From: Terriglobia bacterium
Lineage (GTDB): Bacteria; Acidobacteriota; Terriglobia; Terriglobales; Acidobacteriaceae
Reading direction: 5' to 3'
DNA: 64,000 nt
NCBI GenBank assembly: GCA_020073465.1
Contig: JAIQFC010000003.1
Span: forward strand, 62,001 to 126,000
The stretch's first letter is position 1. Each line of letters begins with the position of its first letter. Below the pieces are notes generated by a model that saw only the letters and a list, made by a program, of their open reading frames with translations, did no database searches and had not been told where the DNA came from. Shown here piece by piece: positions 1 through 64,000 of this stretch. The position numbers and the translations under genes are program-made.

Positions 1-1237
1 CTCGTTCCGCGGTGCTGAAGCCGGGAAGAAAAATGAAGTCAATGATCTCGCGTGGGCTGAGTGTGGGCAGGCGTTCCTGCGAGATGAGACCTTTCTCAAC
101 TGCCTTGCGGCCGACGCGATCGGGATTGATCCCGCCGCCGTCATCGGAGAGACCGATCACGATCTGATCACCTTCCTGGCGGGCCTCAAGGCGAATCGTG
201 CCCTGGCGGGGCTTTCCGGCCTGGACTCTCACGTCAGGCGTTTCGATTCCGTGGTCGAGCGAATTACGAATGAGATGAACCAGGGGATCACTGATCAGCT
301 CGGCCATGGTCTTGTCGAGTTCCGTTTCTTCGCCACTCATTAGGATCTGAGCATCCTTGTTGAGATTTCGGGCAACATCTCGGACCATGCGGGGGAATTT
401 GCGGAACACGGCCTGGATCGGCATCATGCGGGTTCTGAGCCCGGCCACCTGCAGTTCTTCGGTGATGAAACTCAGCCGGCCGGTGGATTGTGCGAGAAAC
501 TCGTCGAGGTCGCCGAGGGCGAACCGTCCGCCCGAGAGACCGCGGCTCAGCTGGACCAGACGATTGCGCTCCAGAACGAGTTCGCCTATGAGGTTGATGA
601 GTTCATCCAGCTTGCGCGCATCGACACGCATAGTCTGCGAGGAAGTGGGATTACCGACCTCCGGCGGGCGGGGAGGAATGACCGCCGCGGGGGCCGCAGC
701 CTCCAATGAATTCGCAGCGACAGGTCGCTCAGGATTCCCGGGTAAGGCAGAGGCAGGTTCTTCTGAAGGCAGGATGTTCAATTTGGCGGGCTGAGGGGGG
801 TGACTCTCAGCCGATGCATCGTTGGTCCGCACCACGGACTCATGATGTTTCTGAGCGGCGCGCAGCTGTTCCAACATGGCGTCGAGTGAATACTGTTTCA
901 AGCCGCCCTCATGGATATCCCGCAGCATGGCACCGAGCTGGTCACGAGCGGCGAGCAAGGTGTCCATCGCAGGGCGCCGGAGTGTGATTTCAGCGCGGCG
1001 GGCGGAATTCAAGACGTCTTCGACGGAGTGGCACAAACGCAGGATGGGGTCGAACCCGAAGAAGCCGGAGGTGCCCTTGATGGTGTGTACGGCGCGAAAG
1101 ACTCGATTGAGCAGCTCGGCGTCGCCTGGGGCCGACTCCAGGGCAACCATGTCCTGATCGACGCGCTGCAAGAGTTCCTCGGACTCGACGAGAAAATCGT
1201 GGATCAACGAAGGGTCTTGAGCGAGTTCGTCGTTCAC
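1..1237 (-). CDS. cheA: Chemotaxis histidine kinase CheA, N-terminal part (runs off the window edge)
   Basis: Reverse translation from a GTG at 1237 gives MNDELAQDPSLIHDFLVESEELLQRVDQDMVALESAP..., a CheA Hpt-domain start; open to position 1; directly downstream of cheW. Confidence 0.85.
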   Translation of the reverse strand, partial: MNDELAQDPSLIHDFLVESEELLQRVDQDMVALESAPGDAELLNRVFRAVHTIKGTSGFFGFDPILRLCHSVEDVLNSARRAEITLRRPAMDTLLAARDQLGAMLRDIHEGGLKQYSLDAMLEQLRAAQKHHESVVRTNDASAESHPPQPAKLNILPSEEPASALPGNPERPVAANSLEAAAPAAVIPPRPPEVGNPTSSQTMRVDARKLDELINLIGELVLERNRLVQLSRGLSGGRFALGDLDEFLAQSTGRLSFITEELQVAGLRTRMMPIQAVFRKFPRMVRDVARNLNKDAQILMSGEETELDKTMAELISDPLVHLIRNSLDHGIETPDVRVQAGKPRQGTIRLEARQEGDQIVIGLSDDGGGINPDRVGRKAVEKGLISQERLPTLSPREIIDFIFLPGFSTAER

Positions 1238-1255
1238 GGTCTCATACTCCTCTAC

Positions 1256-1876
1256 CTAGGCCAGTGCAGCGGACGACTTCTCCTCGGTGTTGCTCATGAG
1301 ACGATCCAGGTCGAGCAGAATCAGCAGGCGATCGTCGAGTTTGCCAACCCCCAGGACGTATTCCCGTTCGATCTTGCTCAGCCGGGGCGGCGGCTCGATA
1401 GTGTCGACCGGGATCCGAACGACTTCGGAGACCGAGTCCACGATGAGTCCCAGGACTGCGCCCTTGATTTCGACCACGACGATTCGCGTCTGTTTGCCCG
1501 GCGGCGCCGGATCGAGTCCGAAGCGCTTGCGCAGCGCAACGACGGGGATGATCCTTCCACGCAGATTCAGGACGCCGTCAATGAAGTCCGGTGACTCGGG
1601 AACGCGGGTGAGTTGCTGGAGACGGATAATTTCCTGCACACACAAAATGTCGAGAGCAAATTCTTCTCCTCCCACGTGGAAGCCAACCAGCTGGAGGAGT
1701 TCGCCGTGGGACTGGCCAGGTTGCTGGAGGGAGGGCACGCCCTGAAGGTCGCGGCTTTTGTTGGTCTTTGGTTCCACGGGTTTGTTGTCCGCTCCGGCAG
1801 TGATGAGTGAAGTCTTACCCGCGAAGCCATATCTTCTGTTGATGGGCGCCGACACAGATTCGCGTAAAGACGTCAC
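1256..1876 (-). CDS. cheW: CheW coupling protein (true start possibly downstream of 1876)
   Basis: QLVGFHVGGEEFALDILCVQEIIRLQQLTRVPESPDFIDGVLNLRGRIIPVVALRKRFGL is a canonical CheW domain. Confidence 0.92.
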   Translation of the reverse strand: MTSLRESVSAPINRRYGFAGKTSLITAGADNKPVEPKTNKSRDLQGVPSLQQPGQSHGELLQLVGFHVGGEEFALDILCVQEIIRLQQLTRVPESPDFIDGVLNLRGRIIPVVALRKRFGLDPAPPGKQTRIVVVEIKGAVLGLIVDSVSEVVRIPVDTIEPPPRLSKIEREYVLGVGKLDDRLLILLDLDRLMSNTEEKSSAALA

Positions 1877-1885
1877 GCAAGGTTT

Positions 1886-1913
1886 TCATCGGCATTGAGA
1901 GCGGGGAACTTTA
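1886..1913 (-). promoter_or_regulatory. sigma28-type promoter upstream of cheW
   Basis: Minus strand TAAAGTTC-N12-GCCGATGA (consensus TAAAGTTT-N11-GCCGATAA). Confidence 0.65.
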
Positions 1914-1936
1914 CGCCGGGTCTTGCACGAGAGTGG

Positions 1937-2728
1937 CTATTGGCTTTTCAGAATGACCAGGTCCACTCTGCGATTCAGCGCGCGGCCCTGGTCGGTATCG
2001 TTGGTGGCAATGGGGTGATATTCGGCGTATCCCGCAGCCGCGAGCCGGTCGGGCGCAAAGTGATAGCGCACGATCAGAAGGCGGACCAATTCGGTGGCCC
2101 GTGCGGTGGACAGCTCCCAGTTTGAGGCCATGTGCACGGTGTGAATGGGAACGTTGTCGGTGTGCCCTTCGATGCGCAGCTGGCAGCTGCGGGTAGCGAG
2201 CACGGAAGCAATCCGATCCAGGGCGGGGAGGGCGGTCGATTTCATGGTGGCGGAACCACTATCGAAGAAGCCGAACTCCCGCAGGCTGAGGACTAAGCCT
2301 TCGGTCTCGCGGTGGAGAGCGACTTCGTGCTGCGCGATCTCGCCTTGCAGAGTCTGCTCCAGCTCGCTGCGCACAGTGGACAGATCCGCTTCCTCCTGGG
2401 CCGCAGTGCCGGGAGGGTCCTTGGTGGAGGGAGAGACACGGCCGAATTCGGTATTGTGCTTCGCGTTCTGAATCACCTGAACCGTGCTGAACGGCATCGG
2501 CTCATTGGGGTCGATGGGAATCTGTGTGCTGGAGACGGGAAAGACCCCAAGTTCCTGGAACGCAACCTGGATGGCAAGCGCCAGCTTGCCAACCTTGCGC
2601 TGGTCGACCTGCGCCGACGCGTAGAGGACGACAAAGAATGCGAACAAGAGAGTAATGAAGTCAGCGTAGGAGACCAACCATCGTTCGTGGTTCGCATGCC
2701 CCCGGGGCCGCTTGCGCCGACGGCTCAT
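1937..2728 (-). CDS. motB: Flagellar motor protein MotB
   Basis: HERWLVSYADFITLLFAFFVVLYA plus C-terminal OmpA-like domain (IEGHTDNVPI). Confidence 0.95.
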   Translation of the reverse strand: MSRRRKRPRGHANHERWLVSYADFITLLFAFFVVLYASAQVDQRKVGKLALAIQVAFQELGVFPVSSTQIPIDPNEPMPFSTVQVIQNAKHNTEFGRVSPSTKDPPGTAAQEEADLSTVRSELEQTLQGEIAQHEVALHRETEGLVLSLREFGFFDSGSATMKSTALPALDRIASVLATRSCQLRIEGHTDNVPIHTVHMASNWELSTARATELVRLLIVRYHFAPDRLAAAGYAEYHPIATNDTDQGRALNRRVDLVILKSQ

Positions 2729-3513
2729 TCGCCGGCTCCCGCCGCTTTGGCGCGCACTTCACCCGCTTCGACCAGGAAGCCCAACAGCTTTGTTTCCAGC
2801 ATACGGGGATTCATGCCCTCAAGAATTGAGGCAACGCCTTCGAGAGTCATCTCGCGCGCGATTTGCTCGTCGCGGATGCGGAGCTTCATCTTTCCCGCGA
2901 TCGGCAGGTACAGGAGGTTGGCCGAGCCGACACCATAGATGGTGGCCACGAAGGCTACGGCAATGCCGCGGCCGACCTCGTCGATCTTGTCGAGGTGCTG
3001 CATGACCTGGATCAATCCCAGCACGGCCCCAATGATGCCGATGGTGGGGGCGAAGCCGCCCGCCGACTCAAACACCTGCGGCACCTGCTCTTCGTACTCG
3101 GCCTGGTTGTCGAGTTCGAGCTCCATGATTTTGCGGAGCTCTTGCGGCTCGGTGCCATCGACGGCCAGCATGAGGGATTTCTTAAGGAAGGGATCTTCGA
3201 TCTGTCCGAGTTCCGCGTCGAGAGACACGATACCGTCGCGACGCGCTTTCTGGGCATACTGCACGAGGCGCTGAATGGTGGCTTGGGGGGCCTGCTTGGA
3301 AGCGACGAAGACCGAGCCCAGGCGGCGAAAGGCGTGCAGGACGACAGGAAGGGGGAACTGCAGCATTACGGCACCGAGCGTGCCTCCGAACACGATCATG
3401 GCCGCGGTGGGCTGCAGGATCTGGCGGAAGTTGCCGCCCTCGAGGAGCAGGCCAGCGACGATTCCTCCCAAAGCGAGGAAGATCCCGCTGAGGCTGGACT
3501 TGTCCACGCTCAC
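2725..3513 (-). CDS. motA: Flagellar motor protein MotA
   Basis: MotA/ExbB-type protein (GGFAPTIGIIGAVLGLIQVMQHLDKIDEVGRGIAVAFVATIYGVGSANLLYLP); overlaps motB start. Confidence 0.95.
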   Translation of the reverse strand: MSVDKSSLSGIFLALGGIVAGLLLEGGNFRQILQPTAAMIVFGGTLGAVMLQFPLPVVLHAFRRLGSVFVASKQAPQATIQRLVQYAQKARRDGIVSLDAELGQIEDPFLKKSLMLAVDGTEPQELRKIMELELDNQAEYEEQVPQVFESAGGFAPTIGIIGAVLGLIQVMQHLDKIDEVGRGIAVAFVATIYGVGSANLLYLPIAGKMKLRIRDEQIAREMTLEGVASILEGMNPRMLETKLLGFLVEAGEVRAKAAGAGE

Positions 3514-3776
3514 CTCTCTGGCTCACACTCACCCGTTCCAGAGTCCTCGGGAGCGGGGGTGTGCGAAGAAGATGCGTCCCAGGTGAGGGAAAGACCCTGC
3601 AGGACGGAACGGCGGAAAGCAACGATTCGCGCGAGAACTTCCTCTGCGCTTTCGCGCACCACGATTTTTTCTCCCGTGATCAGGGTGACGAGCGTGTCCG
3701 GAGACTGCTCGATGAACTTGATCAGGTCGGAGTTCACGGCGAGGGGTTTGTTGTTCAAGCGTGTGAGTTGAATCAT
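3510..3776 (-). CDS. flbD: FlbD family protein
   Basis: MIQLTRLNNKPLAVNSDLIKFIEQSPDTLVTLITGEKIVV; typical FlbD upstream of motA. Confidence 0.85.
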   Translation of the reverse strand: MIQLTRLNNKPLAVNSDLIKFIEQSPDTLVTLITGEKIVVRESAEEVLARIVAFRRSVLQGLSLTWDASSSHTPAPEDSGTGECEPER

Positions 3777-3944
3777 CGCGATTCCTAGTTTTTCCTTAGC
3801 CAGTCTTTCCCTGGCCATGATCCCAAGGAGCAGACACTGCCCCTACGGGGAACATCGACGAGGAGCGGTGGAGGATTAAAGAGAGCGCGGCCTGGTGCGG
3901 TTACTTGGGGTTACGAATGGTCCGGGGCGCTCGTGCAGCAGCAC

Positions 3945-3971
3945 TCAAGGAGCAAGGGAAACTGCCGATGG
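3945..3971 (+). promoter_or_regulatory. Candidate sigma28 promoter of the flagellin gene
   Basis: TCAAGGAG-N11-GCCGATGG; good -10 and spacing, weak -35. Confidence 0.4.
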
Positions 3972-4082
3972 ACAGAAAAGAATTCGGGTTCCGCGAGCAA
4001 GGGAGAGCACAAGAGCTTCGCAGAACATCCTGAGTTTGCTCAGGAGAACCGAAACCAAACTCAACATAAGGAGCGACTCAAA

Positions 4083-5309
4083 ATGCCGATTGGAATCCTG
4101 AATAACATCTCATCCCTGGCCGCGGAGAACCAGCTGGCGATTACAAACAGCAGCCTGCAAAGCGTGCTGTTCCAGCTGTCTTCAGGCTCACGCATCAACA
4201 CCGGAGCCGACGACGCCGCCGGCCTGGCGATTGCGAACGGATTGGGCGCCAACATTAGCGCGCTCACACAATCCGCCCGTAACGCCAATGACGGTGTGGG
4301 ATCTCTGCAGGTTGCCGATGGCGCCCTGGCTCAGGTCACCACGCTGCTGAACCGCGCCATCACGCTGGCCACCGAGTCCGCCACCGGCACGGTATCGAAC
4401 CCGCAGCGCACCGCGCTGAATGCCGAGTATACGGCCATCCAGGCGGAAATCGACCGCATCGGATCGAACACCAATTACAACGGAGGCCAGGTGTTCACCG
4501 GGAACGCAACCTCCATTTACATCAGCGACAGTTCCGGGACCACGACTCAGGCCAGCAACTTCATCAGTGTCACCACCGGTACGCTGACGTCATCTGGACT
4601 GCTGGGAGGAGCCGCGACGGCAACTTTAGCCCTCAACGGCCTGCCGGCAGCGGCCGACGCAGTGACCATCGCCGGCAAAACCTACACCTTCGTGGCCGCA
4701 CTCACGCAGGCGACGCCAAACCAGGTCCTGATCGATACTTCCGGTGCTACGACTGCCGACAAACTCGCGAACACCTTGGCAAACCTAGCCGCCGCAGTCA
4801 ACGGTGGACAGGGATCGGGCACGGTCTACTCGAACAGCACGGTTGCGAATGCCAACACGGCAGCGTCCGTTAGCGGCAACTCCGTCAACTTCACGGCGAC
4901 TGCAGCCGGCCTGGCAGTGATCGCTGGTGGTGGAACCCTGGCTTCCTCGGTCGGCACGGGAACCGCAGAGGCGTTTCTGAACGGCGCCACGTTCTTGGGC
5001 GGCTCGGCGTCGAACCTGTCGACGGCAACGGCTGCGCAGGCGGCACTGGCCAGCATCAACGCTGCCATTCAGTCGATTGCGGGACTTCGCGGCACGATTG
5101 GTGCGAGCATCAACCGTCTGCAAAGCGCAAGCACTGTCATTAGCAACCAGGTCCAAAACCTGACGGCTGCGCAGAACGGCATCATTGCAGCCGACATTCC
5201 ATTGGCGGTGGCGACCCTGACGAAGTACTCGATCCTGGAACAGACAGGCATCTCCTCTCTGGCCCAGGCGAACCAGCAGCAGCAGCTTGTTCTTAAACTG
5301 CTGCAATAA
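4083..5309 (+). CDS. fliC: Flagellin
   Basis: Conserved N-terminus (NQLAITNSSLQSVLFQLSSGSRINTGADDAAGLAIANGL) and C-terminus (LTKYSILEQTGISSLAQANQQQQLVLKLLQ); start from ATG at 4083. Confidence 0.95.
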   Translation: MPIGILNNISSLAAENQLAITNSSLQSVLFQLSSGSRINTGADDAAGLAIANGLGANISALTQSARNANDGVGSLQVADGALAQVTTLLNRAITLATESATGTVSNPQRTALNAEYTAIQAEIDRIGSNTNYNGGQVFTGNATSIYISDSSGTTTQASNFISVTTGTLTSSGLLGGAATATLALNGLPAAADAVTIAGKTYTFVAALTQATPNQVLIDTSGATTADKLANTLANLAAAVNGGQGSGTVYSNSTVANANTAASVSGNSVNFTATAAGLAVIAGGGTLASSVGTGTAEAFLNGATFLGGSASNLSTATAAQAALASINAAIQSIAGLRGTIGASINRLQSASTVISNQVQNLTAAQNGIIAADIPLAVATLTKYSILEQTGISSLAQANQQQQLVLKLLQ

Positions 5310-5318
5310 TCGTACAGG

Positions 5319-5346
5319 CAAAGGAGGCGGGCAACCGCCTCCTTTG
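5319..5346 (+). terminator. Strong hairpin after flagellin, GNRA-type GCAA loop
   Basis: CAAAGGAGGCGG-GCAA-CCGCCTCCTTTG: perfect 12-bp stem just after the stop codon; only a short T run follows. Confidence 0.7.
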
Positions 5347-5367
5347 TGCTCTCCGGAGTAAACAGCC

Positions 5368-5772
5368 ATGGGCATCGATCGTGTCCAAGGTTTTGATCCC
5401 GCAAGCGGGATGCAGGCCGCGGCCGAGAGGCCACGCCCGGGGCAGTCCCATGCCGGCCGGCAGGCAGAAGGACGTACCGAAGCCAAAGTGGGAACTCCCT
5501 CAAAGCAAGAAAATCCTGTCCCAAGAAACGCGCCAGCGGCGCGCGAATTGCCTGAAGATGAAGTCCAAGTGCAGCGCGATCCTCAGATTGGCAACATGAT
5601 CATCATCAAGTACGTGGATGGTTCGTCGGGACAGTTGATCTTGCAGGTGCCGAGCGAACAAGTGGTCAATGTGGCGCGCGGGATCTATGAGGACCTTCAG
5701 CAGCAAACCAGATCCCAGAGTGCAAAGTCGGCCAACCGAGTCAATGAAGGAGGAGAATCTCATGGGCATTAG
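5368..5772 (+). CDS. flaG: FlaG-like protein
   Basis: C-terminal MIIIKYVDGSSGQLILQVPSEQVVNVARGI resembles FlaG/YvyC; lies between flagellin and fliD. Confidence 0.65.
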   Translation: MGIDRVQGFDPASGMQAAAERPRPGQSHAGRQAEGRTEAKVGTPSKQENPVPRNAPAARELPEDEVQVQRDPQIGNMIIIKYVDGSSGQLILQVPSEQVVNVARGIYEDLQQQTRSQSAKSANRVNEGGESHGH

Positions 5773-7171
5773 TTTGAGTCCATCCGCTCTGCTCGACGGA
5801 CAGGGGATCAATGTCACGAATCTGGTGAATCAGATTCTCAGCCAGAGTACCGGCCAGTTGACGGGATGGCAAAACGAGCAGGCCACTCTGCAAAGCCAAG
5901 CCAGTGCGTTGACGGCGATCAACAATGACCTGACGAACCTCGCGTCGGTAGTCACTGCCCTATCGGACCCACTGGGCGCTCTCACGGCACAGGCCGCAAC
6001 GTCCTCGAATACAGGGGTGCTCACTGCTACGGCCGACACCTCGGCCACGGCCGGCACGCATCAGATCGTGGTGACGAACCTGGCCACGGCCGGCACGGCA
6101 TATACCAATGGGGTATCGGATGCCAACGCGTCCTTTTTGCCCTCAGGTGCGACCACGGGCGACATCAGCCTGCAGATCGGCGGTAGCACGGGTGTCACGC
6201 ATGACATCGCCATCACCCAAGGGAGCAATGACACCCTTACCACCCTGGCAAGCTATATCAACAGCCAGGGCTGGGGCGTCACGGCCAATGTAATTACGGA
6301 CGCGACGGGCTCCCGGCTGGCGCTTTTCAGCCAAGCCACTGGTACGCCTGGTGCGCTGGCCATCACCAGCAACACCACAAGTCTGACCTTCAACGCACCC
6401 ACTGGCGGCACGAACGCATCGTTGACCATCGATGGAATCCCTTATTCCAGCACCACGAATAGGATCACGGGAGCCATTCCGGGCGTGACCTTGAATCTGG
6501 TCAGCGGCGCGAGCGGGAATCCCGTGCAACTTACGGTTGGGCCCGACGTGCAACAGACCACACAGGCGATCAACAACTTTGTTTCGGCCTACAACCAGAT
6601 CGTTAGCGACATCAACCAGCAGTACACGGTCAATGCGGCCACCAACTCCGAGGGCCCGTTGGGTGCGGACGCCTCGCTGCGTCAGCTGCAGTCGAGCCTG
6701 ATGGCCGATGTCACCTATTCGGTGTCGGGTAATAGCGGCTATGTCAACCTGGCCTCGCTCGGCATCAACATGAACAACGACGGCACGCTGACTGTGGATT
6801 CGACCGCGCTCAACAGCGCGCTCGCCTCCAATCCGACCGCCGTTCTGGGCTTCTTCCAAAACAGCGGGCTCACCGGGTTTGCCAACAACTTCCATACCAA
6901 CCTCATGCAGCTGACCGATTCAACCCAGGGCCTGTTGAACGTGGATCTGGCGCAGAACAAGGCCCAACAGCAGAGCCTGTCGGACAGCATCAACAACTTC
7001 GAGGTCCAACTCGCAGCCCAGCAGAAGCAACTGATGAACCAGTTCAGCCGCGTGAACGCCTCGCTGCAGGCATATCCGCTGCTGCTGCAACAAGTCACCG
7101 AAACGCTGGCCGCCCTGGATTCGGGCTCCATAACGGGGAGTTCACACCCAATCCTCACTTCGGGCCTCTGA
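5762..7171 (+). CDS. fliD: Flagellar filament cap FliD
   Basis: MGISLSPSALLDGQGINVTNLVNQILSQSTGQLTGWQNEQATLQSQASALTAINNDLTNL; position before fliS. Confidence 0.93.
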   Translation: MGISLSPSALLDGQGINVTNLVNQILSQSTGQLTGWQNEQATLQSQASALTAINNDLTNLASVVTALSDPLGALTAQAATSSNTGVLTATADTSATAGTHQIVVTNLATAGTAYTNGVSDANASFLPSGATTGDISLQIGGSTGVTHDIAITQGSNDTLTTLASYINSQGWGVTANVITDATGSRLALFSQATGTPGALAITSNTTSLTFNAPTGGTNASLTIDGIPYSSTTNRITGAIPGVTLNLVSGASGNPVQLTVGPDVQQTTQAINNFVSAYNQIVSDINQQYTVNAATNSEGPLGADASLRQLQSSLMADVTYSVSGNSGYVNLASLGINMNNDGTLTVDSTALNSALASNPTAVLGFFQNSGLTGFANNFHTNLMQLTDSTQGLLNVDLAQNKAQQQSLSDSINNFEVQLAAQQKQLMNQFSRVNASLQAYPLLLQQVTETLAALDSGSITGSSHPILTSGL

Positions 7172-7174
7172 GGC

Positions 7175-7624
7175 ATGGACGCACGACTCTCTTACCGAGA
7201 AGCCGCGGTGCGAGGCGCAAGCCCGGTAGGGCTCGTAGTACTGCTCTATGACCAGGTGCTGGAAGATCTCCGGCGCGCGGTTGCCGCGTGCGGGCAGGGT
7301 GCCATCGAAATTCGTACCCGCGAGATCAATCACGCCATTCTGGTTTTGGGGCAACTGCAAGGCTCGCTGGATATGGAACGCGGTGGAGCGGCAGCCCGGA
7401 ATCTAGACCAGTTCTACACCATGATGCGGCAATCCCTGGTCCAGGCTCAATGCCAGCAGTCCGTGGAGGAACTGGAGCAACAGATCACCCATCTCATGCT
7501 GCTTCGCGAAGCCTGGGTCGAGGTGGATCAGGCCACGGCCGCGGCAACGGCAGCAGCCTCCACGGATGCCGCACTTCCCCCAGAAGACACTCCCCCCGGT
7601 GTTTTGCGGAACTGGAGCGCCTGA
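7175..7624 (+). CDS. fliS: Flagellar export chaperone FliS
   Basis: DARLSYREAAVRGASPVGLVVLLYDQVLEDLRRAVAA...EINHAILVLGQLQGSLDMERGG. Confidence 0.92.
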   Translation: MDARLSYREAAVRGASPVGLVVLLYDQVLEDLRRAVAACGQGAIEIRTREINHAILVLGQLQGSLDMERGGAAARNLDQFYTMMRQSLVQAQCQQSVEELEQQITHLMLLREAWVEVDQATAAATAAASTDAALPPEDTPPGVLRNWSA

Positions 7625-7989
7625 TGCTCTCTACTACCTCGGATCTTCTCGCCCAGGATTTGCACGAGACGAACGCACGCCTGCATTTCTGGCTCGACAG
7701 CCTCGTCCCTGAGCCCACGCATCCCCTGGTGGCCACGCCTGAACAAATAACCGGACTGCTGTCCGAGCTTCTGCGAGCCGGGCAATGGCTGCGGGCTGGA
7801 CTGCCTCAGGCCAGAGATCGAGAGCTCCAGGCTGAGATCGACGAGTATCGCCGGAACGTGGAGCGGCTGCGCGATCTGTTGCCTTCCATCCATGATCAAC
7901 TCCTGCGGGAGCGGGCACGCCTGGAGGCGGAACGGGCGCGGGTTGCTTCGGCCGCGCAATGGGCAGAGGGCTCTAGGCAATCACTCTGA
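7624..7989 (+). CDS. Small helical protein, FliT-like by position
   Basis: 121 aa from ATG at 7624 overlapping the fliS stop; coiled-coil-like Arg/Glu-rich; only positional support for FliT. Confidence 0.5.
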   Translation: MLSTTSDLLAQDLHETNARLHFWLDSLVPEPTHPLVATPEQITGLLSELLRAGQWLRAGLPQARDRELQAEIDEYRRNVERLRDLLPSIHDQLLRERARLEAERARVASAAQWAEGSRQSL

Positions 7990-8008
7990 CGTTGCCTCGA
8001 TCAGAAAA

Positions 8009-8896
8009 TCATTTCACGAAATCAAACAGATTGGTCTGAGTGGTGCGGGCAATCGCTTCGAGAGTTGCCTGGCGAGAGGTCTGCGCGTTCACCAGATTAC
8101 TGATGACCGCCGAGAGATCGGTACCGCCCAGGTCGTTCTGCTGCTTGGCCAGCTGCAAGGTTTCCGTGTGCAAGAACGTCTCTTGTGAGTTGAGTTGGTT
8201 GATGGCATTGCCGTAAAAAACCCGTTGCGCATTGACGTGGTCGAAAGCACTGCGGACTTCACCCAAAGCAGCATCGATGCCGGTACCGGCTTGCAGGCTG
8301 GTGTTGAGATCGTTCACCGCCTGGAACATGTCGCTGCCAGGAGCGGAGAATAGTACTGAACCGGGAAGGTTGGTCTGCAGAGTGAAGTGGCTGCCGAAGG
8401 TAACGTTGTTGGAGCCCGCGTTTCCCACGTAGATCACGCCCGAGCTGGACGCGGGATCGAGGACATAAGGTGCGGTTTGCGTGGCCGTTCCGGCAAATAC
8501 GAAAGTGCCCTGATAGGAAAGGTTGGCCAGGCTGACGAGTTGAGCCTGGATGCCCTGCACTTCGGTGGCGATTGCGGCACGATCCGCGTCGCTGAGTGTG
8601 CCGTTGGCGCCTTGTACGCCCAGACTGATCGCGCGCTGCAGCGTGGTAGAGACCGAGTTCAGGGTGGAGTCTGCATTCTGCATCTCGCCCAGAGTGCTTC
8701 CAATACTGCGCAGAAACTGATCGGCTTCGGATGTCTGGGAGGCGTTGCGTACCAGCATCGCGGCATTCGCAGGGTTATCGGCCGGGACGTTGATGCTTTG
8801 TCCCGAAGCGATCTGCTGCAAGTCGTTGTTGATCAACTGCTGATTCTGCTGAAGTGCGGCGATGAGGTCAGCTGTCGGATTGGGATTCACGCGCAT
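8009..8896 (-). CDS. flgL: Hook-filament junction protein FlgL
   Basis: Flagellin-like N- and C-termini; adjacent to flgK. Confidence 0.92.
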   Translation of the reverse strand: MRVNPNPTADLIAALQQNQQLINNDLQQIASGQSINVPADNPANAAMLVRNASQTSEADQFLRSIGSTLGEMQNADSTLNSVSTTLQRAISLGVQGANGTLSDADRAAIATEVQGIQAQLVSLANLSYQGTFVFAGTATQTAPYVLDPASSSGVIYVGNAGSNNVTFGSHFTLQTNLPGSVLFSAPGSDMFQAVNDLNTSLQAGTGIDAALGEVRSAFDHVNAQRVFYGNAINQLNSQETFLHTETLQLAKQQNDLGGTDLSAVISNLVNAQTSRQATLEAIARTTQTNLFDFVK

Positions 8897-8900
8897 AGGA

Positions 8901-10277
8901 TTAGGAGTTCTTCATGTTGATCACGGTTTGCATCATGGAGTTGATGGTAGAGATGATTTGCGCCGACGCGCCGTAGGCTTGCTGGTAGCGGACCATGTTC
9001 GCGGCTTCCTCGTCGAGCGATACTCCTGAGACGGCTGCACGCTGGTTGTTGAGTTGCTGTAACACCAGCGTGGACGCGCTCTGATCTGCCGAGGCATTGG
9101 CAGTCACGTTGCCAACATCGAAAACGATTCCGGAGTAGTAGTCCGTCGGAGTCTGGCCACTGACAATGTTCTGGTTGCGGAGGGCATACATCAATTCCGC
9201 GTTGCCGTTGCTTCCTGCCGTGCCGTCGGAGCTGGCGGCGATGAGCAGAGGATCGGTGAGGGCGACGGCGAAGCTGGCGGCCGCCCCCACGCCGGAAGCC
9301 GGCGGCGGAGTAAACAGGTTCACTCCGGTGGAGAGATTGCCGTTCAGATCGTATCCGCTGGTTTGCACCGTGTTGATGGCGGTGGCCAGGTCAGACGCCA
9401 ACGTATCCAGGCGGCTTTGCATAACGGGTATCTGCTGATCGCGGGTTTGAAGGACTCCGCCCAGCTGTCCGGAGACGAGAGTGCTGGTGATGTCGGCGCC
9501 CTGCGCGAAGACATGCTGATACCCGGATGCATCCCGCTGGGCGATAAGCTGGAAACTTTGCTGGCCGGCAACCAGTGCAGTGCCGTTCGCCGTGGTCAGC
9601 GTAAGCATGTTGCCACTCTGAATCACGGAGACATCCACCAGATTGGAAAGCCGGTTGATCAGGGTCGTGCGCTGATCGACAAAAGCGCCCGCAGTCTCGC
9701 CCACGTTCTGGAGACTGGCGATCTGCACGTTGAGCTGTGCGATCTGACCGGAAAGCTGGTTGATCTGCCCCACGGTTTGAACCACACTGAGATCCAGATT
9801 GCCGCGCTGGGCGGTGAGATTGTTGGAGACAACGTTGAATGAGGTCGCTAGATTCTGCGCCGTTGTGAGCACGCCCTGGCGAAGAGACAGGTCCGATGGT
9901 TTCACCGACAGCTCGTTGATGCTGTTGAAGAAATTGGAGATGGAAGTGCCAATGTCCCGGCTGCTGGTGGTGAAGTTTACCTGCGTCTGCTGCAGGGCGG
10001 ATACCAGGGCAGCGAGCTGGCCCTGGGTTTGCGTCTCCTGCTGGATGCGCGATTCCAGCATCGGATCGCGAACGCTCTCCAGGGTTTTCAGTGTGACGCC
10101 GGTACCCAAGGTCAGCGGGTCGACTACGACGGGCACGCTCTCCACCAGGAGGGGAACCTGGCGGGAGTAGCCGGGTGTGTTCGCGTTGGCAACGTTGTTG
10201 CTCGTGGCTTGCAGAGCGCCCTGTTCGGCGCTGAGTGCGCTCAATGCGGTGAACAGGCTGGCATTCAGTCCCGACAT
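8901..10277 (-). CDS. flgK: Hook-associated protein FlgK
   Basis: SLFTALSALSAEQGALQATSNNVANANTPGYSRQVPLL ... DEEAANMVRYQQAYGASAQIISTINSMMQTVINM. Confidence 0.96.
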   Translation of the reverse strand: MSGLNASLFTALSALSAEQGALQATSNNVANANTPGYSRQVPLLVESVPVVVDPLTLGTGVTLKTLESVRDPMLESRIQQETQTQGQLAALVSALQQTQVNFTTSSRDIGTSISNFFNSINELSVKPSDLSLRQGVLTTAQNLATSFNVVSNNLTAQRGNLDLSVVQTVGQINQLSGQIAQLNVQIASLQNVGETAGAFVDQRTTLINRLSNLVDVSVIQSGNMLTLTTANGTALVAGQQSFQLIAQRDASGYQHVFAQGADITSTLVSGQLGGVLQTRDQQIPVMQSRLDTLASDLATAINTVQTSGYDLNGNLSTGVNLFTPPPASGVGAAASFAVALTDPLLIAASSDGTAGSNGNAELMYALRNQNIVSGQTPTDYYSGIVFDVGNVTANASADQSASTLVLQQLNNQRAAVSGVSLDEEAANMVRYQQAYGASAQIISTINSMMQTVINMKNS

Positions 10278-10296
10278 AGGGAGTGGTCACCTCGTT

Positions 10297-10761
10297 TCAA
10301 GATGTCGGCGGCAGTGTCGCGCGCAGGAGGACGCGGGGCGCGTAGCTGTCCCCCGGCTCGGCCACCAAGTTCGACAAAACCACGAGAAAGCGGCGGGCGC
10401 GATCGATCAACGCCGCCTGGATCCGGGTCAACTCCAGCACACGCCGCGCAGCCGCCAGCACCTTCACCCTTAAATCGGGGGAGCACTCGAGCCATGCTGG
10501 CTGCGGCTGTTCGTATGCGACGAACTGGCGCGCAGGCGGCAGAAAGATTCCCAGAGCACGGCTCAGGCGAATCTGCTCCTCGCTACAACGCTCGATCGCA
10601 GCAACGTTCAGCGCCAGCAGCGCTTGCTGGCCGGCTCTCAAGCTCAGTTCCAGTTCCGCAAGAAGGGCGAAGGCTGCCGATGCCGGCTCCTCAATCCGCG
10701 CGGAGAAGGGGAATCGCCCGGAGGCTGCTTCGTGCTCACGCGCTGGAATCGGTTCTGTCAT
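10297..10761 (-). CDS. flgN: FlgN-like export chaperone
   Basis: 154 aa helical protein between flgM and flgK; FlgN-like by position and size. Confidence 0.6.
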   Translation of the reverse strand: MTEPIPAREHEAASGRFPFSARIEEPASAAFALLAELELSLRAGQQALLALNVAAIERCSEEQIRLSRALGIFLPPARQFVAYEQPQPAWLECSPDLRVKVLAAARRVLELTRIQAALIDRARRFLVVLSNLVAEPGDSYAPRVLLRATLPPTS

Positions 10762-10764
10762 GAC

Positions 10765-10959
10765 TCATGCCAGGCTGTCGATCTGATGTTGCTCATCCCC
10801 GGGCTCGGCTTCCGTGTGCTCCTCCGCCTCCGAGGCGGGGCGACGCCGGTTCCTGGTCTCAGCATCCTTCCGCGACGTGCCGGTCACGACCTCGCGCGCC
10901 GCCGATGCCGGATGCAGACGGTCGGGAGTCAGGCGCGTGGATAGATCGCTGCTCTCCAT
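10765..10959 (-). CDS. Possible 64-aa small protein between flgM and flgN
   Basis: Fills the gap between the flgM stop (10975) and flgN start (10761) with 3-15 bp spacing; charged, low complexity. Confidence 0.3.
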   Translation of the reverse strand: MESSDLSTRLTPDRLHPASAAREVVTGTSRKDAETRNRRRPASEAEEHTEAEPGDEQHQIDSLA

Positions 10960-10974
10960 ACGGTTGCGTGCACT

Positions 10975-11286
10975 CTACGCGGCCGGGCCGGCGATCATGT
11001 GAGATAGCACTGCTCCCGCGACTTCTTCCGCGCTGCGGTGGTAGCTGCCGTTGATGAGCGCCTGCCGCAGGGCTTGCACCCGTTCGGAGCGAACTTCCGG
11101 AAGCTGCGCGGCCTGTGCCGCCAGCGCCTGTACCTGAGCGTGGGCGCCCGAAAACTGCGCCTGGTCCTGGCCGAGCGCCGCCGCTGCCGACGAACTGCCC
11201 GCGGCAGTCGCTGCCTGGGGGCTCGTGGTTCCGCTGCGGCTGCTTTCGGGAAGCTGCTGCGCTCCGTGATCGAGATTGATTCTCAT
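10975..11286 (-). CDS. flgM: Anti-sigma28 factor FlgM
   Basis: C-terminal SERVQALRQALINGSYHRSAEEVAGAVLSHMI is FlgM-like; position upstream of flgN/flgK. Confidence 0.85.
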   Translation of the reverse strand: MRINLDHGAQQLPESSRSGTTSPQAATAAGSSSAAAALGQDQAQFSGAHAQVQALAAQAAQLPEVRSERVQALRQALINGSYHRSAEEVAGAVLSHMIAGPAA

Positions 11287-11325
11287 GGGGTGTTCCTCTC
11301 GCCTTGAATCTTGCCTGCAATTCAA

Positions 11326-11352
11326 GTATCGGCAGCGCGTTAAGAAACTTTA
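11326..11352 (-). promoter_or_regulatory. sigma28 promoter, flgM proximal
   Basis: Minus strand TAAAGTTT-N11-GCCGATAC: full -35 match, 7/8 in -10, exact spacing. Confidence 0.85.
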
Positions 11353-11404
11353 ATCCTTTCCAGCAATTTTTCTGGAGATCGTCACTTCGAGCCTTCATCT
11401 CCTT

Positions 11405-11432
11405 GGATCGGCAGGACTTGCAGAAAACTTTA
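11405..11432 (-). promoter_or_regulatory. Second sigma28-like promoter, flgM distal
   Basis: Minus strand TAAAGTTT-N12-GCCGATCC. Confidence 0.6.
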
Positions 11433-11471
11433 GCCAATCAGGGGACAGCGGACCCTCCCTAAAGTAAGTTT

Positions 11472-11771
11472 TCAGCCCTTACCTTCGTGCTCCCCCAAGT
11501 GCCGGGTAATCAGCGCAGCGATGCCGAAGCCTCCAGCGGCCGCGAGAGCCGAGCCCAGAGCCTGAGCGCCGAGGTAGTTGTAGTCATCGGCACCGGGAGT
11601 TGTGCTCTCCCCGGGAGCGCTGGCAAAAGTCTTTTCGAGCGACTCCAGCAGTGAGCCCAGCAGGTGAGCTTCAAAATCCTGCGCTGCCCGGGCGCCACGA
11701 TCCAGGCGAGGCAGCGGTGTGGCCAGCTCCGCCGCGGGAGTCACGAGCGTGGGCGAGATTGCGGTCGTCAT
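11472..11771 (-). CDS. flgJ: FlgJ-type rod-binding protein, no hydrolase domain
   Basis: RAAQDFEAHLLGSLLESLEKTF...; 99 aa, directly after flgI. Confidence 0.75.
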   Translation of the reverse strand: MTTAISPTLVTPAAELATPLPRLDRGARAAQDFEAHLLGSLLESLEKTFASAPGESTTPGADDYNYLGAQALGSALAAAGGFGIAALITRHLGEHEGKG

Positions 11772-12892
11772 CAGATGACCTCCAGGTCTGCTTCCAGCGC
11801 GCCTGCCGCCTTGATGGCTTGCAGGATGGAGACCACATCGCGCGCGGTGGCGCCGATGGCCTGCAGACGGCTTACCAGCTCCTCCACGCTCGCACCTTCC
11901 TCGATGGCCACGTTGCGCGCGGGAGCCTCGGTCGTGCTTACCCGGCTCTGCGGCACAACCTCGGTCTGGCCGCTGGCGAGCGGGTTGGGCTGCGAGACGG
12001 CGTAGGCCGTCGTGACCTCGATCGAGAAGTTGCCATGGAGAATCGAGACCGCAGCCAGGCGGACGTCCTGGCCCAGCACAACCGTTCCCGTACGCTCGTT
12101 GACCACCACCTTGGCGCGGCGGCGTACGCGGACTTCCAGATTCTCGACCCGCGCCAGCAGCGCCGGAATGAGCCGGGGATCGTCCGGCGCCTGAATCTCA
12201 ACCCGGCGGCTATCCACCACGCGGGCCGAAGTGGACGCCAGCTCGCGATTGATCGCGCAGGACACTTCTTCGGCAGTCGAGAAGTTCGCTTCATCGAGCA
12301 GCAGGCTCAGTTGCTGCAGTTTGCCGAGGTCGACCGAGCTGTCCCGTTCGATCAGCGCCCCGCCGGGAACGCGGCCCACGGTGGGATGATTCACCTGCTT
12401 CGAGTTCGTCGCCGATCCCACGCTGTAGCCTCCAACCACGAGGGGTCCCTGCGCGGCTGCGTAGACCTGGCCGTCGGCGGCGTAGAGTGGCGTGAGCAGG
12501 AGCAGTCCCCCTTCAAGACTGCGGGCGTCGCCGCTGGAGGAAACCATCACATCGAGGTGCATGCCCGGCCGCGCGAATGGAGGCAGATTGGCGGTCACGA
12601 ACACGGCAGCGACGTTGTTGACCCGCACCGAAGCGCTCGGAATCTGCACTCCCATGCGCGCCAGAATGCTGGCCAGCGTCTGCACCGTGAAGAAAGTCTG
12701 CTGGCGGTCTCCGGTACCCTTGAGCCCGACCACCAGGCCGTAGCCGATGAGCGAATTGTCGCGCACGCCTTCGACGGTGGCCACATCGCGGATGAGGACT
12801 TTGTGGCTCTGGCGGTCCGTACCCGCGTACCCGAGGATGGAAGCCGCTGCGATCAGTCCGAGGAGCGGGAGCTGCAGGCAAAATCGACGCAT
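11771..12892 (-). CDS. flgI: P-ring protein FlgI
   Basis: VLIRDVATVEGVRDNSLIGYGLVVGLKGTGDRQQTFFTVQTLASILARMGV. Confidence 0.97.
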   Translation of the reverse strand: MRRFCLQLPLLGLIAAASILGYAGTDRQSHKVLIRDVATVEGVRDNSLIGYGLVVGLKGTGDRQQTFFTVQTLASILARMGVQIPSASVRVNNVAAVFVTANLPPFARPGMHLDVMVSSSGDARSLEGGLLLLTPLYAADGQVYAAAQGPLVVGGYSVGSATNSKQVNHPTVGRVPGGALIERDSSVDLGKLQQLSLLLDEANFSTAEEVSCAINRELASTSARVVDSRRVEIQAPDDPRLIPALLARVENLEVRVRRRAKVVVNERTGTVVLGQDVRLAAVSILHGNFSIEVTTAYAVSQPNPLASGQTEVVPQSRVSTTEAPARNVAIEEGASVEELVSRLQAIGATARDVVSILQAIKAAGALEADLEVI

Positions 12893-12901
12893 AGTGTTTT
12901 C

Positions 12902-13639
12902 CTAGAAACCTACGATCCGCAGAATCCATTTCACGATCGGGTTCGGGGGCCGAGTGCCCTCGCTGATGACGCCTTTGCCCTTCACTTCGATCTCAAGATC
13001 GCCGACGTTGTTCGAGGCAACAATGTTGGCGGCGTCGAGATCACCGGGGCGGACCAGCCCGCGGAGGATCACTGTCTCGTGCTGGTTGTTCATCGTGATC
13101 TGCCGTTCGGCTTCGACCACCAGCGTTCCCGTGGGCAGGACCGCGGCCACGCGTCCGGTCAGAGTTGTGCTCAGCGAAGTTTGCGACGTGGCCTGGGCCT
13201 TGCCCGAGAGTACCTGCGTGGAACTCGGAGAGAACAAATTCTGTACGCCGCTGGTCTTGATGTGACCGCCGAGTGCGCTGATGCCGGAATTCGCCGAGAA
13301 ACTGCGATTCGAGGAAACATTGCCGGCACTGGTCGCGGAAAGGTTCTGGGCCACGCTGATGGTGACGAGGTCGCCGACGCGGGAGGCCTTGTAGTCGGTC
13401 ACCATGTTGGCCAGGCGTCCGGTATCACTCCAGAGGCTCCCGGGGGTGGCCGCCGCCATGGCCGGAGCTTTGCCCGATACCCGCAGGAGATAGTTCGCCA
13501 GCCCGTCGTTCTTGGTGGGCTGGTTTTTGGCCCGCCCGTGCATGAACGATGCCAGCAGGACAAAGCACAGGATTGCCAGGGTGATCGTTCGCGCCCGGCC
13601 CTGCTCCACGGTTCCAGTCAATCTGGGTATTGTTTTCAT
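12902..13639 (-). CDS. flgH: L-ring protein FlgH
   Basis: SLWSDTGRLANMVTDYKASRVGDLVTISVAQNLSATSAGN; start MKTIPRL overlaps the flgA stop. Confidence 0.92.
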   Translation of the reverse strand: MKTIPRLTGTVEQGRARTITLAILCFVLLASFMHGRAKNQPTKNDGLANYLLRVSGKAPAMAAATPGSLWSDTGRLANMVTDYKASRVGDLVTISVAQNLSATSAGNVSSNRSFSANSGISALGGHIKTSGVQNLFSPSSTQVLSGKAQATSQTSLSTTLTGRVAAVLPTGTLVVEAERQITMNNQHETVILRGLVRPGDLDAANIVASNNVGDLEIEVKGKGVISEGTRPPNPIVKWILRIVGF

Positions 13640-14553
13640 AGGCTCGCTCGCAGTACTCCTGCACTCTCGACTTCTGCACGCAGCACGCGGCTTCCGTTCC
13701 TGACCCGGACCCGCACCGAATCTCCGCGACTCCCGCGGTCGAGACAGATCACGGGCAGTACAACGCGAATGCCGTCCCGCTCCCACAGAAGCCTTGCCAT
13801 CTGCCCCGGCCGAACCAGCAGTGGTGTGCTTGGCCGGCTGGGGACGATTCCCGGCACGCGTGAAGTTGGCAGCCGGGTTGACGACCCGCGGGATCGGGAT
13901 ACCGTGCTTAGAACCGCAGCCTGCTCCCCGGAAACTTTTTCGTGAACCAGAAAGGGCACGCAATCGTGACGGTCGCGGCACCGCACGGAAAATTCCAGGC
14001 TGCGGGAAGCCGGATCCTGGAAGCGCCTGTCGAGTTCAAGCACAGCGGCTGCGGGCACGCGATCCGCCACACCGCAGTCGAAGTTGCCGGGTGAGAGAAA
14101 CTCGCTGCCTGGCCCTTCCGAGCCGCCGGAATCAGTTCCCGCACCGGGCAGCTGGCCGCGAAGCATCGCCACGATCTGGCGCGCGATATCCGCGCAGGAC
14201 ATGCGCGCATCCCTGCGCCGCAGCCGGATGCGGTCGGGAACTCGAAATTCGGCCGGCGCTGCGGCCCGTCCCATGCTCGAGGAGATCCCTGCAAGAAGAT
14301 GGCGCACGCCATCACCGGTCAGAAGGCGCGCGCTGCCTGGCAAAGGCGCTCTTCCCAACGGCACCTGAGAAGCAGCCGCCCGGATTGCGGGGCAGCTCTC
14401 AGGTGGCAGAAGGTCCGCCAGGGACAGCAACCCATCCGGCACCTGAAGGTTGGGGCTCAGGACGATTTTCGAACAGCTTTGCTGGCCCGCGGAAGGCAGC
14501 GACAGCGTGGCGGAGAGAGTCATCAGACCGACAATTTGTAGAAACCGCTTCAT
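13636..14553 (-). CDS. flgA: FlgA-like P-ring chaperone with SAF-type C-terminus
   Basis: C-terminal LLVRPGQMARLLWERDGIRVVLPVICLDRGSRGDSVRVRVRNGSRVLRAEVESAGVLR; position. Confidence 0.8.
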   Translation of the reverse strand: MKRFLQIVGLMTLSATLSLPSAGQQSCSKIVLSPNLQVPDGLLSLADLLPPESCPAIRAAASQVPLGRAPLPGSARLLTGDGVRHLLAGISSSMGRAAAPAEFRVPDRIRLRRRDARMSCADIARQIVAMLRGQLPGAGTDSGGSEGPGSEFLSPGNFDCGVADRVPAAAVLELDRRFQDPASRSLEFSVRCRDRHDCVPFLVHEKVSGEQAAVLSTVSRSRGSSTRLPTSRVPGIVPSRPSTPLLVRPGQMARLLWERDGIRVVLPVICLDRGSRGDSVRVRVRNGSRVLRAEVESAGVLRASL

Positions 14554-14577
14554 GGGCTGCGATCCTCAGCGCGCTGG

Positions 14578-15369
14578 CTAGCGTCCCAGACTGTTAATGC
14601 CTTGCAGCATCTGGTCGGCGGCGCTCACCACGCGCGAGTTAGCCTCGTAGGAGCGCTGGGCCACGATCATCTGCACGAATTCATCGACCACGCTGACGTT
14701 GGACTGCTCGAGCATCCCCTGCACAATCGAGCCCAGACCTTCGCTGCCGCCCGGCGTGCCGATGATGGGATCCCCTGACGCGGTCGTCGCCAGAAAGAGA
14801 TTGCTGCCGGTACTGTTGAGTCCCCCGGGATTATTGAACAGGGCCAGCTGCAGCGAGCCGACCTGCTGCGCCGCCGTCTGTCCCGGCAAGGTCACGCTGA
14901 TGGTTCCATCGAGCGCAACCGTTACGGAGGTGGCGCCCGGAGGAATCGTGATCGCCGGCTGCACCGGATCGCCCTGCTGGGTGACCACATTGCCTTGCGC
15001 GTCGAGATGGAAACTTCCAGCCCGCGTGTAAGCCGTCTGGCCGTCCGGCAGAAGCACCTGGAAGAAGCCCTGCCCCTGAATCGTCATGTCGAGCGGGTTG
15101 CCGGTCTGGCTGAAGTCGCCCTGGAGCTGAATCACTTCCGAAGCAGCCGAGCGGGTGCCCAGTCCGACTTGCAGCCCCGCGACCATGGTGGTCTGCTGGG
15201 ACGCGGCCGCTCCCGGCATGATCAGATTCTGGTAGACCAGATCTTCGAACTGCAGCCGGCGCCGGCGGAATCCGGAGGTGCTGGAGTTCGCCAGGTTGTT
15301 GGCAACGTTGTCGAGATTGAGTTCCTGCGCCATCATTCCGCTGGCGGCGGTGTAGAGTGCACGAATCAT
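14578..15369 (-). CDS. flgG: Distal rod protein FlgG
   Basis: MIRALYTAASGMMAQELNLDNVANNLANSSTSGFRRRRLQFEDLVYQ. Confidence 0.96.
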   Translation of the reverse strand: MIRALYTAASGMMAQELNLDNVANNLANSSTSGFRRRRLQFEDLVYQNLIMPGAAASQQTTMVAGLQVGLGTRSAASEVIQLQGDFSQTGNPLDMTIQGQGFFQVLLPDGQTAYTRAGSFHLDAQGNVVTQQGDPVQPAITIPPGATSVTVALDGTISVTLPGQTAAQQVGSLQLALFNNPGGLNSTGSNLFLATTASGDPIIGTPGGSEGLGSIVQGMLEQSNVSVVDEFVQMIVAQRSYEANSRVVSAADQMLQGINSLGR

Positions 15370-15396
15370 GAGATTCCTCCACTGGGTTTACGCCGT

Positions 15397-16131
15397 TCAG
15401 ACGCGCGGCAGGTCCTGCACCGCAGTCTGGTTGAATTGACTGTCGAAGATGGTGAGCGCGCGCTGCAGCATTTCCGCATTGCGCTGCATCGTGATTAACT
15501 CGACAACGCTCAACACCGGGCTGACATTTGAGCTTTCGAGCATTCCCTGGCGAACCGAAGAGCCTGCGGCCGGCAGCGCGGTACCGGCCGGTGCGCGGTA
15601 CAACGTGTTTCCCACGGCGGCGAGGGGCGTGTCTGGAGAAAACTCCGCCAGCCGAAGCCGGGTGACAACCGCCGCATCCACCGAGATGGTTCCATCAGCG
15701 CTGACCGTAACCGTGCCGCCCGGCAGGATCACTGGCCCCTGTTCACCCAGCACAGTCTCACCTTCACTGCTTACCAGCTGACCGGTGGGCGTGACGTGGA
15801 AGTTTCCGTTGCGCGTATAGAGAACACCGCGCGAGGACTGCACGGTGAAGAAGCCTGAGCCGGCAATGCCAAGGTCGAGCGGGTTCCCGGTTGCGCCCAG
15901 ACTCCCGGGAGTAGGATCGAGGCGGCTGCCACCAAGTACGCCGTAATCGTTCACAGCCGCATTAAGAGGATTCAAAGAGACCGCATTTCGGCCCGCCAGC
16001 AGCGAACGAAATGTTGCTTGCTGACCGCGATATCCGCTGGTCCCAAGGTTGGCCAGATTATGCGCGACTAATTCGAGAGCTTGCGTTTGCGCCGCAAGTC
16101 CTGCGCATGCTGCGTAGTAGCCACTGTCCAT
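15397..16131 (-). CDS. flgF: Proximal rod protein FlgF
   Basis: MDSGYYAACAGLAAQTQALELVAHNLANLGTSGYRGQ; adjacent to flgG. Confidence 0.9.
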   Translation of the reverse strand: MDSGYYAACAGLAAQTQALELVAHNLANLGTSGYRGQQATFRSLLAGRNAVSLNPLNAAVNDYGVLGGSRLDPTPGSLGATGNPLDLGIAGSGFFTVQSSRGVLYTRNGNFHVTPTGQLVSSEGETVLGEQGPVILPGGTVTVSADGTISVDAAVVTRLRLAEFSPDTPLAAVGNTLYRAPAGTALPAAGSSVRQGMLESSNVSPVLSVVELITMQRNAEMLQRALTIFDSQFNQTAVQDLPRV

Positions 16132-16141
16132 GGTTGCACTC

Positions 16142-16163
16142 CGTGCTCTGTGGCAAGAGCACG
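16142..16163. repeat. 8-bp inverted repeat upstream of flgF
   Basis: CGTGCTCT-GTGGCA-AGAGCACG. Confidence 0.5.
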
Positions 16164-16278
16164 TCGGCCTCCAACTGGAAGGACCGCGATACGCCGGAGA
16201 AGACAGCTAAGTGCTTGCGATGAAACCTAGAACAGCGATGAAGAATTCCTAGGAGAATCTAACGCTGTCGCGCACGCA

Positions 16279-16321
16279 GAAGATCTTGCCGGGTCCCGAT
16301 GAAGCTCCCGGCAAAATCTTC
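16279..16321 (-). terminator. Large hairpin between cheX and flgF
   Basis: GAAGATCTTGCCGGG-13nt-CCCGGCAAAATCTTC, 15-bp stem with one G-U wobble in the minus-strand RNA; no clear T tract. Confidence 0.6.
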
Positions 16322-16353
16322 CGACCTGTGCGGCAGACCGGGAGGGATCCGCG

Positions 16354-16842
16354 TTAGCGATACACCTGCAACGAAAAGACGACTGGCGCTCCTTCAAAGA
16401 GCAGTGTGGTCTGAAAAGAGCCGGCCTCCGCCACCAGATGGAGAGAATAATCTGCTCCGGTAATTACGGCTGGGACGGAGAGCAGGCAACCGTCGCCCAA
16501 TCCGGCGACCTTGTTTTTGAAGTTGCCGGCGACCATATTGCAGATTTCACCGACGGCGTCCCACATCTGGCAAGCTGCCTTCTCGACGTCGACCCCGAGC
16601 ATCTTGGAAGCCATGAGTCCTGCCGACTGGTCACTGCAGCGGACCGTCATGGTCCCGTACAACTCACCGGTCAAGCTCACCATGGACGTAACGTTGAGTC
16701 CGGCTGGGTCAGGCTGCTTCGCAGCAAGGGTGAGGTGGGAGTCCAACATGAGCTCGAAGACCTCCTGCGCAGCAGACTCGAGCAGCGGAATCCAGCACGG
16801 GCGGCCTTGTTCCGAGGGCAAAGCCTGGTCGACCGCATTCAT
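16354..16842 (-). CDS. cheX: CheX chemotaxis phosphatase
   Basis: MWDAVGEICNMVAGNFKNKVAG carries the CheC/CheX E..N signature. Confidence 0.88.
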   Translation of the reverse strand: MNAVDQALPSEQGRPCWIPLLESAAQEVFELMLDSHLTLAAKQPDPAGLNVTSMVSLTGELYGTMTVRCSDQSAGLMASKMLGVDVEKAACQMWDAVGEICNMVAGNFKNKVAGLGDGCLLSVPAVITGADYSLHLVAEAGSFQTTLLFEGAPVVFSLQVYR

Positions 16843-17225
16843 AGTTTGCCCGTCAGCACTGGAACAACATGCTCCTTTACCTGATCGGGCGTGAAAGGCT
16901 TGCGAATATAGCCGCGGGCTCCTGCCGAAAGCGCCTGCACAACGTGGGCTTCGCTGCCTTCGGTGGTAATCATCACGACTGGCGTGTCCTTGGCAATGTC
17001 CAGGAGTGACAATTGCTTTACGAACTCCAGACCATCCATGACCGGCATGTTGATGTCACAGAGAACGAGATCGACTGTATGTTCCTTGAGAGCCCCGAGG
17101 GCCTCGGCGCCGTTGGCAGCTTCGAAAACTTGGGAGATGCCGATGCCAGCCTGGCGCAGGGATCGCTCCACGATCTTTCGCATGACCGAGGAATCGTCAA
17201 CGATGAGGGCGCGTATGTTATCCAT
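16839..17225 (-). CDS. cheY: CheY response regulator
   Basis: IRALIVDDSSVMRKIVERSLRQAG...DLVLCDINMPVMDGLEFVKQL. Confidence 0.95.
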   Translation of the reverse strand: MDNIRALIVDDSSVMRKIVERSLRQAGIGISQVFEAANGAEALGALKEHTVDLVLCDINMPVMDGLEFVKQLSLLDIAKDTPVVMITTEGSEAHVVQALSAGARGYIRKPFTPDQVKEHVVPVLTGKL

Positions 17226-17287
17226 CTTTCCAGCCAGTCCTCGTCGGGACAGTCTTGGCCGGGATCGTCAAGATGCCCACCGGTGGA

Positions 17288-17315
17288 CTATCGGCAGAAA
17301 CGGCAGAGGACTTTA
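17288..17315 (-). promoter_or_regulatory. sigma28-type promoter upstream of cheY-cheX
   Basis: Minus strand TAAAGTCC-N12-GCCGATAG. Confidence 0.6.
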
Positions 17316-18242
17316 CGAGGCGGGGAGGGCAGAGGCGGAGGGCGGAGAAACGGAAAAGCGCTCCACGTCCTCGGGGACGATACGGAAGATCAGGTTCAAT
17401 GCCGTTGGCGCCGTACGTTCTAACCTGACCCAAATGCAGGAGCCGCAAAGCGCGATACGGATTTCAGAAGCCGCCACTTTGGTGGCGTAGCTGCGAATGA
17501 TGCGGGCAAATTCGAGCGCGTCGGCTACTCGATCGAATACGATCTCGGTCCGCCGGCGCTGTTCGCTGATTGCGGCCAGGCTGCTGCGGAGGACGTCCTG
17601 GCTGCACAGGCAGGCTTGGGTATGGCAGTCGAGCATGCGCTCAATGGCGTAGAGGACCGAATAATCGATGCCTTCGCCAAACGCGATGTGAAGGGTCGAA
17701 GTCGCTTCCACGAAGTCGACGGGGATCATGCGGAAGGAGTCGAGCAACGGTGTGGGAATGTCCGGAACACGGCTCGAGACGAGGGGGGCAGGGTGGATTC
17801 GCAGCACGGGACAGGACCACTGCCGGGCGAGCGCAGCCACAACCTGTTGCTCGGTGGCGAATCCGAGGCTCTGCAGCCATTCTCCAATCCTGCCGTGCCC
17901 CGCAGACTTTTGTGCGTCCAGCGCAATGCGTAGTTGAGCCGCCGTGAGCTGCTGCCGCGAAAGCAATAGCAGACCCAGCGGGATGCGATGCTGAGTTGCT
18001 TTGGGCCGGAAGGCGGGCTGCAGTTGTGCGAGCGTTTCCCTTAGCGCGCGTTCGAGACACTCCGCCATGCAATACCACGAGCCATGCATCCGGATTCCTG
18101 CGGTCCGGCCGCGCACTCGCCGCCAGGCACTCTGGGAAGCGCAGTCGCGGTAGCCACAGCGCGGCGCAAGCCTCCGCCAGAAGTGGCCCCATACCAGACT
18201 CCACGAAGCGGGATGGAAAACAGCAGCTCCCATAGTGTCCAA
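17313..18242 (-). CDS. MshEN/GspE N-terminal-domain-like protein, no ATPase domain, Cys-rich N-terminus
   Basis: IPLGLLLLSRQQLTAAQLRIALDAQKSAGHGRIGEWLQSLGFATEQQVVAALARQWSCPVL matches MshEN-type repeats; no Walker A motif; N-terminal C..C and WYCMAEC cluster. Confidence 0.7.
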   Translation of the reverse strand: MDTMGAAVFHPASWSLVWGHFWRRLAPRCGYRDCASQSAWRRVRGRTAGIRMHGSWYCMAECLERALRETLAQLQPAFRPKATQHRIPLGLLLLSRQQLTAAQLRIALDAQKSAGHGRIGEWLQSLGFATEQQVVAALARQWSCPVLRIHPAPLVSSRVPDIPTPLLDSFRMIPVDFVEATSTLHIAFGEGIDYSVLYAIERMLDCHTQACLCSQDVLRSSLAAISEQRRRTEIVFDRVADALEFARIIRSYATKVAASEIRIALCGSCIWVRLERTAPTALNLIFRIVPEDVERFSVSPPSASALPAS

Positions 18243-19082
18243 CTACACAGATCCCGGAGGCGCAACTTCGGTTACGCGCAATCCGTAATTGCCGTCCATG
18301 ACGACAACCTCTCCCCTGGCCAGGAGCCTGCCGTCAAGCAGCACGTCGACCGGTTCGTGTACCTGGCGGTCGAGTTCGATGACTGCTCCCGGACAAAGCT
18401 CCAGAACGTCGCGCAGCAGAAGGTTGCGGCCACCAAAGCGAAGAGTAAGCGCCAGCTCAACATCCATGAGCAACTCGAGCTTGGCTTCATTGTCCTGGGG
18501 CCCGGATGCAATGGCGGGGGTGGTGGCCTCCTGGGATTCCGCCGCCTCGGCTCGGACAGCGCGCAGTGCGGCCACCAGGGCAGCACTCAGGTGGAGTTCG
18601 AGGAGCATGGTGGCAGGTACGTCGCCTCCGGAACGCACCCAGGAGGTCGAGGAAGGCGGCCACGAAGGGGGACCGGAGGCTGCATCCAGCCGCAGTTGAA
18701 CTTCGCCCCACGCATCTTTCAGGGACGTGGCTACAATCCCGGCAACCTGGCGCAAGCACTCGAGAATGGCTTCGCGATGCTGGGGCGTGAGTTCCGCATC
18801 GGGGGCGGCGGGCTCACTCATGAAGGTCTGAGCCGCGCGCAGGGCCGAGACAGGATCGAGGCGCAGACTCATTTCCCCGCGCAGCCCGCCTGCGCAGGTA
18901 CAGAGAATCCAAAAATCGCGCTCGCTCACGGGCGTCGCCTCAGCCGGCGCTTCGGTAAGCAGGGCACAGGGAACCACAAAGCCTGCGATCTGCCCCAGCA
19001 CTTGCGAGAAGCTGTCAACCCAGTTCTGAATCAATGAGACGACCGCTTCCGGTCGAACCACCGCCGCTGCAGCTTCACTCAT
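18243..19082 (-). CDS. fliN: FliN/FliY-type C-ring protein (C-terminal SpoA domain, long N-terminal extension)
   Basis: LLMDVELALTLRFGGRNLLLRDVLELCPGAVIELDRQVHEPVDVLLDGRLLARGEVVVMDGNYGLRVTEV. Confidence 0.85.
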   Translation of the reverse strand: MSEAAAAVVRPEAVVSLIQNWVDSFSQVLGQIAGFVVPCALLTEAPAEATPVSERDFWILCTCAGGLRGEMSLRLDPVSALRAAQTFMSEPAAPDAELTPQHREAILECLRQVAGIVATSLKDAWGEVQLRLDAASGPPSWPPSSTSWVRSGGDVPATMLLELHLSAALVAALRAVRAEAAESQEATTPAIASGPQDNEAKLELLMDVELALTLRFGGRNLLLRDVLELCPGAVIELDRQVHEPVDVLLDGRLLARGEVVVMDGNYGLRVTEVAPPGSV

Positions 19083-20074
19083 AGTGTCGGGTTCTCCTTG
19101 ATTTGCGCTTCTGCCGATTCCAGGCGCGATTCGAGCACCTTCGCGGCGCGCAGGTTGCGGCACCGTGCGGGGATGGCGCGGAAGATTTCGAGACCCGCGA
19201 CCAGCAGGGACGCGGGTTTGGCGGAACTGCGCGAAAACGAGAGCAACTTCCCGGGCGCGAGGTCGGTCAGCTTTCCAATTGCGCTGTTCAGGCCTGTGGC
19301 TCCCAGTTCCACGCGGAAGGGGCAGTCCAGCAACCGGCGCACGAGGCGCTGCCGGGAGTCGGCCTGACCGCGCGGACGGCGGTAACTCCAGTCCGCGGAG
19401 ATTTTCCGCAGCAGGGCATTCGACACCGCGGCCGGCACGGCCAGATTCAATCCCCCCCGCACGTCCGACATGTTGATCTCGAAGCTCAGGCAGAAACTCT
19501 TCTCCTCGGGAGGCATCAGGCGATTCGCCGCTCCCTCCTCCAGACGCTCATCGAAGGAAACCACCAGGGACAGAGCCTGCCAGGCCGCGCCCAGTTCGCG
19601 GAAGACGATGCGCGCCACACTCTCGAGAATCTGCTCCTCGATCTGAGTGATTTGCCGGGCCGCGATGGTGCCCTTGCCTTCGCCGCCCAGCAGCACATCG
19701 ACGACGGGAAACGCCACTTTGAGATCGAGCTGCAGCAGGCCACTCATGCCCATGGGCTCCAGCCGGCAGGAAGCAAGATAGGTGGTCTCGGGAACGCGTT
19801 GCAGAAATTCGCGGTAGGTAAGGTTCTCGGCCGACACCAGCGTGGCGGCAAAGGCCACGCGCAGGTACGCACCGAGGGCGTGCGTGAGGTTACGGGCAAA
19901 AGCTTCGTGCAGCACGGTGATGGCATGCAATTGCTCGCGCCCGATCACGCCGGCACGGCGCGCATCCCAGGTCTCGATCCGGGGCTGGTCGGCGGGAGGC
20001 AGATCGAGCCGCCCCCCGGCGCGGGCCGCCTTCACCAGAGCATCAATCTCTTCCTGATTCAGCAGTCGCTGCAT
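19079..20074 (-). CDS. fliM: Flagellar motor switch protein FliM
   Basis: N-terminal LNQEEIDALVKA CheY-binding motif; FliM body. Confidence 0.93.
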   Translation of the reverse strand: MQRLLNQEEIDALVKAARAGGRLDLPPADQPRIETWDARRAGVIGREQLHAITVLHEAFARNLTHALGAYLRVAFAATLVSAENLTYREFLQRVPETTYLASCRLEPMGMSGLLQLDLKVAFPVVDVLLGGEGKGTIAARQITQIEEQILESVARIVFRELGAAWQALSLVVSFDERLEEGAANRLMPPEEKSFCLSFEINMSDVRGGLNLAVPAAVSNALLRKISADWSYRRPRGQADSRQRLVRRLLDCPFRVELGATGLNSAIGKLTDLAPGKLLSFSRSSAKPASLLVAGLEIFRAIPARCRNLRAAKVLESRLESAEAQIKENPTL

Positions 20075-20086
20075 CGCGTGTGTCCT

Positions 20087-20878
20087 TTACTCCGCACCCT
20101 GCGCAGCGGCACGGGCCAGGCCGCTGCCTCCGGCACCCGTCAGTTCCTCAAGACGCGCCCGCAAGCGCACCACCGCGAGCGAATGGATCTGCGAGACCCG
20201 CGACTCGCCGATCCCGAGAACCGCCCCCACTTCCTTCATGGTGAGCTCCTCGAAGTAGTACAGCGCCAGCACCTGCTGCTCCTTCTCGGGCAGTTCGGCG
20301 ATGACGCGGGCAAGAAGCTCCTTCATCTCCGAGCGCAGGCAGCGGAAGAACGGCGTGTCTTCCGGCGCGCTGGGGAGATAGTCGCAGAGATCTTCCTCCT
20401 TGCCGTCCCAGGGCGACTCGATGCGCAAGCTGCCGATTTCGAGGCTGTCGAGCTCGCCCAGCAGCAGCTGAAACTCCTTCAGCCCAAGACCCAGTTCCGC
20501 CGCCACTTCGTTCTCGGTGGGGGCGCGGCTGAGCTCCAGACTGAGCTTGCGATGCGCCTCCTCCACCTTGCGCGCCTTGCGCCGCAGCTCGCGCGGGCCC
20601 CAGTCCATCTCGCGGAGGCTGTCGAGAATCGCGCCCCGGATGCGGAACTTGGCGTAGGAACCGAACTGCACATGCTTGGAGCGATCAAACTTGTTGAGCG
20701 CGTCAATCAAGCCGATCACGCCGGCATGCACCAGGTCTTCGAGCGGCACATGGCGGGGCAGCCGTTCGTGAATGCGCCGGGCAAGATAGCGCACCTGGGG
20801 GAGTTGCTCGAGCAGGATGCGGTCCCGCTCCCCGTTGTCCTGCCACGCGGTATAGGCTTGCGCTGTATTACGGCTCAT
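20087..20878 (-). CDS. fliA: Flagellar sigma factor FliA (sigma28)
   Basis: YLARRIHERLPRHVPLEDLVHAGVIGLIDALNKFDRSKHVQFGSYAKFRIRGAILDSLREMDWGPRELRRKAR. Confidence 0.96.
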   Translation of the reverse strand: MSRNTAQAYTAWQDNGERDRILLEQLPQVRYLARRIHERLPRHVPLEDLVHAGVIGLIDALNKFDRSKHVQFGSYAKFRIRGAILDSLREMDWGPRELRRKARKVEEAHRKLSLELSRAPTENEVAAELGLGLKEFQLLLGELDSLEIGSLRIESPWDGKEEDLCDYLPSAPEDTPFFRCLRSEMKELLARVIAELPEKEQQVLALYYFEELTMKEVGAVLGIGESRVSQIHSLAVVRLRARLEELTGAGGSGLARAAAQGAE

Positions 20879-20966
20879 GGCTGGCTTTCTCACTTCCGTC
20901 TTCCGTGTTCTGGTGCGGCTTCTCATCCATTGGTTCTCTTCAGTCGTGCCGTGGTTAAGGCTGTTC

Positions 20967-23036
20967 TCATCGCAGGACTCCCAGGGACTGCACTTCGATC
21001 ACCGGAGGCACTTCCAGCGGAGAGAGCACCACCAGCTTGGGCAAGAACGGCTCAAGCAGCCGCTTCAGGTGATATCGCGCCGGGGTGGCGCACAGCAGCA
21101 CGGGACTGGCCACCGCCACTTGCTCGCCGGCCAGGTGCCGCAAGCCGTCGAGAATCCGGCGGGCAAACGGCGGCTGCAGGCCCGGCGTGCCCGCGGGCGG
21201 AGGCTGCGCGCCGAAGGAGCGTCCCAGTTCCTCTTCGAGGACATGATCGAGTGTGACCACGCGCAGGCCGCCGCTGTCGCTGAGCAGCGGCCGGACCAGG
21301 GCGCGTCCGAGAGCCTGCCGAGCAGCCTCGACCAGCAGCACCGGGTTCCTGGTGGCCGGGGTGGTGTCAATCAGGGTCTCGAGAATCGCCGGCAGATCGC
21401 GAATCGACACCTGCTCCCGCAAAAGCTGCTGCAGAACCTTCTGCACTTCTCCAAGACTGAGAATTTTCGGCACCAGCTCTTCGACCAGCTTGGGATGACT
21501 CTCCGCCAATCGGTCGAGCAGCCGCTTGACCTCCTGGCGGCTGAGCAACTCGTGAGCATGCTGTTTCACGACCTCGGCCAGATGCGTAGCCAACACCGAG
21601 GTCTGATCGACCACGGCATAGCCGGAAGCCAGCGCCTGATTCTGCAGGCCCGCGGGAATCCAGAGCGCGGACACGCCGAACGCAGGTTCCTTCGTGGGCG
21701 TGCCGGGGAGCGGCCGCGGGGCGCCCTCGGAGCTGATGGCCATCAGCTGGTCCTGGAACATCTCCCAACGCGCGACCTCCACGCCGCGCAGGGCGATGAC
21801 ATACTCGCGTGGTTTGAGGCGCACGTTGTCGGTGATGTGCACGGGCGGCACAATAAATCCCAGCTGCTGGGCCAGGTTCTGACGCAGCGCCCGCACCCGG
21901 GCCAGAAGCTGCCCCCCCTGGTTCTGATCGACCAGAGGGACAAGGCTGTAGCCCACCTCCAGGCTGAGTTCATCGAGCTTCAGCAAGTCCTCAACACTTT
22001 CCTTGGCGGGTTTCTTTTCCGCAGCGGGCGCCGTCGCCTCGGCCGCGAGTTTCGGAGCGCGCCAGCCTAGAAACGCAGTTCCCGCAGCCAGCAGGAAGAA
22101 CGAGAACTTGGGCAGACCGGGAATGGCGGCGAGCGAGAGCATGACCCCGGCCGCGATCCACAGCGTCCGGCGCCGCGACAGCACCTGGCGGCCGACATCG
22201 ACGGAGAGCGAAGCGTCGGAGGTAGCGCGGGTCACGACCATGCCTCCCGCCATCGAAACCAGAAGCGAAGGAATCATGGTGACCAGTCCGTCGCCGACGG
22301 TCAGCACCGTGTAGGTCTTCAGTGCCTCGCGGAAGGGGATATCGAGCTGGAAGACTCCGATGAGGAATCCGGCGATGATATTGATGGCAGTAATAAGGAT
22401 GGTGGCGATGGCGTCACGCTGGTTGAAGCGGGCCGCACCGTCCATCGCGCCGTAAAATTCGGCGTCATGCGCGATCTGTTCCCGCCGGGTCCGGGCCTGG
22501 ACCTCATTGATCAGCCCGGCATTCAGGTCGGCATCGATTGCCATCTGCTTGCCGGGCATGGCGTCGAGGGTGAAGCGCGCGGTGACTTCCGCGGTACGCA
22601 CGGCGCCGTGCGCGACCACGATGTACTGGATGGCAATCAGGGCCACGAAGATCACGAAACCGACCACGTAGTTGCCGCCCACCACAAACTGGCCGAAGGC
22701 TTCGATTACGCGTCCGGCGGCGGATACGCCTTCATTGCCATGCAAAAGAATCCGCCGGCTCGAAGCCAGGTTCAGCGACAGCCGGAACAAGGTCAGCAGC
22801 AGCAGCAAGCTGGGAAAAACCGAGAACTGGGCCGGGCGGAGGATCTGGATGGCGGACAGCAGCACCAGGATCGAAGCCGTGATGCTCATCGCCAGCAGCA
22901 CGTCGAGCAGGATGCTGGGCAGGGGAACCAGCATCACAAAGATCAGGCCAACAGCGGCCAGGGGCATCATCCATTCCGTGACTGTGCCCTTGGGGCGGGT
23001 TGCAGAGCTGGAGGTGTCGGCAAGGGTCGCGGCCAT
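20967..23036 (-). CDS. flhA: Flagellar export protein FlhA
   Basis: Multi-TM N-terminus with MPGKQMAIDADLNAGLI and FHIPEP-type cytoplasmic domain. Confidence 0.97.
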   Translation of the reverse strand: MAATLADTSSSATRPKGTVTEWMMPLAAVGLIFVMLVPLPSILLDVLLAMSITASILVLLSAIQILRPAQFSVFPSLLLLLTLFRLSLNLASSRRILLHGNEGVSAAGRVIEAFGQFVVGGNYVVGFVIFVALIAIQYIVVAHGAVRTAEVTARFTLDAMPGKQMAIDADLNAGLINEVQARTRREQIAHDAEFYGAMDGAARFNQRDAIATILITAINIIAGFLIGVFQLDIPFREALKTYTVLTVGDGLVTMIPSLLVSMAGGMVVTRATSDASLSVDVGRQVLSRRRTLWIAAGVMLSLAAIPGLPKFSFFLLAAGTAFLGWRAPKLAAEATAPAAEKKPAKESVEDLLKLDELSLEVGYSLVPLVDQNQGGQLLARVRALRQNLAQQLGFIVPPVHITDNVRLKPREYVIALRGVEVARWEMFQDQLMAISSEGAPRPLPGTPTKEPAFGVSALWIPAGLQNQALASGYAVVDQTSVLATHLAEVVKQHAHELLSRQEVKRLLDRLAESHPKLVEELVPKILSLGEVQKVLQQLLREQVSIRDLPAILETLIDTTPATRNPVLLVEAARQALGRALVRPLLSDSGGLRVVTLDHVLEEELGRSFGAQPPPAGTPGLQPPFARRILDGLRHLAGEQVAVASPVLLCATPARYHLKRLLEPFLPKLVVLSPLEVPPVIEVQSLGVLR

Positions 23037-23039
23037 CGC

Positions 23040-24122
23040 CTAGATTCTCCCTTCGGCCGGCGAGGGCGCCGCCTGGGCTTGCGAGGCGCGCGCCTCGGCC
23101 CGCCAGATGGCGGCTAGGATCTCCGCCACCACGGCGTACAGTTTGGGCGGAATGGACTGCCCGATTTCGACGGCCCGGTAGAGGGCGTGCGCCAGCGGCG
23201 GATTCTCGACCACGGGAATCTCATGCCAGCGCGCAACTTCCTTGATCTGGGCCGCGAGCAGGTTCCGGCCCTTGGCCACGACCACCGGCGCATCCATGTC
23301 GATGCGATACTCGAGGGCAACGGCAAACTCGGTGGGGTTGGTGATGACGACCGCGGCTCGCTCGACATCCTTCAGCATGCGACGGCGCCGCGCCTGGCGC
23401 TGCAGTCGCCGGATGCGCCCTTTGACCGCCGGGTTCCCTTCCGTCTCCTTGAACTCGTCGCGCAAGTCCTGACGGCTCATCTTCAGTTCGTTCTCGTGTT
23501 TCCAGCGCTCCAGCAGGTAGTCGCCCGCCGACCACGCCAGCAGCGCCAGCGAGGCCTTCCAGGCCACTTCAAAGACGTGACCGGCGGCGAATGCTACGAG
23601 CCCGCTGCGGCCGAGGTGCAGCAATGCCGGCAAGCGAGTCCAGTCGCGCATCAGCATGGCGATGGCCAGTCCGACGATCGCGGCGGCGGGGAGCAGAGAC
23701 TTCAGCATGCGGCTCACGGCATTCAGGGAGAACAGCTGTTCCATCCGCGATGCCGGGCTGAGACGGTTCAGGTTGGGTGTGAGACCGGCCGGCGAGAAGA
23801 CCAGTCCTCCCTGCGCGATGCCGCTCAGCACGGCAGCGAGCCAACTCAAGCCGGCCGCCAGTGCGACCCCGCGAAACACCACCATGTCATTTCGCCAGGC
23901 GGGCAATAGCTGCTCCGGATGGCTGGCGGAGTTTTCGATCTCGTGCCGGAACAATCCCCGCCACTCGGCGGCGAAGACCGGCAACTGCCAGGCCAGCAGC
24001 ATCACCGCCGCCATCGCGCCTACGCCGGCAACCAGGTCACGGCTGCGTGCGACCTGTCCCTGCTCCCGCGCTTTCTGCCGGCGGCGCGGTGTGGCTTTTT
24101 CGGTCTTGTTCTGATCCGACAT
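23040..24122 (-). CDS. flhB: Flagellar export protein FlhB
   Basis: EKATPRRRQKAREQGQVARSRDL... and cleavage-site region VVITNPTEFAVALEY. Confidence 0.94.
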   Translation of the reverse strand: MSDQNKTEKATPRRRQKAREQGQVARSRDLVAGVGAMAAVMLLAWQLPVFAAEWRGLFRHEIENSASHPEQLLPAWRNDMVVFRGVALAAGLSWLAAVLSGIAQGGLVFSPAGLTPNLNRLSPASRMEQLFSLNAVSRMLKSLLPAAAIVGLAIAMLMRDWTRLPALLHLGRSGLVAFAAGHVFEVAWKASLALLAWSAGDYLLERWKHENELKMSRQDLRDEFKETEGNPAVKGRIRRLQRQARRRRMLKDVERAAVVITNPTEFAVALEYRIDMDAPVVVAKGRNLLAAQIKEVARWHEIPVVENPPLAHALYRAVEIGQSIPPKLYAVVAEILAAIWRAEARASQAQAAPSPAEGRI

Positions 24123-24166
24123 TCGCTACTTTTCTGCCGATCCTCTCCCGTGACTGTTCCCCTCGA

Positions 24167-24970
24167 TCAATGCGCCAGATGCAGCAGGCGTTCTCCAAGC
24201 GACACCGCTTCCGAAAAACGCTGCGCAAAACTCTGTGGCCAATACGCCACCACCGCGATCAGCACCGCCAGCCCCAGCAGGTTCTTCACCGCCAGGCCAA
24301 TGAACAGGACGGGCAACTGCGGAGAAGCTTTGCCCAGAAACCCGAGCGCCGCGTCGGCCACCAGGGTGGCAACCAGCGAGGGTGCGGCAATCTGCACGCC
24401 CGCCAGAAAGATTCCAGCGCCGGCGTGCAGCAGGCCGCTGGTGGCAGGAAACGTCAGGGTCGCTGCTCCTGCGGGCAGGTAGCTGAAGCTCCTCACCAGG
24501 GCGCGCATCAGCCAGTGATGCACATCCAGATTCAAGAAAATCAGCAGCGCCGCCAGCCGGTGAAACTCGGACAGCACCGGGGTATCCGCCTGCGTCTGCG
24601 GATCGAACAGGGAGGCCAGAGAGTAGCCCATCTGCACTCCGAGGATCTGTCCCGCCATCAGGGGCGCTTCCATCAGAAAGTTGGCGGCCAGGCCCAGCAA
24701 CAACCCGATGGCAACTTCACTGAGTGCGATCCCGCCCCACTGCCACGGTGTCAGGGCGAGCTGCAGCGGACCGTGAAGCGGGTGGAGCACCATCGTCAGC
24801 AGCAGGGTCAACGCCGCCTTCACCGGCATCGGAATCGCGCTGCTTCCGAGAAACGGGCAAAACACCATCAGCCCGGAAACGCGCGCTCCGGTAAAGACCG
24901 CCGCGGCCAGCAACTGCTCGAGGTGTAGTCCGTCCATAAACCCTGCCGTCTTACGTGACGGCTCCTTCAC
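24167..24970 (-). CDS. fliR: Flagellar export protein FliR
   Basis: FTGARVSGLMVFCPFLGSSAIPMPVKAALTLLL; GTGA overlap with the fliQ stop. Confidence 0.93.
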   Translation of the reverse strand: MKEPSRKTAGFMDGLHLEQLLAAAVFTGARVSGLMVFCPFLGSSAIPMPVKAALTLLLTMVLHPLHGPLQLALTPWQWGGIALSEVAIGLLLGLAANFLMEAPLMAGQILGVQMGYSLASLFDPQTQADTPVLSEFHRLAALLIFLNLDVHHWLMRALVRSFSYLPAGAATLTFPATSGLLHAGAGIFLAGVQIAAPSLVATLVADAALGFLGKASPQLPVLFIGLAVKNLLGLAVLIAVVAYWPQSFAQRFSEAVSLGERLLHLAH

Positions 24971-25236
24971 TGCACAAACGGCCGGAAATCAGAAAATAGC
25001 TGCAGCGTGAACATGCCCAGGCGGCGGGCCATCCACGGCATCAGCAACAGCGCCGCCGCCGCCACGGCAAACAAGCGAGGCACCGTCGAGACCGTCGTTT
25101 CCTGCAGCGAGGTGAGCACCTGCACAATGTTGATCAACAGGCTGACCAGAGTCGCGACGATCAACAGCGGCGCGCCCATCCAGAGCGCGGTCTCGAGCGT
25201 GTGGCGCATGATGGCAACAACGTGTTCCGATCCCAT
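24967..25236 (-). CDS. fliQ: Flagellar export protein FliQ
   Basis: 89 aa, LLIVATLVSLLINIVQVLTSLQETTVSTVPRL. Confidence 0.94.
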   Translation of the reverse strand: MGSEHVVAIMRHTLETALWMGAPLLIVATLVSLLINIVQVLTSLQETTVSTVPRLFAVAAAALLLMPWMARRLGMFTLQLFSDFRPFVQ

Positions 25237-25247
25237 CCCGTTTCTCC

Positions 25248-26009
25248 TCAGGCGAAGCTCTTCATCAGCGATCCCACCAGCAGGTGCCAGCCGTCGACCA
25301 TCACAAACAGCAGGATCTTCAGCGGCGTCGAGATCACAACCGGCGGCAGTTGCAGCATGCCGATGGAGGTCGTCACCGCCGCCACCACCAGATCAATCAC
25401 CAGAAAAGGCAGGAACAAGGCCGCCCCGATCTGAAATCCGGTCTTGAGTTCTGACAGAATGTAGGCTGGCACCACCACGCGCATGGGCAGATCCTCGGGC
25501 CGCGGCGGGGTCGGGGTCTGGGCCAGTTCGAGGAAGAGCGCGAGATCCTTTTCGCGGGCGTACTTGAGCATGAAGTGCCGCAAGGGCGGAGCTCCCCGCT
25601 CGACCGCGCTCAGCGCATCCACCCGACCCTGCTCGAAGGGCACGACCGCCGCCTGATAAATGGATGCCCCCACCGGCTGCATCAGGAAGTAGGTCAGGAC
25701 CAGCGAGAGCCCGATCAATGTCTGGTTGCTGGGCGCGGTCTGCGTGCCGAGTGCCTGGCGCAGGAAGTGGAAGACGATCAGCAACCGCGTGAAGGGAGTC
25801 AACGCCACCAGCAGCGCGGGCAACAGCGTCAGCAGCGTCAGCAGGACAACAATGTTCCAGGGTACCGAGCCGCTGGCTCCCCCCGGCGCGTTCCAGTTTA
25901 ATCCGGAAGCTTGATGCGGCCGGGCCACTCCGGCCCAGCCCACAGATGTAGCGCAGGCAAGCACCAGGCTGGTCATCACCATCCATCGCCGTGCGTGAGA
26001 CCAGATCAA
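25248..26009 (-). CDS. fliP: Flagellar export protein FliP
   Basis: LLTLLPALLVALTPFTRLLIVFHFLRQALGTQTAPSNQTLIGLSLVLTYFLM. Confidence 0.97.
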   Translation of the reverse strand: MIWSHARRWMVMTSLVLACATSVGWAGVARPHQASGLNWNAPGGASGSVPWNIVVLLTLLTLLPALLVALTPFTRLLIVFHFLRQALGTQTAPSNQTLIGLSLVLTYFLMQPVGASIYQAAVVPFEQGRVDALSAVERGAPPLRHFMLKYAREKDLALFLELAQTPTPPRPEDLPMRVVVPAYILSELKTGFQIGAALFLPFLVIDLVVAAVTTSIGMLQLPPVVISTPLKILLFVMVDGWHLLVGSLMKSFA

Positions 26010-26305
26010 GCCTGTCCTCCTGCTACTCTGGTCGCCTCTTCCCGCTTCGCCTCGGGGCCGTCCGCGCTCCCAAGGCTCGCCAGCAGCACCAGCGAAGAAG
26101 AAGTTCCGCCCACAAGAAATCGCGCCTTCTCAAACTCGACAATCGCAACGAAGCGTCGTTCGCCGAGGGGCACAGTTTCGGAAACGCGCAAGCGCCGTGG
26201 CGCACGCTGTCCCAGACTCGCCAATCGCGTCCACAGCGAGCGCGCCCGTCCCCACATCGCACCTCGCGCGGGAATGACAGCCTCCTCGGTGATCATGAGT
26301 TGCAT
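26006..26305 (-). CDS. fliO: FliO-like protein
   Basis: RRLRVSETVPLGERRFVAIVEFEKARFLVGGTSSSLVLLA, FliO signature; position upstream of fliP. Confidence 0.7.
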   Translation of the reverse strand: MQLMITEEAVIPARGAMWGRARSLWTRLASLGQRAPRRLRVSETVPLGERRFVAIVEFEKARFLVGGTSSSLVLLASLGSADGPEAKREEATRVAGGQA

Positions 26306-26327
26306 CTCCTCGGTCCGCGTGGTTCCC

Positions 26328-26663
26328 TCACGCCAGTTCGGTTACCCTCACCGCCAGCCGGTTTCCAACCACCTCAAACTCGCTCCAGCCAATCAAGGTT
26401 CCGTTGATGCGAAGCGGCACATCCCGGGAAGCGTGCCAGTGGGTTCCAATCACCGATCCCACGCGCAGCTGCAGCAGGTCAGAAACCCTGAAGTTCGGCA
26501 TCGGAAGATCCACCGTGAGCTGGCAGGGCAGGCCGAGCACGGGCCTCCACCGGGCTTCGGCAAGATCCGCCTCGGGCGCACTCTTCGAAGGGAGGCTCGA
26601 GGCTGCGTTCACGGCCGCTCTCGCATTCGGTGACGATTGCTCGGTGCTGGCTGCGACTGACAT
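26328..26663 (-). CDS. fliN: FliN C-ring protein
   Basis: SpoA domain VLGLPCQLTVDLPMPNFRVSDLLQLRVGSVIGTHW...VGNRLAVRVTEL. Confidence 0.85.
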   Translation of the reverse strand: MSVAASTEQSSPNARAAVNAASSLPSKSAPEADLAEARWRPVLGLPCQLTVDLPMPNFRVSDLLQLRVGSVIGTHWHASRDVPLRINGTLIGWSEFEVVGNRLAVRVTELA

Positions 26664-26680
26664 ACGCCCATTCCCGGCCC

Positions 26681-27172
26681 TCAGCGTTGAATCAGAAATT
26701 CGGTGAAGTAGACTTCCTCGACTCCCAGACCGGGCAGGCGTTCCTGCAGGGCATGCAGCAGATCCTCTTTGAGCTTGTTCTTTCCCTTGGCGGTCAACAG
26801 ATCATCGACGCGTGCCAGGGCCAGCACGCCCAGGATGGTGTCCCGCACCTGCGCGACAGGCGGGCCACCCTCGCTCTTTCCCATTTCCTTGCTCAATCCC
26901 AGATCGATGCCTACGCGCAAGTAGGACCTTTGGTCAGGGTCAGCGAGGTTAAGCACGAAGGTATCGAGATGAAGCGTCGCCTGCACGCGGGGAGCATCTG
27001 TGGACTGTGTCTCGGGAACATTCCCCCGGCTGCTCCAAAGCCAGCCTCCTATAGCGACAACGATGAGAAGAGTGGCGGGAACGACAGTGAGCATTACCCG
27101 GTTGCGGCGAACCAGAGCCTCAGGGGCAGTTGTTGTTTCCTCGGGCATACGTCCGGGAAAAGCAATTCGCAT
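26681..27172 (-). CDS. fliL: FliL (start codon uncertain: 27172, 27148 or later)
   Basis: TM helix plus VQATLHLDTFVLNLADPDQRSYLRVGIDLGL. Confidence 0.85.
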   Translation of the reverse strand: MRIAFPGRMPEETTTAPEALVRRNRVMLTVVPATLLIVVAIGGWLWSSRGNVPETQSTDAPRVQATLHLDTFVLNLADPDQRSYLRVGIDLGLSKEMGKSEGGPPVAQVRDTILGVLALARVDDLLTAKGKNKLKEDLLHALQERLPGLGVEEVYFTEFLIQR

Positions 27173-27176
27173 GCCG
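27161..27176 (-). promoter_or_regulatory. sigma54-type promoter at the start of fliL
   Basis: Minus strand CGGCATGCGAATTGCT versus TGGCACGNNNNTTGCW; exact -24/-12 spacing. Confidence 0.7.
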
Positions 27177-27349
27177 CCGAATGAAACGAAAGGGAGGAAC
27201 AGGAATGCGTCATGGGAATTGACTGATCGCCTGCAGAATCAGCAGATGCGTGGCTGGCAGGGGCGCAAGCGAAACGGGCGCGCACAGAACGCAGGCGGCG
27301 CGACTCACAGTTTCTTAGGAAATGCTCATGAGAACCTTCACAGGATCAC

Positions 27350-27384
27350 CCGTTTCCGGCGACAGACAAATCCGCCGGAAACGG
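27350..27384. terminator. 12-bp perfect hairpin downstream of flgE
   Basis: CCGTTTCCGGCG-ACAGACAAATC-CGCCGGAAACGG, 20 bp after the flgE stop. Confidence 0.65.
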
Positions 27385-27404
27385 TGTGACCCTGTCTTCC
27401 TCCT

Positions 27405-28643
27405 CTACTGCTTCAGGTTGATGGTCGCCTGCGTGATCTGGTCAAACGTCGATACGGCCTTGGCGTCAGCTTCGAATCCGCGTTGCGCCACGATCAGGTT
27501 TGCAAACTCGGTGGCGATGTCGACGTTGGACAGTTCCAGCGCTCCGCCCGACAGGGTTCCACGGCCACCCGTTCCCGGCGCTCCGGCGACCGCCTGGCCC
27601 GAAGCCAACGTGGGGCTGTAGTCGGTATTGCCCTCAAGTTGCAGACCGTCGTTGCTGGCGAAGGTTGCCAGCGCCAGTTGTCCCAGGGCTTGTGTCTTGC
27701 CGTTGCTGAACGAACCGGTGATGGTTCCATCCCCTCCGATCGAGAATTTCACTAGGGAGCCGCTGCCCGATCCAGTCTGGTTCGTCGACGACGTGCTGCT
27801 GGGAGCCGCGACCTGGGTGAGCAGGCCTGTGCCGTTGTTGTAAAGCTGCCAAGTGAATCCCAAGTTGGAAGCGCCATCGGCGAGGCCGCTCACGGTGATT
27901 CCGGCAACGTTGGCCGCAGGCGTCGTGAGGTTGCCATTGCTGTCGAAGGCGAGAGTTCCGTTGGTAACGACTGTGGGATTGCCGGTGGCGCCCACATCCG
28001 CTGCTGGAATTGTGACCGAGTAGTTCCAGGCCGCCGGACCCGTGTTCGTAAAAGTGAACGTCAGCACATGACTCGCACCGAGAGAATCGTAGACCGTGAT
28101 AGGGGTCGAGAACGTATCCCCGACGTTAGCGGCGGCATTCAAGTTGGTGGTCAGCTGAACATTAGTGGTCGGAGTGGGCGGGCTGATGGTACCTGTGCCC
28201 AATTGCAGGGGAACGATTCCAGCTCCGGTGTTCACGACGCCGTTGACGGCGGGATAACCGAGAACCTGCTGCCCCTGGCTGGTCACCAGGAAGCTGTTCG
28301 CGTCGAGGAAGAAATCGCCGGCACGGGTGTAGTTGATGACCCCGCTTGCATTCTGCACGGCGAAAAATCCCGCGCCCTGAATGGCGACGTCCGTGGCCAC
28401 GCCGGTAGCCTGCACGCTGCCTTGCGTAAACAGTGAGGGTATGGAGCTCACTTGCGTGCCGGCACCCAACTGGATTGGATTTCCCGACCCCGTTGTCCCA
28501 AGACTCTGATAGAAAAGATCGCTGAACAGCACGGCCTTGTCCTTATAGCCGGTGGTGTTCTGGTTGGAGAGGTTGTTGGCGATGGTCGACAGCGCCGTGG
28601 ACTCGGCGGTGAGCCCGGAAAGTGGAATCGAGAAATTTGGCAT
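27405..28643 (-). CDS. flgE: Flagellar hook protein FlgE
   Basis: FSIPLSGLTAESTALSTIANNLSNQNTTGYKDK...ALELSNVDIATEFANLIVAQRGFEADAKAVSTFDQITQATINLK. Confidence 0.96.
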   Translation of the reverse strand: MPNFSIPLSGLTAESTALSTIANNLSNQNTTGYKDKAVLFSDLFYQSLGTTGSGNPIQLGAGTQVSSIPSLFTQGSVQATGVATDVAIQGAGFFAVQNASGVINYTRAGDFFLDANSFLVTSQGQQVLGYPAVNGVVNTGAGIVPLQLGTGTISPPTPTTNVQLTTNLNAAANVGDTFSTPITVYDSLGASHVLTFTFTNTGPAAWNYSVTIPAADVGATGNPTVVTNGTLAFDSNGNLTTPAANVAGITVSGLADGASNLGFTWQLYNNGTGLLTQVAAPSSTSSTNQTGSGSGSLVKFSIGGDGTITGSFSNGKTQALGQLALATFASNDGLQLEGNTDYSPTLASGQAVAGAPGTGGRGTLSGGALELSNVDIATEFANLIVAQRGFEADAKAVSTFDQITQATINLKQ

Positions 28644-29107
28644 TAGAATCCTCCTTGGAACTGGTTGAAATCTGCAGACTGGATCGGATGCATGGCTTCG
28701 TGATTCGAGGCAGGGGCAGGCGAGTTCGAAGTGGCTGCCGCAGGGATCGCCGCGCTCGTTCCTGCCGGGATCGAGGTGCGACGGCCGGAAGGAGAACCAT
28801 TAGAACCAGAACCCGATGTGGAACTGGAACTCGAGCTCCCTGATCCTGAACCGGTCGAACCGCTTCCGACGGTCTGCTGCAAGAGCTGGTAAATCGAGGT
28901 GACTGTGCTGAGTTCGCTGAACTGGGCCAGTTGTCCCACGAACTGCGCGGGGTCCATCGGATTCAGCGGACTCTGGTTCTTGAGCTGGGCCACCAGAAGT
29001 TGTAGAAACATGTTGTTCAAGCCCGCCGGATCAGTGGCTGATGGTGGGCTCGACGTCGTGGAATCCATGGCGTGCGGGGCGGCTGAAAGTATCGGGGCAG
29101 TACTCAT
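28643..29107 (-). CDS. flgD: Hook capping protein FlgD
   Basis: LNNMFLQLLVAQLKNQSPLNPMDPAQFVGQLAQFSELSTV. Confidence 0.92.
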   Translation of the reverse strand: MSTAPILSAAPHAMDSTTSSPPSATDPAGLNNMFLQLLVAQLKNQSPLNPMDPAQFVGQLAQFSELSTVTSIYQLLQQTVGSGSTGSGSGSSSSSSTSGSGSNGSPSGRRTSIPAGTSAAIPAAATSNSPAPASNHEAMHPIQSADFNQFQGGF

Positions 29108-29122
29108 GGCGAATGTTCTCCT

Positions 29123-31147
29123 TCATGCCAGAATGCTGAGGCCAGCGTGCCGGCGAGTTGTACTCGCCGGAGCTGGTGGCTCGGTAGATTCGTTGTTGCT
29201 GACATCGACAGCCAGGTGTTGGTCTCCTGCGGGCGTGGGAACAAAGCGGTGCTGCTGCTGCGAGTTGCCGCCCGATGAAGAGTTGTGATCAAACGCAAGC
29301 CCGTTCTGAAAGTTCACTTGATTGAGTTGCAGGTTTTGCTGCTGCAAGGTATGCGTGATTCCCGGGAGATCGGGTGCCAGCAAGGAATGCAGATCCCCCT
29401 TCTCGCTGCCAATCACAAGTCCGACATCGTTCGCGTGAACTGTCGTGTGCACTTCTACGTTGCCGAACGCGGAAGTGTTCAGCCCGATCCGCATCTCGGA
29501 GTGAGCTGCCTTGCTGAGCATTTGGGCGACTTGTACCGGGCCCACGCTGGGTGCAGTTAGTGCCGGGGCGGGCGATGGCGGTAAACCTGTGGCTCGTGCG
29601 GGGGAATCGCCAGGAGTTTGTTGGGACGGAGTTTGCTGAAGAGGCATTGCTTCAGCGGGAATTGCCTGTGCCAGTGGGACAGTGGACACCACCACCGCTG
29701 TTTCCGTCGCTGCCGGCTGGCCAGCCCCGATCTGCGGGCCATGCGAAGTCGAGATCTTCTGACCCGGTTGCTGTTCCGAGTCCGAAGCGGCGGCGGAAGG
29801 AGACTCTTTTGCGGATGAGCGATTCTGTGGCGTGAGGCCGGTGGGTGAAGGGTCTTGTCCGCCGCTCTCCGCATGCTTGTGGTTCCCTGAGATCGAGTTC
29901 ACAAATGGAGCAGGAGCGGTGGTCGCTGTTGGGACCAGATTCCCTGAAGAAAATGTCGCGGCCGGGCTGCCCCTGGAGGGAGGAGGATCGTGCGGGATCG
30001 CCGGGACTGATGCCATCGAACTCCTAGCCAACTCGGCCATTCGCGGCGGTACCTGCGCCGTAAGCACGTCTGACCCGGCTGAAGTGGGCCAGGATACAGC
30101 GAGACCTGTCTTGCTTCCGCTCGGCGCAATGCTGGGTGAGACCTCCGATGTTTCACTCGTTGAGTTGACGGGCGGCGCAGGGTCTGCAGTTACGGTTTCC
30201 CTCCCCGGGTTTGCCGGGTAGGCGTCGTCCACAACCTGAGGCCGGAGAGTGACTGCGGGAGCGTCCAACGCTGGCCTCTGCCCCTGGCTTGCAGAAGGTT
30301 GTCTGGCAGAAGCAGATTCCGCGGGGATGATGGGGCCTGCTACTTCACGGGTTGCGGCGTTGCTCGGCAGTACTGAGGGGATCACGAAGGTGCCCACCGC
30401 AGGTTCTGGTTGGGCTGACGGGATCGCTGGGTCTGTAGCGTTCGTCGTGTCGTATGTGGTGCCCGCGGGCTGCCCCTGGTTTCCGTCCGCGGCTCGCACG
30501 CTGTCCGGCAATCTTCGATCTTCAGGAATGGGGTTGGCTCGCAGTGCTTGTGGCGCGCTGTCCGGCACCGCAGCTTGGCCCGTTTCTTCTCCGGCATGGT
30601 TTGCCGAATCTGGTCGTTGCTGCGTAGGCGACGAGGAGTCTTGCGCAGTCGCGCCGCTGGTAGGTACGGTACTGAGAAAGCCGGCAAACTTGGTTCCTGG
30701 CATCTCGCTTGATCCACGGACCGCACTTCCGTTCCCAGCCACAGCCGGGACGTCCGCTCCCACCTGCAATCCCTGCGCGCTCGCTGGCAGGCTGGGGGAG
30801 TCGCCCGCGTCCACGGGTGAGACCAGAGGAGCGATCTCTGTAAACAGCTGCACGGGCATTGGGATCATGGCCGCGACGGCCGCCCCAGGTGCGGCCTCCG
30901 GCTTGTCCTTCTGAGCCTCTCGCTCTTTGCCGGGCTTTCCGAGAACGGCAGGCAGGCACGGGGCCGGCGTTGGATTAGCGATATTCGGCGTTTCAGGGTT
31001 GGGCGATGACGGCGGCGAATCCGAGGCAAGAGCCATGTTATACAGCGAAGCGAAAGCTCCCGCGCTGGATGGAGCGACATTCAGGAGATCTGGCAAACTA
31101 CTGGCCCGGTTCGCATCGATGTTGTTCGAAATGGCAATTCCAGCCAT
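29123..31147 (-). CDS. fliK: Hook-length control protein FliK
   Basis: Long Pro/Ser/Ala-rich region and C-terminal SEMRIGLNTSAFGNVEVHTTVHANDVGLVIGSEKGDLHSLLAPDLPGI. Confidence 0.85.
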   Translation of the reverse strand: MAGIAISNNIDANRASSLPDLLNVAPSSAGAFASLYNMALASDSPPSSPNPETPNIANPTPAPCLPAVLGKPGKEREAQKDKPEAAPGAAVAAMIPMPVQLFTEIAPLVSPVDAGDSPSLPASAQGLQVGADVPAVAGNGSAVRGSSEMPGTKFAGFLSTVPTSGATAQDSSSPTQQRPDSANHAGEETGQAAVPDSAPQALRANPIPEDRRLPDSVRAADGNQGQPAGTTYDTTNATDPAIPSAQPEPAVGTFVIPSVLPSNAATREVAGPIIPAESASARQPSASQGQRPALDAPAVTLRPQVVDDAYPANPGRETVTADPAPPVNSTSETSEVSPSIAPSGSKTGLAVSWPTSAGSDVLTAQVPPRMAELARSSMASVPAIPHDPPPSRGSPAATFSSGNLVPTATTAPAPFVNSISGNHKHAESGGQDPSPTGLTPQNRSSAKESPSAAASDSEQQPGQKISTSHGPQIGAGQPAATETAVVVSTVPLAQAIPAEAMPLQQTPSQQTPGDSPARATGLPPSPAPALTAPSVGPVQVAQMLSKAAHSEMRIGLNTSAFGNVEVHTTVHANDVGLVIGSEKGDLHSLLAPDLPGITHTLQQQNLQLNQVNFQNGLAFDHNSSSGGNSQQQHRFVPTPAGDQHLAVDVSNNESTEPPAPASTTRRHAGLSILA

Positions 31148-31186
31148 GGTCGGCGGCGCAGCACTCCTGATTTGCATGATTTGGGA

Positions 31187-31202
31187 TGCATCTGACGGGC
31201 CA
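31187..31202 (-). promoter_or_regulatory. sigma54-type promoter upstream of fliK-flgD-flgE
   Basis: Minus strand TGGCCCGTCAGATGCA; GG/GC at exact -24/-12 spacing. Confidence 0.55.
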
Positions 31203-31339
31203 AGATCCAGACCATCGCCGACGAAAAAGATGAGAGAGGAAAAGCTGTTGAATCAAGGAATTCCAGATCTTGTCGATAGAATTACCGAAGAGCGTGAGTG
31301 TCGATCGTGGGCAAGGTCTGCCCATCTGCCCGGCAAGGT

Positions 31340-31786
31340 CTAGCCGCGCCGAAGATAGGCGCCACGCAAAAGGAACAGGTCATCGAGAGACCTCTGTTCC
31401 CGCCGGGCAGCTTCCCGCGTATATTCGCGAAGCTGCCGGTCACGAATGCTTTCCAGGGTCTGCCGTTTTCGGCGCTCCTGCTGAAAGATCGCTTGCTGCT
31501 GGTCCCGTAGATGTTGCAGACGCTGCAGAATGCCTTCCAGATCGCAGCGCTGAAGGGTAAGGGCTTCAGCCCAGCTCAACTCGAAGCGCAGCTCGGCTGC
31601 AGTCGTGCCCGCACCCAGTTGCTGCGACTGCAGAGCTCGAGCCTGCTGAAGTTGTATTTCAATCTGCTCGATCAAGTGGCGTGCCCGCAACACCTGCTGG
31701 TTGGCAGCACGTAAACGCAGTTCCTGCTGATGCTCGACGCTCTGACGGAAATGAAGCAAGGCCTGCAGTGGGAAGCGGAACGGCAT
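31340..31786 (-). CDS. fliJ: FliJ
   Basis: FPLQALLHFRQSVEHQQELRLRAANQQVLRARHLIEQIEIQLQQA coiled coil; downstream of fliI. Confidence 0.8.
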   Translation of the reverse strand: MPFRFPLQALLHFRQSVEHQQELRLRAANQQVLRARHLIEQIEIQLQQARALQSQQLGAGTTAAELRFELSWAEALTLQRCDLEGILQRLQHLRDQQQAIFQQERRKRQTLESIRDRQLREYTREAARREQRSLDDLFLLRGAYLRRG

Positions 31787-31790
31787 GTTC

Positions 31791-33104
31791 TTAGCCTGGC
31801 AGCGCCATGAGTTTTGCGATGGCATCGGTGAGAGGAGCGGCTTCGTCCGGCCTTTGCATGAGGAAGCGGTGCAATTCCGGAATCAGGTTCAGTGCCTTGT
31901 CCAGTGTCGGGTCACCTCCCTTTTGGTAGGCTCCAATGCGGATCAGGTCTTCCGACGCGGTGTAGGCCGCGAGCAGCCGTCGCAGGGTTTGCGCCTTCTC
32001 CAGATGCGAGGCGGAAGCCACCGCGGGCATCAGACGGCTGACGCTGTCGAGCACCGCAATAGGAGGATAGTGGCTGCGAACCGCCAGTTTCCGGTCCAGC
32101 ATCACATGCCCGTCCAGCAGGGCGCGAACTCCATCGACCAGGGGGTCCTGCTCATCGTCACCCTCCATCAGGACGGTATAAAAGGCGGTGATGCTGCCCT
32201 CGCCGAATTTGCCGGCGCGCTCGATCAGGCGTGCCAGCATGGCAAAGCAGGAAGGCGTGTAGCCTTTGGCGGTGGGAGGTTCTCCGGCGGCCAGGCCGAT
32301 TTCGCGCTGCGCCATAGCCAGACGGGTCAGTGAGTCTACGACCAGCAACACATTCTTGCCCTGGCCGCAAAAGTATTCGGCAACGGTAGTGGCAGCCAGC
32401 GCGGCGCGGATACGCAGGAGTGGAGACTGGTCGGAGGTGGAAACGACTACGACGGCCCGCTTCCGTCCCTCCTCGCCGAGTGCATGCTCGAGAAATTCGC
32501 GAACCTCACGTCCGCGTTCGCCCACCAGCCCCAGAACCGTGAGATCGGCGTTGGTGTTGCGCGCCATCATGCCGATCAGCGTGCTCTTGCCCACGCCGCT
32601 GCCTCCAAAGATTCCGACCCGCTGGCCGCGGCCGCAGGTGAGGAAAGCATCGACCGCGCGAATCCCGCACCCAATGGGCTCCGTGATCGGAACGCGTTCA
32701 AGAGGCAGCGGAGCCGCTGAATCCAGAGGTCGGTACTCCCGGCCGCGGTAAGGCCCAAGAAAATCCAAGTCCTGGCCACTGCCGTTGATCACGCGCCCCA
32801 GCATGTCGTCACTGACGCGCAGCGTGGCCCGCTCTCCCCAGGTCACCACGCGATCGCCATAGCGCACACCGCGAGGTGGTTCGAGGGGCATCGAGAGTAC
32901 GGTCGTCCCACGAAAGCCTACGATCTCACCCGCCAGCACCCGTCCATTCGCATCGATGACCCGACAAATCTCACCCACCGAGGAAAAGGGCCCAGCCGAC
33001 TCAATGAGGGAGCCAGCCACCTGCGTGACTCGTCCCTGCCAGCGCAGGGCGGAGCAGGTTTCCAGACGGGCCAGGTAGGGGGACAACGACGGTTCGTTGC
33101 TCAC
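31791..33104 (-). CDS. fliI: Flagellar export ATPase FliI
   Basis: Walker A GIFGGSGVGKSTL and F1-beta-like body. Confidence 0.97.
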   Translation of the reverse strand: MSNEPSLSPYLARLETCSALRWQGRVTQVAGSLIESAGPFSSVGEICRVIDANGRVLAGEIVGFRGTTVLSMPLEPPRGVRYGDRVVTWGERATLRVSDDMLGRVINGSGQDLDFLGPYRGREYRPLDSAAPLPLERVPITEPIGCGIRAVDAFLTCGRGQRVGIFGGSGVGKSTLIGMMARNTNADLTVLGLVGERGREVREFLEHALGEEGRKRAVVVVSTSDQSPLLRIRAALAATTVAEYFCGQGKNVLLVVDSLTRLAMAQREIGLAAGEPPTAKGYTPSCFAMLARLIERAGKFGEGSITAFYTVLMEGDDEQDPLVDGVRALLDGHVMLDRKLAVRSHYPPIAVLDSVSRLMPAVASASHLEKAQTLRRLLAAYTASEDLIRIGAYQKGGDPTLDKALNLIPELHRFLMQRPDEAAPLTDAIAKLMALPG

Positions 33105-33793
33105 AGGGTTTCCCGCGGACGCGCCGCCAGCAAGTCCGTCAGACCCTGCTCGATTTCCTTCAGTTGCACTTCGATTCCAAGCTCGGCCGTTCCCATCGAC
33201 GTCTTCAGGACACAGCGCTCCGGCTCGAGGGCGGGATCCTCGACAATCTCAGGAAGATCGCCGGGTTCCAGGTGCAACGCAAGGTAGCGGCGCCAGTCGG
33301 AAGCCTGCTGGGGATGCACCAGCAGCACCACGCCGGTGGCCCCCTCGATTTTTTCGAGGGCCACGCGCGCGATTCCTGCCAGCAACAGCGGATCGACCTG
33401 AGCCTCGCGGTGCAGGATCTTGCGGGCAATGCTCAACGCCAGCTGGACGACCTCGGCTTCCACCTTCTGGTAATAGGCAGCGCGATCGCGGGTAAAGTGC
33501 GCCAGCGCCTCCGCCAGGTTGGCGCGTTCCCGCACCAGTTGCTCCTCGAACCTGCTGTGCGCCTCGGCCACTCCTTCCTGGCGTCCCAACTCGCGGGCGC
33601 GCGCTTCCTGCGCCACCACATCTTCTTCGGCGGCAGCGTCATCGTAGAGATTTCCCGACACCGCGGAACTTCGAGAGCCGGCTCCCGGGGCTACTTCTTT
33701 GTAGGGAAACGCTGAAACCTCGGACGAGGTTGCAGCCGCCGGAGCGGCAACCAGCTGCTCCGGAAGTGGGGAGCGGCTAGGCGACGTACTCAT
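33101..33793 (-). CDS. fliH: FliH
   Basis: V-ATPase E/FliH-like C-terminus; between fliG and fliI. Confidence 0.88.
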   Translation of the reverse strand: MSTSPSRSPLPEQLVAAPAAATSSEVSAFPYKEVAPGAGSRSSAVSGNLYDDAAAEEDVVAQEARARELGRQEGVAEAHSRFEEQLVRERANLAEALAHFTRDRAAYYQKVEAEVVQLALSIARKILHREAQVDPLLLAGIARVALEKIEGATGVVLLVHPQQASDWRRYLALHLEPGDLPEIVEDPALEPERCVLKTSMGTAELGIEVQLKEIEQGLTDLLAARPRETL

Positions 33794-34799
33794 CTTCTCC
33801 CTCCGGCGTCAGCGACAGCTTGCCTTCCGCTTCCAGTTTGCGCGCGACAGCCACTGCTTCCAGTTGCGCCTTGTTGATCTCCCGCGACTTCACCGGGCCC
33901 AGAACCTCCATGTCTTCCTTCAGCATCTCGACCGCGCGCGAAGACATGGACTTGAAGATGTAGTTCTTCAACTCTTCCGAAGCGCCGCGCAAGGCGGTGG
34001 CCAGGGTTTTTTTGTCCATCTGTCCCAGCAGATCGCGAATCCCGGACTCGGGCACCGTCAGTAGGTCTTCGAAGGTGAACATCAGGTTGCGAATCGAGAG
34101 GGCCAGCTTGGGATCCTCTTTCTCAATTGCCTCGAGGATGGTCTTACCGGTGGCCACATCGAGCCGGTTCATCAGGTCGGCCACACCGCGCAGGCCGGAA
34201 TAGGCGCGGCGGCTCTGCTCTCCGAGGGCCTCAAGCCGCTTGTGGAGCACTTCCGCGACCCGTTGCGCCATCTCGGGCGAGAACTGGCGCAGCTGCGCCA
34301 GCCGCTTGATGGCTTCGCCGCGCAATTCCTCGGGCAGTTTCATCAGCAGCGCCGAGGCCTGCTTGGAATCCAGGTGAGCCAGGATCAGCGCGATGGTCTG
34401 GGGATGCTCTCCCTCAATGAACTTCGCCAGCTGCTGCGGGTCGGCCTTCTGCAGAAGGCCCAGCTGGCTGGCTCCGGTTTCGGCCGAGCGGGACACCTGG
34501 CGGAGCAACTCTTGCGCGCCATCCTCGCCAAACGCCTTCACCAGCAGCTTGAGCGCATAGTCTTTTCCGCCCTGGGCCAGGTAGTCGCCGGTCAGCACCA
34601 TGCGGTCAAACTCTTCGAGCACGGCCAACACGATCTCGGGCTCAACATACTTCAGTCCTGCGATTTCCTGCGTGATGCGTTCGACCTGCTCCTGCGGGAG
34701 GTGGCGGTAAATCTGGCTGGCCGGATCCTCTCCAAGAATCACCATCAGGATGGCGGCCTTGCGAAGACCCTGGGATTGAGGCGTGGCCGAGACGGTCAC
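33777..34799 (-). CDS. fliG: Flagellar motor switch protein FliG
   Basis: EGEHPQTIALILAHLDSKQASALLMKLPEELRGEAIKRLAQL. Confidence 0.97.
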   Translation of the reverse strand: MTVSATPQSQGLRKAAILMVILGEDPASQIYRHLPQEQVERITQEIAGLKYVEPEIVLAVLEEFDRMVLTGDYLAQGGKDYALKLLVKAFGEDGAQELLRQVSRSAETGASQLGLLQKADPQQLAKFIEGEHPQTIALILAHLDSKQASALLMKLPEELRGEAIKRLAQLRQFSPEMAQRVAEVLHKRLEALGEQSRRAYSGLRGVADLMNRLDVATGKTILEAIEKEDPKLALSIRNLMFTFEDLLTVPESGIRDLLGQMDKKTLATALRGASEELKNYIFKSMSSRAVEMLKEDMEVLGPVKSREINKAQLEAVAVARKLEAEGKLSLTPEGEDEYVA

Positions 34800-36415
34800 T
34801 TGGATTTCTCCTCGCTCACCCAGGCCTGGATCAGCCGGCTAGCCGAAGCGGGCTCAGCCTTCACCTTTTCGGCCAGCGTCCGCTTCAACTGGCTGGCACG
34901 CTTCCCTTCCTCGTCGAGTCCTCCCGTCACTTGCGGAGCGCCCAGCCCGCCGGAGGCTGCGACGGCTTGCGGCATCAAGCGGGCCGACACCTTCCCCGGC
35001 AACTCTCGGAAGGCCGCGACTGCCTGCCGCTTCACCGGACGCAGAACCAGCCAGTAGACGACCAGGAACAAAGCGCCCAGACCTGCATAGCGCAGCGCCC
35101 ACGCCCACGGTTCGATCATCCTGCGCCAGTGATCGGTCTTGCTGGGAGGAGGAAGAGTCTCCCCGGGAAGCTCCTGGAACGACAGATTCTCGACGGCCAG
35201 AACGTCACCCCGCTGGGTATCGACGCCGAGGGCGGCGCTGGCCAGCCGCTCGATCTCCTTCATCTCGTCGGCAGTCCGCTTGCGGCGGGTGGTGGTGCGC
35301 TTGCCGGCCTGTTCGGTGACTTCCACGGCATCGTCGACCAGCACCGCCGCCGCGATCCGACGCAGCCGGCCCGGAGGCTGGACGCTGCGATGGAGACTCT
35401 TGCTCACGGCATACGTGGTCGAGTCCGAGCGCGAACTGGATTGCTCGGCGCCAGGCGGAGCAGCGGCAGGCGGGGTCGCCGACGGCACGTTGCTGGCGGT
35501 GCCGGGGACGCCCGCAGCGGCGCCGCCTGTGGAGCTTTCTTCCGAATGCTCTTGCGTGAGCGTTGCAGTGGTCTTGGGATCGTAGGTTTCCTGCGTATCT
35601 TCGCTGGTGCCAAGGTCATACTCGACATGCACGCTGGCCCGGACGTGGTCTGGCCCAACGACCGGCTCCAGAGTATGAACCACAGTCTTGGCCAGTTCCT
35701 CGTCCAAGCCAAAGGCGGCGCGTCCCCCGGCTCCATCGTGATTGCGCAGCAGCGGGGTGTTGCTGTCGGCGTCGACGACGGTAACATTTTCCGGACGCAG
35801 GCGGTCGACGGCGCTCGCGACCAGCTGCGGGATCGCCTGCTGCGCCGGTTCGGAGAGGCGTCCGCTGCGGGTTTTGAGGATGACCGCGGCCTTGGCCTCG
35901 TGCTGCTGCTCGGTGAACAGCGAATCCTGCGGCATCACCAGATGCACGCGCACGCCTTCCACTTCACTGAGCGTGGCCAGGGTGCGTTCCAACTCGCCTT
36001 CCAGCGCACGCTGGTAATTCACTTTTTCCGTGAAGTCCGACCCGGCCCAGTTGGGCGTGTCAAACAGTTCAAAGCCGAGGCGGGCACTGCGCGGCAGCCC
36101 GGCGGCGGCGGTTTCCAGACGGCTGGCATCCAGTTTGTCCTCTGGTACCAGCAGGGTCGTGCCATCGGGGGAGAGCTGGTGGGGAATATTCTTTGCCGCC
36201 AGGCGGCTGGCCAGAGACTGGGCCTCCTCGGAACGAAGTCCCGAGTACAGCGTTACATACTTCGGTTGTCCCAGCAGAACGACGAATACCCACAGGGTGG
36301 CAGCGACCAGCAGGGCGCCTCCGGCCAGCAGAAGACGCTGGTTGAGGCTCAGTCCGGCAAAGAACTGGCCCAGGCGGTGGAGAACGTCGTCGGCGGATTG
36401 GGTACCCTCAGCCAT
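34796..36415 (-). CDS. fliF: MS-ring protein FliF
   Basis: FVVLLGQPKYVTLYSGLRSEEAQSLASRLAAKNIPHQLSPDGTTLLVPEDKLDASRLETAAAGLP. Confidence 0.97.
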   Translation of the reverse strand: MAEGTQSADDVLHRLGQFFAGLSLNQRLLLAGGALLVAATLWVFVVLLGQPKYVTLYSGLRSEEAQSLASRLAAKNIPHQLSPDGTTLLVPEDKLDASRLETAAAGLPRSARLGFELFDTPNWAGSDFTEKVNYQRALEGELERTLATLSEVEGVRVHLVMPQDSLFTEQQHEAKAAVILKTRSGRLSEPAQQAIPQLVASAVDRLRPENVTVVDADSNTPLLRNHDGAGGRAAFGLDEELAKTVVHTLEPVVGPDHVRASVHVEYDLGTSEDTQETYDPKTTATLTQEHSEESSTGGAAAGVPGTASNVPSATPPAAAPPGAEQSSSRSDSTTYAVSKSLHRSVQPPGRLRRIAAAVLVDDAVEVTEQAGKRTTTRRKRTADEMKEIERLASAALGVDTQRGDVLAVENLSFQELPGETLPPPSKTDHWRRMIEPWAWALRYAGLGALFLVVYWLVLRPVKRQAVAAFRELPGKVSARLMPQAVAASGGLGAPQVTGGLDEEGKRASQLKRTLAEKVKAEPASASRLIQAWVSEEKSK

Positions 36416-36472
36416 GGCATTCGCTTTACCGGCGGAGCCTCACGCTTTCATCGTCGGGGAAAAGGGGGACGC

Positions 36473-36772
36473 TCAGAACTGCATCCGCGAAACCTCCTCG
36501 TACGCCGAGACAATCTTGTTGCGCACCTGCATCATCAGCTGGAAGCTGAGGTCGGCCTTTTCCACCGCGATCATGGCGCTGTGCACGTCCGCGCCGGTGC
36601 CCTCGATCACTCCGGCCACCTTGGCTTCCGCCTGCCCCTGCAGGTGCTGCATGTCATCCATGGCGCTGTGCAGGACATCGAGAAATCCCGATCCCTGTTC
36701 TCCGGACGGGCGGAGTACGCCCGCGTCAACTTCTGCCGGGAGGATGCGTAACGAGGAAATGGCTCCGCTCAT
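36473..36772 (-). CDS. fliE: FliE
   Basis: C-terminal VEKADLSFQLMMQVRNKIVSAYEEVSRMQF. Confidence 0.92.
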   Translation of the reverse strand: MSGAISSLRILPAEVDAGVLRPSGEQGSGFLDVLHSAMDDMQHLQGQAEAKVAGVIEGTGADVHSAMIAVEKADLSFQLMMQVRNKIVSAYEEVSRMQF

Positions 36773-36805
36773 GGGGTTGTGTGCTCGCTTTCAGCCAAGA
36801 TCGGC

Positions 36806-37240
36806 TCAACTCAGAATCTGCAAGGACTGCTGGATCATGCTCTTGGCCGCCTGTACGGCCGCCGCGTTCAGCTGGTAGGCCCGCACCGCACTCAACAGGT
36901 CCGTCATCTCCATGACCGGGTTCACGTTGGGATAGGTCACATAGCCTGCGCGGTCGGCGTCGGGATGCCCGGGTTCATAGCGTCGCGGCAGCGGCGACGG
37001 ATCGGCGACAACGCGATCGACACGCACTCCTTCCGCCGGCATCGTGCGCATGCCGGCAAGAAGCAGCGGAAAGCGCGGCGTCGGCCGGCCGCGAAATACC
37101 ACCAGTTGCCGGCGGTAGGCGCCGCCTTGCGGCGTGCGTGTGGTTTCGGCGTTGGCCATGTTCGCCGAAACTACTTCTGCCCGCCAACGCTCGGCTGCCA
37201 GGGCCGAGCCGCTCACCTCCATCATTCCGAACAGGTTCAT
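36806..37240 (-). CDS. flgC: Rod protein FlgC
   Basis: AERWRAEVVSANMANAETTRTPQGGAYRRQLVVF...YPNVNPVMEMTDLLSAVRAYQLNAAAVQAAKSMIQQSLQIL. Confidence 0.94.
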   Translation of the reverse strand: MNLFGMMEVSGSALAAERWRAEVVSANMANAETTRTPQGGAYRRQLVVFRGRPTPRFPLLLAGMRTMPAEGVRVDRVVADPSPLPRRYEPGHPDADRAGYVTYPNVNPVMEMTDLLSAVRAYQLNAAAVQAAKSMIQQSLQILS

Positions 37241-37641
37241 GACGTTGTGCCTCCCGAATTGATTGCCAGCGAGATGGTATGAAACTGGCCTTTCAACAGC
37301 TGGACTCCCAGGTTGAAGCGCAGTTGGGTTTCGGCCAGCAGCAGGCTTTCCCGCTCGACGCTTACATTGTTGCCGTCGGGCCGCTCGATGAGTCCGCGGA
37401 CGGTTCGCACCACGGGCGTGAATGACGCGTAGTGCAGGCTTCCCGGCTCCGTTCCTGCCAATTCCGCACCGGCCGCCTCGGTGCTGGCGCGCCTCAGCTC
37501 CGCGCGGAAATCCATATCGCGGGTCCGATATCCCGGCGTATCGATATTCGCCAGGTTGACCGTAATCAGCTTGTGGCGGGCCACATCCACATCGAGGAAA
37601 TGGCTCAAGGCTTTCATCATCGAAGTTTCAGTCATGGACAT
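37237..37641 (-). CDS. flgB: Rod protein FlgB
   Basis: ALSHFLDVDVARHKLITVNLANIDTPGYRTRDMDF. Confidence 0.93.
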   Translation of the reverse strand: MSMTETSMMKALSHFLDVDVARHKLITVNLANIDTPGYRTRDMDFRAELRRASTEAAGAELAGTEPGSLHYASFTPVVRTVRGLIERPDGNNVSVERESLLLAETQLRFNLGVQLLKGQFHTISLAINSGGTTS

Positions 37642-38968
37642 AACTGCTCCAGCTTGGCAGCCCGTAGCTGCGAATCTTGTTGCGCACGGTACGCAGGCTG
37701 ACCCCGAGCATTTCCGCGGCGTGCGAACGGTTGCCGCGAGTCGCTTCCAGGGTCATGGCGAACAACCTGCGCTCCATCTCTCCCAGAGAAACTCCAGGGC
37801 GCAGCCCGTCGGGGGAAGTCCCGGAGGTCATGGCCGCGATTGCGCTCCATTCCGCGCCTTCCAGAGCGGTGACATCGATCTCAGGGCCGGTTGCGAGGGC
37901 GACCGCGCGGCGCATGCAGTTCGCCAGTTCGCGGACATTGCCCGGCCAGCTGTGAGTTTCCAGGCGTTCCACAAGTGCGGGCGTGAGATGCAACAGCCTG
38001 CCCGGAGGAGAGTACAGGCTGACGAAATGCTCTGCCAGTTCCCGGACATCCTCGAGGCGCGCACGCAGGGGAGGAAGGCTCAAGGGGATCACGTTCAGCC
38101 GGTAATAGAGGTCAGCACGGAACCTGCCCTCGCCCACCATCCTGGCCAGCTCGCAGTTGGTCGTGGCAATGACGCGCAGGTCGACGCGCACGCTGCGCGT
38201 GTCGCCCAGCCGGTCAAACTCCCGCTCCTGCAGCGCGCGTAAAAGCTTCGGTTGCAGGCCGAGCGGCATCTCGCCGACTTCATCGAGCAGAAGCGTTCCT
38301 CCATGGGCCAGTTCGAACTTGCCCGGCTTGGCCATGTGCGCGCCGGTAAACGCTCCTTTGGCGTGGCCAAACAGTTCGCTTTCCAGCAACGCTTCGGGGA
38401 AGGCAGAGCAGTTCACCGCAATGAAGGGATGGTCGCGGCGAGGGCTCAGCCGGTGAATCAGCCGCGCCACCAGCTCCTTGCCGGTTCCGCTTTCGGCCTC
38501 GATAAGGATGTCGGCGCTGCTGGCCGCCGCGTGCCGCGCGCGCTCCAGGGATTGGAGCCAGGCCGGAGCGTGTCCGCAGAGCCCGTTCATGGCATCGGCC
38601 TGGGCGCGTGCCCGCGCCAGAATACGTTCCGCCGCCTGCTCCAGCTGCTCAAACGAAACCGGCTTGACCAGGTAGTCGGAGGCTCCATCCTTCATCGCGG
38701 CCACCGCATCCGGAACGCTGGCAAACGCAGTCAGCAGGATCACGGCCGTATGCGGCGCCAGCAGGCGGGCTTCGCGCATGACGGCAAAGCCGTCGTCTCC
38801 GGGCATGCGGATGTCGGTCACGATCAGGGGATGCATTCCCCGGCGGAATTTGTTCAGAGCTTCCCGGGCGCTGGCTGCAGTCTCGACCGGCCATCCGCGC
38901 CGCAGGAAGCGCGCCTCCAGAGCCGCCCGCATGCCGTGGTCGTCATCGACGATCAGTACGCGATTCAT
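37628..38968 (-). CDS. NtrC-family sigma54 response regulator (FlrC/FleR-like)
   Basis: REC domain MNRVLIVDDDHGMRAAL; AAA+ domain with GAFTGA; C-terminal Fis-type HTH; downstream of its kinase and overlapping flgB. Confidence 0.9.
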   Translation of the reverse strand: MNRVLIVDDDHGMRAALEARFLRRGWPVETAASAREALNKFRRGMHPLIVTDIRMPGDDGFAVMREARLLAPHTAVILLTAFASVPDAVAAMKDGASDYLVKPVSFEQLEQAAERILARARAQADAMNGLCGHAPAWLQSLERARHAAASSADILIEAESGTGKELVARLIHRLSPRRDHPFIAVNCSAFPEALLESELFGHAKGAFTGAHMAKPGKFELAHGGTLLLDEVGEMPLGLQPKLLRALQEREFDRLGDTRSVRVDLRVIATTNCELARMVGEGRFRADLYYRLNVIPLSLPPLRARLEDVRELAEHFVSLYSPPGRLLHLTPALVERLETHSWPGNVRELANCMRRAVALATGPEIDVTALEGAEWSAIAAMTSGTSPDGLRPGVSLGEMERRLFAMTLEATRGNRSHAAEMLGVSLRTVRNKIRSYGLPSWSSYVHD

Positions 38969-40293
38969 GCGGTGGCCTCCCCATGGCTCCGACCGAGAGG
39001 CAGCTGCAAGGTGAAAACCGCGCCCGCTCCCGGGCGGCTGGCAGCGTGAATCGTTCCTCCATGTTGCTCGACAATCTTGCGGCATACCGCGAGCCCCAGT
39101 CCCGGACCGCCTGTGCGCGTCGTGAATCCCGGCTCGAAGACGCTGTCCAGATGTTCGGGCGCAATCCCGGGCCCGGTGTCGGCAACGACGATGGAGGCAA
39201 CCTTATTCTCTTCATTCTCTTCCAGCCGCCCCGCCAGCCTGATCCACCCTCCGCCCGGCATCGCGCGCAGTGCATTGAGCACCAGGTTGAGCAGCACCTG
39301 CTCCAGACGATGACGGTCGGCCGGCCGGCAAACCCCGGCGAGGTGGTTCTGCAGGACCATCTCGACGCGGGCCCGGCGCGCCAGCGGAACAAAGAAGTTC
39401 CGCGCCCACTCCAGCAGTTCGCCCAGGTCGATGGGTGAGAGTTCCGGCTGCGGCGGGCTGTGAAAGTGCAGAACATTGTTCACGGTGGCCGCCAGCGTGC
39501 GCAGGCCGGATTGCATGTGCTCTACCCACTGCCGGCATTCGGCGCTGAGGTCGGAATCCGCCAGCAACCCCGCAAACAGCTCCAGGCTTCCCAGAGGATT
39601 GCGGATTTCATGCGCCAGCACCGCGCTCATTTCCGCCAACGCCTGCTCGCGGCGAAGCTTTTCCCGGGCCTCCTCGAGGCGCTTGCCATCACTCACATCC
39701 CGCAGAATGAAGACCGAAGCGCCGGAGCCCACATCCGGGACGGTGGCGTGCCGCGCTGCCACCCACCTCGCCGGAGCGCCATCGGCCGAAATCCTGCGTT
39801 CGTGCTCCCCGCCACGGTCGCGAGCGCAGTCGAGGAGATGGCGCAATTCGCCGCGGAGCGAGTCGACGGACCCCAGATCGCTGGACGGATGAGCCAGGTT
39901 CTCCGTCGTCAGCAGACGCCGGGCCTCCGGGTTGGCTCGCAGGATCTGTCCGCTGCCCTCCACGACCAGGACCCCGCAGGGCAGGGCCTCGAGGATGCGG
40001 TCGAGGTGCTCCCGCATGCGGCGGTTTTGCTCAAGACTCCGCTCGAGGCCGGAATTGCTTTCCTCGAGTTCGTGATGGAGACGAGTTACTTCCACGCGCA
40101 GCTGGCTGTAGGAACGCTCGAGCGAACTCGCAGCTTCGGTGAACGAACTGAAAGCCTTCAGAAGAAACTGCTCGTCATCATCGCGATGGGCGGCCATCTC
40201 ACCCGGAGGCAGCGTGAGAAGCGTCTCAGACAGGCAGGACGGCATGGGCAAGGAAGTCATGGCAACAGGCAAGATTTGCACGGCTCTTGCCAC
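38965..40293 (-). CDS. Soluble PAS histidine kinase (FlrB/FleS-like); true start likely downstream of 40293
   Basis: HisKA LAHEIRNPLGSLELFAGLL and HATPase VADTGPGIAPEHLDSVFEPGFTTRTGGPGLGLAVCRKIVEQHGG. Confidence 0.9.
   Translation of the reverse strand: MARAVQILPVAMTSLPMPSCLSETLLTLPPGEMAAHRDDDEQFLLKAFSSFTEAASSLERSYSQLRVEVTRLHHELEESNSGLERSLEQNRRMREHLDRILEALPCGVLVVEGSGQILRANPEARRLLTTENLAHPSSDLGSVDSLRGELRHLLDCARDRGGEHERRISADGAPARWVAARHATVPDVGSGASVFILRDVSDGKRLEEAREKLRREQALAEMSAVLAHEIRNPLGSLELFAGLLADSDLSAECRQWVEHMQSGLRTLAATVNNVLHFHSPPQPELSPIDLGELLEWARNFFVPLARRARVEMVLQNHLAGVCRPADRHRLEQVLLNLVLNALRAMPGGGWIRLAGRLEENEENKVASIVVADTGPGIAPEHLDSVFEPGFTTRTGGPGLGLAVCRKIVEQHGGTIHAASRPGAGAVFTLQLPLGRSHGEATA
40277..40292 (-). 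promoter_or_regulatory. sigma54-type promoter upstream of the FlrB/FleS-like kinase
   Basis: Minus strand TGGCAAGAGCCGTGCA; exact -24/-12 spacing, follows the FleQ-like gene. Confidence 0.6.
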
Positions 40294-40321
40294 GGGGACG
40301 CAGAGCTCTCTAAGAATTTAC

Positions 40322-41503
40322 TCAAGCTTCGGCTCCCGTCTGGCGGAGGCTCGCGCTGAAATCCGGGAAATACAAGTGCTCGGCTAAAACCGTTTTTCCG
40401 CCTTCCACCAGGATCGAGGCCCGCTCCATCACATGCTGCAGTTCGCGCACGTTGCCTTTCCAGGAATGGTTTTCCAGGATGTGGACCGCGGCTGCATGCA
40501 GCCGCGGACAGGGTGCGCTCATGGCTGCCGCCATGCACGCCAGGAAATGGTCGGCCAGAGGAACGATGTCCGCCCGTCTCTCCCGCAGCGCGGGCAGGGT
40601 GACGGGAAAGGCGGAGAGGCGGTAGAACAGATCCTCGCGAAACTGGCCGCGCCCGATCCGGCTGGCCAGATCGACGTTGCTGGCGGCCAGAACGCGCACG
40701 TCGACCCGTGTCACCTCGCAAGTGCCCAGCCGCTGCACCTCTTTTTGCTCGATGAAGCGCAGCAGCTTCGCCTGCATGCCGAGCGGCACCTCGCTCACTT
40801 CATCGAGGAAGAGGGTTCCTCCATGAGCGGCGGGAATCCGGCCAAGCTGGGACTGCACGGCGCCAGTGAATGCTCCCCGGGCATAGCCAAACAGCTCCGA
40901 TTCGAGCAAGGCTTCGGGAATGGCGGCGCAGTTCACCACGACGAAAGGCTTTGCCGCGCGCGGGCTGAGTTCATGCAGTGCCCGCGCCACCAGTTCTTTG
41001 CCGCTCCCGGTTGGACCTGCCACGAGCACGGTGGTGGTGCGCGGCGCCACCAGCCGGGCCATGCGATAAACCTGCTGCATGGCGTCGCTGGTTCCGATCA
41101 TTCCCGGCAACGGTTCCACCTGGCCGGGCTTTGGAAGTTCTGGCGGCTCGCGCAGCGCGGGAACGGGATGAGCGGCACCAGTGTTCTCGACGCTCCCCTC
41201 AGCCTCCGCCGGCTGCTGGCTGTCGGAATCGAGCAGCACCACCTGGATTCCCGGGAAACGCCGCTTGATGATTGTGATCAACTCCTCAGCATCCAGATCG
41301 GGAAGCTGCCGATCAAGATACAGGACCTGCCAGGTCCCTCTTTCCAGTTCAGCCAGCGCCTCGGCGCCGCCGAAGGCCTGCTGCACGGGACGGCAGCGTC
41401 CATTCAACCGATGGACGACGTGTTCGCGAAGAGCGGTGCTGGGACTGGCGATCAGCACGCCACCGGGATGAAGGAAGGGTATGTTCATCGTCAGAGCAGT
41501 CAT
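40322..41503 (-). CDS. FleQ/FlrA-like sigma54 activator with atypical receiver
   Basis: AAA+ domain with GAFTGA loop and FLDEV; N-terminal receiver-like region starts VLIASPS instead of an acidic pair; C-terminus lacks a clear Fis helix in this ORF. Confidence 0.8.
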   Translation of the reverse strand: MTALTMNIPFLHPGGVLIASPSTALREHVVHRLNGRCRPVQQAFGGAEALAELERGTWQVLYLDRQLPDLDAEELITIIKRRFPGIQVVLLDSDSQQPAEAEGSVENTGAAHPVPALREPPELPKPGQVEPLPGMIGTSDAMQQVYRMARLVAPRTTTVLVAGPTGSGKELVARALHELSPRAAKPFVVVNCAAIPEALLESELFGYARGAFTGAVQSQLGRIPAAHGGTLFLDEVSEVPLGMQAKLLRFIEQKEVQRLGTCEVTRVDVRVLAASNVDLASRIGRGQFREDLFYRLSAFPVTLPALRERRADIVPLADHFLACMAAAMSAPCPRLHAAAVHILENHSWKGNVRELQHVMERASILVEGGKTVLAEHLYFPDFSASLRQTGAEA

Positions 41504-41527
41504 TCCCGGTCCTCCGAGAACTGCGTT

Positions 41528-42214
41528 CTACAAAGCGTTCGAAAATGAAGCCAGCGGCAGCCGGATCGAGACGGTGTGCAGCCCCTCCGTGCCTTCGCTG
41601 GTCCAATCCGCGCCGACACGTCTCCAACCCGCTGACGCGATTAACAATCCCAGCTCCGGGCGCGAGAAAGGGGAGTACTGCGGCAACCGCTTTCCTTCAT
41701 CCCAGCTGACCGCGACGCGACCATCTTCTTGCCGACGCTCCATGGCAATGCGAAGAACACTCCCTTCCTCGGCCAGGCTCAATGCGGATTCGAGGAAGCG
41801 GAAGATCAGGGTCGGCAGCATCTGCCGCCCGGCACGAACCGGCAGGGGAGCATTGCCCGAAAGCGCAATTTCGACCCGCTTTGCCTCCGCGACCGGGCGC
41901 AGATCCCCGGCCGTCTCGCGGACGAGACCGTCCAGCGAGAGGATCTCCATTGCTTCCGTTTCCGGTTGCTCACCCTCGGCCAGTTCGCGGATCGCCTCCA
42001 CCAGAATGCGCATCCTTGCCGTCAATTCCAGTCCGTCACGCATAGTGTGGGTGTACTGCTCAGACGTGCGGGGACCGGCGACGGCCAACTCCAGCGAACA
42101 CTGCAGCCCGGTCAGTGGCTGGTTGAGCGCATGCAGCAAATGAGCCAGGGGAGTCCGGCCCCTGGGAACAGCACTTTTGTTCTCGCGCGTTGCCTGGCTG
42201 CCGGTAGCACTCAT
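41528..42214 (-). CDS. Soluble kinase-like protein with degenerate ATPase region
   Basis: H-box-like LLHALNQPLTGLQ; ATPase region lacks clear N-box and DxGxG. Confidence 0.6.
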   Translation of the reverse strand: MSATGSQATRENKSAVPRGRTPLAHLLHALNQPLTGLQCSLELAVAGPRTSEQYTHTMRDGLELTARMRILVEAIRELAEGEQPETEAMEILSLDGLVRETAGDLRPVAEAKRVEIALSGNAPLPVRAGRQMLPTLIFRFLESALSLAEEGSVLRIAMERRQEDGRVAVSWDEGKRLPQYSPFSRPELGLLIASAGWRRVGADWTSEGTEGLHTVSIRLPLASFSNAL

Positions 42215-42897
42215 AGGCGAACACCCGCAGCCGCGCTTAGTTCGTATCCCACTCCGCGGACGGTATGGATGAGCTTGTTGGGATGTCCGTCATCGATTTT
42301 GCGGCGAAGATAGTTGATGTACACGTCGACCACGTTGGTGGTCGTATCAAACGTAAGATTCCAGACATGCTCGATGATCATGGCACGGGTGACGCGGCGG
42401 CCGGTGTTCCGCATGAGGTATTCGAGCAGGGCAAATTCCTTGGTAGTCAGCTCGATTCTGCGCCCGGCGCGTTCGACGCGGCGTTCCACGCGATCGAGTT
42501 TCAGGTCATCGATCACCAGCACGGACTCCGAAGGCAAATGGCTGCGACGAAACAATGCGCGAATGCGAGCCGAGAGCTCGCTGTAGGAGAATGGCTTTGC
42601 CAGATAGTCATCCGCGCCGGTATCGAGGCACTGTACCCGGTCTTCCACCCGCGTGCGCTGGGTCAGGACCAGCACGGGCACGGTGGGCTTCTTCAGACGC
42701 AACTGCCGCAGGATGCTGACTCCATCGAGCTTCGGCAGGTTCAGATCCAGAATCACCAGGTCATAGTCGAGTTCATTGGCGGCAGACTGGGCCTGCTCAC
42801 CATCGGAATAGACATCTACCTCGTAGTGCTCGGATTCCAGACCTTGGCTTACAAACTTCGCTAGAGCCGCATCATCTTCTGCTATGAGGATTCGCAT
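42211..42897 (-). CDS. OmpR/PhoB-family response regulator
   Basis: MRILIAEDDAALAKFVSQGLESEHYEVDVYSDGEQA plus winged-helix C-terminus. Confidence 0.95.
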   Translation of the reverse strand: MRILIAEDDAALAKFVSQGLESEHYEVDVYSDGEQAQSAANELDYDLVILDLNLPKLDGVSILRQLRLKKPTVPVLVLTQRTRVEDRVQCLDTGADDYLAKPFSYSELSARIRALFRRSHLPSESVLVIDDLKLDRVERRVERAGRRIELTTKEFALLEYLMRNTGRRVTRAMIIEHVWNLTFDTTTNVVDVYINYLRRKIDDGHPNKLIHTVRGVGYELSAAAGVRL

Positions 42898-42899
42898 AA

Positions 42900-42918
42900 G
42901 CTGTCCTTAATCGACAGC
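42900..42918. repeat. Inverted repeat spanning the RBS of the OmpR-type regulator
   Basis: GCTGTC-CTTAATC-GACAGC; minus strand reads GCTGTCGATTAAGGACAGCTTATG. Confidence 0.45.
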
Positions 42919-43124
42919 CTGATTCTAGTTAGAAAGCCCTGAACTGCAGCCGAAACTGAAGGGGCACGGAGGTCTCTGCTTCCTGGAATGACGCCGGATT
43001 TCAAAAAGGGAGACGGCAGCACCCGTTGGTTTTCTGTATTCACCTGCCGGAACCCGAGCGGTCAATTCCTTCGCGCTCGTGCGGAAGAGATAATTTCTGA
43101 GCGATCTTTATACCTTGGAGCGCC

Positions 43125-44447
43125 TTGCGCGTGCATGTGTGGAGCAAAACGGCCTTGAAGTCTCTGCTGCCCGGCGGCATCTTGCTGCTCGCGGTCGTGG
43201 TGCTGGTAGAGACCGGGTGGCTTACACTCGCGCTGCCAACGCTCATCCTTTTGTATTACGCGTCACTCACAATCGGCTTGTTGCTGGCGTGGCGGTTTCA
43301 CTCGAGCAGAGTATTCTTTGCATTGATTGTCCTCTTCCTGGCTCAGCAGGCGATTGCCGGGTTGTCACCGGGGCGAGCTCTGCACGGTGGGCTCGGCCAG
43401 GCTGCCTTCTCAGCGGTGGCCGTGCTTCTGCCTCTGAACTTCGTTCTGCTTTCGCTCGAACGCGAACGCGGCTTCACCATGTCCGGCGTAGCCACCCGAA
43501 GCCTCTTTCTGTTCGCGCAGTCGGTTGTGGTCGCGGTGCTTGGTCACGTGGACAGTGCTTCTATTACTGTCCACAGCGGGCATCATCTGGCAACATCAGT
43601 TCCATTGCCGGGATATGTCTGGTTTGCATTTGGAGCGGCAGTTATCATCCTCATGTCGCGTTTCTTGCTGTTCCGCAAACCTGTGGAAAGCGCTCTGTTT
43701 TGGTCTTTGGGCGGATTCTTTCTCGCGATTCATTTTGGGGGTACCGGCCGGATCGCGACAGCTTATTCTGCTGCCTCGGCATTTATCCTCGCAGTTTCCA
43801 TTATTGAGACTTCTTACGTACTCGCCTATCACGATGAGCTGACGACCCTGCCGTCTCGCCGTGCATTCAATGATGCGTTGTTGCGACTGCAGGCACCGTA
43901 CTCGATTGCCATCGTCGACATCGATCACTTCAAGAAGTTCAACGACAACTACGGCCACGATACCGGAGATGAGGTTCTGCGTCTGGTCGCATCCAAGCTG
44001 GCGCGAGTCACGGGAGGCGGTGAGGCGTATCGCTGCGGGGGAGAAGAATTCGCGATCCTGTTCTGCGGCAAGACGACTTCCGAGGTCGCCGACCATCTCG
44101 AGCAATTGCGAGCCACGATTGAAGGCTCTTCGTTCAGGATGAGGGGAGATGATCGCCGCCAGACGCCGCGGGGTGCCGACCGCCGCAACCAACGAACGCG
44201 CGGACGCACGTCACCCGGGCACGCGATTCGCAGGCTCACGCAGGCGCCGGCGAACCATCGCTCTGTTCTGTCTGTTACCGTCAGCATCGGCGTGGCCACG
44301 TCGGCAAAGGAAAATGCGGATGCAGAGCAGGTGATCCGCGCCGCCGATAAGGCTTTGTACCGGGCCAAGGCTGCCGGACGCAACCGGGTCGAAACCGCGG
44401 CTTTCCCACGCCGCCGCACACGCGTCAAGGCTGCCGGGATTGCCTGA
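43125..44447 (+). CDS. Membrane diguanylate cyclase (multi-TM plus GGDEF domain)
   Basis: Seven or so hydrophobic segments then HDELTTLPSRRAFNDALL...YRCGGEEFAILF; TTG start likely. Confidence 0.9.
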   Translation: MRVHVWSKTALKSLLPGGILLLAVVVLVETGWLTLALPTLILLYYASLTIGLLLAWRFHSSRVFFALIVLFLAQQAIAGLSPGRALHGGLGQAAFSAVAVLLPLNFVLLSLERERGFTMSGVATRSLFLFAQSVVVAVLGHVDSASITVHSGHHLATSVPLPGYVWFAFGAAVIILMSRFLLFRKPVESALFWSLGGFFLAIHFGGTGRIATAYSAASAFILAVSIIETSYVLAYHDELTTLPSRRAFNDALLRLQAPYSIAIVDIDHFKKFNDNYGHDTGDEVLRLVASKLARVTGGGEAYRCGGEEFAILFCGKTTSEVADHLEQLRATIEGSSFRMRGDDRRQTPRGADRRNQRTRGRTSPGHAIRRLTQAPANHRSVLSVTVSIGVATSAKENADAEQVIRAADKALYRAKAAGRNRVETAAFPRRRTRVKAAGIA

Positions 44448-44517
44448 CAGTTCGTCGGAGCGGCAAGTAAACGAGAATCAGAGCAGTAAATAGATTGGCA
44501 GACCGGAGCAACGTCCT

Positions 44518-44560
44518 GCCCGGACCGTCACTTCAGGGCGGGAAGTGTGACGGTTCGGGC
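44518..44560. terminator. Long imperfect hairpin between convergent genes
   Basis: GCCCGGACCGTCACTTC-7nt-GAAGTGTGACGGTTCGGGC. Confidence 0.65.
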
Positions 44561-44594
44561 TGGTACGTTTTCGCAAGCACCGCAGGCCGTGCGG

Positions 44595-44756
44595 TCAGCC
44601 CGCAGTGGCGGGTGGGATCGAGCGTTTCCGTCCAGTACCCGCGCAGACGGTACATTTCAAGCGGATAAACGCGACGCCTTCCGACTTACCGTTCAAGTCT
44701 ACCGGCTTCGCGACGTATCCTGTACCGCCACAGTTCGGGCAGTCGTCCGGGCTCAC
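44595..44756 (-). CDS. Small zinc-ribbon protein with DnaJ-like CxxCxGxG pair
   Basis: CPNCGGTG...CTVCAGTG; GTG at 44756 preceded by GAGGGGGGA; convergent with the GGDEF gene across a hairpin. Confidence 0.5.
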   Translation of the reverse strand: MSPDDCPNCGGTGYVAKPVDLNGKSEGVAFIRLKCTVCAGTGRKRSIPPATAG

Positions 44757-44861
44757 TCCTGATCCCCCCTCAGGTTGATCAGATTTTCCGCGAGGAAGGG
44801 GAAAGATGAGCGGCAAACTTTTTCTCGTTACGAATCGCGAACAAAGATTCGAGGCGGGAGG

Positions 44862-47546
44862 CTACACCGACCGCGATGCCGTGAGCTGCTCACGTTCCCG
44901 AGAATCAGGCTCAGGGCGAGACGGAGCGAAAGTCACGACCACAGCCTTCGACGTCGGAGTATTGCTTTTCAAGGCAACGCTCCCGATCGGCACCAGCACA
45001 TTCGCCTCCGGGAAGTAGGTTGCCACGCAGCGGCGGGGAATGTCGTAGGGCACGGCGAGAAATTGAGCAGCAGTCCGCAGCTCTTCTTCTCCTTCACCAT
45101 TCCGGAAGTGACTCGTTACATCCAGGCGATCACCCTGCTTCCAGCCCCATTCCCGCATGTCATCCGGATTCATGAGCACAACCCGCCGGCCGTGGAAGAT
45201 TCCCCGGTACCGATCGTCAAGGCCGTAGATAGTCGTGTTGTACTGGTCGTGAGTGCGCAAAGTGGTCATTAGAAATTGACCCGGACCAAGATGAACCGGC
45301 TCCAATGTCGAAACCGTGAAGTGCGCTCTACCGGTCAGCGTCTTATACACATCGTCCCGCGCCGCATTCGGCAAATAGAAACCACCCTTGCTTCGAACCT
45401 TGCGATTCATGTCGTTGCAACCCGGCACAACCTTCGATATCAGATCACGAATGCGATCGTAGTTCTCGACAAGATGCAGCCAGTTCAATTTCGATCGGGC
45501 TCCCAAGGTTGCCCCGGCAAGCCGCGCCACAATCTCCGGTTCACTCAGCAACTGCTCGGATGGCGGTTCCAAGCTTCCCCGTGAGGTGTGCACGATACCC
45601 ATGGAGTTCTCAACACTCACGAACTGAGGCCCGGTAGCCTGTGAATCCCGGTCGGTGCGGGCGAGGCAAGGCAGGATCAATGCTTGTCGACCCGTAATCA
45701 CGTGCGCCCGATTCAACTTGGTCGAAACGTGGACTGTCAGGCTGCACCGAGACAGAGCTTCCGCGGTGAATTCGGTATCGGGCGTCGCGGAAAGAAAATT
45801 TCCACCCATGGCGAAGAACACCCTGGCTTTTCCACAATGCATGGCTTTAATTGCGTCCACGACGTCCCACCCATGCTTGCGTGGCGGTTCAAACCCGAAC
45901 GTGTCCCGGAGCTTGTCGAGGAAAGCGTCCGGCATCTTCTCCGAGATCCCCATTGTGCGGTCGCCTTGGACATTGGAATGCCCGCGCACCGGGCAAACGC
46001 CCGCTCCGGGCCTCCCCAGGTGCCCTCCCAGCAGCATGAGGTTCACGATTTCCTGGACGGTCGCGACTGCATGCCGCTGCTGGGTCAACCCCATGGCCCA
46101 GCAAGCGATCATTGCTTTCGAGCACATGACGACTTCGGCAATCTCGCGAATCTGGGCGCGCGAGATCCCACTCTGCTCGACGATCTCCTCCCACGACACG
46201 GCCGAGATGGCGCGGCAAAACTCCTCAAACCCATGCGTCTTCGCGTCGATGAAGGCTCGGTTGATTGCTTGTCCGGGCCGGAGCGCGTCCGTTTCCAGAA
46301 TTTGCTTGCACAATCCCTTGAGAAAGGCGAGGTCACCGCTCAGACGAACCTGCACGAAGTGCTTGGCGATCTTCGTACCGGGACCGAAGAGTTGCAGGAC
46401 GTCTTTGGGATGCTTGAAGCGGGTCAATCCTACTTCCGCCAAAGGATTGACACTGACAATCGTCGCCCCGCGCCGCGCAGCTTTCTGCAGGGTGGCCAGC
46501 ATCCGTGGATGGTTGGTGCCCGGATTCTGCCCAATAATAAGGATGGTATCGGCCAGGTCGAAGTCTTCCAGTCTGACCGTGCCTTTGCCGACGCCAATGA
46601 CCTCCTTAAGCGCGGTACCCGAAGATTCATGGCACAGGTTGGAGCAGTCAGGGAGATTATTCGTGCCGAACTGACGCACGAAAAGCTGATAAAGAAACGC
46701 AGCCTCATTGCTGGTACGGCCGGAGGTGTAGAAGATGACCTGGTCGGGATGATCGAGCCCGTTGAGTTCGTGCGCGATCATGCTGAACGCGTCGTTCCAG
46801 GAGATCTCCTCGTAGTGCTCGCTCCCGGCGCGCAAGACCATGGGATACGTCAATCGTCCCTGATGACCGAGCCAATAGTCCGACTGCTGCGACAGCTGGG
46901 CAACACTCCAGTTGCGGAAAAACTCAGGGCCGACCCTCTTCGAAGTAGCCTCTTCGGCGATCGCCTTGACACCGTTCTCACAGTACTCGTTCAGCGAACG
47001 CTGCTCGTCTGGATCGGGCCAGGCGCATCCTGGGCAATCCGTGCCGTCAAATTGGTTGAGACGATAGAGCGCGGCGACTCCTCGAGCGAGTCCTGGTTCT
47101 TTCAGCGTGACTTCCGCTGCCTTCAGAACCGACTTCAACCCGGCCGCAACCCTCGCAGGCTTGTCGACAGAAATCGAATCAGTATCAAGCGGCGGCTGCG
47201 CTTGGGGACTCCCAGGGCCACGGCGGTCGTGGCTATTTAGGCTAGAAGAGATCTTCAAGTCCCCAGTCTCATTCCCACCGCTTTTGGGAGCGGCCAAAGG
47301 CGTCTTCACGGAACATAAGTTTACGACAAACTCTGGGCGCTGCAGAGTCCTAAGCCGTGGTCCCCTTGTTACTAAAGCCCAATTTTGGCCGACCCATGGT
47401 GGACTCTCGTATCCGTAACAACAGGGTTCACGGTAGCCGCTCGACGGGACCTGAATGCAGACGCTAACCAGTTGTTTGGGGGTCCGGCTACTCAGTAGGC
47501 TGGGTTCGTGGCAGCACGACTCTTGCCCGGCAGCCTCTCTTGTCAC
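44862..47546 (-). CDS. FdhF/YdeP-family molybdopterin oxidoreductase (true start probably downstream of 47546)
   Basis: NQFDGTDCPGCAWPDP, GQNPGTNHPRMLATLQKAARRGATIVSVNPLAEVGL. Confidence 0.85.
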   Translation of the reverse strand: MTREAAGQESCCHEPSLLSSRTPKQLVSVCIQVPSSGYREPCCYGYESPPWVGQNWALVTRGPRLRTLQRPEFVVNLCSVKTPLAAPKSGGNETGDLKISSSLNSHDRRGPGSPQAQPPLDTDSISVDKPARVAAGLKSVLKAAEVTLKEPGLARGVAALYRLNQFDGTDCPGCAWPDPDEQRSLNEYCENGVKAIAEEATSKRVGPEFFRNWSVAQLSQQSDYWLGHQGRLTYPMVLRAGSEHYEEISWNDAFSMIAHELNGLDHPDQVIFYTSGRTSNEAAFLYQLFVRQFGTNNLPDCSNLCHESSGTALKEVIGVGKGTVRLEDFDLADTILIIGQNPGTNHPRMLATLQKAARRGATIVSVNPLAEVGLTRFKHPKDVLQLFGPGTKIAKHFVQVRLSGDLAFLKGLCKQILETDALRPGQAINRAFIDAKTHGFEEFCRAISAVSWEEIVEQSGISRAQIREIAEVVMCSKAMIACWAMGLTQQRHAVATVQEIVNLMLLGGHLGRPGAGVCPVRGHSNVQGDRTMGISEKMPDAFLDKLRDTFGFEPPRKHGWDVVDAIKAMHCGKARVFFAMGGNFLSATPDTEFTAEALSRCSLTVHVSTKLNRAHVITGRQALILPCLARTDRDSQATGPQFVSVENSMGIVHTSRGSLEPPSEQLLSEPEIVARLAGATLGARSKLNWLHLVENYDRIRDLISKVVPGCNDMNRKVRSKGGFYLPNAARDDVYKTLTGRAHFTVSTLEPVHLGPGQFLMTTLRTHDQYNTTIYGLDDRYRGIFHGRRVVLMNPDDMREWGWKQGDRLDVTSHFRNGEGEEELRTAAQFLAVPYDIPRRCVATYFPEANVLVPIGSVALKSNTPTSKAVVVTFAPSRPEPDSREREQLTASRSV

Positions 47547-48927
47547 TCGCGTTCAGGAGCTCGATGGAGCCGCCGTGGGCCTCGGCGATCTGCCGGGAGA
47601 GAACCAGGCCAATGCCACTTCCCGCGGGCTTGGTGGTGTAGAAAGGAACAAACGCATTACTGGGATTAAGGAATCCGGGCCCGTTGTCGTCGATGGTGAG
47701 AACCAGCTCCTTCTCGGTGAGGTCCCAATGCATCGTGACCTGAGGGTCCAAACGCGGAGAGGGCGCGTTCGCAGCCTCCTGCGCTCCGTTTGGCGGGTGC
47801 CGTGGTTCCAGGGCCGCCTCAACTGCGTTTCGCACCAGGTTAATGAGCATCTGCTCGCACTGATCCGGATCAAGCATCAACTGCACATCAGGGCCGGGAA
47901 CCACCTGCACTCGCAGTCTGGTCTCGAGTCCAGCAACTCGTTCGACAACGGGGGGCAGCGCAGTCTTCCTGAAAACGGGTGGGGGCATCTGGGCGAGTTG
48001 ACGGTACGCCTGCAAGAAACGGTTAAGGGAATCGGCGCGCGTTCCAATAATGGCCAGCCCGCGTTGAAAATCCTGCCGCACCTCCGCATCGAGTACCGTC
48101 TGGGAAACCTGTGCATTCAGACTGCCGGCAATCGATTTGATGGGCGTGAGCGAATTATTGAGTTCGTGGCCGAGCACGCGGATCAGGCGCTGCCAGGCGC
48201 CGCGTTCTTCTTCGCGCAGAGCGCGACTCACGTCCGACAGAACGACCAGAGTGTGCGGCACGCCCTTTTGCCGGAATGAACTCCGGCGCACCAGCCAGCG
48301 CGCGTTCGGTCCCTGGAAGTGCAGCGGCACCAGGGTGCCGCTCTCCACCGACAAGCAGCTGTCCAGCCCGATCTCTTTCGCGGTTCGCCCCAGCAGCCTC
48401 ACGGAGGGCTGCTGCAGCAGCCGCTCTCCGGCTGAGTTCACCAGCCGGAGAGTCTGATCCGGGTCAAAGGTGAACAACGGCACTTCGATCTCTTCGACCA
48501 CGCGACGCAGCAGGGCCGTCGCTTCGATGGCTCGAATACGCTGCTCGGCAAGCAGGTCGGCCAGGGCATTTACCTCAAGCGACAACTCGCCTAGCGCATC
48601 ATCCGTGGCTGCGCCGCGGGCGCGAAAGGAGTAATCCTCTTCCCGCAGGGCGGCAATCACATTGGCCAGAGTCTGCAATGGACGCGTGGTCTGCTCCTGT
48701 AACGCCATTGCCAGCAGCCACCAGACGAACAATTCGACGAACGTCAGCGCGATCCTGGACTCGAGAGACCAATGCTGCAGCCAGATGAATATGCCGCTGA
48801 ACAGCATGCCAGGCAGGGCGACAAATAGAGAGAAGAGGCTGATCCGCCGTTCATACAGGAGGCGAACCCGCTTGCGTGGAGGTTTCCGGAATGTGGGATT
48901 CAGGTTCCCCAGCGGGCTAGAGCCCAT
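47488..48927 (-). CDS. NtrY-like membrane histidine kinase
   Basis: TM segments, HAMP/PAS, VLGHELNNSLTPIKSIAGSL, DNGPGFLN and GSGIGLVLSRQIAEAHGG. Confidence 0.9.
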   Translation of the reverse strand: MGSSPLGNLNPTFRKPPRKRVRLLYERRISLFSLFVALPGMLFSGIFIWLQHWSLESRIALTFVELFVWWLLAMALQEQTTRPLQTLANVIAALREEDYSFRARGAATDDALGELSLEVNALADLLAEQRIRAIEATALLRRVVEEIEVPLFTFDPDQTLRLVNSAGERLLQQPSVRLLGRTAKEIGLDSCLSVESGTLVPLHFQGPNARWLVRRSSFRQKGVPHTLVVLSDVSRALREEERGAWQRLIRVLGHELNNSLTPIKSIAGSLNAQVSQTVLDAEVRQDFQRGLAIIGTRADSLNRFLQAYRQLAQMPPPVFRKTALPPVVERVAGLETRLRVQVVPGPDVQLMLDPDQCEQMLINLVRNAVEAALEPRHPPNGAQEAANAPSPRLDPQVTMHWDLTEKELVLTIDDNGPGFLNPSNAFVPFYTTKPAGSGIGLVLSRQIAEAHGGSIELLNASDKRGCRARVVLPRTQPTE

Positions 48928-50329
48928 ACTTTTCCATCCGCCGATAAAGAGCTCCGCGACTGAGCCCCAACACCTCGGCGGCCTGGCTTATATTACCCTG
49001 AGAACGCTGCAGCGCTTTGCGGATCAAAATGGCTTCCACGGACTCAAGGCTGAGTTCCTCCAGGTTCTGGCCCTGCTGGCGGAGTGAGTCCAATCCCAAG
49101 TCGGCGCGCTGGACCTCAGTCCCACGGCACATCAAGACCGCACGCTCCAGGGTATGCTCCAGTTCGCGGACATTCCCCGGCCAGGAGTATTGCATGAGCA
49201 GCTGCAAAGCGGCAGCCTCGAATCCCTGGACTGGCCGCCGGTAACGCGACGAGTAGCGCGAGAGAAAGTGTACCGCCAAGGCAGGGATATCTTCGCGGCG
49301 TTCTCGCAATGCGGGCACGTGGATCTCAACCGTGTTCAGACGGAACAGCAAGTCTTCGCGAAACTGTCCGGAAGCACAGGCGGCTCGAAGGTCGGTGTTG
49401 GTGGCAGAAATGACGCGCACGTCGATACGGCGGGGACGCGACGATCCAACCCGCTCAACTTCACCCGCCTCGAGCACGCGTAACAGCTTTGCCTGCTGAT
49501 GCAACGGCACGTTGCCGATCTCGTCCAGGAAGATGGTTCCGCCGTCGGCCAGCTCGAAGCGGCCGATGCGATCGGAACGCGCATCGGTGAACGCGCCTTT
49601 CACGTGCCCGAAAAGTTCACTTTCAAATAGTCCTTCCGGGACAGCGCCGGTGTTTACGGCGATCATGGGACGAGACGCCCGGGCAGACAGCGCGTGAAGC
49701 GTCTGCGCGACCACTTCCTTGCCAGTGCCATGCTCGCCCGTGATGAGAACATTCGCATCCGAGGGGCCGACACGAGTAATGGCATCAAGTACCGGCTGCA
49801 TCGCGGATGCGGTCGCAATGAACTGAGGCCGGCCTTCAGTCTGCAGCAGTCGATTCTGGGCCGCCAGGCGCTCCGCCTGGCGGAGGGCGCGATGAAGTTC
49901 GACCTGCGTTCTCAGGATCGCGAGCAGCCGCTCGTTTTCCCAGGGCTTCTGAATGAAGTCCCGCGCTCCGCGGCGCATGGCTTCCACCGCCAGATCAATG
50001 TTGGCCCAGGCCGTCATCACGATGACAGGAGTCGTACTGTCCTGGGCAACGATCTCAGACAGAAGGTCGAGGCCTTCCCGGCCAGACGTAGTGTCCCGCG
50101 TGTAGTTCAGGTCAATCAGGAGGGAATCGTAGGAGCCGGTGGCCAGAGCGTCGCGAACCAACGCCGGAGACTTCGCGGTCTCTACCTCGTATCCCTGCGG
50201 ACGCAGGAGCAGTTCGATCGCCTCGAGGACATGCTGCTGGTCGTCAGCAGCCAAAATGCGGGGACGGTCGTGGTTGCGCTTCGGCGTTGTGACGGCGGGA
50301 AGCTCTTCCGGCTTGGCAACGGGCTGCAT
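48917..50329 (-). CDS. NtrC-family sigma54 response regulator, GAFTDA variant
   Basis: REC plus AAA+ (GHVKGAFTDARSDRIGRFELADGGTIFLDEIG) plus Fis-type HTH. Confidence 0.92.
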   Translation of the reverse strand: MQPVAKPEELPAVTTPKRNHDRPRILAADDQQHVLEAIELLLRPQGYEVETAKSPALVRDALATGSYDSLLIDLNYTRDTTSGREGLDLLSEIVAQDSTTPVIVMTAWANIDLAVEAMRRGARDFIQKPWENERLLAILRTQVELHRALRQAERLAAQNRLLQTEGRPQFIATASAMQPVLDAITRVGPSDANVLITGEHGTGKEVVAQTLHALSARASRPMIAVNTGAVPEGLFESELFGHVKGAFTDARSDRIGRFELADGGTIFLDEIGNVPLHQQAKLLRVLEAGEVERVGSSRPRRIDVRVISATNTDLRAACASGQFREDLLFRLNTVEIHVPALRERREDIPALAVHFLSRYSSRYRRPVQGFEAAALQLLMQYSWPGNVRELEHTLERAVLMCRGTEVQRADLGLDSLRQQGQNLEELSLESVEAILIRKALQRSQGNISQAAEVLGLSRGALYRRMEKYGL

Positions 50330-50335
50330 ACTCAA

Positions 50336-52285
50336 TTATGGACTCACAGTGCTGATTGTACCGTTCACTGCGTCCTGGACCTGGATGCCATTATGTTCCA
50401 AAGTCGTCCCGGTAGCGCGATCCAGTTCGACTTTAGCTTTCTCATGGATAGTCATCGCGCTGAGGAGATCCAACTCAGCCAGAGAAAGATCGCGCTGGGC
50501 AGTGAGGGTCTGATAACTCGATCCCGCCCCCAATTCCTGTTCCTTACGTGTGATCTCGAACGTGCGCTGCGCCAGGTCCCGTGCCTTGCGGGCGGCCTCC
50601 ACTCTCGCACCGGTTTGTTCGAGTGCGTATTGCGCATTACGCACTTCGATGCGGACTTGCTTCTTCAGTTGCTCCCTGCGCAGTTCGGCCTGGCGATACT
50701 CAAGCTCGGAACGATATTGATCGGCCTTGGCGACACGATTCCGGATGGGGATGTTCAGGTTTAGGCCAATAAAGTAATCAGGGGAAGAATTGTTGAAAGT
50801 GTTTCCCAACGCTCCCGCGAAATCGACGGGCACGTTTGAAGTGCAGTTCTGACAGAGCGGATTCAGTGGACCCGCGAGCCCTGAGCCTCCGTAGAATCCT
50901 ACCAGCGAGAGTGATGGCAGCAAGGCATTGCGCGCCGCTTTACGGCTGATCTGGCGGTTCACCAGATCCACATCGGACTCGGCCAGTTCCGGACGATGGA
51001 GCAGGGCTTGGGCAATCAAATCCTGAATCGGGGAAGTGGTCTGGGTTTGTTCCGATTGCATGCGGTCTGTCGGAATGACCGGCATTGCTTCCAGAACCGG
51101 ATCGGACAAGTTCTTGGTGACTGCATTTTTCATCAGAGTTTCTTGCAGTTGGAGACTCGTGCGCGCGACTGTCAAGTCCTGGTCGCGCTTTGAAACTTCG
51201 GCTTCGGCGCGCATCACGTCCATCTCGGGAATGCTCTCCAGCTGCAACTGTTTCCTGGCATTCTCGAGGGTCTGTCGAGCGAATGAGGTAGCCTGCTCGT
51301 TGACCTGTGTCTGCTCGTAGGCGCTGACCAGATCCCAATAGATGTTTTCGATCTGGGTGACCGTGGCGATGACCTGGTCTTTGAAGGCGATGTCGGAAAT
51401 CTTCTTGTTGTTGCGCGCGATGCGCAGATAACGCAGATTAGGCCCGAAGCCGAATCCCGCCAGCAATTCCTGCTGAATCGAAAAACGAAACATCGAGCTT
51501 GTGGCCGGAGACAGGAAAAGAAACGGGCTGTTCGTCGACTGGCGGTTGTTGTTGAACTGGAAAGAGATGCTGGTGCCCGTCGGAAACGCTTGCACGTACC
51601 CAAATGTAGCCTGGCCGATATTCAACTGGAGCGAAGGCACACCGTAAATCTGCAGGTTGGCGAGTGGAGTGGTTTGGTGTTCAGCTCCGACGGAAGCGGT
51701 GATTGCCGGATCATACGACGACACGGCAGTCCCGGTTCCGAGGGTGGACTGAACCAATCCTGAAGCGCCTGCACCTGCGCCGCCGGCGCCGCTCGATGTC
51801 CCGCCGGCGCCCGCCCCCGGAGCCCCCGTGCCAAAGCCTCCTACGCCCCCACCCGGAGTTCCCTGGACAACTCCGGTGTTCACGCCGCGGAAGAATCCGC
51901 CAGCCTGGGTGCGCAGGATGTCGGTGTCGGCAATGGGAAGGTTGTAGCGAGCAATGGCCAAGTCGAGATTATTCTCCAGAGCAAGGTCGATCGCATCTTT
52001 CAGTGAGAGATAGAGCTTGCCGTCGCGGATGAGTTGCGCAATTCGAGTCGAGTTCGCAAGTTCGGGCTCCGGAACCGAATCGGGCGAGTAGGCCTTGATC
52101 GGGTTGTGAGATTTTGGCATCTCGAACCGAAGAGGAGAAGCGCTCTGCGGCGACGTGGTTGAGCCCTTCGTCTGGGACGGCGACGAAGGTGCTGCATCCT
52201 GCGCCCACAGGCTGCTGGCCAACATCCCGTACACACACATGATGGCAATTCCCCGTTGCAAGAAAGCCGGACCCTGGAACCTCAC
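50336..52285 (-). CDS. TolC-family outer membrane efflux protein
   Basis: TolC-like helical repeats (NARKQLQLESIPEMDVMRAEAEVSKRDQDLTVAR...RAEL-type); signal-like N-terminus. Confidence 0.9.
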   Translation of the reverse strand: MRFQGPAFLQRGIAIMCVYGMLASSLWAQDAAPSSPSQTKGSTTSPQSASPLRFEMPKSHNPIKAYSPDSVPEPELANSTRIAQLIRDGKLYLSLKDAIDLALENNLDLAIARYNLPIADTDILRTQAGGFFRGVNTGVVQGTPGGGVGGFGTGAPGAGAGGTSSGAGGAGAGASGLVQSTLGTGTAVSSYDPAITASVGAEHQTTPLANLQIYGVPSLQLNIGQATFGYVQAFPTGTSISFQFNNNRQSTNSPFLFLSPATSSMFRFSIQQELLAGFGFGPNLRYLRIARNNKKISDIAFKDQVIATVTQIENIYWDLVSAYEQTQVNEQATSFARQTLENARKQLQLESIPEMDVMRAEAEVSKRDQDLTVARTSLQLQETLMKNAVTKNLSDPVLEAMPVIPTDRMQSEQTQTTSPIQDLIAQALLHRPELAESDVDLVNRQISRKAARNALLPSLSLVGFYGGSGLAGPLNPLCQNCTSNVPVDFAGALGNTFNNSSPDYFIGLNLNIPIRNRVAKADQYRSELEYRQAELRREQLKKQVRIEVRNAQYALEQTGARVEAARKARDLAQRTFEITRKEQELGAGSSYQTLTAQRDLSLAELDLLSAMTIHEKAKVELDRATGTTLEHNGIQVQDAVNGTISTVSP

Positions 52286-52992
52286 GATGCGCTAACCTCC
52301 GTCGGCTGAGTAAGTGCCGGATTGGCGGTGTCGCCCACCAGCCATCCGTCCCGCAGTTGAATGGTGCGGCTTCCGTAAGCCGCGTTCGCTTCCGAGTGTG
52401 TGACTTGCACGATGGTTGTGCCTTGCTGGTTCAGATCACGGAAGAGTTCCATGATCTCCTTGGCCTGTCCGGAATGCAGATTGCCGGTTGGTTCATCGGC
52501 GAGCAGAAGCGGCGGCTTATGAATGACGGCGCGTGCGATTCCCACCAGTTGCTGCTGGCCACCGGAAAGCTGGCTGGGATACAGCCCCTTCTTGGCCACG
52601 ATCTGAAAGCGGTCCAGAGCATCGGCGACCAGGCTCTGCCGCTGGTGACGTGGGATGTCCTTATACGAAAGCGGGAGATCGATGTTTTCCTCGACCGTGA
52701 GATCGTCGAGCAGGTGGTAGCTCTGGAAGACCATACCGATATTCCGCTTGGCCAGTTCACTTCGTTGCTTGCGCTTCAGGTCGTGGACGGTTTGCTCGCG
52801 GAACCAGTACTCGCCCTTCCATTGGTCGTCGAGCAGGGCCAGCACGTTCAGAAGAGAAGATTTTCCCGCTCCGGAGGGCCCCATCACGGTGATGAATTCC
52901 CCCTGCTGAATGTCGAGGTTTACGCGGCGCAACACCCAGGTGAATCCGGCGCCGGTCTTGTAGTTGCGTTCGATGTTTTTCAGTTGGATCAT
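52282..52992 (-). CDS. MacB/LolD-type ABC transporter ATPase
   Basis: VMGPSGAGKSSLLNVL, LSGGQQQLVGIARAVIHKPPLLLADEPTGNLHS. Confidence 0.95.
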   Translation of the reverse strand: MIQLKNIERNYKTGAGFTWVLRRVNLDIQQGEFITVMGPSGAGKSSLLNVLALLDDQWKGEYWFREQTVHDLKRKQRSELAKRNIGMVFQSYHLLDDLTVEENIDLPLSYKDIPRHQRQSLVADALDRFQIVAKKGLYPSQLSGGQQQLVGIARAVIHKPPLLLADEPTGNLHSGQAKEIMELFRDLNQQGTTIVQVTHSEANAAYGSRTIQLRDGWLVGDTANPALTQPTEVSAS

Positions 52993-53020
52993 AGAGTTGT
53001 CGATTCAATCTCCAAAGCTT

Positions 53021-55441
53021 CTAGAGGTAACGCAGGGCCACCATGGGATCGACCTTCGCCGCGCGCCGCGCGGGGATATAGCTCGCGGCCACTCCAACCA
53101 GCACGAACAGTATTGGAATACCAACAAAGGTGACCGGGTCGGTGGCACTGACCTGGAATAGCAAGTCTTTCAACACGCGAGTCAGGGCGAATGCACCGCA
53201 GATCCCAAGTGAGACGCCGGCCAGCGCAAGGCCGACGACCTGCCCTGCCACTAGCACAAGAATGTCGCTTCTTTGCGCGCCCAAGGCCCGACGAATTCCT
53301 ATTTCCTTCGTCCGTTGTACGACTGAATAGGAGATGACACCGTAAAGTCCAACTACGGAGAGGAGTGCAGCGGCCCCGGCAAACATTCCCAGCAGCGTCA
53401 TCATGAGTCGAAGCTGCCCCTCGGAGGCTTCCACTAATTCGTCCATGGAAGCGACCGCCGAAACTGGCTGGTCGCGATCAATCGCCAGTACCTGGCCGCG
53501 AACCGCGTTGGCAAACGACAGCGGATTGCCGTCCGTTCGCACGGCCAGCATTGCAGACAGGGGGGGCCTTTGGGAGCAGGGAAAGTACACTTCCGGCTTC
53601 GGATTATCGTCTCTGCCCGATTGACGCACGTTCGGCGCTATACCGACGATCTCTATCGATTGAGGATCAGTACCGACAAGGACGTGCTGCCCGATGGGGC
53701 CGGGCCCCTCCGGGTACTGCGGCCAAAACAGCCGCACCAGGTTTTCATTGACGATCGCAACCGGAACGGACTGCGCGTTATCGTGCGCGGTGAACTCCCT
53801 GCCTCGCTTCAGCCCGATAGCCAGCGTGCGGAAATATCCTGGCGAGATGTTCTGGAGCATCCCGATGGCCCGCTCGTTCAGCTTTACGGGCGGTGTCCCC
53901 GCCAACTGCACAGGAGATCCTACCCAGGCATCGGTCATCGGAAGGTTCAGCGTGACCGCCGCGCTACGGACGCCGGGCAACGACTCTGCGTGCTCTACCA
54001 GTTCCTCATAAAACATTGCCTTCTTCTTGTCCGTGTCATAGCGCGTGGGAGACAAGGCAATGTTCATGGTCAGAAGGTGGGAGGTCTGGAATCCTGGATC
54101 GACCCGGTACACACGAGCCAGGCTCTCGATCAGGAGTGTGGCGCCAATCAGAAGGACGATCGAAAGTGCGACCTGCCCGACCACCAACGGCCCTCGCGGG
54201 CCAAAACGCAGCCGTGGTGTTGAGCCAGCCGCCTCTCCGCTTCCCCTCAGCGCGGCGGCGAGATCCGGTCTGGAGGCAACCAGCGAAGGAACCAGCCCGA
54301 ACAGGACGCCCGTGACGAGCGAGAGCGCCACGGCGAATCCGAGGACCATGCCGTCCATCTGGATTTCTCCAGCCCGCGGCAAATCGACGAAAGTCATCCT
54401 TCTTATGGCGCTCAAACTCCATGCAGCCAGCCCTATGCCCAACCCGCCGCCGACCGTGGCCAGCAAGACGCTCTCGGCGAGTAGCTGCGAGATAATCCGT
54501 CCGCGCCCGGCCCCAATCGCCGCGCGCACAGCAAACTCTCGGGAACGGGAAGTCGCGCGCGCCAGCAGCAGGCTGGCCAGGTTTGCGCACACAATCAGCA
54601 GCACAAACCCGACGGCGCCGAACAACATCCACAATTCTGAACGCACGTCAGAAACCAGCTGGTCTTTGAAGGGCCGCACAGCTTCGGGTGAGTCTGGCTT
54701 GGCGTCCAGCATGCCCGGATGAGCGGCGGCGTATTGACGATTCAGCACGGCCAGCTCGGCCGTTGCTTGGTGAAGCTGCAGACCGGGTTTCAATCGGCCA
54801 AACACGCTCAAGATTGGACTGAGAGGCCTGCCTTGAGGTGGGACCGCCGACCACTCCGACGGCCTCGTGACCCACACTTCCGACCCTGCCAGCGGGAATT
54901 GGAATCCCGCCGGCAGCACGCCAACGATTCCGTATGGCATCCCTGCCAGCGTTACCGTCTTGCCGACGATTGAACGATCTGCGCCGAACCGGCGCTGCCA
55001 CAATTCCGCACTGATCATCGCCACTGCCGGCGCCCCGGGCTTGTCTTCCTCCGGGAGGAAACTGCGTCCCAGCAATGGACTGACGGCTAGGATATGGAGA
55101 AAATTGGCTGACACGCGCGCGCCCTTCAACATTTCCGGCTCCGTTACACCGGAGAGCGTCATGTTCTCAAAGCCGACAGCGAAATCCCCAAGCTCCGTAT
55201 AGGACCGGCTGGCCGCCATCAACTCCTCGAACCGCACCGGCGTAGCCCCCTCGGTGACCAACACCACGCGGTCGGGTTCGCGGTATCCGAGCGGCTTGAG
55301 CAAGACTGCGTGGACGACGGAGAAGATCGCGGTATTGGCGCCGATGCCCAAGGTGAGCGTGAGCAAGGCAACCGTGGTGAATCCTGGGTTCTTGCGCAAC
55401 TGCCGCAGAGCGTAGCGAAGGTCTTGGATCAGTTTGTCCAT
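53021..55441 (-). CDS. ADOP-type MacB/FtsX permease 1
   Basis: [45 protein letters not shown]...[11 protein letters not shown]. Confidence 0.93.
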   Translation of the reverse strand: MDKLIQDLRYALRQLRKNPGFTTVALLTLTLGIGANTAIFSVVHAVLLKPLGYREPDRVVLVTEGATPVRFEELMAASRSYTELGDFAVGFENMTLSGVTEPEMLKGARVSANFLHILAVSPLLGRSFLPEEDKPGAPAVAMISAELWQRRFGADRSIVGKTVTLAGMPYGIVGVLPAGFQFPLAGSEVWVTRPSEWSAVPPQGRPLSPILSVFGRLKPGLQLHQATAELAVLNRQYAAAHPGMLDAKPDSPEAVRPFKDQLVSDVRSELWMLFGAVGFVLLIVCANLASLLLARATSRSREFAVRAAIGAGRGRIISQLLAESVLLATVGGGLGIGLAAWSLSAIRRMTFVDLPRAGEIQMDGMVLGFAVALSLVTGVLFGLVPSLVASRPDLAAALRGSGEAAGSTPRLRFGPRGPLVVGQVALSIVLLIGATLLIESLARVYRVDPGFQTSHLLTMNIALSPTRYDTDKKKAMFYEELVEHAESLPGVRSAAVTLNLPMTDAWVGSPVQLAGTPPVKLNERAIGMLQNISPGYFRTLAIGLKRGREFTAHDNAQSVPVAIVNENLVRLFWPQYPEGPGPIGQHVLVGTDPQSIEIVGIAPNVRQSGRDDNPKPEVYFPCSQRPPLSAMLAVRTDGNPLSFANAVRGQVLAIDRDQPVSAVASMDELVEASEGQLRLMMTLLGMFAGAAALLSVVGLYGVISYSVVQRTKEIGIRRALGAQRSDILVLVAGQVVGLALAGVSLGICGAFALTRVLKDLLFQVSATDPVTFVGIPILFVLVGVAASYIPARRAAKVDPMVALRYL

Positions 55442-55450
55442 ATTGTTCTC

Positions 55451-57907
55451 TTACTCGTACCGCAGTGCCACTATGGGATCGACCTTGGCCGCACGGCGGC
55501 CTGGAAAATAGCTGGCCAGCAATGCCACCATGGCAAGGATTGCCGGCACGGCCACGAAAGTTAGCGGATCAGTGGGTTGGACGTCGAACAGCAACAGGAG
55601 CCGGGCCTCGAACGGCAAGCGGGACACGAAATGTGCCATGCCCCATGCGCCTGCCAGGCCGATTGCTACGCCTACCGTCGCCAGAACCAGGCCCTGTTTC
55701 ACTACCAGATTCACGACAGTTCGACGGTCCGCGCCCAGAGCCATGCGGATGCCGAGTTCGTGGGTTCGCTGGGTCACGGCATATGAGATCACGCTGTAGA
55801 TTCCGACCGCAGCCAACACCAGCGCCAGTGTGGCGAATGACCCCAGCAGCCACATGACCGTCTGCCCCTGACGCACGGGGCCTGCGACAATCTCCTTCAT
55901 CGTGCTGACGTCCGAAACTGGCACGTCTTCGTCTAAAGCCGCGACTTCACGGCGGATGGTGGGGACGATTGCAGTGGGACTGGACGCGGTGCGCACCATG
56001 ATGTGGCGGGGCCATAGAAGCCACGGACCCTGCGTATAGGGAACGTACAGCTCCGGAACAAACGGAGCATATTGACCTTCGCTCCGAACGTTTCCTGCCA
56101 CGCCGACGACCGAGAGCCAAGGTAGTCCCTTGTCGTTTGCATCAGAACTGACCTTGAGCCGCTTCCCAATCGGATCCTGTCCGGGCCAGTGCTTGCGCGC
56201 CAGCGACTCACTAACGATAACTACCGGCTCGGTAGTGGGTGTATCGTGGTCAGAAAAGGGGCGGCCGAGGCGCAACGGAATTCCCATGGTGCGGAAGTAA
56301 TGGGGTCCAATCACCACGTAGTTTGCATCGGGGACCTCGCCGGCCGGAGGGTTGGGATGGTCGGCGGTCACAAAGTTCCAGCCCGCCCAGCCATACATCG
56401 GCACTCCTCGAGACACACTCGCGGACTCGACTCCGGGCAGGGCCTCGATGCGGGCCAGCAATTGCTGAAAGAACTCAGCCTGGCGGCGTTGATCCTCATA
56501 CTGCGGGCCTTCAAGCGGTACCTTCAGGGTGAGAACGTTATCGGGACTAAGACCGATGTCGACTCGGTGAAGATGCAGCAGAGTCTTAACCATCAAGCCG
56601 GCTCCGACCAGGAGAGCTAGAGCCAACCCGAATTCGGAGATGACGAGCGCATCCCGCAGCCGACGTCCTTTAGCACTCGTGCTCGAACTCCTGCCACTCT
56701 CTTTCAACGATTCGTTCACATTTGGTCTGGACGCACCAAGAGCGGGTGCCAATCCGAAGACTATTCCCGTACCCAACGCCACCACGACCGTGAAAAGAAG
56801 CACGTAGCCATCGATGGCAGCGCCTTCAAGTCTCGGAGTCTCTGGAGGAGACAGCCTCACCAGAATTTCCGATCCCCAGCCTGCAATCACGAGACCCAGT
56901 GCGGCACCGATCATCGAAAGCAGCGTGCTCTCGACCAGGAACTGCCGGATAATCTGGCCGCGACTTGCGCCCAGTGCGGCGCGAATCGCAGTTTCCTTTT
57001 CGCGTCCCGTTGCCCGGACCAGCATCAGGTTTGCGACATTGGCACACGCAATCAACAACACCAGGGCCACCGCTCCGAGCAAGACCAGAAGAGCCGGACG
57101 CGTGTACTTCACAACCTGGTCATGCAGTCCCACCAGGGCCACGCCCCAACCTTTGGACTCGGGATACTGTTGCTCGATCCGGCTTGCGATCGTGTCCATT
57201 TCGGTCTGCGCCTGGACCAGAGTCACATCCGGTTTGAGCCGCGCGATGGCGTGGTAGTCATGCCATTCGCGACCTTCGGGCTGAAGATTCAGTCCCGCTA
57301 TCCAGACTCGTGAGTGCGGGGCAAATGAGGCCGAATAATCGTCGGTGAAGCTTGCAGGCAGGATACCCACCACCGTGTGAGCTTCTCCGTTGAGTGAAAT
57401 CGGTTTCCCGACGAGTGCAGGATCGCCTCCGTAGTGCTCCTGCCAAAGCCCATAGCTTACAATGGCTACGGCACTGCCCCGCTTCTCCTCTTCCGGAAGA
57501 AACAATCGGCCGCGCACAGGTTGCACCCCCAGAACTGAAAAGAGGTTGCTGGTCACGCGTTCACCGGCAATCTCTTCGGGCTTGCTGCCTCCACTCAGGT
57601 TGAAGAAGTTCGACTCGAATGCCGCCATGTCGGCGAATACATGGTTCTGCTTCTTCCAGTCGAGAAAGTTCTCGGCCGAGACAATGTTTTCAAACCAGCC
57701 ACGATGGGGGTTCTGCTCCCACACCATCACCAGTCGGTCAGCCTCTTCATACGGCAGCGGCCTCAGCAGAACCGCATTGACCATGCTGAAAATGGCCGTG
57801 TTGGCCCCGATCCCCAAGGCCAGCATCAACACGGCAACCACCGTGAAGCCCGGGCTCTTGCGCAACTGGCGCAGCGCGTAGCGAACGTCCTGAAACAGTC
57901 CATTCAT
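55451..57907 (-). CDS. ADOP-type MacB/FtsX permease 2
   Basis: [48 protein letters not shown]...KVDPIVALRYE. Confidence 0.93.
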   Translation of the reverse strand: MNGLFQDVRYALRQLRKSPGFTVVAVLMLALGIGANTAIFSMVNAVLLRPLPYEEADRLVMVWEQNPHRGWFENIVSAENFLDWKKQNHVFADMAAFESNFFNLSGGSKPEEIAGERVTSNLFSVLGVQPVRGRLFLPEEEKRGSAVAIVSYGLWQEHYGGDPALVGKPISLNGEAHTVVGILPASFTDDYSASFAPHSRVWIAGLNLQPEGREWHDYHAIARLKPDVTLVQAQTEMDTIASRIEQQYPESKGWGVALVGLHDQVVKYTRPALLVLLGAVALVLLIACANVANLMLVRATGREKETAIRAALGASRGQIIRQFLVESTLLSMIGAALGLVIAGWGSEILVRLSPPETPRLEGAAIDGYVLLFTVVVALGTGIVFGLAPALGASRPNVNESLKESGRSSSTSAKGRRLRDALVISEFGLALALLVGAGLMVKTLLHLHRVDIGLSPDNVLTLKVPLEGPQYEDQRRQAEFFQQLLARIEALPGVESASVSRGVPMYGWAGWNFVTADHPNPPAGEVPDANYVVIGPHYFRTMGIPLRLGRPFSDHDTPTTEPVVIVSESLARKHWPGQDPIGKRLKVSSDANDKGLPWLSVVGVAGNVRSEGQYAPFVPELYVPYTQGPWLLWPRHIMVRTASSPTAIVPTIRREVAALDEDVPVSDVSTMKEIVAGPVRQGQTVMWLLGSFATLALVLAAVGIYSVISYAVTQRTHELGIRMALGADRRTVVNLVVKQGLVLATVGVAIGLAGAWGMAHFVSRLPFEARLLLLFDVQPTDPLTFVAVPAILAMVALLASYFPGRRAAKVDPIVALRYE

Positions 57908-57917
57908 TAACAAGCTC

Positions 57918-60356
57918 CTACTCGTAGCGCAACGCCACCATGGGATCGACACGGGTGGCGCGAAACGCTGGAATGTATGCCGCCAAGAGCCCTGCCAGTG
58001 CCACTGCGATACAGACCTGAATCAGCACCGCCGGGTTCCGCGATCCGGTGCCATACAGCATGCTTTCAAGCACCGAGCTGGAAGCCAGCGCCGCGGAGGT
58101 GCCAAGCGCAATCCCGATTGCGAGCAGGGTCGCGGCATCCCGCAATACCATTTTCAGCACCGCGCTGCGTTGCGCCCCCAATGCCATCCGGACGCCGATT
58201 TCACGCGTACGCCGCGAAACCGAGTACGTCATCACGCCGTACAAGCCAACAATCGTTAGAACGATGGCAAGTCCGGCGAAGGTACTCAGCAGGACTGTGG
58301 CAAACCGCGGCTGTGAAAGCCCGCTGAACATCAGCTCGCTCATGGTGCGAACCTGGGTGACGGGAATATCTTTGTCCATCGCCGAGACGATCTGTTGGAC
58401 GCTCGCTTCGAGACTCGGCGGGGCGAGCGATGTTCGGACCACCGAATACAGGCAGCACCAGCCCGGCAGTTGGCCGGCGGGCAGATACATGGCGGGGCGC
58501 ATTTCGCGCTGTGTCGCCCCAAGCCTGATGTCACCGACCACTCCTACGATTTCACGCCACGGCGGCCCGCCCTGGGCCCCACCGCCAGCACCCGGCTTCA
58601 GCTTTTTGCCCAGCACCTCCTCACCAGGAAAGAACTTCTGCGCAAATGCCTGATTGACGATCATTACTTGCAGAGACTTCATGTCGTCCCGCTCAGAAAA
58701 GTCGCGCCCTTCGAGCAACGGAACCTGCATGGCCCTGAAATACTGCGGAGTGATTGGGCTCAAGTCCGCGCTGGGCTGCTGTCCCTCGGGAACAGGGTGC
58801 TCCGGATCTTCGAAGCTGATCACGGCGGCGTCGCTCGTCATGGGCAGAATCATGACGCCGCCGGCCGATTGCACACCCGGCAGGGTGCGGAGCTTGTCGA
58901 AATACTCACGGTAGAACTGGGGGCGGCTGTCTTTGTAGTGCGCGTCCGGCATTTCGAAGTACAGCGTCGTGAGGTGGTCCGGACTGAATCCTTCATGGGT
59001 ATGCAACAGGTTCGCAAAGCTGGTGATGAGCAGGCCGGCTCCCACAGTGAGCACCAGGCCGAGCGCCACCTGCCCCACAACCAACGAAGCACGTAGCCAG
59101 TCGCGCCCAACGATCTCGCTTCGCCCACCCTCCTTCAGAGTAGAGACAAGGTCGGTTCGTGAAGCCGCAATTGCAGGAACGATCCCAAAGAAAATTCCCG
59201 CAGCAAACGACACCCCAATTGCGAACGACAGCACCCGGAGATCTACGCCTGCATTCGTTGCCCGCGGAACACTGTCGCCGATGAGGGAGAGAATCGCCGG
59301 CGTGCACACGTAGGCCAGGCCGCATCCGGCCAGCCCTCCCAATGCACTCAGGGCAAGGCTCTCCGCCAGCAACTGGCGTACGATGCGCTTCCTACCCGCA
59401 CCCAGGGCCGACCTCACCGCGATCTCACGCTGCCGCTCGCGCATGCGGGCCAGCAACAAGTTTGCGATGTTGCCGCAGGCAATCAGCAGCACCAGTGCTA
59501 CTGCGCCCAGTACCACCAGGAGCGCGGTTCGCGTATCACCGATCAACGCCGCGATTTCTGTTTCTACTCTGGCCGAGTCATGGCTCGTGTTCGTGGTCGG
59601 GTACTGTTTTGCCAGATTGACGGCTATGGTGCGCAAGTCCTGGTCCGCCTGTGAAACCGTAACGCCCGGCCTCAACCGTCCAAAGGCATTCAGGAAATGG
59701 GAACCGCGGTTGCTGGTGTTCGGCTTGGGATCGGCCGGATCATCGTCAACGGCGAGCGTGGTCCAAACACTGTTCCGGGAACTGGTCACCGGGAAACGGA
59801 AAGAAGACGGCATGACGCCGACCACGGTGTAGAGATCTCCACTCAGGCGAATGGCACGGCCGACGATTGCCGGGTCCGCACCGAATTGGGTCGTCCATAG
59901 GGCGTGGCTGATCAAGATGACGCGGGTGCCCACTTTTTCCTCGTCGGGAGTGAAGCCTCGGCCGAGTTCCGGGCGGATGCCGAGTGCCGGCAGCAGGTCC
60001 CAGGAGACGACCTCGGCATCCAGCTGCACCGGCCGTTCCAAGCCAGTCAGAGTGAACAACGTGTCGTGATACGAAACCAGGTGTTCGAGCGTGTGATTTT
60101 GTGAGCGCCAGTCAAAGAAGTCGGGATAGCAAATCGCACTTGGCTGCGGATTGTGAGTGTTGACCGACTGCGCTTCAATCAGCCGCTCCGGCTGATAGTA
60201 GGGCAACGGACGCAGCATCACTGCATCGACCACGCTGAACACCGCTGTGTTGGCGCCGATCCCCAGCGCCAGCGTCAGCGCGGCAACAGTCGTAAAGCCA
60301 GGGCTCTTACGGAGCTGGCGCAAAGCGTAGCGAAAATCCTGCAGCAAGCCGTTCAT
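57918..60356 (-). CDS. ADOP-type MacB/FtsX permease 3
   Basis: [48 protein letters not shown]...[11 protein letters not shown]. Confidence 0.93.
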
Positions 60357-60371
60357 CGGTTCATACCCTCC

Positions 60372-62801
60372 TCATTCGTAACGCAACGCGACCATGGGAT
60401 CGACCTTGGTCGCGCGATACGCGGGAACGTAGCTGGCCAGCAGTACTGCGATCATGAGCACCAGACACACTCCTGCAAACGTGGCCGCGTCGGTCGGTGC
60501 TACGCCGAACAGCAGGCTGGCGATCACACGCCCGGCTGCCATGGCTCCGCCAATGCCCAACACGGCGCCGATCAGTGCGAGCTTCACGCCGTTGTTGAGA
60601 ATGAGGTGGAGAACGTCTTTCTGCTGCGCGCCCAGCGCCATCCGGAGCCCGAGTTCACGGGTGCGTTGCGCCACCGAATACGCCAGCAGGGCGTAAAGGC
60701 CCAGGACCGCCAGCAGCAGCGCCAGACCCGCAAACGCACCCAGCAGGTACGCAGGATACGCGCGCAACAGAATCGTGGGAGATTCCGAAATGATCTGGGC
60801 CATGCTGGCAATGGCGTAGACCGGCACTTCCGAGTCAAGCTCCCGGACGGCGCGGGTTACGGCGCTGGCCACGGACGCCGGATCTTGCTGAGTCCGAACC
60901 ACCAGGCTGAAATAGGACGGCGGATCCTGCTCGAAGCTTTCATAGATCACTGGACTGGGATCCCGATCCAGCCAGCCGACATTTTCATTGCCCACGACAC
61001 CTACGATTTGCCAGATGTTCGGATCGTTGGTGTACGTGAAGTTGATCTGTTTTCCCACCGGGTTTTGATTAGGGAACACGGCATCGGCCAGAGCCTGGTT
61101 GATTACGATGACATGCGTCGACTTGTCTCTGTCTTCCGCATTCAGAAAACGCCCAGCCCGCAACGGAATTCCCATCACAGAGAAGTAATTCGTGGTGACG
61201 CTGCGAGTGTTGGCCTCATACTCCTCGCCACCCCCGGCCTTGGGATGGCCCACCAGATCAAACCGCGAAGTGTTGCCCGCGCCTGACAACGGGATAATGG
61301 TCACGGCCGCGGCTTCTTTCACTCCGGGGAGGCTGTTGGTTCGTTGCAGCAGTTGGTGCTGGAAACCCAGCTGGCGCGGCCCGTCGGAATACGCTTTGTC
61401 GGGCAGTGAGAGTGCCAGCGTCAGAAGGTTCTCGGTATTGAATCCGGGATCGTTGTTCAACACCCGGCGCAGACTCTTAAGCATCAGGCCGGCGCTTACC
61501 AGCAGCACGACTGCCAGGGCCACTTCTGAGACCACAAGAACGCCCCGCAAGCGATGATGAAATGCACCCGTCGCACTGCGGCCAGCCTCCTGCAGCGCCT
61601 GGCGAAGATCAAGTTTGAAAGTCTGCAGAACCGGCGCCAAGCCAAACAGAATCCCGGTCAAGAGCGAGAGTGCGAGCGAGAACCACAGGACCTCCCCCTG
61701 CACCTTCAGTCCCTGCAGGGCGGGCATCGCAAGAAGGTCGGTCTCAGGAATCGCGGCAAGGATCGCCGGAACAGCCCAGTAGGCGGCCAGCAAGCCGGCA
61801 GCTCCCCCCGCAACCGACAGCAAAGTGCTTTCCGTCAGGAGTTGGCGAACGATTCGGGCGCGCCCTGCGCCCAGCGCGCTGCGAATTGAGATCTCCTTCT
61901 GACGGGGCACCGACCGCGCCAGCAGCAAGCCGGCAATGTTGGCGCACGTGATCAGGAGTACGAACCCCACCGTCGCCATCAGTACAATGACGACCAGCCG
62001 CACCGAGCCCAGGAGTTCCTCGCGCAATGAGAAGAGGCGCACTGCCACTCCTGCATTCGAATCAGGATATTGACTCTCCAGCCGGCTGGTCACACTCAAC
62101 AAAGCTGATTGAGCTTGCTGTAGCGAAACCCCCGCTCTGAGCCGGCCAATGGGATACAGCCAATGCGCATTCCTGCGGAGCCGCCACCCCGAAATCTGCA
62201 GCGATTGCCAGAAGTCGGCGGAGTTGGTGGGCCCAAACTGAAAGTTCCTGGGAAGTACCCCGACGATGGTGGACGCCACTCCATCCAGCACGAGAGTCTT
62301 CCCGACGGCGGCAGGATCACCGCCAAAGCGCCGCTGCCATCCCCCATACGAGAGGAGAACCGACGCAGTCTTTTGTTCCGTCTCTTCGGAGGGAACAAAA
62401 GTCCGCCCCAGGACCGGCCGCACACCCAGCGTCTCGAAGAATCCGGTACTCGCCAGGCCAACCGTCACCTGCACCGCGCCGCTCGGCTGCGAGAGCGTCA
62501 TCGTGGTCCGCGAATAGCCGCCCAGCTGCGCGAACACCTGGCTATTCCGCATATCCACAAAGTCCGGGTAAGACGCTTCCATCTGCTGAAAGGCGCCGGA
62601 GGTGCGGGTCTCCCACACCTGCACCAGTTCCTCCGGCTTCTCGAAGGGCAGCGGTCGCAGCAAGGCTGCGTTGAGCACCGTGAACACGGCTGTATTGGCG
62701 CCGATGCCCAGCGCCAGCATCAGCACAATTACCACGGCAAACCCCGGGTTCTTGCGCAACATACGCCATCCATAACGGACATCCTGATATATCGTTTCCA
62801 T
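60372..62801 (-). CDS. ADOP-type MacB/FtsX permease 4 (start corrected from 63356)
   Basis: [48 protein letters not shown]...[11 protein letters not shown]; upstream extension overlaps the next permease. Confidence 0.92.
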
Positions 62802-62809
62802 TCGGTTCC

Positions 62810-64000
62810 TCACTCGTACCGCAACGCCACCATGGGATCGACTTTCGTCGCCCGGTACGCCGGAATGATGCTGGCCAACAAGGCGATCGCAGCCAGCAGC
62901 GCCGCCACCGCCAGGAAAGTAATGGGATCGGTCGGCGTCACGCCGTAGATGAGGCTCGACAACACGCGCCCCAGAGCCAGCGCACCAGCCGCACCGATGG
63001 CGACGCCGATCAGGGTTGGCTTCATGCCTTCGACGACGACCATGCGCAGCACATCGGCAAGCCGGGCCCCAAGAGCCAGGCGGATTCCGATTTCCCGCAC
63101 ACTCCGTTTCACGCTGTACGACAGCACGCTGTAGATGCCCACCGCGGCCAGGAGCAAGGCGAGCCCGGCAAACGCGCCCAGCAGCAGCATGTTGAACCGT
63201 TGCGTGGACAGAGAGTTCGTGACCAGCTCGTCCATGGTGAAAATGTCGCGCAGCGGCATGTGCCGATCGATGTCGTGCACGGCATTCGATACGGCAGAGG
63301 CCATTCCTGCGGCACTGGAAGCGCGCACCACCAGCGTCATCGGAAAGGAACTCCACCCTCCCGTCGACGGTACCGAAACCTGGTCCAGCGGGAAGTAGAG
63401 GGTCGCGCTCGGACGAGTCTCATCCAGACTGTCGAGTTTTACGTCGCCCACAACTCCGACCACTTCGCGGACCGCATCCGGCAAGAAGGTCAACGTAAGA
63501 CGCTTGCCCAGCGCGTCTTCCCCCGGCCAGAACTGTCGGGCCATGGATTCGCTGATCAGGACTACCGCCGGCCTCCCCGCGACATCGGTGTCACTGAGGT
63601 CACGGCCGCGCACGATCGGGATGTGCAACGCTCCCATATAACCCGGGCTGATGAGTCGAACGTCAACTTCCGGTTGCTCCGACATCGGTAGGGTGGGCCG
63701 GCCTTCGATCGCAACCGGCTGATGCGAACCTTGATTATTGAGAGGGATGTCATCAATCACGCCCGCAGATTCCACACCAGGCAACGTCCGCACCCGCTGC
63801 AGTACTCGCTCGCAGAAGGCGATCTGCTGTGCCGGTTGGGGAAACTTCGTGCGGGAGATAGCTGCGGTCATCGTCAGAACCCCATGCGAATCAAACCCCG
63901 GATTCACACTCTGGAGCCTCTGGAAACTGCGAATCATCAGCCCCGCACCGATCAGCAGGACGAGTGAAAGAGCGACCTCCGAAACAACCAGAATGCTGCG
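62810..64000 (-). CDS. ADOP-type MacB/FtsX permease 5, C-terminal part (runs off the window)
   Basis: [37 protein letters not shown]... to [11 protein letters not shown]; frame open through 64000. Confidence 0.92.

Follow-up and report, generated by a model that had tools for sequence, protein, structure and literature searches.

A small gene lodged among the flagellar switch and chemotaxis genes of a Terriglobia bacterium raises the question of how c-di-GMP might reach the flagellar motor in Acidobacteriota, a phylum abundant in soils. To our knowledge, a c-di-GMP route to the motor is known for few lineages, the usual c-di-GMP brake protein and known motor receptor family being YcgR. The window analysed here, a 64,000-nucleotide stretch of contig JAIQFC010000003.1, contains a large flagellar cluster in which the gene order runs FliA, FliM, FliN/FliY-type, MshEN gene, CheY, CheX, FlgF, FlgG. 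The genes needed for the argument are the following:

20087..20926, minus strand: fliA-type sigma factor gene (Sigma70 r2/r3/r4)
19079..20074, minus strand: fliM (PF02154, 1.3e-33)
18243..19163, minus strand: FliY-like/FliN-type switch gene, the immediate upstream neighbour (PF01052, 2.5e-22)
17313..18233, minus strand: gene for the MshEN-type protein, 306 aa, ATG at 18233 (open reading frame, homologue alignment, NF053729 above cut-off)
16839..17225, minus strand: cheY-type response regulator gene (PF00072, 1.1e-31)
16354..16842, minus strand: cheX (PF13690, 1.8e-18)
43125..44447, plus strand: GGDEF gene at the far edge of the flagellar cluster, a possible c-di-GMP source (PF00990, 3.4e-33)

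These Pfam matches bear out the placement given in the initial annotation, behind fliM and a fliN-type gene and ahead of cheY-cheX, as well as its GGDEF gene. The open reading frame that it described (17313..18242, minus strand) also exists and opens with TTG, directly after the stop of the FliN-type gene, but its start was set aside, as the alignment of homologues suggests ATG 18233 rather than TTG 18242. Among homologues, dN/dS was about 0.12-0.34 where estimable (with dS close to saturation in most pairs), which marks it as a genuine gene rather than a chance reading frame. The upstream FliY-like protein consists of a FliN C-terminal domain plus ~230 residues, and this front part carries no CheC phosphatase signature evident by eye. 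It is the longer of two FliN-type gene products in the window, the other being encoded at 26328..26663. The genome from which the window comes also has, at a contig edge (G000:C5:5-1087), a partial second homologue of FlhA/type III export proteins, perhaps part of a second flagellar or secretion system. Judging from named relatives and a kinship comparison, the host belongs in or close to the genus named Candidatus Sulfotelmatobacter by MAG authors.

What kind of protein does the gene encode? Its layout is that of a Cys finger, a complete MshEN domain (residues 82-225) and a short C-terminal domain, distributed as follows:

18036..18164, minus strand: four-Cys finger, residues 24-66, C26-x4-C31-x23-C55-x3-C59
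17910..17981, minus strand: MshEN motif I, residues 85-108, PLGLLLLSRQQLTAAQLRIALDAQ, PLG...LxxxLxxQ (phmmer alignment to 5HTL)
17820..17891, minus strand: MshEN motif II, residues 115-138, RIGEWLQSLGFATEQQVVAALARQ, RIG...VxxxLxxQ (NF053729 alignment)
17559..17813, minus strand: MshEN C-terminal subdomain, residues 141-225 (hhalign to PilB, profile matches)
17364..17558, minus strand: C-terminal alpha/beta domain, residues 226-290, resembling the start of N2E (PilB/GspE), with the invariant W268

Both of the MshEN-like repeats noticed earlier are present as tandem 24-residue motifs, with motif I deviating at positions 1, 10 and 11. The NCBIfam model NF053729, an MshE-related c-di-GMP domain, covered residues 85-138 with 41.8 bits (cut-off 38) and matched all 21 homologues of our alignment A2, as well as distant homologues in other classes. 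When Pfam PF05157 was run against the window's own genome, it did not match the window protein, while distant homologues of that protein passed; since NCBIfam and profile searches did match the protein, we consider this a matter of sensitivity. In phmmer the MshE structure 5HTL ranked first (6e-9), the A2 profile matched PilF, PilB and MshE structures (5HTL at 1.9e-13), and hhalign aligned residues 86-220 with 20 PilB-type ATPases of related genomes (E 4.5e-17). An AlphaFold model (pLDDT 86.9) had ligand-bound 5HTL, that is, MshE with c-di-GMP, as its top PDB match in Foldseek (E 4e-8, prob 1.00, TM 0.78 on the target), showing the four-helix MshEN_N followed by the alpha/beta MshEN_C; the structural match to MshEN that the initial annotation proposed as a check was thus found. 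A SymE_toxin match (E 0.06, far under its cut-off) was discarded as noise.

We then asked what has been preserved in this domain. The MshEN motif is RLGxx(L/V/I)(L/V/I)xxG(L/V/I)(L/V/I)xxxxLxxxLxxQ (Wang et al. 2016, PMC5013675), and its relaxed form starts [RKPN]hG, Pro being allowed first (PMC5013675). Among 59 distinct homologues from several Acidobacteriota classes, variation was lowest at the cysteines of the finger and at the c-di-GMP ligands: G87, Q138, C59 and W268 never varied, and C26, C55, G117, L105, P160, Q108, R270, R83 and C31 came next. For motif I, G87 was kept in 59/59, L105 in 58/59 and Q108 in 58/59 homologues; for motif II, the counts were 57/59 for R/K115, 58/59 for G117 and 59/59 for Q138. 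The ligand set of Arg-1, Leu-2, Gly-3, Leu-17, Leu-21 and Gln-24 was therefore present, hydrophobic positions included, with the exception of the motif I Arg. The loss of key Arg/Gly ligands in homologues, which the initial annotation had named as a refutation, was thus not observed: the ligand residues are near-invariant apart from motif I Arg-1, which is Pro in 52 of the 59, as the relaxed motif permits. R83, two residues before motif I and kept in 57/59, corresponds to Arg7 of MshE. The window protein has Gln instead of Gly-10 in motif I, and two members from another class have R-L-G (canonical; L100) and K-I-G (L101) in motif I.

Could the protein be a structural accessory of the rotor that has lost c-di-GMP binding, as XpsE has among MshEN proteins? 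The Pro at position 1 and the Gln at position 10 of motif I would suit such a loss, and PilF GSPII-A is an example of a domain close to the consensus that nevertheless does not bind c-di-GMP (PMC12002112). Yet a structural role alone would not require Gly-3 and Gln-24 of both motifs and the Leu positions to be near-invariant, as they are, and PilF GSPII-C binds c-di-GMP although one of its motifs has Pro at the first position (PMC11731258); binding without Arg is likewise documented, for PilF GSPII-B (PMC11731258). We consider a purely structural role very improbable, and the c-di-GMP site of the window protein appears intact.

The cysteine cluster ahead of the domain proved to be real and conserved, with C26 in 58/59, C31 in 56/59, C55 in 58/59 and C59 in 59/59 distinct homologues, nearly all of which share the spacing C-x(2-4)-C-x(19-27)-C-x3-C. 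We therefore rejected the idea that the Cys-rich N-terminus is an artefact of an over-extended reading frame. In the AlphaFold model, the finger forms a beta hairpin and then a helix that begins between C55 and C59. Pattern and predicted secondary structure fit a treble-clef/TRASH-like arrangement (C-x2-4-C-x~20-C-x3-C with hairpin and helix), and no Pfam zinc-finger model matched. Judging from these residues, the finger probably binds zinc, and the joint conservation of putative metal and c-di-GMP ligands is the trace that would be expected from selection for both functions.

Behind the motifs, the roughly 130 residues that the initial annotation could not assign turned out to be the MshEN C-terminal subdomain (~141-225) and a small domain (226-290) that resembles the beginning of N2E and is predicted as beta-alpha-beta-beta-beta. 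Against N2E, the latter scored 18.5-18.6 in hhalign (E about 0.02), in colinear order, and none of 200 column shuffles exceeded 16.9; the start of N2E was its best profile match among all PilB positions. With E values of 0.02-0.4, homology to the start of N2E is no more than suggestive. The reported lack of Walker A/B motifs stands, as neither a GxxxxGK[ST]/Walker motif nor a RecA-like domain was found in the 306-aa protein, which stops ahead of the position of that domain, and the PilB model TIGR02538 was matched only over positions 3-142 of 564. The protein thus resembles the first half of a PilB/GspE-type ATPase, cut off ahead of the RecA domain and with a finger added. No Pfam match to a PilZ domain, as in YcgR-type receptors, or to REC (PF00072), as in Cle/CheY-like proteins, was obtained for the window protein.

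Next to its architecture, the gene's distribution speaks to its function. Far from being the orphan it was first taken for, it belongs to a conserved family in Acidobacteriota. A search of 40 genomes of relatives gave 12 homologues, the window's own included, and a peptide-pattern scan of contigs gave 24 named loci, all in Acidobacteriota, with patterns that also missed distant acidobacterial homologues. In a class sample of 200 Terriglobia genomes, where the MshEN gene was called at profile bits >150, fliM occurred in 103 genomes and the MshEN gene in 53. All 53 of the latter had fliM (Fisher p 7e-20, a value that overstates the case because related genomes are not independent, the effect itself being independent of p), and in 48/53 the MshEN gene followed the fliM match on the same strand at a distance of 0.7-1.8 kb. 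In five genomes (G090, G152, G156, G172, G192) fliM is elsewhere, and a FliY-like gene still adjoins the MshEN gene. A FliY-like gene was also immediately upstream in 19/19 named loci whose context is neither truncated nor deleted, at a spacing of -13 to +85 bp, so that the two genes overlap or come close to it. In other classes of the phylum sample, the gene lies between fliM/fliY and flgF/flgG, sometimes with intervening genes. Homologues thus sit almost always beside switch genes, as the initial annotation had anticipated for flagellar genes in general, and since the FliY-like gene stays adjacent where fliM has moved, the FliY/FliN-type protein is the likeliest partner, in preference to FliM.

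The same gene string includes flhB, flhA, fliA and flgF/flgG, and four-Cys fingers often serve as contact modules. We also considered that the protein reads c-di-GMP but influences how flagella are built or their genes expressed (export gate, FliA, hook-basal-body order), not the running motor, with the finger as its protein- or DNA-contacting part. This is unlikely in our judgement: no neighbour is linked to the gene more tightly than the switch gene fliY, a link that persists where fliM has moved, and in the window the gene is followed by cheY and cheX, whose products act on rotation.

Not every flagellated member of the class has the gene. Genomes with fliM that lack it fall mostly into families f6 and f4, whose FliM proteins score much higher against Pfam and which may represent another flagellar lineage within the same class. 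The neighbouring genes there (e.g. in G146 and G059; L115, L118) are without detectable similarity to the window's flagellar genes. Some flagellated relatives also lack the MshEN gene, and of those that share the gene order, two carry an HDOD gene in the slot after fliY (L113:5578-6624, L117:6790-7500), possibly as a replacement. Given these relatives and the f6/f4 genomes, the MshEN protein is not an obligatory switch subunit. The YcgR-type N-domains PF12945 and PF07317 were each detected in 1/200 Terriglobia genomes.

The opposite situation was encountered in three MAGs, G005, G009 and G024, where the MshEN gene is retained although neither fliM nor flhA is present (the contig of G024 ends inside the MshEN gene), with dN/dS of 0.13-0.18 within the group. 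A single deletion junction is common to G009 and G024: there, a response-regulator gene continues in frame as the tail of fliY; in G005 the junction is a different one, into fliM, with fliY kept. These MAGs are 80-95% complete and stem from a single sampling project, so misassembly or absent contigs may be involved; if the loss is true, the retention of the gene at such dN/dS values may indicate some use without a motor. In four MAG contigs of one project (L048, L059, L061, L049), a response-regulator gene like that at 42211..42897 of the window is cut at its VDVYIN codons and fused in frame to the fliY tail (three) or to mid-fliM (one). Either the whole flagellar cluster was lost repeatedly at almost one position, or the contigs are assembly chimeras.

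A more general c-di-GMP effector whose position in the flagellar operon is incidental, for instance one that links flagella and type IV pili, would suit these copies, which remain under purifying selection although fliM/flhA are missing from the MAGs and which border on a truncated response-regulator gene, with a GGDEF gene nearby. The class sample holds no genome with the gene and without fliM, however, and two leftover copies are broken, L061 by a frameshift and L062 by loss of its front part, which fits decay after flagellar loss; the intact leftover copies represent one project and one lineage. We consider the general-effector explanation distinctly unlikely.

A motor-level adaptor is the best reading of three observations: the gene's slot next to switch genes and cheY/cheX, a conserved c-di-GMP site, and YcgR N-domains that are nearly absent from the class. 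We lean, by somewhat more than an even chance, towards the Cys-finger MshEN protein being an adaptor at the flagellar switch complex that responds to c-di-GMP and changes motor output. The proposal of the initial annotation is thereby supported as a candidate. The MshEN domain would go back to the N-terminal region of an ATPase of the PilB/GspE type, the motor domain being absent, and, going by conserved ligands and fold, its two 24-residue motifs would bind one c-di-GMP. Docking on the rotor would fall to the Cys finger, which probably carries zinc, to the small C-terminal domain or to both, the docking site being most likely, as gene order suggests, the FliY/FliN-type protein encoded just upstream. 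Ligand binding might then reorient the two MshEN subdomains and change switch bias or speed, next to the CheY input. By analogy, this role would be the one that YcgR has elsewhere; the sign of the effect is a low-confidence matter, with a brake as the default guess. The Cys-finger MshEN protein is probably a c-di-GMP route to swimming where YcgR is missing.

It is a wider claim, to which we give slightly less than an even chance, that Acidobacteriota evolved their own switch-level c-di-GMP input from the sensor half of a pilus/secretion ATPase, its motor left out, and a FliY/FliN-docking metal finger, a third receptor type beside YcgR/PilZ and Cle. If true, an MshEN domain would be at work apart from any ATPase or enzyme. 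For Acidobacteriota, the protein is a testable motor c-di-GMP candidate with defined ligand residues, a likely partner and near-complete genomes of relatives. In the literature covered, whose scope excluded most subscription papers and all preprints, we found no report of a separate Cys-finger MshEN protein tied to a phylum's switch operon, nor of an MshEN-flagellum link in Acidobacteria.

Among known systems, the N-terminal domain of MshE (VcMshEN, 5HTL) is closest, sharing the two tandem 24-residue motifs, both subdomain folds, the Gly-3, Leu and Gln-24 ligands and the Arg two residues ahead of motif I. In contrast to VcMshEN, the window protein has no ATPase, an extra N-terminal Cys finger, Pro in place of Arg9, a linker of 6 instead of 5 residues and a flagellar rather than a pilus context. 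With PilB/GspE-type ATPases, including the GSPII domains of Thermus PilF, it has in common the order of MshEN_N, MshEN_C and a start-of-N2E-like segment, but it ends ahead of the RecA-like domain and has no Walker A. Motor-level c-di-GMP receptors are already known in the form of PilZ and Cle proteins (PMC5677366). The PilZ receptors YcgR/FlgZ/MotI share the proposed role, a c-di-GMP input at the rotor, whereas their domain is unrelated, the window protein having no PilZ match, and YcgR N-domains are practically absent from Terriglobia. The Cle proteins of Caulobacter (PMC5677366) share the proposed c-di-GMP-dependent tuning of the motor switch, but they are CheY-like, while the window protein is without a receiver domain. 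Finally, fusions of MshEN to CheA or CheX have already been listed (PMC5013675) and likewise recruit the domain to chemotaxis output; here, by contrast, it is encoded by a separate Cys-finger gene that adjoins cheY-cheX unfused.
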